Source: Amaricoccus solimangrovi
GTDB lineage: Bacteria; Pseudomonadota; Alphaproteobacteria; Rhodobacterales; Rhodobacteraceae
Assembly: GCF_006385685.1 (NCBI RefSeq)
Contig: NZ_VFRP01000005.1
Span: forward strand, 1 to 51,611
Length of the DNA stretch: 51,611 nt
Reading direction: 5' to 3'
Shown here: positions 1-51,611 of the stretch, piece by piece
Numbering within the stretch: the first letter of the stretch is position 1
Layout: each line of letters starts with the position of its first letter
Notes under the pieces: model-generated
Databases searched by the model: none
Seen by the model: only the letters and a program-made list of their open reading frames with translations
Told to the model about the DNA's origin: nothing
Position numbers and translations under genes: made by a program

Positions 1-1
1 C

Positions 2-469
2 TTCGTCTACGTCGCGTTCGTCATCGACGCCTTCGCCCGACGCATCGTCGGCTGGCGCGTGTCGCGCGTCGCCAAGGCGGAATTCGTGCTCGATGCCCTC
101 GATCAGGCGTTGCACCAACGCCATCCTTTCGAGGGTGGCCGGCTCATCTGCCACTCAGACCGAGGGTCGCAATATGTCAGCATTCGCTACACCGAGCGTC
201 TCGCCGAGGCCGGGATCGAGCCCTCCGTGGGCGGCGTCGGCGACAGCTACGACAACGCGCTCGCCGAAACGGTGATCGGCCTCTTCAAGACCGAGGTCAT
301 CCACCGCCGAGGGCCCTGGCGATCCTTCGAGGCCGTGGAGTTCGCCACCCTCGAATGGGTCCACTGGTTCAACGAGCGCCGCCTCCTCGAGCCAATTGGA
401 AACATCCCGCCTGCCGAGGCCGAAACGAACTACTACGCCGAACTGGAGACACCCGCCGTGGCGGCGTAG
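2..469 (+). CDS. IS3-family transposase OrfB, C-terminal part
   Basis: The frame is open from the left edge to a TAG at 467-469, so the start and the first catalytic Asp lie outside the window. The rve integrase core is clear. HSDRGSQY carries the second Asp, and DSYDNALAETVIGLFKTE carries the catalytic Glu. It is followed by the usual IS3 C-terminus, with WVHWFNERRLLEPIGNIPPAEAE. What can be seen has no frameshift, so this copy may be intact upstream. The sequence just after the stop (about 476-505) resembles the right-end inverted repeat common in this IS group. Confidence 0.93.
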   Translation, partial: FVYVAFVIDAFARRIVGWRVSRVAKAEFVLDALDQALHQRHPFEGGRLICHSDRGSQYVSIRYTERLAEAGIEPSVGGVGDSYDNALAETVIGLFKTEVIHRRGPWRSFEAVEFATLEWVHWFNERRLLEPIGNIPPAEAETNYYAELETPAVAA

Positions 470-475
470 GACTCA

Positions 476-505
476 AACCAAAACGCCTCCGGCAAACCCG
501 GCGCG
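476..505. repeat. Probable right terminal inverted repeat of the IS3-type element
   Basis: Directly after the transposase stop comes a segment reading caaaacgcctccggcaaacc, of the kind that closes many IS3-family elements. Directly after it, in the same reading frame, begins a remnant of a different transposase family, which fits an element boundary. The left repeat is outside the window, so the pairing cannot be checked here. Confidence 0.5.
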
Positions 506-715
506 CTTCACCTTCGGCGTCATGTCCGCGACTGGCTGCTCGCTTACAACTACGCCAAGCAACTCCAGGCGCTCCGCTTCAGGACGCCCCTCGAAGCAAT
601 TCAGCGGATCGCCGTGGAAAGGCCGGAACTGTTCGTTCGTCAGCCAAGCCAAGACATGCTGGGACTAAACATTCCGTTCGTCCCGCGATGTCGGTCCTTG
701 GGTCGGGCTGACGCC
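506..715 (+). pseudogene. IS481-type transposase C-terminal remnant
   Basis: The plus frame starting at 506 reads LHLRRHVRDWLLAYNYAKQ and continues with ALRFRTPLEAIQRI and an ERPELFVRQPSQDMLGLN tail. This matches the extreme C-terminus of IS481-family transposases. Neither the catalytic core nor a start codon is present. It abuts the end of the IS3 element, so it was probably truncated by that insertion or a later deletion. Confidence 0.75.
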
Positions 716-731
716 CCGACGCGATCAGTCC

Positions 732-992
732 GGTGAACGCGATCTCGTCGGGCACATCACCAAGGCGGGAGACGCGATGCTGCGAACCGTCCTGTTTCAA
801 CGCGGCGACGGTGATGATGCATCGGGCTCGCCCCTGCTGGCTCAAAGCCTGGGGGTCGCGGGTGGCCGGCCGGCGTGGGCAAAAGCGCGCGACGGTCGCG
901 GTGGCGCGCCGCATCGGGTGGCTCTTCACCGCATGTGGATGGACGGCACGGACTTCCGCATGACCCGAGACACGGAAACAGTCGCGGTCTGA
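732..992 (+). pseudogene. IS110-family transposase C-terminal remnant, frameshifted
   Basis: Pieces of the IS110/IS116 transposase C-terminus lie in alternating frames. ITKAGDAMLRTVLF is followed in another frame by NAATVMMHRARP, LKAWGSRVAGRRGQKR and VAVARRIG, then back in the first frame by LHRMWMDGTDFRMTR and a TGA at 990-992. At least two frameshifts break it. It cannot be functional. Confidence 0.8.
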
Positions 993-1174
993 GGATCAAC
1001 TGGCCAGAGCAACAACGAGGCTTTTCAACTCTCGGCGCTGCGATCGCGCCGTGACGATGTCCCCACCGGGACGTGGTTCCTGGAGACGCCGGATATGTCC
1101 CTGTCGCCGAACATGCGTTCGAGCACGTTTTCAAGATGGGCGCCCGGGAACCGATCTCACCGACATCATGTTGG

Positions 1175-1290
1175 CGGCCTCGCGCCGACCACGGACGAAC
1201 AGGAGTCAGCGGCACGGCCATTCCTGAGCAGGGCCCAGACGATCCTGGCCATGCGATTGGCCAAGGCGATGGCGGTAGCCATAACGGCCG
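1175..1290 (-). pseudogene. IS110-type transposase tail remnant (minus strand)
   Basis: The minus strand encodes a short AIALANRMARIVWALLRNGR segment, which resembles the conserved C-terminal helix of IS110/IS1111 transposases. It runs straight out of the IS3 fragment described next, in a shifted frame. It is a short chimeric scrap. The family assignment rests on this motif only. I recognise nothing between about 993 and 1175. Confidence 0.5.
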
Positions 1291-1450
1291 CACTCTGTCG
1301 CCAGCGCGACGATGTCCGCAGTGAGCGCCGCGTCATCGGCCCGGCCTCTCGGCGTCTTTCCTTGTGTCGAGCGATGCTGCCCCAGCACGCGGCACGCCAG
1401 CCTCTCCGACACGCTGAACTTTGTCCTGACGTGATCGACGCGGCGACGGC
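1291..1450 (-). pseudogene. IS3-family OrfB N-terminal remnant
   Basis: On the minus strand VRTKFSVSERLACRVLGQHR, then GRADDAALTADIVALA and GRYGYR, is the N-terminal helix-turn-helix region of an IS3-group OrfB (the VRQxLxVSERRACRVLGQ type). The match stops abruptly after GYR and no catalytic domain follows. It is joined in frame to the aldehyde dehydrogenase scrap next to it, so this is a rearranged junction rather than a gene. Confidence 0.75.
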
Positions 1451-1451
1451 G

Positions 1452-1577
1452 GCGGGTGACCTCGCCGAGCGCGTCGTCATGGGTCTTGCCGTGCTCTGCG
1501 GAGATCGCCTCGGCGATGCGGTCGGCGTTTTCCTGGAGGAGGAACTTCAACCTGTCGGGGATGCGCGCGCTCTCCGC
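1452..1577 (-). pseudogene. Fragment of methylmalonate-semialdehyde dehydrogenase (mmsA)
   Basis: About 42 minus-strand codons read RIPDRLKFLLQENADRI followed by SAEHGKTHDDALGEV. This is the characteristic N-terminal helix segment of MmsA-type CoA-acylating aldehyde dehydrogenases. Nothing else of the gene is present. It is fused in frame to an IS3 OrfB remnant downstream and abuts an IS256 remnant on the other side, so a metabolic gene was apparently cut up by IS-driven deletion. Confidence 0.65.
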
Positions 1578-1621
1578 CGGCTGCCACATCGGCGACCTCC
1601 CTTCCTTCGCCTCCGGAGGTC

Positions 1622-1825
1622 CAGACCTTCTGGACCGAGTTCCGCCGCGGCCTGGCGGATCGCGGCCTGCGCGGTGTGATGATCGCCGCCGACCACAAGG
1701 GGCTGCGTACCACTGCGAGACAGGTGTTCGACACCACTCCCCGGCGCCGACGCGTTCATGCGCCGCGGAACGCGCCGGCGAAGCCAGGCAGGGCCGCGGT
1801 GCTCAAGACGCCGCGCGCTTCGTGA
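1622..1825 (+). pseudogene. IS256 (Mutator)-type transposase remnant
   Basis: The plus frame reads FWTEFRRGLADRGLRGV, DHKGLRTTARQVFDTT and NAPAKPGRAAVLKT, then a TGA at 1823-1825. It corresponds to the middle of IS256-family transposases, which usually have LADRGLRGVKLVISDDHKG. Residues around the conserved Asp are missing and the rest of the protein is absent. Confidence 0.75.
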
Positions 1826-1884
1826 GAAGCGGCGCGGAGGCGCGCGCCTTCTGGTCGCGATGTTGCGTCATCCGTCGGCTTCCC

Positions 1885-2877
1885 TCAAAGAAACATGGCG
1901 TCGAGCCGCGCGATACACCAGAACGCCGCGATGGTGCCGATGGCATAGGCCGCGACGGCGGACGCCCGGCGCGGAAAGACGAAAATCCGGCGGAACGCGG
2001 CGCCGACCGCGAGGATCGCCGCGATGAACAGAAGTTGCCCCAGTTCCACGCCGAGGTTGAAGGCGAGGAGCGCCATCGGGATGTCATCCGGCGGCAGGCC
2101 AATGTCGCGCAGCGCGCCGGCGAAGCCCAGGCCGTGGATCAGGCCGAAGCCGAAGGCGACCAGCGCCGGGAAGCGCTCGGCCACCGGGTCGCGGCGTTCC
2201 GGGGGCAGAGCGAGTTCGTGGGCGAGAAAGACGATGGACAATGCGATCACCACCTCGACCGGGGCCGAGGGCAAGGCCAACCAGCCCAGCGTCGCCGCGA
2301 CCAGCGTGATGCTGTGGGCCAGCGTGAAGGCGGTCACCGCCAAGAGCAGGCGGCGGGGATCGCGGACAAGCAGGAGCAGCGCGAGCACGAAGAGCAGGTG
2401 ATCGGCGCCTTCGAGAATATGCGTCACCCCGAGCGAGACGTAGCTCGCGAATACCTGGAGGCGACCGGGATCCTTGGGCACGATGAACCCGGGGGCGCCG
2501 GGCGTCAGGCGTTGCGTCACGGCCTTGCCCGGTCTGGTTTCGTAGCGCACCAGCGTGTCGGTGCGGGTATTCTCCAGCCCCTCGACGCGGATCTCTCCGC
2601 CCGCGAGGCCGCCGGGGCAGGTCGCGACATAGGCCGTGCTCCAGCCGCGCCCGTCGAAACGCGGGGCCGGTGGATCGTCGCTGGCGCAATTCCCGGGCAG
2701 CCGGGGGGCGATCGGCATCGGGCTTCCGCCGACATCAGGCATCCGCCAGGTGACCCGCCAGCGATCCCCGTCCATCGCCGACAGTTCCAGATAGCCGGGA
2801 TCCAGCGCATGGGCGAGGACCGCGACCGGCCAGGGGATCGCCAGCACGAGCACCAGAAGCGCCGCGCGAAGCATCAT
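1885..2877 (-). CDS. HupE/UreJ-family membrane protein
   Basis: A 330-residue protein. It has a signal-like N-terminus (MMLRAALLVLVLAIPWPVAV), a periplasmic-type N-terminal half of about 150 residues, and then six or so hydrophobic segments. The membrane half carries the HupE/UreJ signature histidines: LEGADHLLFV, FTLAHSITL and GFGLIHGLGFAG. Family members are putative nickel or cobalt permeases or accessory proteins; the metal here is unknown. The ATG at 2877 overlaps the stop of the upstream parvulin-like gene in an ATGA arrangement, which fixes the start and implies translational coupling. It is the last gene of a four-gene minus-strand cluster. Confidence 0.85.
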   Translation of the reverse strand: MMLRAALLVLVLAIPWPVAVLAHALDPGYLELSAMDGDRWRVTWRMPDVGGSPMPIAPRLPGNCASDDPPAPRFDGRGWSTAYVATCPGGLAGGEIRVEGLENTRTDTLVRYETRPGKAVTQRLTPGAPGFIVPKDPGRLQVFASYVSLGVTHILEGADHLLFVLALLLLVRDPRRLLLAVTAFTLAHSITLVAATLGWLALPSAPVEVVIALSIVFLAHELALPPERRDPVAERFPALVAFGFGLIHGLGFAGALRDIGLPPDDIPMALLAFNLGVELGQLLFIAAILAVGAAFRRIFVFPRRASAVAAYAIGTIAAFWCIARLDAMFL

Positions 2878-3725
2878 TTCGGATCCCCGTCCGCGATCGT
2901 CGGCAATTCGAGGGTGTAGCGCCCGAGCAGGCTCCGCAGATAGCTCTCGCGCATCTCGCGGGCCTTCGCGGCCCGCCAGTCGGCCAGGACGCGATCGCGC
3001 ACCTTCGCGAGCGGCGGCGGCGCGCCGGCCCGGCGGCTCTCGAGTCGCACCAGATGCCTGCCGTAGCCGCTCGTCACCGGACCGGACCAATGGTCGAGCG
3101 GCAGCGCCGCCACCTCGCCACCGAAGCCCGCCCCGAAGACGCGCTCGACCGCCGGGGTCGCCATGGCCTCGACGAGCGGCGGCAGCATGGTGGAGGCGCT
3201 GAGGTCGCCGGGATCGGCGCCTTGTTCGAGCTTCGCCTTCACCGCCTCGACCTCGTCGGGGCCCGCGTCGGCGGGAAGCAGGACCTGCTCGAAGCTCAAC
3301 GCGCCATCGCGTGCGAAGCGCGCGGCGTTCGCCTGGTAGTAGGCTTCGAGCGTGGCGTCGTCCGGGATCAGCGCGGCCGCCGGGGCCTCGGCCAGGAACT
3401 CGACCTTGCTCCGCAACCGGTTTCGGATCATCGCGTCGCCCTGGTCCAGCCCGAGCGCCAGCGCCTCGCGCACCGAAGCCTCCTCGACCGCCCAGTCGCG
3501 GATCAGGCCGCGAACCTCCTCGGGATCGGGGGTGCGATGCCGGGCGGCGATGAAATCCATCACCAGCCGCTGGGCATCGGTTTCGGACAGCCGCAGCACG
3601 TCGTCGCGCGGCGGCTGTTTCGAAGCGGGGTTCGTCAGATCGTAGGCGAAGAAGACCAAGCCCCCGAGAACGAAGAAACGCAGCAGCGGCGAGGCGAGCA
3701 CCGCGCGGATCCGGGTCACCGGCAT
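2874..3725 (-). CDS. Membrane-anchored parvulin-like peptidyl-prolyl isomerase
   Basis: A 283-residue protein with one N-terminal membrane segment (LLRFFVLGGLVFFAYDL, about residues 13-30). It continues with a SurA/PpiD-like helical region and a degenerate rotamase domain (about residues 140-250, with FEQVLLPAD and GYGRHLVRLESR). It probably acts on the periplasmic side as a folding helper. The ATG at 3725 follows the DUF302 stop by 7 bases. An alternative start further upstream would overlap DUF302 and has no support. The context suggests it serves the secreted DUF3604 protein or the HupE-like permease of the same operon. Isomerase activity is not certain because the domain is divergent. Confidence 0.75.
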   Translation of the reverse strand: MPVTRIRAVLASPLLRFFVLGGLVFFAYDLTNPASKQPPRDDVLRLSETDAQRLVMDFIAARHRTPDPEEVRGLIRDWAVEEASVREALALGLDQGDAMIRNRLRSKVEFLAEAPAAALIPDDATLEAYYQANAARFARDGALSFEQVLLPADAGPDEVEAVKAKLEQGADPGDLSASTMLPPLVEAMATPAVERVFGAGFGGEVAALPLDHWSGPVTSGYGRHLVRLESRRAGAPPPLAKVRDRVLADWRAAKAREMRESYLRSLLGRYTLELPTIADGDPK

Positions 3726-3732
3726 CGTGTCC

Positions 3733-4146
3733 TCAGCCCTTGGCCCCGCCCCGCAAGGCGAGGGCGACCCGGCCCAGCCGGGCCGAGGCATCGGCGCCGA
3801 GTTCGACGATTTCGGGCGTCCGCCCCAGATCCCCGATGCTCATCATCGAGGCCGCGTCGATGATCCGGACGACGCGGCCCCCGGGGGTGTCCTCGATGGT
3901 CACATTGCAGGGAAGCAGCAGCCCGACCTCCGGCCGGGCGGTGACGGCCTTGTGGGCGAGCCCGGGATTGCAGGCGCCGAGGATGGTGTATCTATGGAAG
4001 TCCCGGCCCAGCTTCTCGGCGAAGGCCTTGTCCAGATCGATCCGCGAGATCACGCCGAAGCCCTCGGCGGCGAGCGCGGCGGTGACGGCCTCGACCGCCC
4101 CGTCGAAGGGGAGGTCGAGGGTCACGGTGGAACCAAGCGCGCTCAT
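3733..4146 (-). CDS. DUF302 domain protein
   Basis: A 137-residue protein built almost wholly of one DUF302 domain: FDGAVEAVTAALAAEGFGVI, KLGRDFHRYTILGACNPGLA and PEVGLLLPCNVTIED are the conserved blocks. The Cys in GACNP and the Cys in LLPCN are typical of the family. No signal peptide is visible, so it is probably cytoplasmic. The molecular function of DUF302 is unknown. It lies 3 bases downstream of the DUF3604 stop and 7 bases upstream of the parvulin-like gene, within one transcript. Confidence 0.85.
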   Translation of the reverse strand: MSALGSTVTLDLPFDGAVEAVTAALAAEGFGVISRIDLDKAFAEKLGRDFHRYTILGACNPGLAHKAVTARPEVGLLLPCNVTIEDTPGGRVVRIIDAASMMSIGDLGRTPEIVELGADASARLGRVALALRGGAKG

Positions 4147-4149
4147 GTC

Positions 4150-6069
4150 TCACTCGGCCGGGGTGTACCAGATGGGCGAGCTGTAGGCGCGTTCGTTCAC
4201 GGTCATCGGCACGTCATCGGTGAATTTCGAGTCCTTGAAATAGGCAGCGTCGTAGGCCGTCCAGCGCGGCGTCGGGATCTCGAGCACCCGGGCATAGTAG
4301 AAGGCCTTGAGCGCCGGATCGAAGTCGGGATCGGTCCAGACGGTGATCAGCTCGGGCGCCCCGATCGTGTTGGTGAAGGTCGCATGCTCGACATCCACGG
4401 TATTGCCGACGGGGGGCAGCTTGCCGTCGGCATCCGGTTCGCGGTCGCCCGACCAGGCAACGTCGTAGATCTTTTCCCGCATCCCGCCCTCCGCGTCCAG
4501 CCAGCCCTTGATGATCTGGATCCGGTCGAGGTTGCCGGAGAAGGGATCCTTCATCGCGGCGACGAGGAAGTTCGGGCCGCTCGCGCCCTCGGGGGCGGGC
4601 ATCAGGTCGCCCCCCATCGGCACGCCCTTGCCATAGCCGATATTGGCCGGGGTCCGGCCGAGGGCATCATCCGGCACGAAGTCCCAGCCGCCGAAGAAGC
4701 GCAGCGTGATCCGCGTGCCGGTGGTGCCGTAGACCTCCTTGCGCTTCATCGCGTCCCAGATCGAGGCCCGGGTGTTCTCGGGCGCCCAGACGGCGGTCAG
4801 ACCCGAGGCCCCCAGCTTCCAGTCCTTCACCGTGCGGCCGTCGAAGTCGAAAGCATTGCCGGTCGAGCGCTCCGGCCCCGGCTCGCTGGCCGGGAACTTG
4901 CCCCAGAAGTTGTTCTCCTCGGTGGAGGAGACGCCGGTATGGTCGTCGGTCGAGCCGATCAGCCCGAACTTGAACGGGTTGGTGCCGAATTCCTCCTGCA
5001 GCTTCAACCCACGCTTCAGCGCCTCGCGGGCATATTCATAATCGATCATGCCCGGCTCTTTCGGCACGACGTTCAGGTTGCCCTTGTCCCAGATCTCGAA
5101 ATCGGCGAACTCGTCGCTCGGGGCCAGTGAGGGGTGCTGTTCCGAAGTGCCCTTGCTCTGGGTGACCTCGTAGAGCGGCTCCCAGCGGGCGCGGGTCTCG
5201 GCCCATTTCGCGTCGATCGGCTTGCCGTCCGGGGTCTCCGTCGCGAACATCAGCCCGTTCGAAAGGTTGCCGTTATGCGGCACGGCCAGGACCTGACCGC
5301 CGGTCTTGTCCTCGTAGGCCTGCATCCAGTCCCAGAACTTGTTGGGGATGTCGCTGTCGAAGGTCGTCATCGGCCGGACCATGTCGGCCTTGTCCTTTCC
5401 GTCGCGGTAGACCACGTTGCGGTGCAGGTTGTTGCCCCCGCCATAGTTCGACGTCCATTCGTACCCGATCAGCGCGGTGAATTTTCCGGGATCGTTGTGG
5501 CTTTCGACGATCTCGGTCATCTTGTGCCAGATATCCATCTGGGTATTCGGGTCGGTCATCGGCTCGGGAACCTTGCCCTCGCCCTGCAGGGTGATCATCT
5601 CCATCACGACCGCGCCGGCCGCCGCGCCGCCCTTCTGCATCTCGTCATGCCAGCGCTTGAGCGTCGGGTCGGCCATCATCGTCGCGTCACCCTCGTAGAT
5701 GCTGGCGACGACGCCCAGGGCGTCGGAATGGTCGGCGACCATCAGGAAATCATAGGGACGCGAGAGCCGCACCGGCTGGCCGGTGCTCGAGGTGATCTCC
5801 TCCCCCTCGGCATAGCGCAGCGCCTCGTCCGGTCCGACGCGCGTCCCGCCGGCGAACGCGTCCGGCGACCAGCTGGTGTGCAGGTGTATCTCGCCCCAGA
5901 GCGGCTGGGTCGCGAAGTTTCGCCCGGCATAGGGGGAATAGCCCGGCTGGTTGAAGAAACGCTCAACCATGGCGGGATTGATCGTGCCCGCGTCGGTATT
6001 GACCTGCGCCGCGAGCGGACTGGCGAGGAATGTGGAGGAAAGGGCGAGAAGAGCTAAGCGTCGCGTCAT
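4150..6069 (-). CDS. Secreted DUF3604 protein
   Basis: A 639-residue protein with a clear Sec signal peptide (MTRRLALLALSSTFLASPLAAQ). The body carries PHP-like metal-binding blocks: LWGEIHLHTSWSPDAF, MVADHSDALGV, AVPHNGNLSNG and FGLIGSTDDHTG. The histidines and aspartates suggest a metal-dependent hydrolase in the periplasm or outside the cell; the substrate is unknown. The ATG at 6069 is chosen because the signal peptide begins there and a GAAAGG ribosome site lies just upstream. It heads the cluster with DUF302, parvulin-like and HupE-like genes. Confidence 0.88.
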   Translation of the reverse strand: MTRRLALLALSSTFLASPLAAQVNTDAGTINPAMVERFFNQPGYSPYAGRNFATQPLWGEIHLHTSWSPDAFAGGTRVGPDEALRYAEGEEITSSTGQPVRLSRPYDFLMVADHSDALGVVASIYEGDATMMADPTLKRWHDEMQKGGAAAGAVVMEMITLQGEGKVPEPMTDPNTQMDIWHKMTEIVESHNDPGKFTALIGYEWTSNYGGGNNLHRNVVYRDGKDKADMVRPMTTFDSDIPNKFWDWMQAYEDKTGGQVLAVPHNGNLSNGLMFATETPDGKPIDAKWAETRARWEPLYEVTQSKGTSEQHPSLAPSDEFADFEIWDKGNLNVVPKEPGMIDYEYAREALKRGLKLQEEFGTNPFKFGLIGSTDDHTGVSSTEENNFWGKFPASEPGPERSTGNAFDFDGRTVKDWKLGASGLTAVWAPENTRASIWDAMKRKEVYGTTGTRITLRFFGGWDFVPDDALGRTPANIGYGKGVPMGGDLMPAPEGASGPNFLVAAMKDPFSGNLDRIQIIKGWLDAEGGMREKIYDVAWSGDREPDADGKLPPVGNTVDVEHATFTNTIGAPELITVWTDPDFDPALKAFYYARVLEIPTPRWTAYDAAYFKDSKFTDDVPMTVNERAYSSPIWYTPAE

Positions 6070-6648
6070 GATCCGACCTTTCGGCAGACAAGTTGGGATC
6101 TCGGGTATGGGATGAAGATCAGAACCTCCGAACCCGCGGGTGAATCGCCATGGCCCGCGGATCGTAACACGGAATCCGCCGCGGGCACCCGACAACGACG
6201 TCGCCGCGGGCGCGGGCGCCACGCCGGAAGGACCCCTTCACCCACGAGATCATCCCCACGGCGGCCAGCTATTTCCGCCGCGCCTCCGCGGCCCTGTCCA
6301 AAGTCCTGGGCCGCTCCTCGGAGGGGAGGGCCAAACCTGGCGACCCGCATGCCTATCAGCGCCAGCGGGACCAGCGGCGGCCGCGGGGACGGCTTGTCCC
6401 TCGCGCGCGGGATCAGATCCCCGGCGCCGATCATGGATTTGTCCATGTCACGAGCCGCACCGGAAGCACGACCCCCGGTCCGTTCGCCGCGCAGGCGCCG
6501 CCCGGGTGGGAATTCACCCCCGCCGGTATCGGAAAGGTGTGAGCCCTGCCCCGCCCGCGCGGCCGCCGACCAGGCGATGACGGCGCCGGAGCGGCTCGAT
6601 CGGGGCCGTCAGGAGGGATAATTTCGCGGTATGGGCCGGAGGTACGGG
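6070..6648. other. 579-bp stretch with no recognisable gene
   Basis: This gap between the DUF3604 start and the ccdA remnant should hold the promoter of the minus-strand DUF3604 cluster, but I see no convincing -35/-10 pair. On the plus strand the frame from 6168 to a TGA at 6540-6542 is open and contains protein-like text (FTHEIIPTAASYFRRAS near 6240, VHVTSRTGSTTPGPFAAQ near 6440). It has no good start codon or ribosome site, so it may be a decayed gene. I do not recognise it. Confidence 0.4.
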
Positions 6649-6889
6649 ATGGCCGCGCCCCTGAAGACAAAAACTTCGGTCTCCCTCGACGCATCCGCGC
6701 TCGACGCGCCGCGGGAGTTCGGTGTGAACGTGTCGGCCGTCGCCGAGGTCGCGCTGAAACAGGCCGTCGCTGAGGCGCGCCGACGGAAATGGCTCGAGGA
6801 CAACGCGGCGGCTTTCGCGGGACACGCGCGACGGCCATCCGCTGGCGGATATCCTCGCCGCCCCTGGCCGGACGTCATGGAGCGGTTGA
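6649..6889 (+). pseudogene. ccdA-type antitoxin remnant, frameshifted, no toxin partner
   Basis: From ATG 6649, preceded by GGAGG at a good distance, the protein reads MAAPLKTKTSVSLDASAL, NVSAVAEVALKQAVAEARR and KWLEDNAAAFAG. This is the CcdA antitoxin family, with a ribbon-helix-helix N-terminus. Near 6822-6828 the frame is lost. The expected tail RDGHPLADILAAPG continues in the next frame to a TGA at 6887-6889. No ccdB follows; the 3' end runs into the convergent amidase gene, overlapping it by 15 bases. The unshifted frame would give an 82-residue protein with an unrelated tail. Confidence 0.8.
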
Positions 6890-8380
6890 GGCCTTGAGGG
6901 CGTTCGGAAGCCGATCCGGTTCCCCGCCCGCCGCGCGTTCGTATCCCCGAGCGAGTCGCAGCACCGAGAGATCGGCCTGGCGCGGGCCGATGATCTGGAT
7001 CCCCATTGGCAAGCCCGATGGCGAGAAGCCCGCCGGCAGGCTGATCGTCGGGCAACCGGAGAGGGAGCCGGGCACGACGACTTCCATCCAGCGATGATAG
7101 CTGTCCATCGGACGGCCCGCGATCTCTCTCGGCCAAGCCTCTTCCACCGGGAATGGAAAGACCTGCGCGGATGGGAGGGCGAGGAAATCGTAGCGCTCGA
7201 ACAGCTTCAGCAGGGCGGCGTACCAGGCACTGCGGATCGTGTTCGCCCCGTGGACGTCGGCCCCCGACAGCGCGAGACCGCCCTCGACCTCCCAGCGCGC
7301 CTCGGGCTTGAGGTGCCGGCGCTTGGCCGGATCGGCGTGGAGCGCCCCGAGCAGGCCCGCGACGCCCCAATGGCGCAACGTCAGCCAGCACTGCCAGAGC
7401 CGCGCCGGGTCGAAGTCCGGCACCAGCTCGTCGACCTCGCAGCCGAGATCCCGAAAGGTGCCGAGGGCGTTCTCGCAGAGCGACAGGATGCCCGGTTCCA
7501 TCGGCAGGTATCCCCGCCAGTCGCCGATCCAGCCGACGCGGACTCCCTTCAGGTCCCGGTCGAGGCTCCCGGCGAAGACGGCGGGATCCTCGTTGATGGA
7601 GAGCGGCGCCCGCGGGTCCGGCCCGGCCTGCGTGGCGAGCATCCGGGCGAGATCCGCGACGGTGCGCGCCATCGGTCCCTCGGTCGCGAGCTGCTGTCCG
7701 AAGACCTCGGGCGTCGGGCCGAAGGGCACGCGACCGAAGGATGGCCGCAGGCCGTAGACGTTGTTGAAGGCGGCGGGATTGCGGAGCGAGCCCATCATGT
7801 CGCTGCCGTCGGCGACCGGCAGCAGGCGCATGGCCAACGCCGCCGCGGCGCCGCCGCTCGATCCGCCGGCGCTCCGGCCCGGATCATAGGCATTGCGGGT
7901 CGCGCCGAAGACCGGGTTGTACGTGTGCGAGCCGAGGCCGAACTCGGGCACGTTGGTCCTGCCGATGATGATCGCGCCGTCGCGCCGGATCCGCTCCACC
8001 ATGATGCTGTCCGAGCCCGGAACGTGATCGGCGAAGAGCGGCGAGCCGAGCGTCGTCCGGTGGCCGGCGGTGGCGGAGAGATCCTTGATCGCCTGCGGAA
8101 TGCCGTGCAGCCAGCCCATGGACTCGCCCTGGGCGAGCTGCCGGTCACGGACGTCCGCCTCGCGCAGAAGCGCGTCGCCGTCGCGGAGCGAGACAATGGC
8201 GTTCACCGCGGGATTGTGCCGCTCTATGTGGGCGAGGTAGGCGGCCATGACCTCGCGGCAGGAGATCTCCCGGGCGTGGATCGCCCGCGACAGCGTCAGG
8301 GCGTCCCAGGCAACGGGTTCCGGCGGGAGCTGGCCGGGCGGGTTACCGGTCCCGGTCCTTGTCTTGGTGAGCACGGTCAT
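6875..8380 (-). CDS. Amidase (amidase signature family)
   Basis: A 501-residue amidase-signature enzyme. The Ser-cisSer-Lys triad is visible: Lys in PQAIKDLSATAG, the glycine/serine-rich SAGGSSGGAAAALA, and the nucleophile region DGSDMMGSLRNPA, where DGSDxGGS is more usual. It should hydrolyse a small carboxamide in the cytoplasm; the substrate cannot be read from sequence. The start at 8380 has AAAGGA upstream and is preferred to a longer form that would overlap the membrane-protein gene. Last gene of the M20/DUF5058 operon, 34 bases after the second membrane protein. Confidence 0.88.
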   Translation of the reverse strand: MTVLTKTRTGTGNPPGQLPPEPVAWDALTLSRAIHAREISCREVMAAYLAHIERHNPAVNAIVSLRDGDALLREADVRDRQLAQGESMGWLHGIPQAIKDLSATAGHRTTLGSPLFADHVPGSDSIMVERIRRDGAIIIGRTNVPEFGLGSHTYNPVFGATRNAYDPGRSAGGSSGGAAAALAMRLLPVADGSDMMGSLRNPAAFNNVYGLRPSFGRVPFGPTPEVFGQQLATEGPMARTVADLARMLATQAGPDPRAPLSINEDPAVFAGSLDRDLKGVRVGWIGDWRGYLPMEPGILSLCENALGTFRDLGCEVDELVPDFDPARLWQCWLTLRHWGVAGLLGALHADPAKRRHLKPEARWEVEGGLALSGADVHGANTIRSAWYAALLKLFERYDFLALPSAQVFPFPVEEAWPREIAGRPMDSYHRWMEVVVPGSLSGCPTISLPAGFSPSGLPMGIQIIGPRQADLSVLRLARGYERAAGGEPDRLPNALKASTAP

Positions 8381-8414
8381 CGTCTTGTCCTTTCGCGCCA
8401 GCGGACGCCGCGGT

Positions 8415-9113
8415 TCAGTTGACCCGGCGCTGCCCGGCCGGACGGAACCTTCCGACATTGGTCAGCACGACGGCGGCGATGGCGAGGATGCCGGCGCCGG
8501 CCGCGCCGAAGATCTCTGGGACCGGCGACAGGAAGACTACGAGGCCGGCGAGGATGCCGGTGAGCGCGTCGCGCCGGGTGGCGCCGCTCATGAACATCAC
8601 CAGGACCGCGCCGTAGAGGGCGGGCAGGGTGTAATCCTTGACCGCCTGAGCGACCGGAGCGGGCAGGATGTCGATCAGGGCCTTGCCGATCACCACCAGG
8701 GCGATCAGGAAGACAAGGTTCACCAGCACCGAGACAGCGATGCCGATCACCGCGGCGACCTCGGCCTTGCGGCTGCCGGCCTCGGCCTCGATGGCGTTCT
8801 GGCAGGAGACCACCACGGGCATGCGCATGTTGCCGATATTGCCCGACAGGAAGCTCATGTAGGTGCCGCAGACGCCGAGAACGGGGAAGTAGGAGATCGG
8901 CTCGACCACCCACATGATGCCGACGAAGGCGGCGATCGCGAGAAAGCCGGTCAGGATCACCCCGACGCCGGGAAAGGCGCCGAGCACGAAGGACAGGTAG
9001 AGCGCCGGCAGCAGGCAGAACACCATGGCGACGAGCAGGGTGAGCCGGCCGATACGGTGCGCGCGGGGGATGAAGCGGGTCCGGTAGAACCCTTCGAGGG
9101 TCTGGTCGGTCAT
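8415..9113 (-). CDS. Polytopic membrane protein, partner of the DUF5058 protein
   Basis: A 232-residue protein with five to six hydrophobic segments (for example LTLLVAMVFCLLPALYLSFV, VGVILTGFLAIAAFVGIMWV, AAVIGIAVSVLVNLVFLIAL and a C-terminal AGAGILAIAAVVLTNVG). GTYMSFLSGNIGNMRMPV looks like a conserved core. I do not recognise a characterised family. It sits 28 bases downstream of the DUF5058 gene, so the two probably form one membrane complex. Flanking amidohydrolase and amidase genes suggest import of an amide or acylated compound. The ATG at 9113 starts the conserved region. Confidence 0.7.
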   Translation of the reverse strand: MTDQTLEGFYRTRFIPRAHRIGRLTLLVAMVFCLLPALYLSFVLGAFPGVGVILTGFLAIAAFVGIMWVVEPISYFPVLGVCGTYMSFLSGNIGNMRMPVVVSCQNAIEAEAGSRKAEVAAVIGIAVSVLVNLVFLIALVVIGKALIDILPAPVAQAVKDYTLPALYGAVLVMFMSGATRRDALTGILAGLVVFLSPVPEIFGAAGAGILAIAAVVLTNVGRFRPAGQRRVN

Positions 9114-9141
9114 TGGGACGGTCTCCGGGATGATGGGGCGA

Positions 9142-9879
9142 TCAGGCCAGGGACTGGCTGACGAGATAGCCGGCCGCGAGGCCCGCGACGAGGCTGAGGC
9201 CGACGCTCCATTCGCGGAGCCACGGGCGGCCGCGGCCGGCGAAGTGAAGCGCGACCATGCAGAGCGCGCTGACCGCGACCGCGGCGAGATCGTCCATCGC
9301 GACGGTGATGTCGCTGAGCCACTGCTTGTCGACGGCGGCGTTGGCGCCGAGGATGAAGAAGATCGCAACCGGGGTCGCGGTGCCCATGGCCCGGATCAGC
9401 GCGGGGTTGCTGACGCTCAGCTTCTCCTGCGCGCGGTCGAGCGTCTTCGTCATGAAGAATGTCGAGAGCAGCCAGCCCATTCCGCCGAGCGTCATCACCC
9501 AGACGGCGGCGGTGAAGGCTTGCAGCGTGAAGCTGTCGGTGCCGAGCTGCGCGCCGGCGGCCCGCGCGCCCTGGTCGGCGGCGACGAACTCGAAGATCGC
9601 CGAGCCTATGACGCCGACCCGCATCAGCGTGACTGGGCTGCCGACCATCGCGACCAGAGACACCGCGACGAAGAACACGGCGATCGCCGGCCCGATCGAG
9701 TTGATCGTGGCGGTCTTGAAGACGATCCGCCGCTCTTCCCCGGTGAGGATCCGGAAGCGGTCGGAGAACGACAGGGTCATGCGCAGGTAGAGCAGCGCCT
9801 GCGCGACGACGACGCCGACGATGAGTGTCGCCAGGAGCCACAGTACCGGGCTGTTGGCGATCCGGAGGACCTGATCCAT
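9142..9879 (-). CDS. DUF5058-family membrane protein
   Basis: A 245-residue protein with about six membrane segments. Conserved-looking blocks are MDQVLRIANSPVLWLLATL, ATINSIGPAIAVFFVAVSLV, VWVMTLGGMGWLLSTFF and RAMGTATPVAIFFILGAN. I place it in DUF5058, a family of unknown function that I recall being found next to M20 peptidases. The gene lies 36 bases after the M20 gene and before a second membrane protein. The role as a transporter subunit is an inference from topology and context. Confidence 0.7.
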   Translation of the reverse strand: MDQVLRIANSPVLWLLATLIVGVVVAQALLYLRMTLSFSDRFRILTGEERRIVFKTATINSIGPAIAVFFVAVSLVAMVGSPVTLMRVGVIGSAIFEFVAADQGARAAGAQLGTDSFTLQAFTAAVWVMTLGGMGWLLSTFFMTKTLDRAQEKLSVSNPALIRAMGTATPVAIFFILGANAAVDKQWLSDITVAMDDLAAVAVSALCMVALHFAGRGRPWLREWSVGLSLVAGLAAGYLVSQSLA

Positions 9880-9915
9880 GCTGTTTCTCTCGGTTGGAGC
9901 TGCGTCGGGCTTGCG

Positions 9916-11079
9916 TCAGGCGAGTTCGAGCTGGACCAGCCGGCAGAAATAGCTGGCGACGACCGGGATGATCTCGTCGTTGAAATCATAGCCGGGATTG
10001 TGCGGCATCGCACCGGGGCCGGCGCCGACCCAGATGTAGTTGCCCGGAAGATCCTCGACCATATAGGCGAAATCCTCGCTGCCGGGGATCGGCCGCGCGT
10101 CGCCATCGACCTTGTCCGCGCCGACCGTGTCGATCGCGGCCGCGAGGGCCATCGCGGTCGCGTCCGGATCGTTGACGAGAGGGACGAAGATCTCCTCGAA
10201 CTCGATCTCGACCGCGCCGCCGTAGGTCGCGGCGACTCCCTTCGCGACCGCTTCCAGCCGCTCGGCCATCTCGGTGCCGACCTTCTTGTCGAAGTAGCGC
10301 AGGCAGCCCCTCAGCGACGCCTTGTCGGGGATGACGTTGAAGCTGTTCGTCCCGGCATAGACGTCGGTGAACGAGACGATGCCGGTCTCGATCGGGTCGA
10401 CGTTGCGGGCGACGATGCTTTGCGCCGTCGTCACGATGTTCGAGGCGATCTGCGTGGCGTCGATCGTGGACTGCGGCATGGCCGCGTGCCCGCCCCGGCC
10501 CTGAACGCGGATGGTGAAGAACATGCTGCCCGCCATCAGCCGGCCGGGCCGGGTGAGCATGTGGCCGACCTCCCAGCCGGGCATGTTGTGATAGGCGTAG
10601 ATCCGGTCGCAGGGGAAGCGCCGCAGCAGGCCGTCCTCCAGCATGGCGAGCGCCCCGCCGAGCCCCTCTTCCGCGGGCTGGAAGATGAAGACGACCTGGC
10701 CCGCGAAATCCCGGTCGCGGGCGAGCTGCCAGGCGGTCGCCAGCAGCGTCGCGGTATGCCCGTCGTGCCCGCAGGCATGCATCACGCCCGGCACCCTGGA
10801 GGCATAGGGCTTCCCGGTCTCCTCGGCGATCGGCAGCGCGTCCATGTCGGCGCGCAGGCCGATCACCCGGTTCGACGGGCGCGCGCCACGCAGCACGCCC
10901 ACGACGCCGGTGCCGCCAATGCCGGTATGCACCTCGTCGAAGCCGAACTCGTTCAGCTTGCGGGCCACCAGTTCGGCCGCGAACGTCTCCTCGAAGCCGA
11001 GCCCGGGGTTTTCGTGCAGCGCGTGGCGCCAGGCGACGAACTCGTGCTTGCGCGCGGCGATATCCTCGAGAACGCTCAT
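9916..11079 (-). CDS. M20-family (M20D) amidohydrolase
   Basis: A 387-residue zinc amidohydrolase of the aminoacylase/hippuricase group. The metal and catalytic residues are present: GLRADMDALPI, HACGHDGHTATLL, FIFQPAEEGLGG (catalytic Glu), AYHNMPG and the C-terminal HNPGYDFND. It should cleave an N-acyl amino acid or similar amide in the cytoplasm. ATG 11079 has AGGAGG eight bases upstream and is preferred to the in-frame ATG at 11112. It is the first gene of a four-gene operon (M20, DUF5058, membrane protein, amidase), divergent from a MarR-type regulator. Confidence 0.92.
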   Translation of the reverse strand: MSVLEDIAARKHEFVAWRHALHENPGLGFEETFAAELVARKLNEFGFDEVHTGIGGTGVVGVLRGARPSNRVIGLRADMDALPIAEETGKPYASRVPGVMHACGHDGHTATLLATAWQLARDRDFAGQVVFIFQPAEEGLGGALAMLEDGLLRRFPCDRIYAYHNMPGWEVGHMLTRPGRLMAGSMFFTIRVQGRGGHAAMPQSTIDATQIASNIVTTAQSIVARNVDPIETGIVSFTDVYAGTNSFNVIPDKASLRGCLRYFDKKVGTEMAERLEAVAKGVAATYGGAVEIEFEEIFVPLVNDPDATAMALAAAIDTVGADKVDGDARPIPGSEDFAYMVEDLPGNYIWVGAGPGAMPHNPGYDFNDEIIPVVASYFCRLVQLELA

Positions 11080-11110
11080 CTCGGGTTCCTCCTGTTGTAT
11101 ATCTTTTTTC

Positions 11111-11137
11111 AAGACAATATCATTTTAAGACAATTGT
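11111..11137. promoter_or_regulatory. AT-rich divergent regulatory region with repeated AAGACAAT
   Basis: Between the M20 gene and the marR gene lies an unusually AT-rich stretch. AAGACAAT occurs at 11111-11118 and again at 11127-11134, a spacing of 16 bases. The second copy overlaps the perfect palindrome ACAATTGT at 11130-11137. The position between a regulator and its likely target operon makes this the best operator candidate for the MarR-type protein. Confidence 0.5.
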
Positions 11138-11217
11138 ACCAAGAGATTTTTTGCCCTTTGCTACGCGCGGGCAAGCGCGGCGACAGGTCGTTGAAATTTT
11201 AGGGAATGAGGCGAACC

Positions 11218-11733
11218 ATGGTCAGAAACTGGTCAGAGACCTTTCACCGGGGAAACCCCATCTACCAGCTGAACATGCTGGCGAGCGTCACGGTCGATTC
11301 GGTCGAGGATCGCTTCGTGGAGCACGTGGGGCTGGATGTCAGAACGGTCCGGGTTCTCCGCCTGGTCGGCGACAATCCCGGCATCACCTTCGCGGACATC
11401 ACCGTCAGGGCCGCGCTGGAGCGCAGCCTCGCCTCGCGGCTGATCCAGAACCTCGTCCGTGGCGGCCAGATCGAACGGCGCAACTTCGAGTCCGACGCCC
11501 GCCGCTTCGGCCTCTACATCACCGAGGCCGGGCAGGTGGCGCGGTCGCGGGCGGACAGGCTCACCGAGATCGGGCTGAAGCTCGTTTTCGAAAAGCTCGA
11601 TCCGGCCGAGGTCTCGGCCTTCATCGCCACGATGGACAAGATGGCAGACTGGCTCGACAGCGACGAATTCGAGGAGAAGGTCGAGCAGGCCTACGGGTCG
11701 GTGACGTTCGACGACCGCCCCAGCGAGACCTGA
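11218..11733 (+). CDS. MarR-type winged-helix regulator
   Basis: A 171-residue protein with a MarR-like fold. VRVLRLVGDNPGITFADITV leads into the recognition-helix region RSLASRLIQNLVRGGQIER, followed by the wing DARRFGLYITEAG and a C-terminal dimerisation helix. The start at 11218 is supported by GAGG six bases upstream; the ATG at 11206 has no proper spacing. It is divergent from the M20/DUF5058/amidase operon and probably controls it and itself. The ligand is unknown. Confidence 0.82.
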   Translation: MVRNWSETFHRGNPIYQLNMLASVTVDSVEDRFVEHVGLDVRTVRVLRLVGDNPGITFADITVRAALERSLASRLIQNLVRGGQIERRNFESDARRFGLYITEAGQVARSRADRLTEIGLKLVFEKLDPAEVSAFIATMDKMADWLDSDEFEEKVEQAYGSVTFDDRPSET

Positions 11734-11910
11734 AAAGCCGACCGGGGTCGACCGGATCTGATGTCAGCGCCCAGGAATCTCGCGCTTCTCTTCGCGGCCG
11801 GCCAGACGGCCCGCGACCGCGCCGAGAGGCGATCATCCGGGGCGATGACATCGGCCTGCAAGCGAAGTCTGCGAGCATCCGCTTGGGCCACCGCCGCAGG
11901 TTTCCCACCC

Positions 11911-12342
11911 TCACGGCCAGGGGTACTGCGCGGTCGGGATTCCCGCGCCGGAAAGCTCGGCCGCGACCCGGCGGCGTTCGGCGACCACGTCCCCGACGGC
12001 CACCGCGCGGCGCCGCGTCACCTCCGCCGCCGTGAAGGGGGACGCGCCGGCGCCCCAGGCATCGAGGACGTAGTTCATGACCTCCGCGATCTCCGCGTCG
12101 GTCAGGCCGGCGGAAACCACGCCCGGAACATGCATCATGTAGGTCCGGCCCGCCTCGGAGCCCGCGATGTTGCCGACCGAGTTCCGGAAGTCGGGAATGC
12201 CGGCCTCCGGAGCCCCGCCGCCGCTCATCGTGTGGCAGCCCGAGCAGTGCAGCGCATAGCTGGCATGGGGCGAGATCGGTCCCGCGCCGGAGAGCGCCAT
12301 GCACGAGAGCGCCAGACCCAGGCCGATGGAAATGCCTCGCAT
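11911..12342 (-). CDS. Small c-type cytochrome (CSGCH)
   Basis: A 143-residue periplasmic cytochrome. It has an N-terminal signal peptide (MRGISIGLGLALSCMALSGA), then YALHCSGCHTMSGGGAPEAG with one CxxCH haem site. A Met in the YMMHVPG region could be the distal ligand. After about residue 100 a charged tail has no haem motif. It is the last gene of the amine dehydrogenase cluster, 17 bases after another cytochrome. Likely roles are electron transfer from the TTQ enzyme or a part in cofactor maturation. It is too short and has too few haems to be MauG. Confidence 0.85.
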   Translation of the reverse strand: MRGISIGLGLALSCMALSGAGPISPHASYALHCSGCHTMSGGGAPEAGIPDFRNSVGNIAGSEAGRTYMMHVPGVVSAGLTDAEIAEVMNYVLDAWGAGASPFTAAEVTRRRAVAVGDVVAERRRVAAELSGAGIPTAQYPWP

Positions 12343-12359
12343 CGCGTTTCCCCGAGGCC

Positions 12360-12809
12360 CTATTGCGTTTCCGGCCGCAGGTTCTTCAGGGCACCCATCG
12401 TCATCGTGTCCCGAGCCGCGGCGATATCGGCGGGCGCGACCGCGAGCTGCGTCCCGCCCAGCGTGTCGAGCACCCAGGTCGCGACGGCGGCGAGTTCCTC
12501 GTCCGAGGCGCCCGCCACGGGCGGCATCATCGTGCCCATGTACTGCTCGCCGCGCACCGCGATGCGCATGTTGAGCCCCTTGGTGACGACGCCGCCGATG
12601 TATTCCGGCGCGTTCTCGCCCAGGGCCTGCCAGAAGTCCGGGCGGTCGAGCGGCGGGGCGAGGCCCGGAGTGCCGACACCCCCCGCGCCGTGACAGGCGG
12701 CGCAATGCGTCTCGAACAGGGCGGCGCCGTCGAGATCGGCGGCCCCGCCCGGGGCCGAGGCGAGTGCCATCGCGACCGCGAGGCCGGTGAGAAGCGGCGC
12801 GCGCGTCAT
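12360..12809 (-). CDS. Class I c-type cytochrome (CAACH)
   Basis: A 149-residue monohaem cytochrome with a signal peptide (MTRAPLLTGLAVAMALASAPGGA). The haem site is FETHCAACHGAGGVGTPGLAPPL, and the likely Met ligand is in EQYMGTMMPPVAG, followed by the usual C-terminal helix (EELAAVATWVLDTLGG). The start codon overlaps the light-chain stop in an ATGA arrangement. Translational coupling to the TTQ light chain makes it the best candidate for the direct electron acceptor of the dehydrogenase. Confidence 0.88.
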   Translation of the reverse strand: MTRAPLLTGLAVAMALASAPGGAADLDGAALFETHCAACHGAGGVGTPGLAPPLDRPDFWQALGENAPEYIGGVVTKGLNMRIAVRGEQYMGTMMPPVAGASDEELAAVATWVLDTLGGTQLAVAPADIAAARDTMTMGALKNLRPETQ

Positions 12810-13333
12810 TCCGCCAGCCCCATCACGATCGAGACCGTGCAGTGGTAGCCTTTGTCGGCGTTGGCCATGCACCAGTTGACGTCGTTGTAGAGACCCATCC
12901 GATAGCCGGGCCGCTCGCCCTTGTTGTTGTTGCAGAAGGTCGCGGTCGGCACCATCGGCTTGCCGCAGCAGTCGTTGTAGCTCACCAGATAGTCCTTGCC
13001 GTCCTCGGGATTGGAGCAGGTTCCGACCCAGGCGACCGCCGAGGCCGAGGAACCCGGCGGACAGGCGGTGAGCGACCCGCCGGACTGCTCGCAGAGCACG
13101 CCGTCGATCGCGCAGTGCCGCCAGTAGGCGCAGGGGTCGTCACCCTCGGCGGGTTCGGCCGCGTTGGCGCGCCGGTCGAACGGCAGGACCGGCAGGCCGG
13201 CCGCGGCGCCGAGGAGCGCGGTGCCGGTCGCGGCGATGAAGGAGCGGCGGCCGAAGACGCGCGCCGAGGACCTGACGTTGGACTCGACGCTCCGGTCGAG
13301 TCGGCTCAGCAGGGTTTCGATGATCCGGGACAT
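12806..13333 (-). CDS. aauA: Aromatic amine dehydrogenase light chain (TTQ subunit)
   Basis: A 175-residue preprotein. It has a long twin-arginine leader (GRRSFIAATG near residue 29) like that of MauA and AauA. The mature part has CAYWRHCAIDG, SLTACPPG, AVAWVGTC, YNDCCGK and NDVNWCMAN. Trp102 and Trp154 are the two tryptophans that form tryptophan tryptophylquinone; Asp121 matches the catalytic Asp of aromatic amine dehydrogenase, and Asp77 is also conserved. The sequence is nearer to AauA than to MauA. Ten cysteines are present where MauA has twelve: the pair equivalent to MauA Cys38 and Cys86 is missing. It follows mauE and mauD, the usual order. Confidence 0.9.
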   Translation of the reverse strand: MSRIIETLLSRLDRSVESNVRSSARVFGRRSFIAATGTALLGAAAGLPVLPFDRRANAAEPAEGDDPCAYWRHCAIDGVLCEQSGGSLTACPPGSSASAVAWVGTCSNPEDGKDYLVSYNDCCGKPMVPTATFCNNNKGERPGYRMGLYNDVNWCMANADKGYHCTVSIVMGLAE

Positions 13334-13349
13334 GATGGGGTTCCCTTGG

Positions 13350-13940
13350 TTACGAGGTCATGCCGGCGATCGCGGCCTGATAGGAAGGAATGCCGGTCTC
13401 CGAGGCGGTGAAGAGGCTTTCGAGCTGCTCGCGGCTGTTCACGAGCCCCTTGGCCGCGACCTTGCCGCTCTGGTCGATCAGCACTGCGAAGGGCAGTTTC
13501 GCGACCCGGAAGCGCATCCCGAGTTCGGGAGACAGCACATAGGGGAAGGACTCGAGCCCCTCGGTCTCGATCAGCCGGCGGTGCGGCGCCTCGCGCCCGT
13601 CGGAGGCGAGCACGATGTCGAGCCAGCCCGCCTCGTCGGCGCGGATCGACTTCAGCGCCGGCAGGAGCGCCTTGCAGATCGGGCAGCTGGTCGAGAGGAA
13701 GAAGACCAGCCGGGCTCGGCCGCGCGCCGCGCCGAAGTCGAGCGGCGCGCCGTTGAGGTTGGCGAGCGTCAGCTCGGGCGCCGCCGCGCCGAGCTCGGGG
13801 CCGCTCGAGGACACCATCGCCCCGACCGGCGAGACCCGCTCGAAGAGAATGCCGATCTGGCGCGCGAGCGCGAAGATCACGGCGGTCTGCAGGATCACCG
13901 CGATCCACAGGATCACGACGGAATATGCGAGAAAGCTCAT
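13350..13940 (-). CDS. mauD: MauD-like thioredoxin-fold accessory protein
   Basis: A 196-residue protein with one N-terminal membrane anchor (VILWIAVILQTAVIFALARQ) and a periplasmic thioredoxin-like domain. The redox motif is STSCPICKALLPALKSI, and the cis-Pro region is AKLPFAVLIDQSGKVAAKG. MauD is needed for disulfide formation and stability of the cysteine-rich TTQ light chain. The gene lies between mauE (1 base between ORFs) and the light chain (16 bases), as in known mau and aau clusters. Confidence 0.92.
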   Translation of the reverse strand: MSFLAYSVVILWIAVILQTAVIFALARQIGILFERVSPVGAMVSSSGPELGAAAPELTLANLNGAPLDFGAARGRARLVFFLSTSCPICKALLPALKSIRADEAGWLDIVLASDGREAPHRRLIETEGLESFPYVLSPELGMRFRVAKLPFAVLIDQSGKVAAKGLVNSREQLESLFTASETGIPSYQAAIAGMTS

Positions 13941-13941
13941 C

Positions 13942-14472
13942 TCAACCCTCCTCTCTCCGGCTGTACGGCAGGTGGGAGGCGAGCTTCTCGATGACGCCGT
14001 GAATGGCGGCGAGAACCAGCGCCCCGGTGATGGCGACGAAGGCGCCCGTTGGCGGCGCCGATGTCGCGGGAAGAATGGCGACCGCGAGGCCGAGCGCCGT
14101 CAGGACCGCGTTCCGCCCGAGCGTGAAAGCCGAGACGATCTGCGGGGCGCCCCCGCAGCCGCAGTCGATGCGCCGCCTGCCCCCGAGGAGCGCGGCGGCC
14201 ATGAGCAGGCCGTAGCCGGCGAAGAGCGCGGCCGCCATCGCCCCGCCCTCCCGCCGCGTGGCGGGGATGAAGAGGGAGAGGATGATCACGCCCTCGGCCA
14301 CGCTCAGCGCGCGGACGATCGGCCCGGTCCAGGTGGCTGGCACGAGCCCGTAGCCCTGGGCGAAACCGACGGTCTCGAGATGCCGGTCGAGCTTGTGCCA
14401 GAGCGCGCGCGCCAGCACGATCACGAGAAACGCGGTGATCGTCAGCGATGCGAGGATCCCGGGTTCCGCCAT
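13942..14472 (-). CDS. mauE: MauE-like membrane protein
   Basis: A 176-residue protein with four to five membrane segments. The characteristic RRRIDCGCGG cysteine motif lies in a loop near residue 105. MauE works with MauD in export-side maturation of the TTQ light chain. The start follows the heavy-chain stop by 1 base. The family call rests on topology, the CGCGG motif and the strictly conserved gene order. Confidence 0.9.
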   Translation of the reverse strand: MAEPGILASLTITAFLVIVLARALWHKLDRHLETVGFAQGYGLVPATWTGPIVRALSVAEGVIILSLFIPATRREGGAMAAALFAGYGLLMAAALLGGRRRIDCGCGGAPQIVSAFTLGRNAVLTALGLAVAILPATSAPPTGAFVAITGALVLAAIHGVIEKLASHLPYSRREEG

Positions 14473-14473
14473 C

Positions 14474-15610
14474 TCAGAAGTCCGTCAGCACCATGGTGGG
14501 GAAGATCGCGACGCCCTCGCGCGAGGCGGTCTCGGTCAGACTCACCTGCCCGTCCGTGGCGACGTCGTAGCGGTGCACGCCGCCCATGTGGTCGATCCCG
14601 ACGAGCACCGGCTTCTCGCCGCCGCTGACCGAGATGCTGGTCTCGCCATGCGCCGGCGACCGGCCCACGACCTTCATGCTCGCCATGTCGATCGCCCAGA
14701 TCTCCTCGGCCGGGTTCTTGTGCGACCCGTCGTAGGGGTTGGAATGCATCAACACGAAGAGCGTGTTCGCGGGCTTGCTGTAGGCCATCAGATTGTAGCC
14801 GCCGGGCGCCCAGCCGGCTTCCGCGAAGGGCACCGTCCTGTCGAGCACCGGCTTCTCGCCGGCGTCGTCCACGATGTAGAGCGTCCCGCCGTAGGAGAGA
14901 TAGACGAGCTTGCCGTCCACCCGCGTCGCATCGCCGTAGAGCGGGTCCTTGTCGACGTCGAAGATCCTGTCGGACTTGGCCGGCGCGCTGGCCTTGCCGC
15001 TGGCGTCGTAAGTGTGCTTCGTGATCGTGCCGTCGCCGCAAAGCGTGGTGAAGGCGGTTCCCTCGACCGAGGGATAGGCGGTCCAGCAGCCGGGAGTGGG
15101 CACTTCGCCGAGATCCTTGCCCTCGGCGAGGTCGGCGATCGTGACCGAGGTGGCCGGGGTGGCGTTCTGCGCGAGCAGGTACTTGCCGTCCGCCGAGAGG
15201 TTCAGCGTGCCACGCTGGCTGAGCGCCTGGGCGAGCTTCGGCGAGACCATGAACTCCTTCTTCGCCTTCAGCGTCTGGGAGTCCCATTCGTGGATGACGG
15301 CCTCGACATCGCCGTAGGTATAGCGGCGCAGGTAGGCCGAGGCCGAGATGAGCGTCGCATGGTCGGGGCTCATCATCATGGTGCCGAAGGTGCCGGTCCC
15401 GATCGAACCGACCAGCGACAGGTCGTCGGCGTTCAGCACGTAGATCGGGCTCGAGCCGTTCATGCCGAAGTCCATCACGTAGAGATGCGGCCCTTCGGGA
15501 ATGCGCTCCAGCACGCTCAGCGTCTCGGGCTCGATGCCCGCGTCCTGGGCGAAGGCGCCCGCCGCGGTGGCGGCGAGGACCGAAAGGGCGATGGCGAGAT
15601 GACGTTTCAT
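14474..15610 (-). CDS. aauB: Aromatic amine dehydrogenase heavy chain
   Basis: A 378-residue preprotein with a Sec signal peptide (MKRHLAIALSVLAATAAGAFAQ) and a seven-bladed propeller of the amine dehydrogenase heavy-chain family. Typical blocks are HLYVMDFGMNGSSPIYVLNA, GTFGTMMMSPD, YLRRYTYGDVEAVIHEWDSQ and NPAEEIWAIDMAS. It forms the alpha2beta2 periplasmic enzyme with the TTQ light chain and oxidises primary aromatic amines to aldehyde and ammonia. It is the first gene of the heavy-E-D-light cluster, 128 bases downstream of the aldehyde dehydrogenase gene. Confidence 0.9.
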   Translation of the reverse strand: MKRHLAIALSVLAATAAGAFAQDAGIEPETLSVLERIPEGPHLYVMDFGMNGSSPIYVLNADDLSLVGSIGTGTFGTMMMSPDHATLISASAYLRRYTYGDVEAVIHEWDSQTLKAKKEFMVSPKLAQALSQRGTLNLSADGKYLLAQNATPATSVTIADLAEGKDLGEVPTPGCWTAYPSVEGTAFTTLCGDGTITKHTYDASGKASAPAKSDRIFDVDKDPLYGDATRVDGKLVYLSYGGTLYIVDDAGEKPVLDRTVPFAEAGWAPGGYNLMAYSKPANTLFVLMHSNPYDGSHKNPAEEIWAIDMASMKVVGRSPAHGETSISVSGGEKPVLVGIDHMGGVHRYDVATDGQVSLTETASREGVAIFPTMVLTDF

Positions 15611-15738
15611 GGCAAACCTGTTTCGGTTCTGGCAGGGGGGAGGCGAGGCGGCATGGCGCCGGGGCCAGCATCGCCCGTGGCGGCTGGCCTTCCGGATGCG
15701 GGCGGTGGGTGCCGGTTATCCGGCCCCGCCGCCGCCGC

Positions 15739-17145
15739 TCAGCTGAAGACGACCTGGGCCGAGGTGTATTCCCTCAGCCCGTCCTCGGCGAATTCGACGC
15801 CGAGCCCGGATTGCTTCACGCCGCCGAAGGGGGCGTTCGGCTGGATCGCGCCGTGCTTGTTGATCCAGACCGAGCCGCATTCCATCCGCTTCGCCACCGC
15901 CCTGGCGGCCTCGATGTCGGAGGACCAGACCGAGCCGCCGAGGCCGTTCGGGCTGTCGTTCGCCGCGGCGATCGCCTCTTCGACATCGGTGTAGCGGATG
16001 ACGGGCAGCGCCGGGCCGAACTGCTCCTGGTCGACGAGGGCGTGGCCGTTGGTTAGGCCGGCGATGATCGTGGGCGGGAAGAACAGCCCCTCGCCGGGCG
16101 CGCCGCCGAGCAGAACCTCGCCCCGGCCCGCCGCGTCGGCGACGAGGCGGGAGAGCTTGTCATGCTGCATGCGGTTCTGCACCGGACCGAGGACCGAGGC
16201 CTCGTCGAGCCCGTCGCCGACCGGGATCTTCGCGGCGTAGGCGACCAGCGCGTCGCAGACCGCGTCGTGGATCGAGTCGTGGACGTAGAGGCGTTTCATC
16301 GCGGCGCAGGTCTGGCCGTTGTTGAGGAACGCGCCCCAGAACAGACCCTCGGCGATCTTCGCCGGATCGGCGTCGGGCAGCACGATGCCCGCGTCGTTGC
16401 CGCCGAGTTCGAGCGTTAGACGCTTCAGGGTATCAGCGGCGGAGCGCATCACGTGGCGTCCGGTCACGGTCGAGCCTGTGAAGACGATCTTGGCGATGTC
16501 CGGATGCGCCGACATCGCGGCGCCGATGTTGAACTCGCGGTCATCGCCCGAGACCGAATTCAGCACGCCCGCGGGCAGAACCTCGTTCAGGATCTCGACC
16601 ATGCGCAGCGTCGCGAGCGGCGTATAGGGCGAGGGTTTGATCACCACGGTATTGCCGGTCCGGAGCGCGGGCAGGACATGCCAGACCGCGATCATCACCG
16701 GGAAGTTCCAGGGCGTGATCGAGCCGACCACGCCAAGCGGCTTGCGGTAGAGCTCGACCCGGCCCTCGTTCGTGTCCTGCAGGGTCTCCATGGGGAGCGA
16801 GAGGCTCGCGGTATGGTCGGCCCAGGCGGCGGCGCCGCCGAGTTCCCAGCGCGAGCCGAGGCCGTTCAAGGGCTTGCCCTGCTCGAGCGTCAGGATGCGC
16901 GACAGTTCCTCGGCGTGCTCCCGAAGCTTCGCGGCGACGGCCTCGCAGGCCTCGCGCAGGGTCGCGTCGTCCTGGGCGGACCACGCCGGAAACGCCCGCT
17001 TCGCGGCGGCGACCGCGGCTTCGAGCGTCGCCGCGTCGCCATTGGGCGCCCGTCCGGCCTCGCCGCCGGTCGATGGGTTCGCGACCGCGAAGGTTTCAGG
17101 GGTGGTGACGGACGTCCCGTCGATGACGAGGCGGTAGTCGGTCAT
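15739..17145 (-). CDS. NAD(P)-dependent aldehyde dehydrogenase, probably for phenylacetaldehyde
   Basis: A 468-residue ALDH-superfamily enzyme, full length. Catalytic Cys280 lies in NNGQTCAAMKR, general-base Glu246 in LTLELGGNDAG, and the cofactor site in FTGSTVTGRHVM. It converts an aldehyde to its acid in the cytoplasm. Position between the AraC-type regulator and the aromatic amine dehydrogenase genes makes the dehydrogenase's aldehyde product the obvious substrate, which would feed phenylacetate into the paa genes. The substrate is inferred from context. Confidence 0.88.
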   Translation of the reverse strand: MTDYRLVIDGTSVTTPETFAVANPSTGGEAGRAPNGDAATLEAAVAAAKRAFPAWSAQDDATLREACEAVAAKLREHAEELSRILTLEQGKPLNGLGSRWELGGAAAWADHTASLSLPMETLQDTNEGRVELYRKPLGVVGSITPWNFPVMIAVWHVLPALRTGNTVVIKPSPYTPLATLRMVEILNEVLPAGVLNSVSGDDREFNIGAAMSAHPDIAKIVFTGSTVTGRHVMRSAADTLKRLTLELGGNDAGIVLPDADPAKIAEGLFWGAFLNNGQTCAAMKRLYVHDSIHDAVCDALVAYAAKIPVGDGLDEASVLGPVQNRMQHDKLSRLVADAAGRGEVLLGGAPGEGLFFPPTIIAGLTNGHALVDQEQFGPALPVIRYTDVEEAIAAANDSPNGLGGSVWSSDIEAARAVAKRMECGSVWINKHGAIQPNAPFGGVKQSGLGVEFAEDGLREYTSAQVVFS

Positions 17146-17197
17146 GTGATTTCCTCCGGTTGGCGCCTCATTCCGGGCAGCCTGGTTGCGAGGGAAT

Positions 17198-18253
17198 CTA
17201 GCCGTTCAACAGGGGCGGATCTTGGACGAGACCGCCAATCGGATTGGAGTCTTCCGACACGGCCCTGCTGATCGCGCCCGGCGGCACGCCGTAACGCGTC
17301 CGGAACTCGCGATAGAAGTAGGACAGGTCGTTGAAGCCGCTCTCCATCGCGATCGCCGCGATACTGGCCGAGGCGGGCCTGGCGCGCGCCCCGACCAGTC
17401 TCGCATGCGCGGTCCGGAGCCGCGCGGCGAGGATGCGGCGGCTCGCGGTTTCGCCCAGCGTCCGGAAATGCCGCTGCAGGGTGCGCTCCGAGACGTTCAG
17501 CCGTTCCGCCAGCGCCACCGGCCCGAATTCGGGATCCGGCGCATGGCGGTCGATCAGCCGGAGCGCGCGCGACAGCACGGCCTTCTCCGCCCGCTCCCGC
17601 AGCGAGACCTGCGTCGAAAGGCACTGGAAATAGGCGCCGAGCAGGCCGAGAAAGGCCTCGCCGAGCACGGAGTTCGCCGCCTCCGGCTCGCTCGCCATCT
17701 TGGTCACCACGGCGCGCATCGCCTCGAGCAGCGGATCGTCGCGCCGGATACGCTGGCCGCCGGCGCAGATGGCGCCGAACCGGCCGAGCATCTCCCGGCG
17801 GGGCAGGTGCATCGAGATCTGGGTGGAGGCGCCGTCATAGGCGAAGTCCGAAGGTAGCGTGGAATCGACGAGGTACATGTCGCCGGGCAGGAGATCGGCG
17901 CTTCGCTCGCCCTGGGTGATGCGCGCCGCGCCGGCCGCCTGGATCAGCAGGAACAGGTGCTCGCCCGGCTGCTGCCGCGCGAGGCGCGCGTCGCGTACCA
18001 CGCGCGTCGCCTCGAACGACACCACCGCGGTCTCGACCCCGCCGAGGCTGCGCGGCCCGACGTCGCCCACGACGACGTCGCGCCTGGTCGGGCCCGGCTC
18101 GATCGAGAAGAGCCCGCAGACCGCGCGCAGGTCGTCCTGCAACAGGTCGACCGACTTCGGAGACAGGGTCTCCGGGAGCGGGACGCCCCAAGCCCTCCCC
18201 ACTCCCGGCTCGGGCAGCCGAGGCGGATCGGCCGACATGGCAGGATGCTCCAT
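17198..18253 (-). CDS. AraC-family activator, FeaR-like
   Basis: A 351-residue regulator. The N-terminal half is an AraC-binding-like (cupin) domain (LLIQAAGAARITQGERSADLL, LVDSTLPSDFAY). The C-terminal two helix-turn-helix motifs are LAERLNVSERTLQRHFR and SIAAIAMESGFNDLSYFYREF. GGAGG nine bases upstream supports ATG 18253; the in-frame ATG at 18277 lacks such a site. It is 52 bases upstream of the aldehyde dehydrogenase gene. By context it should sense the amine or aldehyde and activate this cluster, as FeaR does for phenylethylamine in E. coli. Confidence 0.85.
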   Translation of the reverse strand: MEHPAMSADPPRLPEPGVGRAWGVPLPETLSPKSVDLLQDDLRAVCGLFSIEPGPTRRDVVVGDVGPRSLGGVETAVVSFEATRVVRDARLARQQPGEHLFLLIQAAGAARITQGERSADLLPGDMYLVDSTLPSDFAYDGASTQISMHLPRREMLGRFGAICAGGQRIRRDDPLLEAMRAVVTKMASEPEAANSVLGEAFLGLLGAYFQCLSTQVSLRERAEKAVLSRALRLIDRHAPDPEFGPVALAERLNVSERTLQRHFRTLGETASRRILAARLRTAHARLVGARARPASASIAAIAMESGFNDLSYFYREFRTRYGVPPGAISRAVSEDSNPIGGLVQDPPLLNG

Positions 18254-18329
18254 TCCCGAGGCCCTCCCGGCGCTCATTGACCCAAGACGCTACACCCGCC
18301 GTGCCGGCGCGGCGAGCGCGGAGTCGCCT

Positions 18330-20282
18330 TCAGCCCTTCCCGCCGGTCTGGAACATCGGCCCGCCGCGGTGGCGCGGGAAGCCGTAGCCGTGGATCTCGA
18401 CGAGGTCGATATCCGCCGCCTGCCCGGCGATCCCCTCGGCGAGGATGGCCCCGCCCTCCGCCGCCATCTCGCCGACGAGATGCCCCGCGATGTCGGCCGG
18501 CAGCTCCCCGCCCCCGATCTCGCCCGCGAGCAGCCCCGCGACCGTCTCCGAGGGCCGCGGCTTCCGGTCGCCGGGGGCGTAGTCGTACCAGCCGCCGCCG
18601 GTCTTCTGCCCCTTGCGCCCGGCGCGCACCAGAATGTCGCCGAGCGTCGCGGGTACGTCCTCGCCGCGCGCGCGGGCGCCCTCGCGCTGAAGGAAGGCGA
18701 TGTCGAGCCCGCCCAGATCCTGCGCCTCGAACGGCCCCATCGCGAAGCCGAAGCCGCGCATCGCCGCGTCGATGCCCTCGATGGTCGCGCCCCGGCGCAG
18801 CAGATCCTCGGCCGCGGCCCGGTAGCGCTTCAGGATCCGGTTCCCGATGAACCCGTCGCAGATCCCCGCCCGGACCGGCACCTTGCGCAGCCTGGCGGCG
18901 AGGGCGAAGCCGGTCGCGAGCGTCTCCGCGCTGGTCGCGGGCGTCGGCACGATCTCGAGGAGCTTCATCACATTGGCCGGGCTGAAGAAGTGGAGGCCGA
19001 TGAAGCGCTCCGGCCCGGCGATGCCTTCAGCGATCGCGCGCGGGTCGAGATAGGAGGTGTTGGTCGCGAGGATCGCGTCGGGCCGGCAGGCGGCGGCGAG
19101 CGCCGAAAAGACCGCGCGTTTGACCGAGATCTCCTCGAACACCGCCTCGATCACGAGATCGACCTCGGCGAGCGCGGCATAGTCGGTGGCGCCCGCGACC
19201 CCCGCCGTGCGCTCGGCCGCCGCCGCCTCGCTCAGCCGGCCGCGCCGGACCGCGCCGTCGAAGATGCCGCGCAGATTGGCGAGCCCCCGGTCGAGCGCCT
19301 CGCCGTCCCGCTCGACCAGCGTCACCGGGATGCCCGCGTCGCGCAGCGCCGCGGCGATGCCCGCCCCCATCGTGCCGCCGCCGACCACGGCCGCGCGCCG
19401 GATCTCGCGCGGGGCGACATTCTTGAGCGAGGCCGGGCGCGCCGCGGCGCGTTCCGCGAAAAAGACGTGCCGCAGCGCCGCCGCTTCGGGACTGGCGCGC
19501 AGCTCCAGAAACGTCTCGCGCTCGAAGGCCATCGCGTCGGCGAAGTCACCTTCCACCGCCCGCTTGAGACAGACGAGCGCGCGGCCGGGCGCCGCCGCGC
19601 CGCGCGCGGCGCGGGCGACGGATTTCTCCGCCGCCTCCCAGAAGCCCGGCTCGGCCGGGAGCGGCGCCCGCGCACTGAGCGGGGCCGGCACGGGGCGCTT
19701 CCCGGCGGCGAAGGCGAGCGCGCCGTCGCGCAGGTCGCCCTCGATCACCGCGTCGATCAGCCCCAACTCCAGCGCCTTCGGCGCCTTCACCGGCTTGCCC
19801 CCCGTGACGATCTCGACCGCGACCGCGGGCGGCACGAGGCGCGGCAGCCGGACGGTGCCGCCCGCGCCCGGCACGAGGCCGAGCGTCACTTCGGGCAGCC
19901 CCACCGAGGCGGAGGCGAGCGCGACGCGGAAGGCGCAGCCGAGCGCGATCTCGAACCCGCCGCCGAGCGCGGAGCCATGGATCGCCGCGACCCAGGGCTT
20001 GCGCGCCGCCTCGATCGCCGCGACGACGTCGGGCAGATGCGGCGGGGCGGGCGGCTTGCCGAATTCGTTCACATCGGCCCCGGCGATGAAGGTGCGGCCG
20101 GCGCAGAGCAGCACGACGGAGTCGACGCGCGCATCGGCGTCGAGCCGCGCGACGGTCTCCAGAAGCGCCTGGCGCAGCGCCAGCCCGAGCGCGTTCACCG
20201 GCGGATTGTCGATGGTGACGACCGCGACCCGGTCCTGGATGTCGATGGCGAGCGGCTGCTCGACGGTGAGTGTCATGGTCAT
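18330..20282 (-). CDS. FadJ-like enoyl-CoA hydratase / 3-hydroxyacyl-CoA dehydrogenase
   Basis: A 650-residue fusion. Residues 1-190 are a crotonase domain (GRTFIAGADVNEF, SALGGGFEIALGC, GLPEVTLGLVPGAGGT). From about 295 there is a 3-hydroxyacyl-CoA dehydrogenase (VVGGGTMGAGIAAAL, FIGLHFFSPANVMKLLEIV, ICDGFIGNRIL). It probably does the PaaF and PaaH steps, since neither is present separately. The protein ends with FPRHRGGPMFQTGGKG, about 40-50 residues short of family members that continue after GGPMF. Its start overlaps the livF stop, so it is the last gene of the paaN-liv operon. Confidence 0.85.
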   Translation of the reverse strand: MTMTLTVEQPLAIDIQDRVAVVTIDNPPVNALGLALRQALLETVARLDADARVDSVVLLCAGRTFIAGADVNEFGKPPAPPHLPDVVAAIEAARKPWVAAIHGSALGGGFEIALGCAFRVALASASVGLPEVTLGLVPGAGGTVRLPRLVPPAVAVEIVTGGKPVKAPKALELGLIDAVIEGDLRDGALAFAAGKRPVPAPLSARAPLPAEPGFWEAAEKSVARAARGAAAPGRALVCLKRAVEGDFADAMAFERETFLELRASPEAAALRHVFFAERAAARPASLKNVAPREIRRAAVVGGGTMGAGIAAALRDAGIPVTLVERDGEALDRGLANLRGIFDGAVRRGRLSEAAAAERTAGVAGATDYAALAEVDLVIEAVFEEISVKRAVFSALAAACRPDAILATNTSYLDPRAIAEGIAGPERFIGLHFFSPANVMKLLEIVPTPATSAETLATGFALAARLRKVPVRAGICDGFIGNRILKRYRAAAEDLLRRGATIEGIDAAMRGFGFAMGPFEAQDLGGLDIAFLQREGARARGEDVPATLGDILVRAGRKGQKTGGGWYDYAPGDRKPRPSETVAGLLAGEIGGGELPADIAGHLVGEMAAEGGAILAEGIAGQAADIDLVEIHGYGFPRHRGGPMFQTGGKG

Positions 20283-20980
20283 ATCCCCAGATAGGCTTCG
20301 CGGATCCGCGGATCGGCGATGAGTTCCTCGGCCGCGCCGCTCATGGTGACGCGCCCGGTCTCGAGCACATAGCCCCGATCGGCGACGCGGAGCGCGCCGA
20401 AGGCGTTCTGTTCGACGAGGAGCACGGTGATCGCGAGGTCGCGCAGGCCCCGCACGACATCGAAGATCTGCGCGACGATGATCGGGGCGAGCCCCATCGA
20501 CGGCTCGTCGAGCAGGAGGCAGGCGGGCCGCCCCATCAGCGCGCGGGCGATGGCGAGCATCTGCTGCTGCCCGCCGGAGAGCCCGCCCGCCGCGAGGTTG
20601 CGCTTCTCCTTCAGGATCGGGAACATGGCGAAGGCGTCGCCCATGTCCTTCTCCACCCGGTCGTCGGCGTAGAGGAAGGCGCCAAGGCGCAGGTTTTCCT
20701 CGACCGTGAGATTGGTGAAGATCTGCCGCCCCTCGGGCGACTGGGCGAGCCCGTGGCCGAGCCGCTTCCAGGCGGGAACGCTGACGAAATTCTCGCCCCG
20801 GAAGGTGACGCTCCCGCCCGAGACCGGCTGGACGCCGGAAAGGCAGCGCAGGAGCGTGGTCTTGCCCGCGCCGTTCGCACCCACAACGGTCACGATCTCG
20901 CCCGAGGCGACCGAGAGGTCGATGCCGTGCAGCACCTCGATCCGGCCGTAGCGCGAGCGCAGTCCCTCGACCTCAAGCAT
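20279..20980 (-). CDS. livF: Branched-chain-type ABC transporter ATPase LivF
   Basis: A 233-residue ATPase with Walker A VGANGAGKTT, signature LSGGQQQMLAIARAL, Walker B ACLLLDEPSMG and the LivF-typical SMGLAPIIVAQIFDV. It pairs with LivG to drive the LivHM permease. The start overlaps the end of livG by 8 bases and its stop overlaps the fadJ-like start. In this operon the cargo is more likely phenylacetate or a related acid than a branched-chain amino acid; that is an inference from context. Confidence 0.93.
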   Translation of the reverse strand: MLEVEGLRSRYGRIEVLHGIDLSVASGEIVTVVGANGAGKTTLLRCLSGVQPVSGGSVTFRGENFVSVPAWKRLGHGLAQSPEGRQIFTNLTVEENLRLGAFLYADDRVEKDMGDAFAMFPILKEKRNLAAGGLSGGQQQMLAIARALMGRPACLLLDEPSMGLAPIIVAQIFDVVRGLRDLAITVLLVEQNAFGALRVADRGYVLETGRVTMSGAAEELIADPRIREAYLGI

Positions 20981-21770
20981 GGGCCACCTCGCCTTCGTGG
21001 AGCGCCGCCGCGTCGGGCCCGAGATAGGCTGCGATCACCTTCGGATCACGGCTCACCGCCTCGGGCTTGCCCTCCGCGATCTTCTCGCCGTGGTCGAGCA
21101 CGACGATATGGTTCGAGATGCGCATGACCATCTTCATGTCGTGCTCCACCAGCAGGATCGCGACGCCCGAGGCCGCGACCTCGGCGATCAGGTGATCGAT
21201 CTCCTCGGTCTCGACCGCGTTGCAGCCGGCCGCGGGCTCGTCCAGCAGCAGCACGCGGGGCTCCAGCGCCAGCGCGCGGGCGATCTCGAGCCGCTTCAGC
21301 GCGCCGTAGGACAGCGCGCCCGCCTCGCGCTCCGCCGCGTTGGCGAGGCCGACACGCTCGAGCAGCGCCCGCGCCCCCGCCTCCGCCGCCCGCGCCCGCC
21401 GCCGAGTCGAGGGCAGGTTCAGCAGGTCGGCGAGGAGCGGGCCGCTCTCGCGGAGATGGAAGCCCGCCACCGCGTTCTCGAGCACGGTCATGTTCTGGAA
21501 GATCTGGAGGTTCTGGAACGTCCGGCTGAGCCCGAGACGGGCGAGCAGGAACGGGTCCATCCCCGTCACATCCCGGCCGTCGAGCACGACCGCGCCCGCG
21601 CCCGGGCGGTAGACGCCCGAGATCATGTTGAAGAGCGTGGTCTTGCCCGCGCCGTTCGGCCCGATCACCGAGACGATCTCGCCCGGGTTGGCCGCGAAGC
21701 TCACGTCATGGACCGCGCGCAACCCGCCGAAGCTGATACCGAGGTTCCGGATTTCGAGGAGCGCGCTCAT
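20973..21770 (-). CDS. livG: Branched-chain-type ABC transporter ATPase LivG
   Basis: A 265-residue ATPase: Walker A IGPNGAGKTTLFNMISGV, LivG-type insert (GLSRTFQNLQIFQNMTVLEN), signature LSYGALKRLEIARAL, Walker B VLLLDEPAAG and a H-loop (LLVEHDMKMVM). Its ATG overlaps the livM stop in an ATGA arrangement. Confidence 0.93.
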   Translation of the reverse strand: MSALLEIRNLGISFGGLRAVHDVSFAANPGEIVSVIGPNGAGKTTLFNMISGVYRPGAGAVVLDGRDVTGMDPFLLARLGLSRTFQNLQIFQNMTVLENAVAGFHLRESGPLLADLLNLPSTRRRARAAEAGARALLERVGLANAAEREAGALSYGALKRLEIARALALEPRVLLLDEPAAGCNAVETEEIDHLIAEVAASGVAILLVEHDMKMVMRISNHIVVLDHGEKIAEGKPEAVSRDPKVIAAYLGPDAAALHEGEVAHA

Positions 21771-22717
21771 TTCTCCCTCCCCCGCACGCGGCGCGCGAGG
21801 CTGGGCAACAGCCCTTCGCGCATGAAGATCATCACCAGCATCATGACGAGGCCGAGCAGGATCTGCTCGTATTCCTGGAACACGGTCAGCACCTGCGGCA
21901 GCGTGGTCAGGATCGCCGCGCCGAGGAAGGCGCCGAGCACCGAGCCCGCGCCGCCAAGCACGGCCATCGTCACCATCTCGATCGAATGCATGAACCCCGC
22001 CACGTCGGGCGTGATGAACTTGTTCTGGAGCGCGAGCAGCGAGCCCGCGAGCGAGGCATAGACCGCCGAGATCACGAAGGCCCGCAGCTTCAGCCGCGCC
22101 ACGTCGATCCCGACCACCCGCGCCGCGATCTCCGACCCGTGCAGCGCGCGGAGCGCCCGGCCGGTCGGGCTGTCGTGCAGGTTGAGCGCGATCCAGGCGC
22201 CGACGACCATCACGAGGCCGGAGAAGAAATACCAGAACTGGGTGTTCCTGATGTCGATCCCGATCGCCTCCAGCGCGTCGTTGAGCCCGAGATCAGGAAC
22301 CTCGATCCCGTCCGGGCCGCGCGTGAGCCAGGCCTCGTTCGCGAGCACCATGGCGACGAGGATGCCGAGGCCGAGGCTCGCGACGGCGAGGTAATAGCCC
22401 CGGAGCCGCAGGATCGGCCGCCCGACGAGCCAGGCGACCCCGCCCGAGAGCGCCGCGCCGAACAGCGCGGCGAGGCCCGGATGCAGCCCGAGATGGACCG
22501 GGGCGAGCGCGCAGGCATAGCCGCCGATCCCGGCGAACCCCGCGTGGCCGAGGCTGACCTGACCCGCGTAGCCGGTCAGGATCACGATCCCCGTCACCGC
22601 GAGGGCGTTGACGAAGATGAGCGAGCCCACGCGGTAGTAGTAGTTCGACGGGAAGAAGAACGGCGAGACGATCACGATCGCCGCGAGGATGAGGAGGGTG
22701 GCGCGTTTCGTCGTCAT
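21767..22717 (-). CDS. livM: Branched-chain-type ABC transporter permease LivM
   Basis: A 316-residue permease with about nine hydrophobic segments and the LivM signature GYAGQVSLGHAGFAGIGGYA near residue 50, then RGYYLAVASLGLGILV and GGAGSVLGAFLGAAILTTLP. ATG 22717 begins two bases after the livH stop; an in-frame GTG two codons earlier is a possible alternative. Confidence 0.93.
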   Translation of the reverse strand: MTTKRATLLILAAIVIVSPFFFPSNYYYRVGSLIFVNALAVTGIVILTGYAGQVSLGHAGFAGIGGYACALAPVHLGLHPGLAALFGAALSGGVAWLVGRPILRLRGYYLAVASLGLGILVAMVLANEAWLTRGPDGIEVPDLGLNDALEAIGIDIRNTQFWYFFSGLVMVVGAWIALNLHDSPTGRALRALHGSEIAARVVGIDVARLKLRAFVISAVYASLAGSLLALQNKFITPDVAGFMHSIEMVTMAVLGGAGSVLGAFLGAAILTTLPQVLTVFQEYEQILLGLVMMLVMIFMREGLLPSLARRVRGREK

Positions 22718-22719
22718 CG

Positions 22720-23592
22720 TCACACCCGGTCCGTCGTCTTGGAGCCGAAGAGGCCCTGGGGCATGGCGAAGAGCACGACGAGGATCACGACGAAGGCGGC
22801 CGCGTCCTTGTAGACCGAACTCACGTATCCCGCCGTCAGCGCCTCGATCAGCCCGAGCAGGATGCCGCCGACCAGCGCGCCCTTCGGGTTGCCCATGCCG
22901 CCCAGCATCGCCGCCGCGAAGCCCTTGAGCGCCAGCGCGATGCCGATGTCGTAGCTCGTGTTGGTGACCGGCGTCGCGAGCACGCCCGCGAGCGCGCCGA
23001 TCGCGGCCGAGAGCGCGAAGGAGAGCGTCATCACCCATTTGACGTTGATCCCCACGAGCTGCGCCGCCAGCCGGTTGTTCGAGGTGGCGAGCACCGCGCG
23101 GCCGGTCAGCGTGCGGGTGAAGAAGGCCCAGAGGCCGATGAAGACCGCGATGGCGCCCGCCAGCATCCAGAGCGACTGCGGCAGGATCGTCGCGCCAAGG
23201 AGCGCGATCGGCGCGTCGCCGGTGAAGGCCGGGAAGCGGTGGAGCTGCTTGTCGAACACGAGCTGCGCCACGCCCCGGATGAAGATCGAGGCGCCGATCG
23301 TGATGATGATGAGCGAGACGACCGGCGCGCCGCGCGCGGGCTCGATCGCGAGCTTGTCGAGCGCGACGCCGACCGCCGCCGTGGCCGCGATCGCGATCAG
23401 CGCGGCGAGCGGCAGCGGCAGGCCTGCGAGATGGGCGAAGGTGGTGATCATGCCGCCGAGCATCACGAATTCGCCCTGGGCGAAGTTCACGACGTCGGAG
23501 GCGTTGTAGATGATGGTGAAGCCGAGGGCGACGAGCGCGTAGACCGCGCCGACCGTCACCCCGGACATCAGGAATTGCATGAGTTCTGACAT
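22720..23592 (-). CDS. livH: Branched-chain-type ABC transporter permease LivH
   Basis: A 290-residue permease with the LivH pattern: MSGVTVGAVYALVALGFTII, NFAQGEFVMLGGM, ATSNNRLAAQLVGINV and GGMGNPKGALVGGILLGL. It forms the membrane channel with LivM. It lies 88 bases downstream of livK, a gap that contains a strong hairpin. Confidence 0.93.
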   Translation of the reverse strand: MSELMQFLMSGVTVGAVYALVALGFTIIYNASDVVNFAQGEFVMLGGMITTFAHLAGLPLPLAALIAIAATAAVGVALDKLAIEPARGAPVVSLIIITIGASIFIRGVAQLVFDKQLHRFPAFTGDAPIALLGATILPQSLWMLAGAIAVFIGLWAFFTRTLTGRAVLATSNNRLAAQLVGINVKWVMTLSFALSAAIGALAGVLATPVTNTSYDIGIALALKGFAAAMLGGMGNPKGALVGGILLGLIEALTAGYVSSVYKDAAAFVVILVVLFAMPQGLFGSKTTDRV

Positions 23593-23633
23593 GGGCTTGC
23601 TGGCTCCGCGAAGGCATCCGGGCGATGGATGGA

Positions 23634-23659
23634 CCGCCCGGGGCGCGAGGCCCGGGCGG
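23634..23659 (-). promoter_or_regulatory. Strong intercistronic hairpin between livK and livH
   Basis: CCGCCCGGG at 23634-23642 is the exact reverse complement of CCCGGGCGG at 23651-23659, with an 8-base loop. No U-run follows, so it is not a classic terminator. Such a stem behind a binding-protein gene usually stabilises the upstream message or causes partial termination, giving more binding protein than permease. Confidence 0.6.
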
Positions 23660-23680
23660 GACGGGGTCAGTCGGCGGCGC

Positions 23681-24817
23681 TCAGTCGACGAGCGTCCAGC
23701 CGCCGTCCCTGATCTCCAGCATCCGGAAGGCGGAAAGGTCGAAGCCGAGGTGATCCTCCGGCGTCATCGTCACGACGCCCGTGGTGCCCGCGAGGCCCGC
23801 GGTCGTCTCGATCGCGTCGCGGATCTCCTCCGGATCGGCCGAGCCCGCCCGCGTGATCGCGTCGGTCAGGATCGCGAAGGCGTCATGCGCGTAGCCGCCG
23901 AAGGTCGAGGGCGCCTCGCCGTATTCCGCCTGGTATTCCGCGACATAGGCCGCGACCACGGGCTTCTGCGGATCGTCGTCCGCCAGCAGGTCCCCGACCA
24001 GCAGCGCGGTGCCAGGCAGGCGCACCCCCTCGGCCGCGCCGGAACCGGCGAGGTCGATGAACCCCTTCGAGGCCACGCCATGGCTCTGGTAGAGCGGCAG
24101 GCCGACGGCGAGCTGCTGGTAGTTGCGCGTCACGACCGAGGGACCCTGGCCGAAGCCCGCGTTCAGCACCGCCTGAACGCCGGCCCTGTTCTTGATGTTG
24201 GTGAGCTGCGGCGTCATGTCCGCGTCGGTCGGGCCGTAGCTCTCGTCGGCGATGACCTCGATCCCCGCCTCGGGGGCGATCTCCAGACACTGCTTGCGCA
24301 TCGAGGCGCCGAAACCGTCGGTGCCGGAGATCATGCCGATCCTGGTGATGCCCCGGGCCTTCATGTCCTCGAAGATCTTGGCGCAGGCCATCCGGTCGGT
24401 ATGCGGCGTCTTGAACACCCAGTCCTTGACCGGATCGATGATCTCGATCGCGCCGGCGAGCGAGATGAACGGCACCTCCGCGTCCTCGGCGACCGGGATG
24501 ATCGACATCGTGGCGCCGGTCGTGGTTCCGCCGATGATCGCCACCACCTCGTCGTCCTCGACGAGCCGGGTCGCGAAGGTGCGCGCCTTGTTCGGATCGC
24601 CGCCATCGTCGTAGAGGACGAGCTCGACCTGCTCGCCGTTGATCCCGCCCGCGGCGTTGAGCTTCTCGACCATCATCTCGAGCGTCTTCGCCTCGGGATC
24701 GCCGAGGAAGGCGGCCGGGCCGGTCTCGGAGATCGTGGCGCCGATCCGGATCTCGGCCGAGGCGGCCGAGGCGGCGCCGAGGGCCGCGAGCGTGGCAAGC
24801 GCGGTCAGGGTCTTCAT
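23681..24817 (-). CDS. livK: ABC transporter periplasmic substrate-binding protein (LivK-like)
   Basis: A 378-residue type I periplasmic binding protein with a signal peptide (MKTLTALATLAALGAASAASA). Typical features are EIRIGATISETGPAAFLGDP, NAAGGINGEQVELVLYDDGG and IIGGTTTGATMSIIPVAED. It should deliver the ligand to LivHMGF. Located 45 bases after paaN and ahead of livH, in a locus otherwise devoted to aromatic acid breakdown, so an aromatic acid ligand is plausible. Confidence 0.9.
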   Translation of the reverse strand: MKTLTALATLAALGAASAASAEIRIGATISETGPAAFLGDPEAKTLEMMVEKLNAAGGINGEQVELVLYDDGGDPNKARTFATRLVEDDEVVAIIGGTTTGATMSIIPVAEDAEVPFISLAGAIEIIDPVKDWVFKTPHTDRMACAKIFEDMKARGITRIGMISGTDGFGASMRKQCLEIAPEAGIEVIADESYGPTDADMTPQLTNIKNRAGVQAVLNAGFGQGPSVVTRNYQQLAVGLPLYQSHGVASKGFIDLAGSGAAEGVRLPGTALLVGDLLADDDPQKPVVAAYVAEYQAEYGEAPSTFGGYAHDAFAILTDAITRAGSADPEEIRDAIETTAGLAGTTGVVTMTPEDHLGFDLSAFRMLEIRDGGWTLVD

Positions 24818-24862
24818 GGGTGTTTCCTCCGGTTGATTGTTATCTGGTTCTGGGTCTTCGGA

Positions 24863-26515
24863 TCAGGCGGCCGGCCGCGGGGCCGGCCTGCGCCACATCG
24901 CGCGAACGAAGCGCCCGGCGACGAAGGCCGTGTCCGTCAGGCAGGCGTTCCCGGCCGGGTTGAGGCCGGTCACGTGGAAGTCGCTGAAAGCGGCGCTCTG
25001 GTTGACGAAGATCTCGCCGGTCAGGTTGACCGAGAGATTGACCCCCGCCCGGGCGAAGGCGTCGGCCGCGCGGATGATGCGCGCCTCGTCGCGGTCATAG
25101 AGCGCCGCGGTGATCGCCCCCTTCTCCCGCGCGAGGCCGGCGGCGCGGGCGACGCCCTCCTCGGCATCCCCGACGGCGACGAGGAACGCGATCGGGCCGA
25201 AGCGCTCAGTGCCATAGGCTTCCGCCTCCGAGGCCTCGACCGCGACGACGAGCGGCGTGGCACTCCGGCCCTCCGCCAGCGGCGCGCTGTCGCGGATCAC
25301 CCGGCCGAGGCCGCGCGCGGCGGCGATCCGGTCGAGCGTCGCGGGATTGGCGATCGCCCCGCAGACCGCCGTCGCGCGGGCCGGATCGGCGAGGAGCGCG
25401 TCGATCGCCCCGGCGATGCCTTTCGCGACGTCGTCGAAACTCTTGTGGCCCTCGTCGGTCTCGATCCCGCCGCGCGGGATGAAGATGTCCTGAGGCGCGG
25501 TGCACATCTGCCCGGAATAGAGCGCGAGCGAGAAGGCGATATTGGCGCACATCGGCCCGAAGGCGTCGGTACTCGCGATCACGATCGAATTGACCCCGGC
25601 TTCCTCGGTATAGACCCGCGCCGCGCCCGCGTTCGCCCGTACCCAGGCGCCGAAGGCGTTCGAGCCGGTATAGTCGATGATCGCCGCGTGCCGGACGAGA
25701 TCCTTCGCGACCGGCGCCTCGGCGGAATCGACCGCGAGCAGAACCACGTCGCGCGGCAGCCCCTGTTCGGCCAGCAGATCGCGCAGCACGGCGACGCTCA
25801 GCGCGAGCGGCAGGATCGCGCCCGGATGCGGCTTCACGATCACCGGATTGCCGGTGGCGAGGCTCGCGAACAGCCCCGGATAGCTGTTCCAGGTCGGGAA
25901 GGTCTGGCAGCCGATCACGAGGCCGATGCCGCGGGGCACGACCCGCCAGTGCTTCTCGATCAGGATCGGCGCGCCCTTCGCGGGCTTCTCCCAGAGCGCG
26001 CGGGCGGGCGCGCGGCCCATCTCCGCCCAGGCGGCGGCGACCGCCTCGAGCCCGCGGTCCTGCGCATGCGGCCCGCCTGCCTGGAACGCCATCGGGAAGG
26101 CCTGCCCCGTGGTGTGGACGACGGCCTCCGCCATCTCGAAGCTCATCGCGTTGAGGCGGACCAGCGCCTCCGCCAGAATGCCGACGCGCGCCTCCGGCGC
26201 GAGCGCGGCCCAGACGGGCGCGGCGGCCTCGGCGGCGGCGACGAGCGTCGCGGGCTCGGCCGCGGGATAGGTGATGCCGAGCGCCGGCCCCCAGGGCGAG
26301 ACCTCGGCGCCGAGCCGGTGCGATTCGGGATGGCCTTCGAGCGCGAAGGGCTGGCCGAGGCGCGCCTCATGCGCCAGCCGCCCGTCCTCCCGCGCTGTGG
26401 CGCCATAGATCTTTCCGCTCGGAACCTCCGGGAAAGGCGTCCAGAATCCGCGCATCCCGAGCGCCTGCACGGCGCGCTCGATCAGATCCCGGTGCCGGGC
26501 GAAGAGCGTGTTCAA
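24863..26515 (-). CDS. paaN: PaaN-type aldehyde dehydrogenase of phenylacetate breakdown
   Basis: A 550-residue ALDH-superfamily protein of the PaaN type, longer than ordinary ALDHs. The catalytic Cys is in SLALYSGQMCTAPQDIF, with IVKPHPGAILPL and IDYTGSNAFGAW in the cofactor region. PaaN stands in for, or adds to, the ALDH function of PaaZ in some bacteria; both are present here. It is the first gene of the paaN-livKHMGF-fadJ operon and is divergent from paaG, with a palindromic operator candidate between them. Confidence 0.9.
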   Translation of the reverse strand: MNTLFARHRDLIERAVQALGMRGFWTPFPEVPSGKIYGATAREDGRLAHEARLGQPFALEGHPESHRLGAEVSPWGPALGITYPAAEPATLVAAAEAAAPVWAALAPEARVGILAEALVRLNAMSFEMAEAVVHTTGQAFPMAFQAGGPHAQDRGLEAVAAAWAEMGRAPARALWEKPAKGAPILIEKHWRVVPRGIGLVIGCQTFPTWNSYPGLFASLATGNPVIVKPHPGAILPLALSVAVLRDLLAEQGLPRDVVLLAVDSAEAPVAKDLVRHAAIIDYTGSNAFGAWVRANAGAARVYTEEAGVNSIVIASTDAFGPMCANIAFSLALYSGQMCTAPQDIFIPRGGIETDEGHKSFDDVAKGIAGAIDALLADPARATAVCGAIANPATLDRIAAARGLGRVIRDSAPLAEGRSATPLVVAVEASEAEAYGTERFGPIAFLVAVGDAEEGVARAAGLAREKGAITAALYDRDEARIIRAADAFARAGVNLSVNLTGEIFVNQSAAFSDFHVTGLNPAGNACLTDTAFVAGRFVRAMWRRPAPRPAA

Positions 26516-26545
26516 TTCTTGTCCTCCCGTTCGTTGGATTTATAA

Positions 26546-26561
26546 TTGACCGGACGGTCGG
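26546..26561. promoter_or_regulatory. Palindromic operator candidate, paaN/paaG divergent region
   Basis: TTGACCGGACGGTCGG contains the inverted repeat GACCG-GA-CGGTC. Its reverse complement CCGACCGTCCGGTCAA matches 15 of 16 bases of a site in front of paaJ at 38561-38576. It lies between the divergent paaN and paaG starts, in an otherwise AT-rich promoter-like stretch. A TetR-type regulator is the likely ligand, since such proteins bind short near-perfect palindromes and one is encoded at 29325. Confidence 0.7.
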
Positions 26562-26631
26562 TTTATGCAACTGTTTTTTGGAAGCCGCCCGGGACGCGCT
26601 CCCGAGACAGAATCGCGGCGGGAGGAACCGA

Positions 26632-27438
26632 ATGGCTGACACCGATACCCTGTCGGAAACCGTGCTTGTCTCGCTCGAGGCGGGGGTGCTGCGACTGACC
26701 CTGAACCGGCCTGACAAGCTCAATTCCTTCAACGAGGACATGCACCGCGCGCTGCGCGCCGGTTTCGAGCGCGCCGCCGCCGACCGGGAGGTCCGCGCCG
26801 TGTTGCTGACCGGCGCGGGCCGGGGCTTCTCGGCCGGGCAGGATCTCGGCGACCGCGACCCGCGCAAGGGCGGCGGCGCGCCGGATCTCGGGCATACGCT
26901 GGACACGTTCTACAACCCGACGCTCCGCCTGATCCGCGCCCTGGAGAAGCCGGTGGTCTGCGCCGTGAACGGCGTCGCCGCCGGCGCTGGCGCCAACATC
27001 GCCTTCGCCTGCGACATCGTCTTCGCCGCGCATTCCGCGAAGTTCATCCAGGCCTTCGCGAAGATCGGCCTCGTGCCGGACGCGGGCGGCAGCTGGTCGC
27101 TCGCCCGGATCCTCGGCGAGCCGCGCGCCAAGGCGCTCGCGCTCCTCGCCGAACCGCTGATGGCCGAACAGGCCGCCGACTGGGGACTGATCTGGAAGGC
27201 GGTGGACGACGCCGATCTGCTCGCCGAGGCGACGGCGACCGCGACCCGCCTCGCCGCCGGCCCGACGCGGGGCCTCGGCCTCACCAAGCGGGCGATCCAG
27301 GCGGCGGCGACGAACAGCCTCGACGCGCAGCTCGACCTCGAACGCGACCTGCAGCGCGAAGCGGGCCGGACGCGCGACTACGCCGAGGGCGTGACCGCCT
27401 TCCTCGAGAAGCGCCCGGCGGAGTTCAGCGGAGAATGA
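26632..27438 (+). CDS. paaG: PaaG-type 1,2-epoxyphenylacetyl-CoA isomerase
   Basis: A 268-residue crotonase-family enzyme. Visible are LTLNRPDKLNSFNEDMHRAL, the oxyanion loop GAGRGFSAGQDLGDRDPRKG typical of PaaG, VNGVAAGAGANIAFACD, and the catalytic Asp in KIGLVPDAGGSWSLAR. It converts the ring epoxide of phenylacetyl-CoA to the oxepin. ATG 26632 has GGGAGGAA just upstream and is preferred to an in-frame ATG at 26578. First gene of paaG-paaI-paaK; its stop overlaps the paaI start. Confidence 0.93.
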   Translation: MADTDTLSETVLVSLEAGVLRLTLNRPDKLNSFNEDMHRALRAGFERAAADREVRAVLLTGAGRGFSAGQDLGDRDPRKGGGAPDLGHTLDTFYNPTLRLIRALEKPVVCAVNGVAAGAGANIAFACDIVFAAHSAKFIQAFAKIGLVPDAGGSWSLARILGEPRAKALALLAEPLMAEQAADWGLIWKAVDDADLLAEATATATRLAAGPTRGLGLTKRAIQAAATNSLDAQLDLERDLQREAGRTRDYAEGVTAFLEKRPAEFSGE

Positions 27439-27878
27439 GCACCGCGACCAAGCTCTCGCCCCAGGCGCTCGCGGAGGCCTGCGCCGATGCGATGTGGACG
27501 GGCGACTTCGCCGCCCAGCGGCTCGGCATGGTCCGCGACCATGTCGCGCCCGGCGAGGCGGTGCTCTCGATGACGATCACCGAGGCGATGCTGAACGGCC
27601 ACGACCTCGCCCATGGCGGCTATGTCTTCACGCTGGCCGACACGGCCTTCGCCTATGCCTGCAATGGCTACAACCAGCGCACGGTCGGGCATCAGGCCTC
27701 GATCACCTACGTGGCGCCGGGCCATCTCGGCGACCGGCTGACCGCGACCGCCCGCGAGATCCATCGCGCGGGACGCGGCGGCATCTACGACATCACTGTC
27801 ACCAATCAGCGGGGCGAGCGGATCGCGGAATTTCGCGGCCACTCGCGCACCGTCAAGGGAACCCATCTGCCGGAATGA
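27435..27878 (+). CDS. paaI: PaaI hotdog-fold thioesterase
   Basis: A 147-residue 4HBT-type thioesterase. NGHDLAHGGYVFTLADTAFA carries the conserved Asn, His-Gly-Gly and Asp of the PaaI active site, and VGHQASITYVAPGHLGD the second half. It removes CoA from stalled ring-hydroxylated intermediates, so it acts as a safety valve. Its ATG overlaps the paaG stop (ATGA). Confidence 0.93.
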   Translation: MSTATKLSPQALAEACADAMWTGDFAAQRLGMVRDHVAPGEAVLSMTITEAMLNGHDLAHGGYVFTLADTAFAYACNGYNQRTVGHQASITYVAPGHLGDRLTATAREIHRAGRGGIYDITVTNQRGERIAEFRGHSRTVKGTHLPE

Positions 27879-27912
27879 TCCGGTGCCAGCAACGTTCTGG
27901 GAGGAAAACCGA

Positions 27913-29223
27913 ATGACCACCGTCCTCAGCCGCCCCGGGGGCCTGCATGCGATCGAGAACGCCTCCCGCGACGAGATCGCGGGGCTCCAGCTCGAGCGGA
28001 TGAAATGGTCCGTCCGCCACGCCTACGAGAACTCCGCCTTCTACCGGAAGCGGTTCGACGAGCACGGCGTGCATCCGGACGACCTCGTGACCCTCGCCGA
28101 TCTCGCGAAATTCCCTTTCACCGTGAAGCAGGATCTGCGCGACACCTATCCGTTCGGCATGTTCGCCGTGCCCCGCGAGCGGCTCTCCCGCATCCACGGC
28201 TCCTCGGGCACGACCGGCAAGCCGACCGTGGTCGGCTACACGAAGAAGGACATCGACACCTGGGCCGATCTCATCGCCCGCTCGATCTACGCCTCCGGCG
28301 GCCGCCCCGGCGACATCGCCCATATCGCCTACGGCTACGGCCTCTTCACCGGCGGCCTCGGGGCGCATTACGGCGCGGAACGCCTCGGCTGCACAGTGGT
28401 GCCGATCTCGGGCGGCATGACCGAACGGCAGGTCACGCTGATCCAGGACTTCAAGCCCCGGATCATCATGGTCACGCCCTCCTACATGCTCTCTATCCAG
28501 GACGAGTTCCGCCGTCAGGGCCTCGACCCGCGCGAGAGCTCGCTCGAGGTCGGCATCTTCGGCGCCGAGCCCTGGACGAACGCGATGCGCCAGGAGATCG
28601 AACACGCATTCGCCATGGACGCGGTCGACATCTACGGCCTCTCCGAGATCATGGGCCCCGGCGTCGCCAACGAATGCGTCGAGACCAAGGACGGGCTGCA
28701 CATCTGGGAGGACCACTTCTACCCGGAGATCATCGACCCCGAGACCGGCGCGGTGCTGCCGGACGGCGAGATGGGCGAGCTCGTCTTCACGACCCTCACC
28801 AAGGAGGGGCTGCCGATGATCCGCTACCGCACCCGCGACCTCACCCGGCTCCTGCCGGGCACGGCGCGCTCGATGCGGCGGATGGAGAAGGTCACCGGCC
28901 GCTCCGACGACATGATCATCCTGCGCGGCGTCAACGTCTTTCCGACCCAGATCGAGGAGCAGATCCTGAAATGCGCCGGTCTCGCGCCGCATTTCCAGAT
29001 CGAGCTGGTCCGCGAAGGGCGGATGGACGGCATGATCGTCCATGTCGAAGCCAACGCGGCGGCCGCCGCGCCGGAAGCCCGCGCCGCCTCGGCGAAGGAA
29101 CTCGCCCATCACATCAAGAGCGTCGTCGGGGTCTCGACGAAGATCGACGTCTGCGCGCCCGACGGCGTGGCCCGCTCCGAGGGCAAGGCGAAGCGGGTTC
29201 TGGACAACCGCGCCAAAGCATGA
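27913..29223 (+). CDS. paaK: Phenylacetate-CoA ligase
   Basis: A 436-residue acyl-adenylating enzyme. The P-loop is SSGTTGKPTVVGYTKKD, A5-type motif YGLSEIMGPGVANEC, A7 YRTRDLTRLLPG and A8 RSDDMIILRGVNVFPTQIEE. It makes phenylacetyl-CoA from phenylacetate, ATP and CoA, the entry step of the paa route. ATG 27913 follows GGGAGGAAAA at a normal distance. Last gene of its operon, followed by a strong terminator. Confidence 0.95.
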   Translation: MTTVLSRPGGLHAIENASRDEIAGLQLERMKWSVRHAYENSAFYRKRFDEHGVHPDDLVTLADLAKFPFTVKQDLRDTYPFGMFAVPRERLSRIHGSSGTTGKPTVVGYTKKDIDTWADLIARSIYASGGRPGDIAHIAYGYGLFTGGLGAHYGAERLGCTVVPISGGMTERQVTLIQDFKPRIIMVTPSYMLSIQDEFRRQGLDPRESSLEVGIFGAEPWTNAMRQEIEHAFAMDAVDIYGLSEIMGPGVANECVETKDGLHIWEDHFYPEIIDPETGAVLPDGEMGELVFTTLTKEGLPMIRYRTRDLTRLLPGTARSMRRMEKVTGRSDDMIILRGVNVFPTQIEEQILKCAGLAPHFQIELVREGRMDGMIVHVEANAAAAAPEARAASAKELAHHIKSVVGVSTKIDVCAPDGVARSEGKAKRVLDNRAKA

Positions 29224-29256
29224 TGAGTTGACCGGCCAGACGGACAACTAATTCTC

Positions 29257-29286
29257 GGGAGGGGCCCGCGCGGGCCTCTCCCTTTT
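29257..29286 (+). terminator. Rho-independent terminator after paaK
   Basis: A GC-rich inverted repeat (GGGAGGGGCCCG pairing with CGGGCCTCTCCC, with one G-T pair) is followed by TTTT at 29283-29286. It closes the paaGIK transcript 34 bases after the paaK stop and ahead of the tetR gene. Confidence 0.85.
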
Positions 29287-29324
29287 GGGCGTTTCCGCGC
29301 CCCCGCGTAAGGACGATACCCACC

Positions 29325-29924
29325 ATGGCACGGACCCGCGCCAGCGATTTCGAGGAAAAGCAGCAGGGCATTCTGGAGGGCGCCGCCGCCGTCTTCGCCG
29401 AGCAGGGCATGGACAAGGCCTCGATGGCGCAGATCGCGAGCCATTGCCACGTCTCAAAGGCCCTGCTCTACCACTACTATCCGAGCAAGGACCAACTCAT
29501 CTTCGCGATCATCCACGGCCATCTGGTGGAACTCGAAGCAGCGGTCGCGCTGTCGGTCGATCCCGCGCTGCCACCAGAGGAACTGCTCGGCCAGATGGTC
29601 GGCGTCGTGCTGGAGAAATATCGCGGCGCCGACGACGCGCACCGCGTCCAGCTCATCGGCGCCGGCACGCTCTCGGAGGAGCAGCGGGCCGAGATCCAGG
29701 CGGTGGAGCGCAAGATCGTGCGCCATTTCTCGACCGTGATCCGCGCGATCAACCCCGCGCTCGACCGGCCCGATCGTCCGCTGCTGATGCCGGTCACGAT
29801 GTCGCTCTTCGGAATGATGAACTGGGTCTACATGTGGTTCCGCGACGGCGGCGCCATCAGCCGCGCCGATTACGCCGGCGTCGCCACGACGCTGATCCTG
29901 CGCGGCATCCGCGAGGTGCGCTAA
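29325..29924 (+). CDS. TetR-family regulator, probable PaaR-type repressor
   Basis: A 199-residue protein. The N-terminal helix-turn-helix is MAQIASHCHVSKALLYHYYP, in a typical TetR domain, and the C-terminal part is a ligand domain with LLMPVTMSLFGMMNWVYMWF near the end. It sits within the paa locus after the paaK terminator and converges with paaY. It most likely senses phenylacetyl-CoA or a ring-cleavage CoA product and binds the two 16-bp palindromes at 26546 and 38561. That link is an inference. Confidence 0.85.
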   Translation: MARTRASDFEEKQQGILEGAAAVFAEQGMDKASMAQIASHCHVSKALLYHYYPSKDQLIFAIIHGHLVELEAAVALSVDPALPPEELLGQMVGVVLEKYRGADDAHRVQLIGAGTLSEEQRAEIQAVERKIVRHFSTVIRAINPALDRPDRPLLMPVTMSLFGMMNWVYMWFRDGGAISRADYAGVATTLILRGIREVR

Positions 29925-29935
29925 CTGCGCGAGGC

Positions 29936-30547
29936 TCAGTCCCCGAGCTTGCGCCGCTCGACGCTCAGCGGCTCATGCGCGGGAGCGCGTGCGCGGCGGC
30001 GGTCCGGCTCCGGCGCGGCGAGCGGCTCGGCCCGCGCGAGCTTGTCCCGCGCCTCGAGCGCGAGGCGCTGGTAGACGCCCGTGCCCCTGGTCTTCCAGGC
30101 AACCTCCTCGTCCGAAAGCTGGCGCACGACCTTCGCGGGCGAGCCGAGCGCGAGGGCGCGCGGCGGGATCCGCGCCCCGGCCTTCACGAAGGCCATCGCC
30201 CCGACGATCGCCTCGGCGCCGACCTCGGCCTCGTCCATCACCACCGCGTTCATCCCCACCATCGCGTTCCGCCCGATCCGGCAGCCGTGCAGCACCGTGC
30301 CATGGCCGATATGGCCGGAAGGCTCGACCACCACCCCGAGGTTCGGGAAGGCATGCACCACGCATGTCTCCTGCACATTGGCCCCCGCCCCGATCTCGAT
30401 CCGGCCGAAGTCGCCGCGCAGCACGCACTGCGGGCCGACATAGACGCCGGGGCCGATGATGACATCGCCGATCACCGTCGCGTCCGGATGGACAAAGGCG
30501 GAAGGATCGACCACGGGGATGATCCCGTCCCACGACCAGATGCCCAT
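29936..30547 (-). CDS. paaY: PaaY hexapeptide-repeat protein (thioesterase)
   Basis: A 203-residue left-handed beta-helix protein of the gamma-carbonic anhydrase type: HPDATVIGDVIIGPGVYVGP, RGDFGRIEIGAGANVQETCV, HIGHGTVLHGC and VGMNAVVMDEAEV. Metal-binding histidines are in place. PaaY proteins hydrolyse dead-end CoA esters of the pathway. Last gene of the minus-strand paa operon, 76 bases after paaZ, with a hairpin between them. The charged C-terminal tail (about 35 residues) is low-complexity. Confidence 0.9.
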   Translation of the reverse strand: MGIWSWDGIIPVVDPSAFVHPDATVIGDVIIGPGVYVGPQCVLRGDFGRIEIGAGANVQETCVVHAFPNLGVVVEPSGHIGHGTVLHGCRIGRNAMVGMNAVVMDEAEVGAEAIVGAMAFVKAGARIPPRALALGSPAKVVRQLSDEEVAWKTRGTGVYQRLALEARDKLARAEPLAAPEPDRRRARAPAHEPLSVERRKLGD

Positions 30548-30580
30548 GCGTTCATCTCCCTCTCAGCCTCGGGGGCGGAG

Positions 30581-30615
30581 GGGCGGGGCGAAGGGGCAAC
30601 CCTTCCGCCTCGCCC
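30581..30615 (-). promoter_or_regulatory. Hairpin between paaZ and paaY
   Basis: GGGCGGGGCGAAGGG (30581-30595) pairs with CCCTTCCGCCTCGCCC (30600-30615) with one bulge and one mismatch. No T-run follows on the transcript. It may partly terminate or stabilise the message between paaZ and the lower-demand thioesterase gene. Confidence 0.45.
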
Positions 30616-30623
30616 CCGCCGGC

Positions 30624-32693
30624 TCACGCCTCCGGAGGCCAGGTCTTCGCGACCATCGTGAGCACGTCGTATTGCGCGACGGTCTCGCCCTTCTGGTTCG
30701 TCACCTGACAATCCCAGCGCACCTCGCCATGATCGGCGCTGGCGCGGGGGTTGATCTCCTTCGCGGTCAGCCGGACGCCGAGCGTGTCGCCGGGATAGAC
30801 CGGCGTCAGGAACCGCAGGTTGTCCACGCCGTAGTTCGCGAGCACCGGACCTGGCGCCGGATCGACGAAGAGCCCGGCGGCGAAGGAGACGATCAGGTAA
30901 CCATGCGCCACCCGGCCGTCGAAGAACGGATTGGCCCGGGCAGCCGCCTCGTCCATATGCGCGTAGAAGGTGTCGCCGGTGAATTCGGCGAAATGCTCGA
31001 TGTCTTCGAGCGTCACTTCCCGGGTCGCGGTCACGAGCTGGTCGCCGATCCGAAGCTCCGCGAGTGACTTGCGGAACGGATGCGCGCCGCCAGTCTCCGC
31101 GTCCGCGCCCTCGATCCAGCGGCCGGTGACGGCCGAGAGCAGGCGCGGCGCGCCCTGGACGGCGGTGCGCTGCATGTAGTGCTTCACGCCCCGCATGCCG
31201 CCCATTTCCTCGCCGCCGCCCGCGCGGCCCGGGCCGCCGTGGACGAGGACCGGAAGCGGCGAGCCGTGGCCGGTCGAGGATTTCGCGCTCAGCCGGTTGC
31301 CGATCAGCACCCGCCCATGGAACGGCGCGAGCCCGAGCACGACTTCCTCGGCAACCGCCTTGTCGTCGGTGAAGACCGAGGCGACCAACGAGCCCCGGCC
31401 GCGCTTGGCGAGCGCCACGGCCTCGTCGAGATCGTCATAGGGCATCACGGTCGAGACCGGGCCGAAGGCTTCGACGTCGTGGATCGCGCTCTTGGAGAGC
31501 GGGTTCTCGGCGTAGAGCACCACCGGATGGAGGAAGGCGCCTTTCTCGACGTCACCCGAGTTCACTCGCACCTCGTCGGGATTGCCCGCGACGATCTCGG
31601 CCTCCCGCTGCAATTCGCGGATGCGCTCGCGCACCTCGCGCCGCTGGTCGAGGCTCGCGAGCGGTCCCATCCGGGTCGCCTCGTTGGCCGGATCGCCGAG
31701 CGCGGTCTTGCCGAGCCGGTCGCCGAGCGCCGCCACCAGCGCCTCTGTGAAGGCGCGCGGCGCGATCACGCGGCGGATCGCGGTGCATTTCTGCCCCGCC
31801 TTCGCCGTCATCTCGCGCGCGACTTCCTTCACGAAGAGGTCGAATTCCGGCGTGCCCGGCCCCGCGTCGGGGCCGAGGATCGCGGCGTTCAGGCTGTCCG
31901 CCTCCATCGTGAAGCGGACGGAGTTCTCCACGATCGCGGGGCTGGTCTTGAGCTTCCGCCCGGTCCAGGCCGATCCGGTGAAGGTCACGACGTCCTGCTC
32001 GGCCACATGGTCGAGCAGATCCCCCGTGGAGCCCGCGATGAGCTGGATCGCGCCCTCTGGCAGGATGCCGGACTCGACGATCCGGCGGACCACCAGTTCG
32101 GTCAGATAGGCGGTCTGGCTCGCCGGCTTCACGATCGAGGGCATGCCGGCGATGAAGGTGGGTGCCACCTTCTCCAGCATCCCCCAGACCGGGAAGTTGA
32201 AGGCGTTGATGTGCACCGCCACGCCTTCGAGCGCCGTCAGGATATGCTGCGCCGAGAAGGAATTGTCGCGCGACAGCGGCTCGACGTCGCCATCGATGAG
32301 AACGCGCGTGTTCGGCAGTTCCCGCCGGGCCTTCGAGGCATAGGAGAGCAGCGTGCCCGCGCCCCCCTCGATGTCGATCCAGCCGTCAGCCCGCGTCGCG
32401 CCGGTGGCGAGGCTCTCGGCGTAGAACTCCTCCTTGAGCTCCATGAGCTTCAGGCCGAGCGCCTTCAGCATCAGCGCCCGCTCGTGGAAGGAGAGCTTGC
32501 GCAGCTTCGGGCTCACCACCTCGCGGCCATAAGCCAGCGCGGCGGCGAAATCGGCGCCGGAGGAATCGATCGTGGCGACGGGCGCGCCGGTCGCGGCGTT
32601 GAGGAGCGTCTGGGCCTTGCCCGCGCCCTTCACCCATTCGCCGCCGAGATAGCTCCGGAGTTCGCGGGGCTTCGTTGTCACGTCAACGGTCAT
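30624..32693 (-). CDS. paaZ: PaaZ: oxepin-CoA hydrolase / semialdehyde dehydrogenase
   Basis: A 689-residue bifunctional protein. Residues 1-520 are an ALDH domain with catalytic Cys in AKAGQKCTAIRR and a FTGSAWTGRKL cofactor loop. The C-terminal 150 or so residues are a MaoC-like hydratase (DTFYAHMDEAAARANPFFDG, VAHGYLIVSFAAGLF). It opens the oxepin ring of the CoA ester and oxidises the resulting aldehyde. It starts 11 bases after the stop of the extra PaaA/C-like gene. Confidence 0.95.
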   Translation of the reverse strand: MTVDVTTKPRELRSYLGGEWVKGAGKAQTLLNAATGAPVATIDSSGADFAAALAYGREVVSPKLRKLSFHERALMLKALGLKLMELKEEFYAESLATGATRADGWIDIEGGAGTLLSYASKARRELPNTRVLIDGDVEPLSRDNSFSAQHILTALEGVAVHINAFNFPVWGMLEKVAPTFIAGMPSIVKPASQTAYLTELVVRRIVESGILPEGAIQLIAGSTGDLLDHVAEQDVVTFTGSAWTGRKLKTSPAIVENSVRFTMEADSLNAAILGPDAGPGTPEFDLFVKEVAREMTAKAGQKCTAIRRVIAPRAFTEALVAALGDRLGKTALGDPANEATRMGPLASLDQRREVRERIRELQREAEIVAGNPDEVRVNSGDVEKGAFLHPVVLYAENPLSKSAIHDVEAFGPVSTVMPYDDLDEAVALAKRGRGSLVASVFTDDKAVAEEVVLGLAPFHGRVLIGNRLSAKSSTGHGSPLPVLVHGGPGRAGGGEEMGGMRGVKHYMQRTAVQGAPRLLSAVTGRWIEGADAETGGAHPFRKSLAELRIGDQLVTATREVTLEDIEHFAEFTGDTFYAHMDEAAARANPFFDGRVAHGYLIVSFAAGLFVDPAPGPVLANYGVDNLRFLTPVYPGDTLGVRLTAKEINPRASADHGEVRWDCQVTNQKGETVAQYDVLTMVAKTWPPEA

Positions 32694-32704
32694 GGTCCTC
32701 TTCC

Positions 32705-33475
32705 TCAGTCGAGGCCGAGCGGCGCGAGCGCGCGCTGAACCGAAGTGGTCCAGTCGGCGAGCAGCGCCTCGTTCGGGCGGTGGCGAAGGCCGAAGCGCCG
32801 CAGCGTCTCGTACCGGGCGGAATTCTGCGCGCCGAAACTGTCGGCGACCCTCGGGCGCCAGTAGGCGATCGAGGCCTTCGCGGCCGCGCGGCCTTCCTCG
32901 GTCGCGGCGATCTCGGCGAGGCCGGTCAGGCCAAGCTCGGTGTGGCGCTTCTCGCGCGGGGCGATCTCGCGGAGCACCTCGGCGAGCGGCGCGTAGGAGA
33001 CCTTGCCCATCTCCTCGAGCGTCACGGCGGCGGCGAGGCCCTGGAGCACGTTCATCACCACCGCGTCCACCCAGCCCGAGATCGGGTAGTGAAAGACGGC
33101 GAGACGGAGGTCGTCGCCATGGCGCGCCCGGCCGAGCTCCGCGTCGCGCGGCAGCCGGTCGGCCCAGGGGTGATGCGCGGCGTAACGCCCCTCGTCGGCG
33201 CCGAAATCGCCCATCAGATCGAGCACCCGGCCCGCGTGATCGGCCTTTTCGAGCGTGATCCGGCTCGCCGCGATCCGCGCCGTGATCCCCGGCGCCGCGT
33301 TCACCGTGTCGGCGAAGCCCGCCGAGGCCGCGAGCTCGCTGTCGACGAAGCTCGCCATCAGCCGCAGCAGCTCGCCCCGGTAACGGGGGGGCACGTTCGC
33401 GGGCGAGGTGAGCTGGCCGCCCCGCGCGAGATAGTCCTCGATCGGCATCGCGGCCGGTTCGGTCGTATCGGTCAT
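32705..33475 (-). CDS. Extra PaaA/PaaC-like ferritin-fold protein
   Basis: A 256-residue helical protein: LRLMASFVDSELAASAGFAD, ISGWVDAVVMNVLQGLAAAV, LEEMGKVSYAPLAEVLREIA and PREKRHTELGLTG. I place it in the phenylacetic acid catabolic (PaaA/PaaC) superfamily. A LREIAPREKRHTELG motif keeps an ExxxH-like pair, but a full di-iron set is not obvious. Located between paaE and paaZ, 11 bases from each, so it belongs to the operon. Its role beside the standard PaaABCDE set is unknown; an accessory or regulatory subunit is possible. Confidence 0.75.
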   Translation of the reverse strand: MTDTTEPAAMPIEDYLARGGQLTSPANVPPRYRGELLRLMASFVDSELAASAGFADTVNAAPGITARIAASRITLEKADHAGRVLDLMGDFGADEGRYAAHHPWADRLPRDAELGRARHGDDLRLAVFHYPISGWVDAVVMNVLQGLAAAVTLEEMGKVSYAPLAEVLREIAPREKRHTELGLTGLAEIAATEEGRAAAKASIAYWRPRVADSFGAQNSARYETLRRFGLRHRPNEALLADWTTSVQRALAPLGLD

Positions 33476-33486
33476 CTCTCCCTCCC

Positions 33487-34560
33487 TCACTGGTCGTAGC
33501 TGACGACGACCTTGTCGCTCAGAGGGAAGCACTGGCAGGTCAGCACATAGCCCTGCTTCACTTCGTAATCCTCGAGCGCGTGGTTGATGGCCATCTCGGT
33601 CTCGCCTTCCAGCACCTTGGCGCGGCAGGTCGAGCAGACGCCGGCCTTGCAGGCATAGGGCGCGTCGATATTGGCCTCGAGCGCCGCGTCGAGCAGGCTC
33701 ACCCCCGCCTTCGGCATCCGGAAGCTCCGGGTCGCGCCGTCGAGCGTCACCGTCGCCTCGGTCGAATTCGAGGTCGAGACCTCGGCCGAGACCACGCGCT
33801 TCTTCGCCCGCCCCGGCTGGCCGGAGGCGAAGAGCTCGAACTTGATCTGCTCTTCCGAGAGCCCGTGCTCCTTCAGGGCACCGGCGATCGCGAGCATCAT
33901 CGGCTCCGGCCCGCAGATGAAGGCGGTGTCGATGCTGGGCAGGTCGATCCAGGACTTGAACAGCGCCCCGCATTTGGCCGCGTCCACCCGACCCGTGAAA
34001 AGGTCGATGTCCTGCGCCTCGGATTCGAGCACATGGATGATCGAGAGCCGCCCGAGATAGCGGTTCTTCAGATCGTCGAGTTCCTCGCGGAACATGATCG
34101 AGCTGATCTGCCGGTTCGCATAGACTAGGGTGAAGGTCGAGGCGGGCTCCGCCGCGAGCACCGTCTTGATGATCGAGAGCACCGGCGTGATGCCCGAGCC
34201 GCCGGCGAAGCCGAGATAGTTCCGCGCCGCGTCGGGATCGAGCGCGGTGAAGAACCGGCCCATCGGCGGCATGGCCTCGATCGTGGCGCCGGCCCGGAGC
34301 TCCTCGTTCGCCCAGGTCGAGAAGGCGCCGCCATCGACGCGCTTGATGCCGACCTGAAGGAAACCGTCGTCCTTGCCCGCGCAGATCGAATAGCTGCGGC
34401 GGAGCTCGTCCTCGTCGAACCTGCGGCGGAAGGTCAGGTACTGGCCTTGGGTGAAATCGAACAGCGCGGCGTCCTCGTCGCGCGGCTTGAGGGTGACGAC
34501 GACGGCGTCGCGCGTTTCCTTGCGGACGTCGACGACATCGAGGGAATGGAAGCGTGCCAT
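33487..34560 (-). CDS. paaE: PaaE ferredoxin-type reductase of the phenylacetyl-CoA epoxidase
   Basis: A 357-residue flavoprotein. The FAD-binding RRSYSICAGKD and NAD-binding GFAGGSGITPVLSIIK and FICGPEPMM motifs are followed by a C-terminal plant-type 2Fe-2S domain. Its cysteines are in CKAGVCSTCRAKVLEG and LTCQCFP. It passes NADPH electrons to the PaaABC oxygenase. Lies between paaD and the extra PaaA/C-like gene. Confidence 0.95.
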   Translation of the reverse strand: MARFHSLDVVDVRKETRDAVVVTLKPRDEDAALFDFTQGQYLTFRRRFDEDELRRSYSICAGKDDGFLQVGIKRVDGGAFSTWANEELRAGATIEAMPPMGRFFTALDPDAARNYLGFAGGSGITPVLSIIKTVLAAEPASTFTLVYANRQISSIMFREELDDLKNRYLGRLSIIHVLESEAQDIDLFTGRVDAAKCGALFKSWIDLPSIDTAFICGPEPMMLAIAGALKEHGLSEEQIKFELFASGQPGRAKKRVVSAEVSTSNSTEATVTLDGATRSFRMPKAGVSLLDAALEANIDAPYACKAGVCSTCRAKVLEGETEMAINHALEDYEVKQGYVLTCQCFPLSDKVVVSYDQ

Positions 34561-34579
34561 TTCTTTGTCTCCGGTCCGC

Positions 34580-35101
34580 TCAGATGCACTTGAAGTAGTC
34601 GAAGGGTTCGAGGCAGTCGTCGCAGCGATAGCTCGCCTTGCAGGGGGTCGAGCCGAACTGACTGACCTTGCTCGTATGCGACGAGCCGCAGCGCGGGCAG
34701 GCCACCACGCGGTTGCCGCCTGCGAGGCGGTCGATCCGCCCCATCAGCCGCCCGTCCGCCGCCGTGCCATCGATCGGCGGCGCGATCCCGTAGGCGCGCA
34801 GCTTCTCGCGGCCCTCCGCGCTGATCCAGTCGGTGGTCCAGGGCGGCGAGATCTGGCGCTTCAGGCGCAGCTTCCCGATCCCCTTGCCCCTGAGCGCCGT
34901 CTCGATATCGAGATTGATGATCGAGGTGGCGGGGCAGCCGGTATAGGTCGGCGTCACTGTGACGACGAGCGTGTCGTCGTCCCAGGCGACATCGCGGATG
35001 ATGCCGAGATCGGTGAGCGAGATCACCGGGATCTCCGGATCCGGGACATGGCTCAGCCAGTCCCAGACCTCGGCGGTGCTGGGTTGGGTCGCTGTCATCA
35101 T
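34580..35101 (-). CDS. paaD: PaaD iron-sulfur assembly-type protein
   Basis: A 173-residue protein with an N-terminal MIP18/DUF59 domain (VPDPEIPVISLTDLGIIRDV, VTPTYTGCPATSIIN). The C-terminal zinc-ribbon-like region has VACPRCGSSHTSK and YRCDDCLEPFDYFKC. PaaD is required for epoxidase maturation, probably of the PaaE iron-sulfur or the di-iron centre. It starts 11 bases after paaC. Confidence 0.93.
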   Translation of the reverse strand: MMTATQPSTAEVWDWLSHVPDPEIPVISLTDLGIIRDVAWDDDTLVVTVTPTYTGCPATSIINLDIETALRGKGIGKLRLKRQISPPWTTDWISAEGREKLRAYGIAPPIDGTAADGRLMGRIDRLAGGNRVVACPRCGSSHTSKVSQFGSTPCKASYRCDDCLEPFDYFKCI

Positions 35102-35112
35102 CGGATCCCGTC

Positions 35113-35964
35113 CTACCAGGAGCTGCCGGGATAGGCGCGCTGCAGGAACTGCATCTCGGCGAGGATGTAGCCGAGGTGCTCGGTATGGACGCCGCGCTTG
35201 CCGCCCTTGTGGGCGAAGGTCGAGGCGGGCACCGCGAGCGTCGCCTGTTCCAGCACGTCGCGCACCGTCGCTTCCCAGGCCGCGCGCAGGCTCTCCGGAT
35301 CCGGGGCGATCCCGGCCTCCGCCACGGCGCGATCCTTCTCGTCGGCGGTGAACATCTCGCCGGTATAGGCCCAGAGCGCCTCGAGCGCCTCGCGCATCCG
35401 CCGGTTGCTCTCCTCGGTCCCGTCGCCGAGCCGGATCACGAGATCCGACGAGCGTTCGAGATGATAGGCCACTTCCTTCAGCGCCTTGGCCGCGATCTCG
35501 CCGACCCGGGCGTCGGTCGAGGCCGCGAGCGCGTTCAGCAACTCGAAATGCCAGGCGTCGAACAGGAACTGGCGCATGAGCGTATGGCCGAAATCACCGT
35601 TGGGCCGCTCGACGAGCAGCAGGTTGCGGAAGTCCCAGGCGTCGCGCAGATAGGCGAGATCGTCCGCCGTGCGCCCCTTGCCCTCGACCTCGGCCGCGAG
35701 GCCGAGCCACATCTGGGTCTGGCCGATCAGGTCGAGCGCGACATTGGCGAGCGCGATGTCCTCCTCGAGCGCCGGCGAATGCCCGCACCATTCGGAGACG
35801 CGGTGCCCGAGGATCAGCGTGGTATCGCCGAGCCGGAGCAGGAATTCGAGGAAGGCGTCCTGATCCACATCCGGGGTCGGGATCTCGGTGTGATGGGAGT
35901 GAGCCGCCGCCTCGCGCGCGAGCTCCGCCACATCGGGCGTGTTCATGTCGGGAAGCGAGGGCAT
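35113..35964 (-). CDS. paaC: PaaC structural subunit of phenylacetyl-CoA epoxidase
   Basis: A 283-residue ferritin-like protein: FLLRLGDTTLILGHRVSEWC, EEDIALANVALDLIGQTQ, HTLMRQFLFDAWHFELLNAL and a C-terminal TEHLGYILAEMQFLQRAYPG. It forms the heterodimer scaffold for PaaA. ATG 35964 sits one base beyond the paaB stop, so translation is coupled; an internal ATG at 35946 has no ribosome site. Confidence 0.95.
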   Translation of the reverse strand: MPSLPDMNTPDVAELAREAAAHSHHTEIPTPDVDQDAFLEFLLRLGDTTLILGHRVSEWCGHSPALEEDIALANVALDLIGQTQMWLGLAAEVEGKGRTADDLAYLRDAWDFRNLLLVERPNGDFGHTLMRQFLFDAWHFELLNALAASTDARVGEIAAKALKEVAYHLERSSDLVIRLGDGTEESNRRMREALEALWAYTGEMFTADEKDRAVAEAGIAPDPESLRAAWEATVRDVLEQATLAVPASTFAHKGGKRGVHTEHLGYILAEMQFLQRAYPGSSW

Positions 35965-35965
35965 C

Positions 35966-36250
35966 TCACATATGCCCCACTTCTTCGGGGATGTCGTAGA
36001 AGGTCGGGTGACGGTAGACCTTCGAATTCGCCGGCTCGAACAGCGGACCCTTATCCGACGGGCTCGACGCGGTGATCGCGGCCGAGGGCACCACCCAGAT
36101 CGACACGCCCTCGTTGCGGCGGGTGTAGACGTCGCGGGCATTGTTGATCGCCATCTCGGCGTCCGGCGCGTGCAGGCTGCCCACATGGCGGTGGTTCAGC
36201 CCGTGCTGGCCCCGGATGAAGACTTCCCAGAGCGGCCATTCCTTGGACAT
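35966..36250 (-). CDS. paaB: PaaB subunit of phenylacetyl-CoA epoxidase
   Basis: A 94-residue protein matching PaaB throughout: WPLWEVFIRGQHGLNHRHVG, SLHAPDAEMAINNARDVYTR and FEPANSKVYRHPTFYDIP. PaaB bridges PaaAC heterodimers in the oxygenase complex. It lies 51 bases after paaA. Confidence 0.96.
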   Translation of the reverse strand: MSKEWPLWEVFIRGQHGLNHRHVGSLHAPDAEMAINNARDVYTRRNEGVSIWVVPSAAITASSPSDKGPLFEPANSKVYRHPTFYDIPEEVGHM

Positions 36251-36301
36251 TGCAATCTCCCTAAACTCGGGCCGCGCCTTCGGGCGGCGCTTTCCTGGCT
36301 T

Positions 36302-37294
36302 TTATTCGGCGGCGAGCGGCGCCTTGCGGGCGGCCGCCTTCTCGGCGTGGGCGACAAGCCCCTCGCGGAACCAGGCGCCGTCGTCCCAGGCCTTCACCCG
36401 GGCGCCGAGCCGGTCCTTGTTGCAGGGGCCGTTGCCCGCGATCACGTCGAAGAATTCCGACCAGTCCGGCTCGGAGAAGTCATAGCCGCCCTTCTCCTCG
36501 TTCCACTTCAGCTCCGGATCGGGGATGGTCAGCCCGAGATACTCGGCCTGCGGCACGGTCTGGTCGACGAACTTCTGCCGAAGCTCGTCATTGGTGTTCA
36601 TCTTGATCTTCCAGGCCATCGACTGCGCCGAATGCACCGAGTCCTTGTCGGACGGACCGAACATCATCAGCGACGGATACCAGAGCCGGTTCAACGCATC
36701 CTGCGCCATCGCCTTCTGCTGGGGCGTCCCCGCGCACATCTTCATCATCACGGCGTAGCCCTGCCGCTGGTGGAAGCTCTCCTCCTTGCAGATCCGGATC
36801 ATCGCCCGGGAATACGGCCCGAAGGAGGTCCGCTGCAGCGGCACCTGATTCATGATCGCCGCGCCATCGACCAGCCAGCCGACCGCGCCCATGTCGGCCC
36901 AGGTCAGCGTCGGATAGTTGAAGATGGACGAGTATTTCATCTTGCCCCTGTGCAGGAGCTCCATCAGCTCGTCGCGGCTCACGCCCAGCGTCTCCGCCGC
37001 GCAGTAGAGATAGAGCCCGTGCCCCGCCTCGTCCTGGACCTTGGCGAGCAGGATCGCCTTGCGCTCCAGCGTCGGCGCGCGGGTGATCCAGTTGCCCTCC
37101 GGGAGCTGGCCCACGATCTCGGAATGCGCGTGCTGACCGATCTGGCGGATCAGCGTCTTGCGATAGCCCTCCGGCATCCACTCCTTGGGCTCGATCTTCT
37201 CGCCCCGGTCGATGCGCTCCTGAAAGGCGCGTTCCTCGGGGCTCATCTCCTCGGGCTTCTTCAGGCCGTCGGTCTGGACCAGCTGGGCATACAT
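36302..37294 (-). CDS. paaA: PaaA catalytic subunit of phenylacetyl-CoA epoxidase
   Basis: A 330-residue di-iron protein. Carboxylate and histidine ligands lie in [16 protein letters not shown] and [18 protein letters not shown]. Other typical blocks are [20 protein letters not shown] and [16 protein letters not shown]-like text ([20 protein letters not shown]). It inserts oxygen into the ring of phenylacetyl-CoA with PaaBCDE. It follows paaJ by 12 bases. Confidence 0.96.
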
Positions 37295-37306
37295 GGGCTT
37301 TCCTCC

Positions 37307-38512
37307 TCAGACGCGCTCGATGATCGCGGCGATCCCCTGCCCCACGCCGATGCACATGGTGCAGAGCGCGTAGCGGCCGCCGCGGCGGTGCAGCTCGTAC
37401 ATGGCGGTGGTGACCAGCCGCGCTCCCGACATGCCGAGCGGGTGGCCCATCGCGATCGCGCCGCCATTGGGGTTAACATGCTCCGCGTCGTCGGGCAGGC
37501 CAAGCTCCCTCAGCGTGGCGAGCCCCTGCGCCGCGAAGGCTTCGTTGAGTTCGACCACGTCCATCTGGCCGATCGTGAGGCCGGCGCGCGCCAGCACGCG
37601 CTTCGCCGCCGGTGCCGGGCCGATGCCCATGATCCGGGGCTCGACGCCCGCCGCCGCCATCGCGACCACCCGCGCCTTCGGCGTCAGCCTATGCGACTTC
37701 GCCGCCGCCTCGGAGGCGACGACGAGCGCCGCGGCGCCGTCATTGACGCCCGAGGCATTGCCCGCCGTCACGCTCAGGTCGGGTCCGTTGACGCCCCGGA
37801 GCTTCGCCAGCGTCTCGACCGTGGTGCCGGGGCGCGGATGTTCGTCGGTATCGACCACGATCGGATCGCCCTTCCGGGGCGTGATCGTCACCGGCGCGAT
37901 CTCGTCGCGGAACTTGCCCGCCTTCTGGGCCGCCTCCCAGCGCGCCTGGCTGCGCGCGGCGAAGGCGTCCTGATCGGCGCGGGAAACATTGTAATCGGCC
38001 GCCACGTTGTCGGCGGTCTGTGGCATCGAGTCGACGCCGAATTCCTGTCTCATCCTCGGATTGACGAAACGCCAGCCGATCGTCGTGTCATAGACCGCGT
38101 TGGCGCGCGAGAAGGCGCTCTCGGCCTTCGGCATCACGAAGGGGGCGCGCGTCATGCTCTCGACGCCGCCGGCGAGCATGAGATCGGCGTCGCCCGCCCG
38201 GATCGCCCGCGCCGCCTGTCCGACCGCGTCCATGCCCGAGCCGCAGAGCCGGTTGATCGTCGTGCCCGGGACCGCGACCGGCAGCCCCGCCAGCAGCACG
38301 GCCATCCGGCCGACATTGCGGTTGTCCTCGCCCGCCTGATTGGCGCAGCCGTAGATCAGATCGTCCACCTCTTCCCAGCGAACGCCGGGATTGCGCTCCA
38401 TCAGCGCCTTGAGCGGTATCGCCGCCAGATCGTCGGCGCGCACACTCGCGAGAGCTCCCGCGTAGCGTCCGATCGGGGTCCTGACCGCGTCGCAGATAAA
38501 GGCTTCCGCCAT
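37307..38512 (-). CDS. paaJ: PaaJ/PcaF-type thiolase
   Basis: A 401-residue thiolase. The acyl-binding Cys is in NRLCGSGMDAVGQAARAI, the His in GGAIAMGHPLGMSGARL, and the second Cys in ALCTMCIGVGQG. VRTPIGRYAGALASVRADD is the usual N-terminus of 3-oxoadipyl-CoA thiolases. It cleaves 3-oxoadipyl-CoA and the dehydrosuberyl-CoA intermediate to acetyl-CoA and succinyl-CoA. First gene of the main paa operon, divergent from paaX. Confidence 0.94.
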   Translation of the reverse strand: MAEAFICDAVRTPIGRYAGALASVRADDLAAIPLKALMERNPGVRWEEVDDLIYGCANQAGEDNRNVGRMAVLLAGLPVAVPGTTINRLCGSGMDAVGQAARAIRAGDADLMLAGGVESMTRAPFVMPKAESAFSRANAVYDTTIGWRFVNPRMRQEFGVDSMPQTADNVAADYNVSRADQDAFAARSQARWEAAQKAGKFRDEIAPVTITPRKGDPIVVDTDEHPRPGTTVETLAKLRGVNGPDLSVTAGNASGVNDGAAALVVASEAAAKSHRLTPKARVVAMAAAGVEPRIMGIGPAPAAKRVLARAGLTIGQMDVVELNEAFAAQGLATLRELGLPDDAEHVNPNGGAIAMGHPLGMSGARLVTTAMYELHRRGGRYALCTMCIGVGQGIAAIIERV

Positions 38513-38560
38513 CCGTTTCCCTCCCCGGGTGAGTCGTCTGTTTGGTTGTCACGACATTAG

Positions 38561-38576
38561 CCGACCGTTCGGTCAA
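38561..38576. promoter_or_regulatory. Palindromic operator candidate, paaJ/paaX divergent region
   Basis: CCGACCGTTCGGTCAA holds the inverted repeat GACCG-TT-CGGTC and differs by one base from the reverse complement of the site at 26546-26561. It lies 49 bases upstream of the paaJ start and 92 bases upstream of paaX, so it could control both directions. A TATA-like stretch (TGTATAGCG, 38577 onwards) abuts it. Confidence 0.7.
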
Positions 38577-38668
38577 TGTATAGCGAAAAATGTCACACTG
38601 ATCGTCGAAACCGTGGACATCATGTGACGCTTTTGAAAAGCTTGGGTTGCCTGGCCGAGGGAGGGATC

Positions 38669-39547
38669 ATGATCGACGCGGCGACGGCCGAACCGGCGGC
38701 CGTTCTCACCGCCTGGCGCTACGAGGCGGCGCGGATCAGCGCGGCCGCCGTCGTCGTCACGCTCTATGGGGACGTGGTCGCGCCTCGGGGCGGCGAGCTC
38801 TGGACCGGGAACATCATAGAGACGCTGGCGATGGCCGGGATCACCGAGACGCGTGTGCGGACCGCGCTGAGCCGGCTCGTCGCCGCCGGTCAGCTCGAGG
38901 GTGCGAAAGTGGGCAGGCGCAGCTACTATCGCCTGACGCCGGCGGCGGAGCGGGAGTTCGCCCTTGCCGCGCGACTCATCTACGCGCCCGTCGAGCCGCC
39001 GCCCCAACGCGGCTGGCATCTCGTGCTGCTACCCGACGGCGAGCGAGAGACCCACGCCCCGGCGCTCGCCCGCGCGCGCTTCGGCTTCGCCCTCCCCCAG
39101 CTCGCGGTGCTGCCCGACCGGGGGGAGCCGCTCCCGCCCCTGCCCGGGACGCATTTTCGCGCCACCACGGCCGACGATTTCGCCCTCGCCAGGGCCTGGC
39201 AGCTCGACGCCCTGGCGGAGCGGACACGGCGTTTCATCGACTTCTTCGCGGGTCTCGAAGCCCGCGCCGCCACGCCGGACCAAGCCTTGGGCCTGCGGCT
39301 CGCGCTGACTCACGCTTTCCGGGAAATCGCGCTGCGCGACCCCCACCTGCCGCCCGGGCTGCTGCCAGCCGACTGGCCCGGCTCCGCCGCGCGCCGTCTC
39401 TTCGTCGAGCTCTATCTCGCCCTGTCCCCCGCCACCGAGGAGATCATCTCCACCCGCTTCAAAGACCGCGTCGGCCCGCTCCGGCCGAACCGCGAGCGCC
39501 TCGACCGGAGGATCCGCGACCTCAAGGGCGAGCCGCTCACGGAGTGA
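38669..39547 (+). CDS. paaX: PaaX-family transcriptional repressor
   Basis: A 292-residue regulator. An N-terminal winged helix (LAMAGITETRVRTALSRLVA, KVGRRSYYRLTPAAERE) is followed by a PaaX core (GWHLVLLPDGERE, ALPQLAVLPDRG) and a C-terminal domain (AFREIALRDPHLPPGLLPAD, PGSAARRLFVELYLAL). PaaX repressors are released by phenylacetyl-CoA. ATG 38669 has GAGGGA upstream. It is divergent from the paaJ operon, as expected for a pathway repressor. Confidence 0.92.
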   Translation: MIDAATAEPAAVLTAWRYEAARISAAAVVVTLYGDVVAPRGGELWTGNIIETLAMAGITETRVRTALSRLVAAGQLEGAKVGRRSYYRLTPAAEREFALAARLIYAPVEPPPQRGWHLVLLPDGERETHAPALARARFGFALPQLAVLPDRGEPLPPLPGTHFRATTADDFALARAWQLDALAERTRRFIDFFAGLEARAATPDQALGLRLALTHAFREIALRDPHLPPGLLPADWPGSAARRLFVELYLALSPATEEIISTRFKDRVGPLRPNRERLDRRIRDLKGEPLTE

Positions 39548-39956
39548 GGGGCATTCGGTTCCATGGCGAACCTCCCGGCGCGACCGAGGTAGCAGGGGCG
39601 GACCGCCTCCTCGGCGCCGCGGCGCTTTCTGGCCACTGGGTGCCACAAACCGCTGTCCGGTCCGCCTTTCTCTAATATCTGGTAAGTCCATGCGCGCCTT
39701 CAAACCTCGGACCGGCCGCCGCTCGAATATACACGAGCGCGCCGGCTCGATCGAAAAATTCACGGCCGCGCCGACGTCCCCCATCGGCGGAACGCCGCAA
39801 GCTCCACGCCAGCGGAAATTCCCCCAGGCGCCCGACGGAGCGCGCGAGCGTCAGCCTTACCCAGGAGCGGCGCCCGGGGGCTCTCCGGTTGTCAAACGAA
39901 CTGGGGATTTGACCCCGTTGCCGCGCCGAAGAACTGACCCCTGTTCATGATGCTAA
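39548..39956. other. 409-bp gap with a possible IS end, no gene recognised
   Basis: I see no supported gene. A small hairpin-like GGGGATTTGACCCC at about 39903-39916, followed by GAACTGACCCCTGTTCATGA about 39930-39950, resembles the end of an IS21- or IS481-like element and abuts the truncated intein frame. This would explain why the upstream part of the methyltransferase gene is missing. The family is a guess. Confidence 0.35.
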
Positions 39957-40061
39957 GCAGATGATCGAGGGGCGGGTGGTCAACCAGCGCCGTATTATCG
40001 CGTCACCGCCTGGAGTAGCGCGAGATCCTTCGCCTTCGACGCCCTGCACGGGATCGGGCTG

Positions 40062-40157
40062 GTGCGCTCGGTCACGCCGGCGGGCCGCGCCCGCGTCTAC
40101 AACCTCGCAGTCCATGAAGATGAAAGCTACACAGCCGATGGAATCGCCGTCCACAAT
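40062..40157 (+). other. C-terminal intein segment (blocks F and G)
   Basis: Block F is RVYNLAVHEDESYTADG. Block G is GIAVHN, with the penultimate His and terminal Asn needed for Asn cyclisation, followed by Cys as +1 residue. These are the complete chemical requirements of the C-terminal splice junction. The upstream in-frame text DALHGIGLVRSVTPAGRA may also be intein. No N-terminal intein half (block A/B) is recognised nearby. Confidence 0.85.
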
Positions 40158-40889
40158 TGCCAGCCTTTCAGCGCGACAGGCGGCGGCCTCGGGTTTGATG
40201 ACGAGCGGCATCTCTGGCCCGCCGTCTTCCATCTCGTCGACACCCTCCGCCCTGACCTCGTCCTTGGCGAGCAGGTTGCGAGCGCGGCCGGGCTCCGCTG
40301 GCTCGATCTTGTTTCGGCTGACCTGGAGGGAGCGGGCTACGCCGTCGGGGCGCTCGATCTGTGCGCTGCGGGCTTCGGCCCGGCATGGGGGGAGGGGAGC
40401 GACGCGCAAGTCCTCCGGGCCGCGCTTCGCACTTGTCCCGATCCCATGGTCGCCTGGGACCTGCGCGATTTTGCCGATTGGGCTGACCGGAACCTCGTGG
40501 TGGGCGGCGCTCACGCCCGGAGCCGGCTCTACTGGTGCGGCCGCGCCAGGCGGGGCGATTCCGGGGACGCCAGGCGTGTCCGGGCTCTGGCCGCCGCGGA
40601 GCTGGCCGACGCCCCGGGCGAGCGACGGCGCGAAGAACGTCCGGACCCGCGAGGGCGCGCTCCGGGAGATCGCCCGGAAGGGCGCGCCGCGGGATCTGGC
40701 CTCGGTGGCGGTGATCACCAGCGGCTTGCCGGAGAGGACGGCTGCGTCCGGCCGGCTGAGCCCGGAGCTTTCCCGCTGGCTCATGCGTATCCCGGCCGCC
40801 TGGGACGCCTGCGCGCCTACGGCAACGCCCTCGACGCCGCGACCGCGCAGGCCTTCGTCGAAGCGGTGACGGCCGAGCTCGCCGGCTAG
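40062..40889 (+). CDS. C-intein fragment joined to C-terminal part of a DNA cytosine methyltransferase
   Basis: From a GTG at 40062, 275 codons run to TAG at 40887-40889; the frame is open back to 39957. Residues 1-32 end in an intein C-terminus (RVYNLAVHEDESYTADGIAV then HN). The next residue is the Cys of CQPFSATGGGLGF, motif IV of C5 methyltransferases, so the +1 residue is the catalytic cysteine. The rest is phage-type methyltransferase: LGEQVASAAGLRWLDLVSAD, AHARSRLYW and a motif X-like GRLGRLRAYGNALDA near the end. Motif I and the N-terminal half are missing. It is either a remnant or the C half of a split gene. Confidence 0.82.
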   Translation: MRSVTPAGRARVYNLAVHEDESYTADGIAVHNCQPFSATGGGLGFDDERHLWPAVFHLVDTLRPDLVLGEQVASAAGLRWLDLVSADLEGAGYAVGALDLCAAGFGPAWGEGSDAQVLRAALRTCPDPMVAWDLRDFADWADRNLVVGGAHARSRLYWCGRARRGDSGDARRVRALAAAELADAPGERRREERPDPRGRAPGDRPEGRAAGSGLGGGDHQRLAGEDGCVRPAEPGAFPLAHAYPGRLGRLRAYGNALDAATAQAFVEAVTAELAG

Positions 40890-41146
40890 GCCAGCGCCTC
40901 CGCCACCATCTCGGGGTGGCGCGCGATCACCCGGACATAGGCCACCGCGAAGTCCGGCGCGGTCGCGCGCGCCTGCTCCCAGTCGCGCAGGGTGCCGACC
41001 GGAACCCGGAACCGCTTCGCGAACTCGACCTGCGACAGGCCGAGGGCGGTGCGCGTCCGGCGGATCAGCCGGGCGCGCTGGCCGCGCTCCATCCCTTCCC
41101 CGGTCACGTCGAAATCTTCGGGATCGGTCGGGTCAGCGGGCATCAT
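40886..41146 (-). CDS. Xre-type antitoxin or regulator (toxin-antitoxin partner)
   Basis: An 86-residue protein with a C-terminal helix-turn-helix: RTALGLSQVEFAKRFRVPV and GTLRDWEQARATAPDFAV. The acidic N-terminus (PADPTDPEDFDVTGEGM) suits an antitoxin. ATG 41146 has GAGGAG seven bases upstream. The start lies inside the end of the preceding toxin frame, so the two form an overlapping pair. Its stop shares the CTAG at 40886-40889 with the convergent methyltransferase stop. Confidence 0.82.
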   Translation of the reverse strand: MMPADPTDPEDFDVTGEGMERGQRARLIRRTRTALGLSQVEFAKRFRVPVGTLRDWEQARATAPDFAVAYVRVIARHPEMVAEALA

Positions 41147-41404
41147 GATATGATCTCTCCTCACCTCTGTTGCTCCTTCTCACCGAAATGAAGCGGGGCA
41201 GGTCGTCCCACCAGACGAACAGGGCGGTAAACAGCTTCTCGTCCACGATGCCCACGACCTTGAACCTCTCCTCGCCGTCCATCTCGCGGATCGACGGGAG
41301 ATCAGGTGGTCCTTATCCTCGAAGATCCGGTCGCCGAAGATCAGCGGGAGGCCGTGCCGTTTCCGGTTGATGGCGTCCTTCTTGGGGTCGAACCTGTCTG
41401 CCAT
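41133..41404 (-). pseudogene. BrnT-type toxin, frameshifted
   Basis: From ATG 41404: MADRFDPKKDAINRKRHGLP, LIFGDRIFEDKDHLI. The frame is then lost near 41300. One base appears deleted, and the expected continuation REMDGEERFKVVGIVDEKLF, PRFISVRRSNRGEERSYDAR runs in the next frame to a TGA at 41133-41135. This is the BrnT ribonuclease-toxin pattern, with N-terminal FDPxKDAxNxxKHG and C-terminal ISVRRSxxxEE. The unshifted reading gives an unrelated tail. The downstream helix-turn-helix antitoxin gene is intact. Confidence 0.8.
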
Positions 41405-41507
41405 GCCTCGGATTGTACGGGAATTCCGCATATGATACAACGCAAGAATTACGGGATGCCCGTAGGATCGGCACGGTGAGCTCCGCCGGCGCGGTGGCGC
41501 CGAGCGG

Positions 41508-42150
41508 TCAGGGGCGGAACAGGCGGCGCTTCGCGAGGTCCGCCCTGAGTTCGGCGAACTCGGCCCGGAGCTCCCCGAGCGTTTCCGCGGGGGGAGCTTG
41601 TCGCCATGATCGACCAGGGCCATCTCGTCCGGCATATGGGTGTAGACGAGGATCCACCCCGCCATGCCCTTGATCACATAGGCGCCGTCGATGAAGACGC
41701 TGTCGTCGAAGGCGTGATGCGTCACGCGAAGGACCGGCCCGCCGGCCGGAACACCGGCGCCGGAAACCGCGCCCCCTCGTCCGCCTCGCGATCGAGCGCG
41801 AGGAGGAGCGCGCCCATCTGCGCCGCGAGAAGTCCGAACGCTTCCGCCGCGCCGCCCCCCGAAGGCGAGCCGCCCGGCGCGGCGAAGATCGCCCCGACGA
41901 GTTCGCTCCGCGCGAGCATCGGCACGCCGATCTGACTCTGCGCGTCCGCGAGTCCCGGCGGCGGTATCTCCGCCGCGCCGGGCGGCTGCTCGCGGATCGC
42001 CGCGCCGAAACGGCGGAGCCGGCTCATGTCGCTCACCTTTACGACCCGGCGCGCCCGCGCCGCGCCGCGCCGCCCGCGATCCCTTCCCCGAGCTCCACCT
42101 CGGAGCCGGCGCCCGAGGCCGGGTAGCTTGCGACCGTCACCAGCGCCGAC
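41508..42150 (-). pseudogene. GAF-domain protein pseudogene with several frameshifts
   Basis: Minus-strand pieces in different frames appear to make up one former gene. LVTVASYPASGAGSEVELGE and GIAGGAA are followed in a shifted frame by RVVKVSDMSRLRRFGAAIRE and QSQIGVPMLARSELVGAIFA (a GAF core). After another shift comes HHAFDDSVFIDGAYVIKGMA, and a tail ETLGELRAEFAELRADLAKR ends at a stop at 41508-41510. At least two frameshifts separate these. The GAF call is moderate; the C-terminal DDSVFIDGxYVIKG block recalls a domain seen after GAF domains in alphaproteobacteria. Confidence 0.6.
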
Positions 42151-42411
42151 CGGCGGGATCGCGCTGAAAGAAGATGGCCGGCGCAAGGGAAACTCGCCTG
42201 CGCGCGGCCTCCCCCCGCTGTCCCCGGGGGTGCGACCCGAACACCCGGCCGCCGATCGAGCGCGCGATCCGACCGGTTCGTCGGCTCCTGGCGGCCGTCC
42301 GCGCGGGTGCTTGGCGGGTGAAGTCCGGCATCGAAGCCGTCAAGGCCGGGATCGCGACCGACCGCGTGGTGGCAACATAGCGCTCAATCAGCGCCCTGGC
42401 AGATGTAGGCG

Positions 42412-42450
42412 CAAAGTTAGAATGTCGCACCTGAGCAAAGTAGAATGTCA
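42412..42450 (+). repeat. Left terminal inverted repeat of the ISNCY-type element
   Basis: The segment from CAAAGTTAGAATGTCGCACC to AGCAAAGTAGAATGTCA matches the reverse complement of 43927-43965 over nearly its whole length, with two internal copies of an AAAGTTAGAATGTC-like unit. This marks the left end of the element. Nothing is recognised between the GAF pseudogene and this end (about 42150-42411). Confidence 0.8.
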
Positions 42451-42487
42451 GGCTTCCCTTCCGGAATCGAGGAATTGGGGGCTGGAC

Positions 42488-43929
42488 ATGGTGCTGGTGC
42501 TGATGAGCGAGCGCGAGTTGAACCGGATCGAGGTGCTTTCGCGGATTGCCGACGGCAGCCTGTCGGTGGCCGGGGCGGCGACGCTGCTGGCGTTGAGCCC
42601 GCGACAGGTGCACCGGTTGATGCGCGCGTTCCGGCAGGACGGCGCGTTGTCGGTTCGGCACAAGGCCCGGGATCGACGCTCGAACCACCGGATCCGCGAT
42701 GGCGTGCGCGACTACGCCCTGGCGCTGATCCGGGAGCAGTATGCCGACTTCGGACCGACGCTTGCCGCGGAGATGCTGGGCCGGCATCACGGCCTGGGGG
42801 TTTCCCGCGAGACCGTGCGCGGCTGGATGACGACCGCCGGCCTCTGGCTTCCGAGAGCTGAGCGGCGGCGGCTGCATCGGCCGCGGCTGCGCCGCGAGGC
42901 CGTGTGCGAGCTGATCCAGATCGACGGCTCCGCTCACCGCTGGTTCGAGGACCGCGGTCCGGCCTGCACGCTGCTCGTCTTCATCGACGACGCGACGAGC
43001 GCGCTGATGCAGCTGCGTTTCGTGCCGGCGGAGAGCACCTTCGCCTATTTCGAGGCGCTCGAACACTATCTGCGGGCGCATGGCCGACCGGTGGCGTTCT
43101 ACTCCGACCGGCACTCGGTCTTCCGTGTGGCGGCCGAGGAGGCCAGAAGCGGTCACGGCATGACGCAATTCGGCCGCGCGTTGAACGAGCTCAACATTGA
43201 GATCCTGTGCGCGGCGTCGAGCCAGGCCAAGGGCCGTGTCGAACGGGCGAACCGCACGCTGCGGGACCGCCTGGTCAAGGAGCTGCGTCTCGCCGGCGTC
43301 TCCGACATCGCTTCGGGCAACGCCTTCCTCCCGGCCTTCACCGAGCGGTTCAACCGGCAGTTCGCCACGCCCCGGTCCGGCCGGACAACCTGCACCGGTC
43401 CCTGAACGTGGAACCCGACCGGCTGCGCGAGATCCTGTGCTAGCGCGACCAGCGCCATGTCAGCCAGCAGCTGAGCTTCAATTACGAACGGCGCAAGGTC
43501 ATGCTCGAGGTCAACTGCTCGAGGTCAACGACGTGACCCGCAGCCTGGCCGGTCAGTATGTCGATACCTACGTCTTCCCGGACGGCCGCCTCGGCCTCGA
43601 CTGGCCTCGCCCTGCCCTGCACCGTCTTCGATAAGCACCAGCGCGTCACCCACGCCGCCATCGTCGAGAGCAAGCATCTCGGCGCCGTCCTTGCCTACAT
43701 CAAGGAGCAGCAGGAAAAGGCGCCGCCGGCACCGCTCCCGGCCGTCGGCAAGCAGCGTACCAGCTATACCCCGACTGGCAGGAAGTCCCCGGGCCGAAAG
43801 ACCTTTGTCGACCAGATCGCCGCGCAACGACCCAACGCGGCCGCAGACGCGGCCCGCGCGGGGCCGGCCAGCCCTCCGATACTTGAGGTCTCCGGCCTGG
43901 CCGGCCCCGCTCCGCCACCGCCAGAGTGA
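42488..43929 (+). pseudogene. ISNCY (IS1202-like) transposase, degenerate
   Basis: MVLVLMSERELNRIEVLSRI, helix-turn-helix LLALSPRQVHRLMRAF and the integrase core (ELIQIDGSAHRWFEDRG, LVFIDDATSALMQLRF, SSQAKGRVERANRTLRDRL) are intact to about 43370. Then the gene decays. There is a frameshift near 43372, a nonsense TAG at 43441-43443 where Trp is usual, a 14-bp tandem duplication at 43502-43529 and another frameshift near 43610. The C-terminal text (FDKHQRVTHAAIVESKHLGA, RKSPGRKTFVDQ) is still readable to a TGA at 43927-43929. Confidence 0.88.
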
Positions 43930-43965
43930 CATTTCTACTTTGCGGGCCTGCGGACATTCCAACTT
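43927..43965 (-). repeat. Right terminal inverted repeat of the ISNCY-type element
   Basis: TGACATTTCTACTTTGCGGG through GGACATTCCAACTTG is an imperfect inverted copy of 42412-42450. The transposase stop lies inside its first bases. The element therefore spans about 42412-43965. I could not identify a clear target-site duplication. Confidence 0.8.
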
Positions 43966-44013
43966 GGTTGCAACAGCAGACGTCCTCACCTCGCAATGGG
44001 GATGCTGGCGGGC

Positions 44014-44979
44014 TCATGTTTGCCAGGCGCCAAGCATACCTTCATCTCGCAATCTTCCGACCCGAGTTGTCCTTCCGGTCGGACCTTCGCTACGAACGTT
44101 TTTTTGCGCGCTCCAGTAGGCGTGGCTTTCCCGCCGCAGGAGCTCATACGATGCGATTCGCTCGCGCGCGTCCGCGCCTCCCTGCGCGACCAGCAGTGCG
44201 ATCAGCGTTTCAATGAGGGCGGTCGCGCCCGCGTAGCACCCGAAATGATGCGTCGACAGCACCGACGCGATCAGCGTCTCGTCGGCGCTGAACTCGGGCG
44301 CGACGATCTCGCTGTCCGAGATCAGCACCAGCTTCACGCCCCGCCGGCGCGCGAAGGCGCAGGCTTCGATCGTCTCGCGCGAATAGGGTGTGAAGGTGAT
44401 CGCGATCATCACGTCGCCTTCACCCGCCGAATTCAGTTCGTCGATGGCCGAGCTCACATGACGCGGGATCAGCTGGAGGCTCGGCAACGCCATGCGCCCG
44501 ACATAGTGGAAGTAATAGGCCATGGCGTAGCTCGCGCGCACCGCCGTCAGGTAGACCGTGCGCGCCTCGAGCAACAGCGAGACCACGCGACCGATCTTCT
44601 CCGGGGTCTGGCGGTCGAGGGTCCGGCGCACGATCGCCATCGCGTTCAGCGCGGCCTCGGCCTGCGCCTCGCCCAGGGGACCGCTTGCCCTGAGATTCCG
44701 GAGCCACGCGTCGTCTTCACCGGCCGCCGGCGCCGAGACCAGGGCATGCCGGAACGGCTCGCGCATCTCCTCGTAGCTGGCGAAGCCCAGCCTTTCGGCC
44801 ATGCGCACCAATGAGTTGGTGCTGACGCCGGCCTTGCGCGCCGTCTCGCGGATGGAGTCGAGTCCGAAGTCCGAAGGGTTGTCGACGACGTGCTTCGCCA
44901 CGGCGCGCAGGCCGCGCGGCAGATCCGGCAGCATCGCCTTGAGATCCGTCAGCACCCGGGTTTTCAGCGTTGGATCCAT
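44014..44979 (-). CDS. RpiR/MurR-family regulator
   Basis: A 321-residue regulator with an N-terminal HTH_6 domain (LRAVAKHVVDNPSDFGLDSI, TARKAGVSTNSLVRMAERLG) and a C-terminal SIS domain (AIDELNSAGEGDVMIAITFT, FARRRGVKLVLISDSEI). ATG 44979 has GGAG ten bases upstream. It is divergent from the demethylase-BKACE-aminotransferase genes and probably controls them. The last 20-30 residues (KNVRSEGPTGRTTRVGR) look unlike the family; the broken IS begins 49 bases beyond the stop. Confidence 0.87.
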   Translation of the reverse strand: MDPTLKTRVLTDLKAMLPDLPRGLRAVAKHVVDNPSDFGLDSIRETARKAGVSTNSLVRMAERLGFASYEEMREPFRHALVSAPAAGEDDAWLRNLRASGPLGEAQAEAALNAMAIVRRTLDRQTPEKIGRVVSLLLEARTVYLTAVRASYAMAYYFHYVGRMALPSLQLIPRHVSSAIDELNSAGEGDVMIAITFTPYSRETIEACAFARRRGVKLVLISDSEIVAPEFSADETLIASVLSTHHFGCYAGATALIETLIALLVAQGGADARERIASYELLRRESHAYWSAQKNVRSEGPTGRTTRVGRLRDEGMLGAWQT

Positions 44980-45107
44980 GGATCGGCTTCTCCGAGGCAA
45001 GGCAGAACGTTTGTGATTTTTATTGATTGTTGACGGGAAATGTTTTTAGCGCAAGAGATTTCGGCATCGAAGCGCTCCGGCCCCCGCCGACCAGCCCCAG
45101 GACAACC
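44980..45107. promoter_or_regulatory. Divergent promoter region, rpiR / demethylase gene
   Basis: An AT-rich stretch (about 45010-45055) stands out against the GC-rich surroundings. It holds TTGACG at 45028 with AAGAGA 17 bases downstream as a weak promoter candidate for the plus strand. AACGTTTGTG and AAATGTTTTT could be half-sites for the RpiR protein. No firm operator can be named. Confidence 0.35.
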
Positions 45108-47501
45108 ATGGCCCAGACCTTGCCCTCCCACGCCTCCGTCGTCGTAATCGGCGGCGGCATCATGGGGTGCTCGACCCTCTACCACCTCGCAAAGATGGGC
45201 GTGACGGACGCGATCCTGATCGAGCGCAACAAGCTCACCTCGGGCACGACCTGGCATTCAGCGGCGCAGGTGCGCGCGCTGCGCCACTCGCGCAACCTGA
45301 CCCGCATGATCCAGTATTCGGTGCAACTCTATTCGCAGCTCGAGAAAGAGACCGGCCAGTCTGTGGGCTGGATCCAGAAGGGGTCGCTCTCGATCGCGAC
45401 CAATCAGGACCGTCTCACCCACATCAGGCGGCAGGAGGCGCTGGCCCATGCCTACGGGATCGACGCGCGCTCGATCTCGGCGGGCGAGGCGAAGGAGCGC
45501 TGGCCGCTGATGAACGCGGAGGACGTGCTGGGCGCGGTCTGGTCGCCCGACGACGGCCGCGTCTCGCCCTCGGACGTCTGCGCGGCGCTGGTGAAGGGGG
45601 CCAGGGGCCTCGGCGCGAGGATCTTCGAGGACACGGGCGTCACCGGCATCCTGACCGAGAACGGCCGGGTCAGGGGGGTGGAGACCGCGCGGGGGACCGT
45701 GATGTGCGACGCGATCGCGCTCTGCGCCGGCCTCTGGTCGCGCGAGGTGGGCGCGATGGCGGGGGCCGACGTGCCGGCGCTGGCCTGCGAGCATTTCTAC
45801 CTGCTGACCAAGCCGATCGAGGGCATCGTCGGCAACACCCCCACGCTCTCGGACCACGACAGCCACCTCTACATCCGCGACGACAGCGGCGGGCTTCTGG
45901 TCGGCTGCTTCGAGCCGATGGGCAAGCCGATCGCCCCGGGCGTGCTGAACGAGAGCTTCTCGTTCGGCCTGCTGCCCGAGGACTGGGACCATTTCGAGCC
46001 GATGATGGAGCTGGCGCTGCGCCGCCTGCCCGCGCTCGAGACGGCGGAGGTGAAGATGCTGCTGAACGGCCCCGAGAGCTTCACGCCGGACGGCACCTTC
46101 ATGCTCGGCGAGACCGCCGAGACGCGCGGGCTGTTCCTGGGCTGCGGCATGAACTCGGTCGGCATCGCCTCGGGCGGCGGCGCCGGCATGAACCTCGCAC
46201 ACGCGATCATCCATGGCCGCGCCGCCTATGACCTGAGCGAGGCCGATGCCAAGCGCTTCGCGCCGGTCTTCAACTCGGTCGAGCACCTGATGGCGCGCGC
46301 CCCCGAGATCCTCGGGACGCACTACGACATCGCCTTTCCCGGGAAGCAGCTGAAGACCGCGCGCGACCTGCGCGCCCTGCCGCTCGATGCCGAATACCGG
46401 GCCGCGAAGGCCCACATGGGCCAGTTCTACGGCTGGGAACGCCCGCTGTTCTTCGGCAAGACCGCCGAACCGGCGCCGCGTTTCGACCGCCCCGACTGGT
46501 TCGAGAACGTCCGCGCCGAGGTGACGGCCGCGCATGAGAAGGCCGCGATCTTCGACGCCTCGCCCTTCGGCAAGATCGACGTCGAGGGACCGGATGCCGA
46601 GGCCTACCTGATGAAGGTCTGCTCGGGCCGGATGGACCGGGCCCCGGGCGCGGTGATCTACACCGCCATGCTCAACGACCGCGGCACCTTCGAAAGCGAC
46701 CTGACGGCGCAGCGCATCGCGGCCGATCACTACCGCCTCTTCGTCGGCGCGACGGCGATCAAGCGCGACCTGTCGTGGCTGAGGAACCACTCCGAGGGCT
46801 TCGCCGTCACCCTGACCGACACGACCGAAACCTATGCCGTGCTGGGACTGATGGGCCCCGAGGCCGCGCGCGTCGCTGCGGACTGCGGCGCGCCGGAGCT
46901 GGTGGACATCGGATACTACAGGCAGGCCGGTGCCCATATCGCCGGCAAGCATGTCCGCGCCGCGCGCATGTCCTACGTCGGCGAGGCGGGATGGGAGCTG
47001 ACCTGCCGCGCCGAGAACGCGCCCGCGATCTATGCCGCGCTGACCGCGGCCGGCGCCGTGCCCGCGGGCATTTTCGCCCAGACCTCGATGCGGGTCGAAA
47101 AGGGCTTCTGCGCGATGGGCCACGAGCTGGACGGCGACGTGACGCCGGTCGCGGCGGGCCTCGACTTCGCGGCGCGCAAGTCGGGCGGCTTCATCGGGGC
47201 CGACGCGCTGGACGCCGAGCGTGCCAGGGGCGCGGGCTCGCTGATGGTGTCGCTTGTGCTCGACGACGTCGCGGCGGTGCCGCTGGGCCACGAGCCGGTC
47301 TATCTGGGCGACGAGATCGTGGCCAAGACCACCTCCGCCGCCTTCGGCTACCGGGTCGGCAAGCCGGTGGCGCTGGCCTTCTGCAAGACGCCGGTCGCCG
47401 ACGGGACACGGGTGAAGGTCGACATCGCCCGCGCCCTCTTCGACGCGACGGTGATCGTGGGCCCTGCCTATGATCCGACCGGCGCGCGGATGAAGGGCTG
47501 A
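45108..47501 (+). CDS. FAD-dependent demethylase of the dimethylglycine/sarcosine dehydrogenase type
   Basis: A 797-residue protein. The N-terminal half is a DAO-type flavoprotein (SVVVIGGGIMGCSTLYHLAK; SGTTWHSAAQVRALRH, whose His is the usual covalent FAD site). A linker domain follows, then a C-terminal GcvT aminomethyltransferase fold (about residues 430-797: RMSYVGEAGWELTCRAENAP, GFCAMGHELDGDVTPVAAGL). It should remove an N-methyl group, pass electrons to ETF and load the C1 unit onto tetrahydrofolate. etfB and etfA and purU downstream support this. The exact substrate is unknown. Confidence 0.88.
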   Translation: MAQTLPSHASVVVIGGGIMGCSTLYHLAKMGVTDAILIERNKLTSGTTWHSAAQVRALRHSRNLTRMIQYSVQLYSQLEKETGQSVGWIQKGSLSIATNQDRLTHIRRQEALAHAYGIDARSISAGEAKERWPLMNAEDVLGAVWSPDDGRVSPSDVCAALVKGARGLGARIFEDTGVTGILTENGRVRGVETARGTVMCDAIALCAGLWSREVGAMAGADVPALACEHFYLLTKPIEGIVGNTPTLSDHDSHLYIRDDSGGLLVGCFEPMGKPIAPGVLNESFSFGLLPEDWDHFEPMMELALRRLPALETAEVKMLLNGPESFTPDGTFMLGETAETRGLFLGCGMNSVGIASGGGAGMNLAHAIIHGRAAYDLSEADAKRFAPVFNSVEHLMARAPEILGTHYDIAFPGKQLKTARDLRALPLDAEYRAAKAHMGQFYGWERPLFFGKTAEPAPRFDRPDWFENVRAEVTAAHEKAAIFDASPFGKIDVEGPDAEAYLMKVCSGRMDRAPGAVIYTAMLNDRGTFESDLTAQRIAADHYRLFVGATAIKRDLSWLRNHSEGFAVTLTDTTETYAVLGLMGPEAARVAADCGAPELVDIGYYRQAGAHIAGKHVRAARMSYVGEAGWELTCRAENAPAIYAALTAAGAVPAGIFAQTSMRVEKGFCAMGHELDGDVTPVAAGLDFAARKSGGFIGADALDAERARGAGSLMVSLVLDDVAAVPLGHEPVYLGDEIVAKTTSAAFGYRVGKPVALAFCKTPVADGTRVKVDIARALFDATVIVGPAYDPTGARMKG

Positions 47502-47506
47502 CCCCG

Positions 47507-48265
47507 ATGGCCCGCCCGCTGATCATGGTCGCCCCGAACGGCGCCCGGCGCGGGCGGGCCGATCACCCCGCCCTGCCGGTCACCCTTCGGCGGATCGTCG
47601 AGACCGCCGCCACATGTCACGCGGCCGGGGCCGACGCGCTGCACCTGCATGTGCGCGACGCGGAGGGACGGCATTCGCTCGACGCCGGCCTCTACCGCGA
47701 GACGCTGGCCGAAATCAGCCGCGCCGCGCCCGACCTGCGTCTTCAGATCACCACCGAGGCGGCCGGGATCTTCGACGTGCCGGCGCAGCTCGCCTGCCTC
47801 GAGCGGGTACGCCCGGCCTGGGCCTCGATCGCGGCGCGCGAGATCGCCCGCGACCCGGACCTCGCGCCGCGCGTCTACGCGCTCTGCGCCGACATGGGCA
47901 TTGAGACGCAGCATATCCTCTACGACACCGGCGACGTCGCGCTCTTGGCCCGCTGGCGGGCGGAAGGCATCGTGCGCCCGAAGCAGGACAGCGTGCTCTA
48001 TGTCCTCGGACGCTACGCGACGGGGCAGGTCTCGGACCCCGGCGATCTCGATCCCTTCCTCGCGGCCGATCCGGACCGCGACGACTGGATGGTCTGCGCC
48101 TTCGGCCCGGCCGAGCACGCCTGCCTCGCGCGCGCGGCGCGGCTCGGCGGCAAGCTCAGGGTGGGCTTCGAGAACAGCCTGACCCGCTCCGACGGCGCGC
48201 CCCATCGCGACAACGCCGCCTCCGTCGCCGACCTCCTGAGCCTCATCGAAGGGCAATGCCAATGA
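47507..48265 (+). CDS. BKACE-family beta-keto acid cleavage enzyme (DUF849)
   Basis: A 252-residue zinc enzyme. It has MVAPNGARRGRADHPALPVT at the N-terminus, the metal motif ALHLHVRDAEGRHSLDAGLY, and near the C-terminus LRVGFENSLTRSDGAPHRDN, whose Glu completes the metal site. Family members split beta-keto acids with acetyl-CoA, giving an acetoacetate product and a new CoA ester. It is somewhat short for the family. Five bases separate it from the demethylase gene and its stop overlaps the aminotransferase start. Confidence 0.88.
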   Translation: MARPLIMVAPNGARRGRADHPALPVTLRRIVETAATCHAAGADALHLHVRDAEGRHSLDAGLYRETLAEISRAAPDLRLQITTEAAGIFDVPAQLACLERVRPAWASIAAREIARDPDLAPRVYALCADMGIETQHILYDTGDVALLARWRAEGIVRPKQDSVLYVLGRYATGQVSDPGDLDPFLAADPDRDDWMVCAFGPAEHACLARAARLGGKLRVGFENSLTRSDGAPHRDNAASVADLLSLIEGQCQ

Positions 48266-49593
48266 GCCACGTCTTCCCGCGCCACAGCCACGCCGCGCTG
48301 CCGACCGCCGTCGGCGGTGACGGCTGCTGGCTGATCGACGCCGACGGCAAGCGCTATTTCGACGGCTCGGGCGGGGCCGCCGTCTCCTGCCTCGGCCATT
48401 CCAACGCCCGCGTCACCGAGGCGATCAAGGCGCAGCTCGACAGGATCGCCTTCGCCCACACCGGCTTCTTCACCTCGGAGCCGGCCGAGGCGCTGGCCGA
48501 CCTCCTCATCGCCAACGCGCCGGGCGATCTCGACCGGGTCTATTTCGTCTCGGGCGGGTCCGAGGCGGTCGAGGCGGCGATCAAGCTCGCGCGCCAGTTC
48601 CATCTGGAGAACGGGGAGCCGGAGCGGCGCCACCTGATCGCGCGGCGCCAGAGCTACCACGGCAACACTCTGGGCGCGCTCTCGGCCGGCGGTAACGAGT
48701 TCCGCCGCGCGCAGTTCGCGCCCCTGCTGGTCGGGATGAGCCATATCGCGCCCTGCTACGAATATGCCGAGCGGGCCGAGGACGAGACGCCCGAGGCCTA
48801 TGGCCAGCGCGTCGCGAACGAGCTCGAGGCCGAGATCCTGCGGCTCGGCCCCGAGACCGTGATGGCCTTCATCGCCGAGCCGGTGGTGGGCGCGACGCTG
48901 GGCGCGGTGCCGGCGGTGCCGGGCTATTTCGCCCGGGTGCGCGAGATCTGCGACACCCACGGCGTGCTGCTGATCCTCGACGAGGTGATGTGCGGCATGG
49001 GCCGCGTCGGGCATCTCTTCGCCTGCGAGGCCGAGGGCATCGCCCCGGACATCCTCTGCGTCGCCAAGGGCCTCGGCGCGGGTTACCAGCCGATCGGCGC
49101 GATGCTCTGCGCGGGCCGGATCCATGACACGATCGCGGCCGGGAGCGGTTTCTTCCAGCACGGCCACACCTATGTCGGCCATCCCGTCGCGACCGCCGCC
49201 GGCCTCGCCGTCGTGAGCGAGATCCTCGAGCGCGACCTCGTCCCCCAGGTCCGGGCGCGCGGCGCCTATCTCGAGGCCGCGCTGCGCGACCGTTTCGGGC
49301 AGAACCCGCATGTCGGCGACATTCGCGGCCGGGGCCTGTTCCGGGGCATCGAGTTCGTGGCCGACCGCGAGACGAGGCGGCCCTTCGCGCCGACGACGGG
49401 GCTCGCGGGCAGGCTGAAGAAGGCCGCCTTCGCCGAGGGGCTGATCTGCTATCCCATGCCGGGCACCCGCGACGGACGCAACGGCGACCACGTCCTGCTC
49501 GCGCCGCCGTTCATCGCCACCGAGGCCGAGCTCGACGGGATGGTCGACCGCCTCGAGCGCGCGGTGACCGCGGTGCTGGCAACGGCCGGCTGA
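48262..49593 (+). CDS. Class III (omega-type) aminotransferase
   Basis: A 443-residue PLP enzyme. The PLP Lys is in [18 protein letters not shown]; other motifs are [37 protein letters not shown] and [18 protein letters not shown] 48262 overlaps the BKACE stop (ATGA) and is preferred to an ATG six bases earlier. Class III enzymes act on omega- or beta-amino acids. Next to BKACE, it may make the beta-keto acid or semialdehyde that BKACE cleaves. Confidence 0.9.
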
Positions 49594-49622
49594 GCGCCCG
49601 GCATCATCAGGAAGGAATGACG

Positions 49623-50384
49623 ATGAAGATCCTGGTGCCCGTGAAGCGGGTGATCGACTACAACGTGAAGGTTCGGGTGAAGGCGGACGGGTCGGGAGTG
49701 GATCTCGCGAACGTCAAGATGAGCATGAACCCGTTCGACGAGATCGCCGTCGAGGAGGCGATCCGCCTGAAGGAGAAGGGCGTCGCGGAGGAAGTGATCG
49801 CGGTCTCCATCGGGGTGAAGCAGGCGCAGGAGACGCTGCGGACGGCGCTCGCGATGGGAGCCGATCGCGCGATCCTCGTGGTCGCCGCGGAGGATGTCGC
49901 GACCGACATCGAGCCGCTCGCGGTGGCGAAGATCCTCGCGAAGGTCGCCGAGGCCGAGGGCGCGAAGCTCGTGATCGCGGGCAAGCAGGCGATCGACAAC
50001 GACATGAACGCGACCGGCCAGATGCTCGCGGCGCTCCTGGGCTGGCCGCAGGCGACCTTCGCCTCCGAACTTGCGATCGAGGGCGACAAGGCGAAGGTCA
50101 CGCGCGAGGTCGACGGCGGGCTGCAGACGATCGAGGTGAAGCTGCCCGCGATCGTCACCGCCGACCTGCGGCTCAACGAGCCGCGCTATGCGAGCCTTCC
50201 GAACATCATGAAGGCGAAGAAGAAGCCGCTCGAGGAGAAGACCGCCGCCGACTACGGGGTCGATGTGACGCCCCGGCTCACCGTGGTGAAGACGACGGAG
50301 CCGAGCGTGCGCAAGGCGGGCGTCAAGGTCGGCTCGGTCGACGAGCTGATCGCGAAACTGAAGGACGAGGCGGGGGTGCTCTGA
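49623..50384 (+). CDS. etfB: Electron transfer flavoprotein beta subunit
   Basis: A 253-residue protein matching EtfB throughout: [60 protein letters not shown] and [23 protein letters not shown] 49623 sits ten bases after AGGA; the ATG at 49617 is too close to it. It accepts electrons from flavin dehydrogenases, here probably the demethylase. Coupled to etfA. Confidence 0.96.
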
Positions 50385-51313
50385 TGGCGGTTCTCATTCT
50401 GGCGAAGCACGACAACGCCCATCTCAACGAGGCGACCGGCAAGGCCGTCACCGCCGCGACCGCCATGGGCGGCGACGTCACCCTGCTGGTCGCGGGCGAG
50501 AACTGCGGCGCGGTCGCCGAGGCCGCCGCGAAGCTCGGCGGTGTGACGAAGGTCATCCATGTCGAGGGCGCGGAATACGCGCACCGGCTCGCCGAGCCGC
50601 TGACCGACCTCGTGAAAGCCTTCGCGGAGGACTACGAGCACATCGTCTTCCCGGGCACCACGAGCGGCAGGAACGTCGCACCGCGCCTCGCGGCGCTCCT
50701 CGACGTGATGGTGATCTCGGAGATCACCGGCGTGGTGGCGCCCGACACGTTCGAGCGGCCGATCTATGCCGGCAACGCGATCCAGACGGTGAAATCGAGC
50801 GATCCGAAGAAGGTGATCACCGTGCGCGGCGCCTCCTTCGCCGCCCCCGGCGAGCAGGCGCCGGCGCCGATCGAGACCGCGACCGGCCCGGCCGATCCGG
50901 GGCTCTCGTCCTGGGTCGAGGACAAGACGCAGGTTTCCGACCGGCCCGAACTCGCCTCCGCGAAGATCGTCGTCTCGGGCGGGCGCGGCGTTGGCTCGGA
51001 GGAGAACTTCGCCATCGTCGCCGCGCTCGCCGACAAGCTCGGCGCCGCCGTCGGCGCCTCCCGCGCGGCGGTCGACTCAGGCTACGCCCCGAACGACTGG
51101 CAGGTCGGCCAGACCGGCAAGGTCGTCGCCCCCGACCTCTACATCGCCCTCGGCATCTCCGGCGCCATCCAGCACCTCGCCGGCATGAAGGACTCCAAGG
51201 TCATCGTCGCCATCAACAAGGACGAGGAAGCCCCGATCTTCCAGGTCGCCGACTACGGCCTCGTCGGCGACCTCTTCACCCTCGTGCCGGAAATGGCGGA
51301 GAAGCTGGGATGA
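50384..51313 (+). CDS. etfA: Electron transfer flavoprotein alpha subunit
   Basis: A 309-residue protein with the EtfA N-terminus ([20 protein letters not shown]) and the C-terminal FAD domain ([60 protein letters not shown]). Its ATG overlaps the etfB TGA by one base. It forms the ETF heterodimer that feeds the ubiquinone pool through ETF-QO, which is not in the window. Confidence 0.96.
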
Positions 51314-51398
51314 CGCCGCGGCCGACCGACGCTCCCCGGGCGCGCGCGCCGCTCGCGGCGCCGACGCATGCCGACCCGCTCGCGACCGGACCCGAGGC

Positions 51399-51611
51399 AT
51401 GACCCGGTACTGCCTGACCGTCGCCTGCGTCTCGCGCCGCGGCATCGTCGCCGCCATCGCCGGCCATCTGGCCGACACCGGCTGCAACATCACCGACTCA
51501 TCGCAGTTCGACGACTCGGAGACCGGCCGGTTCTTCATGCGCGTGAGCTTCGTCTCCGAGGAGAAGGCCGATCTCGCCTCGCTGCGCGAGGGGTTCGACG
51601 CGGTGGCGGAG
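51399..51611 (+). CDS. purU: Formyltetrahydrofolate deformylase, N-terminal part
   Basis: The reading frame from ATG 51399 runs off the window end (71 codons). [40 protein letters not shown] and [15 protein letters not shown] are the N-terminal ACT domain of PurU. PurU releases formate from 10-formyl-THF, and in amine-demethylating gene groups it disposes of the C1 units. The hydrolase domain is outside the window. Confidence 0.88.

What the first reader, a model, noticed from the sequence alone, without database searches (positions are those of the whole stretch)
40062..40889. C-terminal intein half placed exactly at the catalytic cysteine of a DNA cytosine methyltransferase
An intein end (VYNLAVHEDESYTADG, then VHN) is followed without a gap by CQPFS, the motif IV cysteine of a C5 methyltransferase. 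The required +1 nucleophile of splicing is thus the catalytic residue. The C-extein keeps motif VIII-like and X-like blocks with no frameshift over about 240 codons, although the N half of both intein and enzyme is absent. A GTG start lies 32 codons before the junction, near the usual size of a split-intein C half. Either an IS-linked deletion left a scrap, or this is the C piece of a split-intein methyltransferase whose N piece is elsewhere.
Basis: partly seen in the sequence, partly recalled or inferred. Interest (0 to 1): 0.82.

Follow-up and report, generated by a model that had tools for sequence, protein, structure and literature searches.

The report
Broken methyltransferase gene with intein remnant
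This looks like the dead tail end of a phage DNA-methylating enzyme gene that once carried a self-splicing protein insert (an intein) exactly at its active site; a jumping-element scar marks where the front half was lost, so it is a genuine but ordinary gene fossil rather than half of a working two-piece system.

Summary
Window 39993-40157 encodes the last 55 residues of an intein (TIGR01443, E 4.3e-7), followed without a gap by CQPFS of a phage C5 cytosine methyltransferase (phrog_363, E 8.7e-29). Contiguous (cis) inteins at this exact site were found in six records, among them EBPR siphovirus 2 gp44.

The split-intein reading is not supported. Intein homology continues upstream of the GTG at 40062, crosses a one-base frameshift between 39964 and 39993 (29 nt; 30 in 4 of 4 cis inteins measured) and stops at a 64-bp scar of an internally deleted IS, of which a longer copy stands elsewhere in the genome. 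No N half was found in the 4.86-Mb draft genome. It is an IS-linked pseudogene fragment.

A side result may matter more: in 104 of 107 related C-exteins a second ORF stays open in the +1 frame (124 stops against 357 expected), with codon bias around a possible internal start. It looks like a conserved overlapping gene.

The parts
39890..39953 (.). Scar of an internally deleted insertion sequence: 39890-39917 matches one end and 39913-39953 the other end of an IS-like element at G000:C61; the two pieces overlap in CCCCG (39913-39917)
   Evidence: blastn: 39913-39953 = L213:6621-6661 at 95%; 39890-39924 = L213:4953-4991 at 90% with a 4-base gap. The element between them in L213 holds a 502-aa ORF, 5032-6540 minus, with an rve match of 32.2 bits, cut-off 32.6.
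39954..39992 (+). Leftmost surviving intein stretch (KQMIEGRVVNQRR), in the frame of 39961 and out of frame with the rest
   Evidence: IEGR block in cis inteins L045, L125 and L172 (IEVR in L127) at fixed spacing from the next block. By alignment score alone this stretch does not stand out.
39964..39993 (+). Interval holding a one-base frameshift relative to the cis inteins (29 nt here, 30 nt in 4 of 4 relatives measured)
39993..40157 (+). C-terminal 55 codons of the intein (YYRVTAW...DGIAVHN), ending in HN
   Evidence: tblastn with L045 70% over 129 aa across the junction, E 8e-54; L172 67% over 130 aa; TIGR01443 E 4.3e-7; alignment A4
40062..40064 (+).
40158..40160 (+). Cys codon: intein +1 position and C5 MTase motif IV Cys
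40158..40889 (+). C-extein: C-terminal part of a phage-type C5 cytosine methyltransferase, with a ~43-aa insert before the motif VIII-like block that is shared with L046
   Evidence: phrog_363 E 8.7e-29; PF00145 19.2 bits; alignment A1
40198..40869 (+). Overlapping ORF in the +1 frame, from ATG 40198; mechanically open from 39961; relative of phrog_1008
   Evidence: phrog_1008 E 1.6e-11 and phrog_31772 E 1.1e-10; family-wide tests

Best explanation
The feature is a pseudogene fragment. A phage or prophage once carried a C5 cytosine methyltransferase gene interrupted by a cis-splicing LAGLIDADG intein just before the catalytic Cys, as intact relatives still do. An rve-type insertion sequence came to lie inside the intein. 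DNA on its left, with the whole N-extein, the intein N-terminal splicing domain and most or all of the homing endonuclease domain, was lost, and the IS itself collapsed to a 64-bp scar. The surviving intein stretch also carries a one-base frameshift. What remains is 3' debris that cannot splice by itself. Shown: the anatomy, the cis relatives, the scar, the frameshift, and that searches found no N half. Inferred: the order of events, that the IS caused the deletion, and that the piece makes nothing useful.
For: Cis inteins at the same site: L045 ORF 6747-8927 (726 aa), L172 4752-7226, EBPR siphovirus 2 gp44 (831 aa), Euzebya plasmid MTase (718 aa), L043 (713 aa), Bifidobacterium p1 across its record origin; aligned (without Bifidobacterium). 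Domain matches: L045 Hint_2 40.2 and LAGLIDADG_3 34.8 bits, both over cut-off; gp44 LAGLIDADG_3 40.6 over cut-off, Hint_2 27.8 just under 28.4. Intein homology upstream of the GTG, 29- instead of 30-nt spacing, intein codon at the GTG. IS scar abutting the truncation. Own genome: the only match of the 726-aa cis protein at E<=10 is the window piece; PF00145 finds this piece and two other loci, each with N-terminal and C-terminal blocks in one open frame; TIGR01445 intein N-term finds nothing (weak, see against).
Against: The C-extein frame is still open over 243 codons, which could suggest constraint; but the +1 frame is open too, and only 0.49 stops are expected there by shuffling, so openness says little. 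TIGR01445 is a weak probe: the known cis relatives score only 13-17 bits (cut-off 24.5) or are not listed (gp44), so its negative proves little although 5 of 14 control genomes ring; the N-half claim rests mainly. The genome is a 135-contig draft, so an N half in a gap is not excluded. The one-base shift could be a sequencing error; the truncation does not depend on it. The 39954-39992 stretch is short and not significant by alignment score alone. The absence of the intein from other genomes of the order comes from three scored candidates per genome at E<=1e-10.
Confidence: 0.94

Rival explanations
1. C piece of a natural split-intein methyltransferase: GTG 40062 starts a 32-residue C-intein fused to the C-extein, and an N-extein/N-intein gene elsewhere supplies the rest by trans-splicing.
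For: 32 codons is near the usual C-intein size (recalled), the junction residues H-N-C are intact and the extein frame is open. The draft assembly leaves gaps.
Against: No N half of enzyme or intein found in the own genome (one search is a weak probe); intein-interior sequence upstream of the GTG, its outer part out of frame; truncation at an IS scar; the six records found with this intein site have it in cis.
Confidence: 0.02
2. The surviving piece is used in some other way: a truncated C-terminal MTase protein, or the overlapping +1-frame protein (phrog_1008 relative), is still expressed and selected.
For: Both frames are open; the +1-frame ORF has phrog_1008 E 1.6e-11 and belongs to a set with signs of dual-frame constraint.
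Against: In the window itself the +1 frame is no more open than shuffles give (1 stop, 0.49 expected, 92.8% of shuffles at or below). The AAGGAG-like stretch seen before the ATG in many relatives is absent here. The scar and frameshift suggest decay.
Confidence: 0.035
3. Chance resemblance: no intein, just a methyltransferase fragment with an odd N-terminal extension.
For: Only the last 55 residues plus about 10 out of frame are left.
Against: TIGR01443 E 4.3e-7; 70% identity over 129 residues, across the junction, to a complete intein-bearing protein.
Confidence: 0.005

Closest known systems
EBPR siphovirus 2 gp44 (JF412297.1, annotated 'methylase', 831 aa)
   Same: Same C5 MTase family, same insertion point directly before the motif IV Cys, intein end VYNLAVDGDESYTVDGIVVHN|CQPFS
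   Different: Complete: N-extein, intein N block (CFPAGALVLT), LAGLIDADG domain, one open frame. The window lacks all of these.
IMG/VR contigs 3300021437_000026 (L045/L171) and 3300049579_000051 (L172/L196)
   Same: Cis intein at the same site; L045 is the best match to the window piece among the five cis proteins compared (70% over 129 aa)
   Different: Intact; the window piece is 5'-truncated at an IS scar and frameshifted
Euzebya pacifica plasmid MTase WP_164711080.1, Bifidobacterium longum p1, Bacillota MAG L043
   Same: Intein directly before the motif IV Cys in other C5 MTases, so the site is a recurrent one
   Different: More distant MTases; L043 has a shorter intein of about 171 residues by its ORF
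Inteins of actinophage DNA methylases (PMC5050341: passages; PMC9957025: abstract, outline and passages)
   Same: Phage DNA methylases invaded by inteins at conserved sites; PMC5050341 describes insertion at active centres as a general theme
   Different: PMC5050341 lists its DNMT-1/2 families as N6/N4 methylases; the methylase type of PMC9957025 was not seen in what I read. Neither passage set mentions a C5 catalytic Cys (the terms 'cysteine' and 'catalytic' have 0 hits in PMC9957025).
Natural split inteins / fractured genes (recalled, e.g. gp41-1, NrdJ-1)
   Same: Size of the C fragment counted from the GTG
   Different: No N partner found, upstream intein sequence present, frameshift and IS scar

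Membership tests
Intein | C-terminal splicing region ending in HN before Cys/Ser/Thr | tested here: met
   TIGR01443 E 4.3e-7...VHN|C
Intein | N-terminal splicing region (blocks A and B) in cis | tested here: not met
   No match upstream of 39954; IS scar there
Split intein | Separate gene with N-extein plus N-intein in the same genome | tested here: not met
   TIGR01445 also 0 but that probe is weak for this intein type. Draft of 135 contigs.
Split intein | C piece begins at its own start, with no further intein sequence upstream | tested here: not met
   YYRVTAWSS...GLV and KQMIEGRVVNQRR lie upstream of GTG 40062
Split intein | Trans-splicing activity | not testable with these tools
   Needs an experiment
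C5 cytosine DNA methyltransferase | Motif IV with catalytic Cys | tested here: met
   CQPFS at 40158; phrog_363 E 8.7e-29; PF00145 19.2 bits, under its cut-off of 22
C5 cytosine DNA methyltransferase | Motif I (SAM binding) in the same gene | tested here: not met
   N-extein absent
C5 cytosine DNA methyltransferase | Motif VIII-like and X-like blocks | tested here: met
   HARSRLYW and RLRAYGNA align with relatives; the Pro after GNA is missing here, as in 6 of 8 relatives
Insertion-sequence scar | Both ends of one element brought together, with a longer copy elsewhere | tested here: met
   exact IS ends and target duplication were not established
Overlapping gene (+1 frame, phrog_1008) | Frame more open than synonymous shuffles across homologues | tested here: met
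   107 CDSs: 124 stops against 356.6 +/- 11.8; +2 frame 1248 against 1089.6 +/- 24.6. Window alone: not significant.
Overlapping gene (+1 frame, phrog_1008) | Recognisable translation start | tested here: inconclusive
   ATG at codon 13 in 93 of 107; GAT at the underlying Asp in 91 of 102 against 319 of 769 elsewhere; SD-like stretch 74 of 104 against 56.3 expected from codon usage
Overlapping gene (+1 frame, phrog_1008) | Translated product | not testable with these tools
   Needs ribosome profiling or mass spectrometry

The most novel reading that the evidence does not exclude
The DNA left in this remnant belongs to a dual-coded region. In phage C5 methyltransferases of this family the part after the catalytic Cys carries a second, genuinely translated protein in the +1 frame (phrog_1008), starting at an internal ATG about 13 codons after the Cys. 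One gene would make both a methyltransferase and a second conserved phage protein of unknown role. The intein sits immediately upstream of the overlap, so it would split only the methyltransferase and leave the second gene untouched.
Probability: 0.6. Interest if true: 0.7.

Novelty: new member of a known kind. Interest (0 to 1): 0.35.

Why it matters
As a fragment it matters little. It does point to a recurrent intein insertion point exactly at the catalytic Cys of C5 methyltransferases, where the splicing nucleophile and the enzyme's catalytic residue are the same residue: six cis records, from phage and viral contigs, two Actinomycetota plasmids and a Bacillota MAG. My paper searches listed no report of that for C5 enzymes, though insertion at active centres is a known intein theme (PMC5050341, passage). 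The relatives gathered to settle the finding also suggest a widespread overlapping gene inside phage methyltransferases: the +1-frame product of one relative (L045) matched 212 of 50,697 phage records. If translated, it would change the annotation of hundreds of phage genes.

Tried and rejected
Split intein with a distant partner: searched with the cis homologue, the intein N-terminal family and PF00145; no N half. The TIGR01445 search is a weak test, because the cis relatives themselves score below its cut-off. Intein remnants left of the scar: local alignment of 39560-39995 in three frames against five cis proteins gave nothing more than 3 s.d. above 200 shuffles; the short IEGR stretch lies inside that region and rests on its fixed spacing alone. 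Same fragment in relatives: 10 of 61 genomes match at E<=0.001, one being the own genome; the other nine only in the MTase part, from query residue 63 on. In the order sample 46 of 292 match L045 at E<=1e-10, with no listed match inside the intein except in the own genome, but only three candidates per genome were scored. In-frame fusion of the +1-frame protein to a C5 catalytic domain: 0 of 304 matched domains lay in an ORF with a PCQ-type motif (narrow pattern). AlphaFold of the +1-frame protein: mean pLDDT 64, pTM 0.32; block means 81-89 over residues 21-60 (helix and beta hairpin), the rest poor; Foldseek against PDB: 206 matches at E<=10, none at E<=0.001; PDB sequence search at E<=1: none. 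Inconclusive; the window row was given in the wrong frame; one search has it right, and only the alignment went to AlphaFold; the frame given for 38647-39544 was probably wrong, so its empty result means nothing. One search failed on a file name and was redone. One search's motif scan was too narrow to count frames. Papers: PMC9957025 abstract, outline and passages; PMC5050341 and PMC11855218 passages (the latter with its abstract); all other papers, PMC8616854 included, search listing only.

Full report
What is there. The window frame 39957-40886 is open and reads ...YYRVTAWSSARSFAFDALHGIGLVRSVTPAGRARVYNLAVHEDESYTADGIAVHN|CQPFSATGGG.... NCBIfam places an intein C-terminal splicing region there (TIGR01443, E 4.3e-7). 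The residues after the junction are a C5 methyltransferase from motif IV on: PF00145 19.2 bits, below its 22-bit cut-off, and phrog_363 E 8.7e-29.

Cis relatives. Proteins with an intein at exactly this point were found in IMG/VR (L045, 726 aa; L172, 825 codons stop to stop), in EBPR siphovirus 2 (gp44, 831 aa), on an Euzebya pacifica plasmid (718 aa), in a Bacillota MAG (L043, 713 aa) and on Bifidobacterium longum p1, where the gene runs across the record origin. L045 has Hint_2 and LAGLIDADG_3 over their cut-offs; gp44 has LAGLIDADG_3 over and Hint_2 just under. All six place CFPAG(T/A) after (S/G)xP and end in VHN|CQ. So this is a recurrent cis-intein site in C5 methyltransferases. The close intein allele looks rare: a viral scan with the gp44 intein, which finds close relatives only, gave 5 loci, two of them at 58-59% identity over the whole intein. 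In a 292-genome sample of the order no listed match fell inside the intein part of the L045 query except in the window's own genome (E<=1e-10, three candidates scored per genome).

Why it is not a split intein. Homology to the cis inteins continues upstream of GTG 40062: tblastn with L045 aligns from 39993 at 70% identity over 129 residues. In the four cis inteins measured (L045, L125, L172, L127) an IE(G/V)R block lies exactly 10 codons before the next aromatic block; the window has IEGR at 39964 and the aromatic block at 39993, 29 nt apart, so the two stretches lie in different frames. The GTG stands at a position that is GTC in L125 and L172 and ATT in L045, and the 20 nt before it show no clear ribosome-binding site. 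The GTG is most simply an inherited codon.

The breakpoint. Window 39913-39953 matches G000:C61 (L213:6621-6661) at 95%, and 39890-39924 matches L213:4953-4991 at 90% with a 4-base gap. Between these two places L213 carries a 502-aa ORF with an rve match (PF00665, 32.2 bits, cut-off 32.6). The window thus holds two ends of this element fused at a shared CCCCG, a 64-bp scar, and the intein starts at its right edge. I did not establish the exact IS ends or a target duplication. Left of the scar, 39560-39889 shows no significant methyltransferase or intein homology. The simplest history is IS insertion, loss of the DNA to its left, and internal deletion of the IS; the order, and whether the IS caused the loss, are inference.

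No partner. The 726-aa cis protein finds only the window piece in the 4.86-Mb genome at E<=10. PF00145 gives six matches: this piece and two other loci, at C71 and C24, each with N-terminal and C-terminal blocks in one open frame, so neither looks like an N half. The intein N-terminal family TIGR01445 finds nothing, while 5 of 14 control genomes ring. That last test is weak, since the cis relatives score only 13-17 bits against it, below its 24.5 cut-off, and gp44 is not listed. The assembly is a draft in 135 contigs, so the absence is strong but not absolute.

State of the C-extein. Against eight relatives it keeps the invariant CQPFS, DERHLWP and GEQV blocks, an altered motif VIII-like block (HARSRLYW where the relatives have forms like HIRQRLYW) and RLRAYGNA. 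A ~43-residue insert before motif VIII is shared with L046, so it is inherited. A ...DWL tract before the WRP block, present in 8 of 8 relatives, is not recognisable here; that fits decay but could be lineage variation.

A second frame. In assembling relatives I noticed that the +1 frame of the C-extein is also open. The test set was 107 distinct CDSs from 106 loci, found by a motif pattern among 124 loci (L003-L125, L172); loci without a match, and duplicates, were dropped, and the distant L043 stayed in. Their +1 frames hold 124 stops against 356.6 +/- 11.8 after synonymous-codon shuffling; the +2 frame, as control, holds 1248 against 1089.6 +/- 24.6. The +1 frame is open from codon 12 to 85% of the MTase frame in 104 of 107. 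The part before the Cys shows much less of this (74 genes: 166 against 185.0 +/- 6.3). Over 120 of 397 eligible homologue pairs (L043 left out) +1-frame identity is 0.479 against 0.278 after shuffling; the +2 control is raised too (0.406 against 0.256), since relatedness itself preserves codons, so only the difference counts.

Signs of an internal start. A +1-frame ATG stands at codon 13 in 93 of 107. It follows from Asp written GAT, and Asp is GAT there in 91 of 102 against 319 of 769 other Asp codons before a G. The Phe codon before it is TTT in 95 of 104, against 213 of 870 elsewhere in these genes, and the Gly codon is GGG in 82 of 104, against 687 of 3213 Gly codons elsewhere. An SD-like purine stretch lies upstream in 74 of 104, but 56.3 would be expected from each gene's own codon usage, so that sign is weak. 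These biases could also reflect plain DNA conservation among relatives.

Standing of the second frame. PHROGs holds the +1-frame product as phrog_1008 and phrog_31772, labelled DNA methyltransferase; the products scanned have no match in Pfam (3 of 3) or NCBIfam (2 of 2). Xanthomonas phage PhiXhv-5 is annotated with both ORFs. phrog_1008 was matched in 25 of 196 genomes of the order, the own genome included. Against it: AlphaFold gives only a helix and hairpin with good confidence (mean pLDDT 64, pTM 0.32), with no PDB match, and in the window itself the openness is not significant. Paper searches listed no report of it (listings only); the nearest thing seen is the out-of-frame HNH insertion of PMC11855218 (abstract and passages), which is different.

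Verdict. The finding is a true intein end in a broken, IS-truncated methyltransferase gene: a decayed member of a known kind. The split-intein hypothesis is not supported.

Noticed in passing
window 40198-40869 (+); relatives L003-L125, L172: Overlapping ORF in the +1 frame of phage C5 methyltransferases (phrog_1008): 124 stops observed against 357 expected in 107 CDSs, ATG at codon 13 after the catalytic Cys in 93 of 107, codon bias around it. Possibly a real dual-coded gene.
   Followed up: partly
L043, L127, L128/L223, L125, L045, L172: Inteins sit directly before the motif IV Cys of C5 methyltransferases in a phage, two viral contigs, two Actinomycetota plasmids and a Bacillota MAG: a recurrent intein site at the catalytic residue.
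   Followed up: partly
window 672-989 and L213 4628-4946: A 319-bp stretch is 98% identical in the window and at G000:C61, ending a few bases before the rve-type IS begins in C61; there it lies within a 372-aa ORF.
   Followed up: no
window 40886-41164 (-): Helix-turn-helix protein (HTH_3, E 2.2e-6; MqsA_antitoxin below its cut-off) directly after the remnant, possibly an antitoxin-like regulator.
   Followed up: no
window 42026-43405 (+): ORF with winged-helix matches (HTH_29, HTH_23), perhaps transposase-like, so the remnant may lie in mobile-element debris between a thiolase gene and an FAD-oxidoreductase/aminomethyltransferase gene.
   Followed up: no
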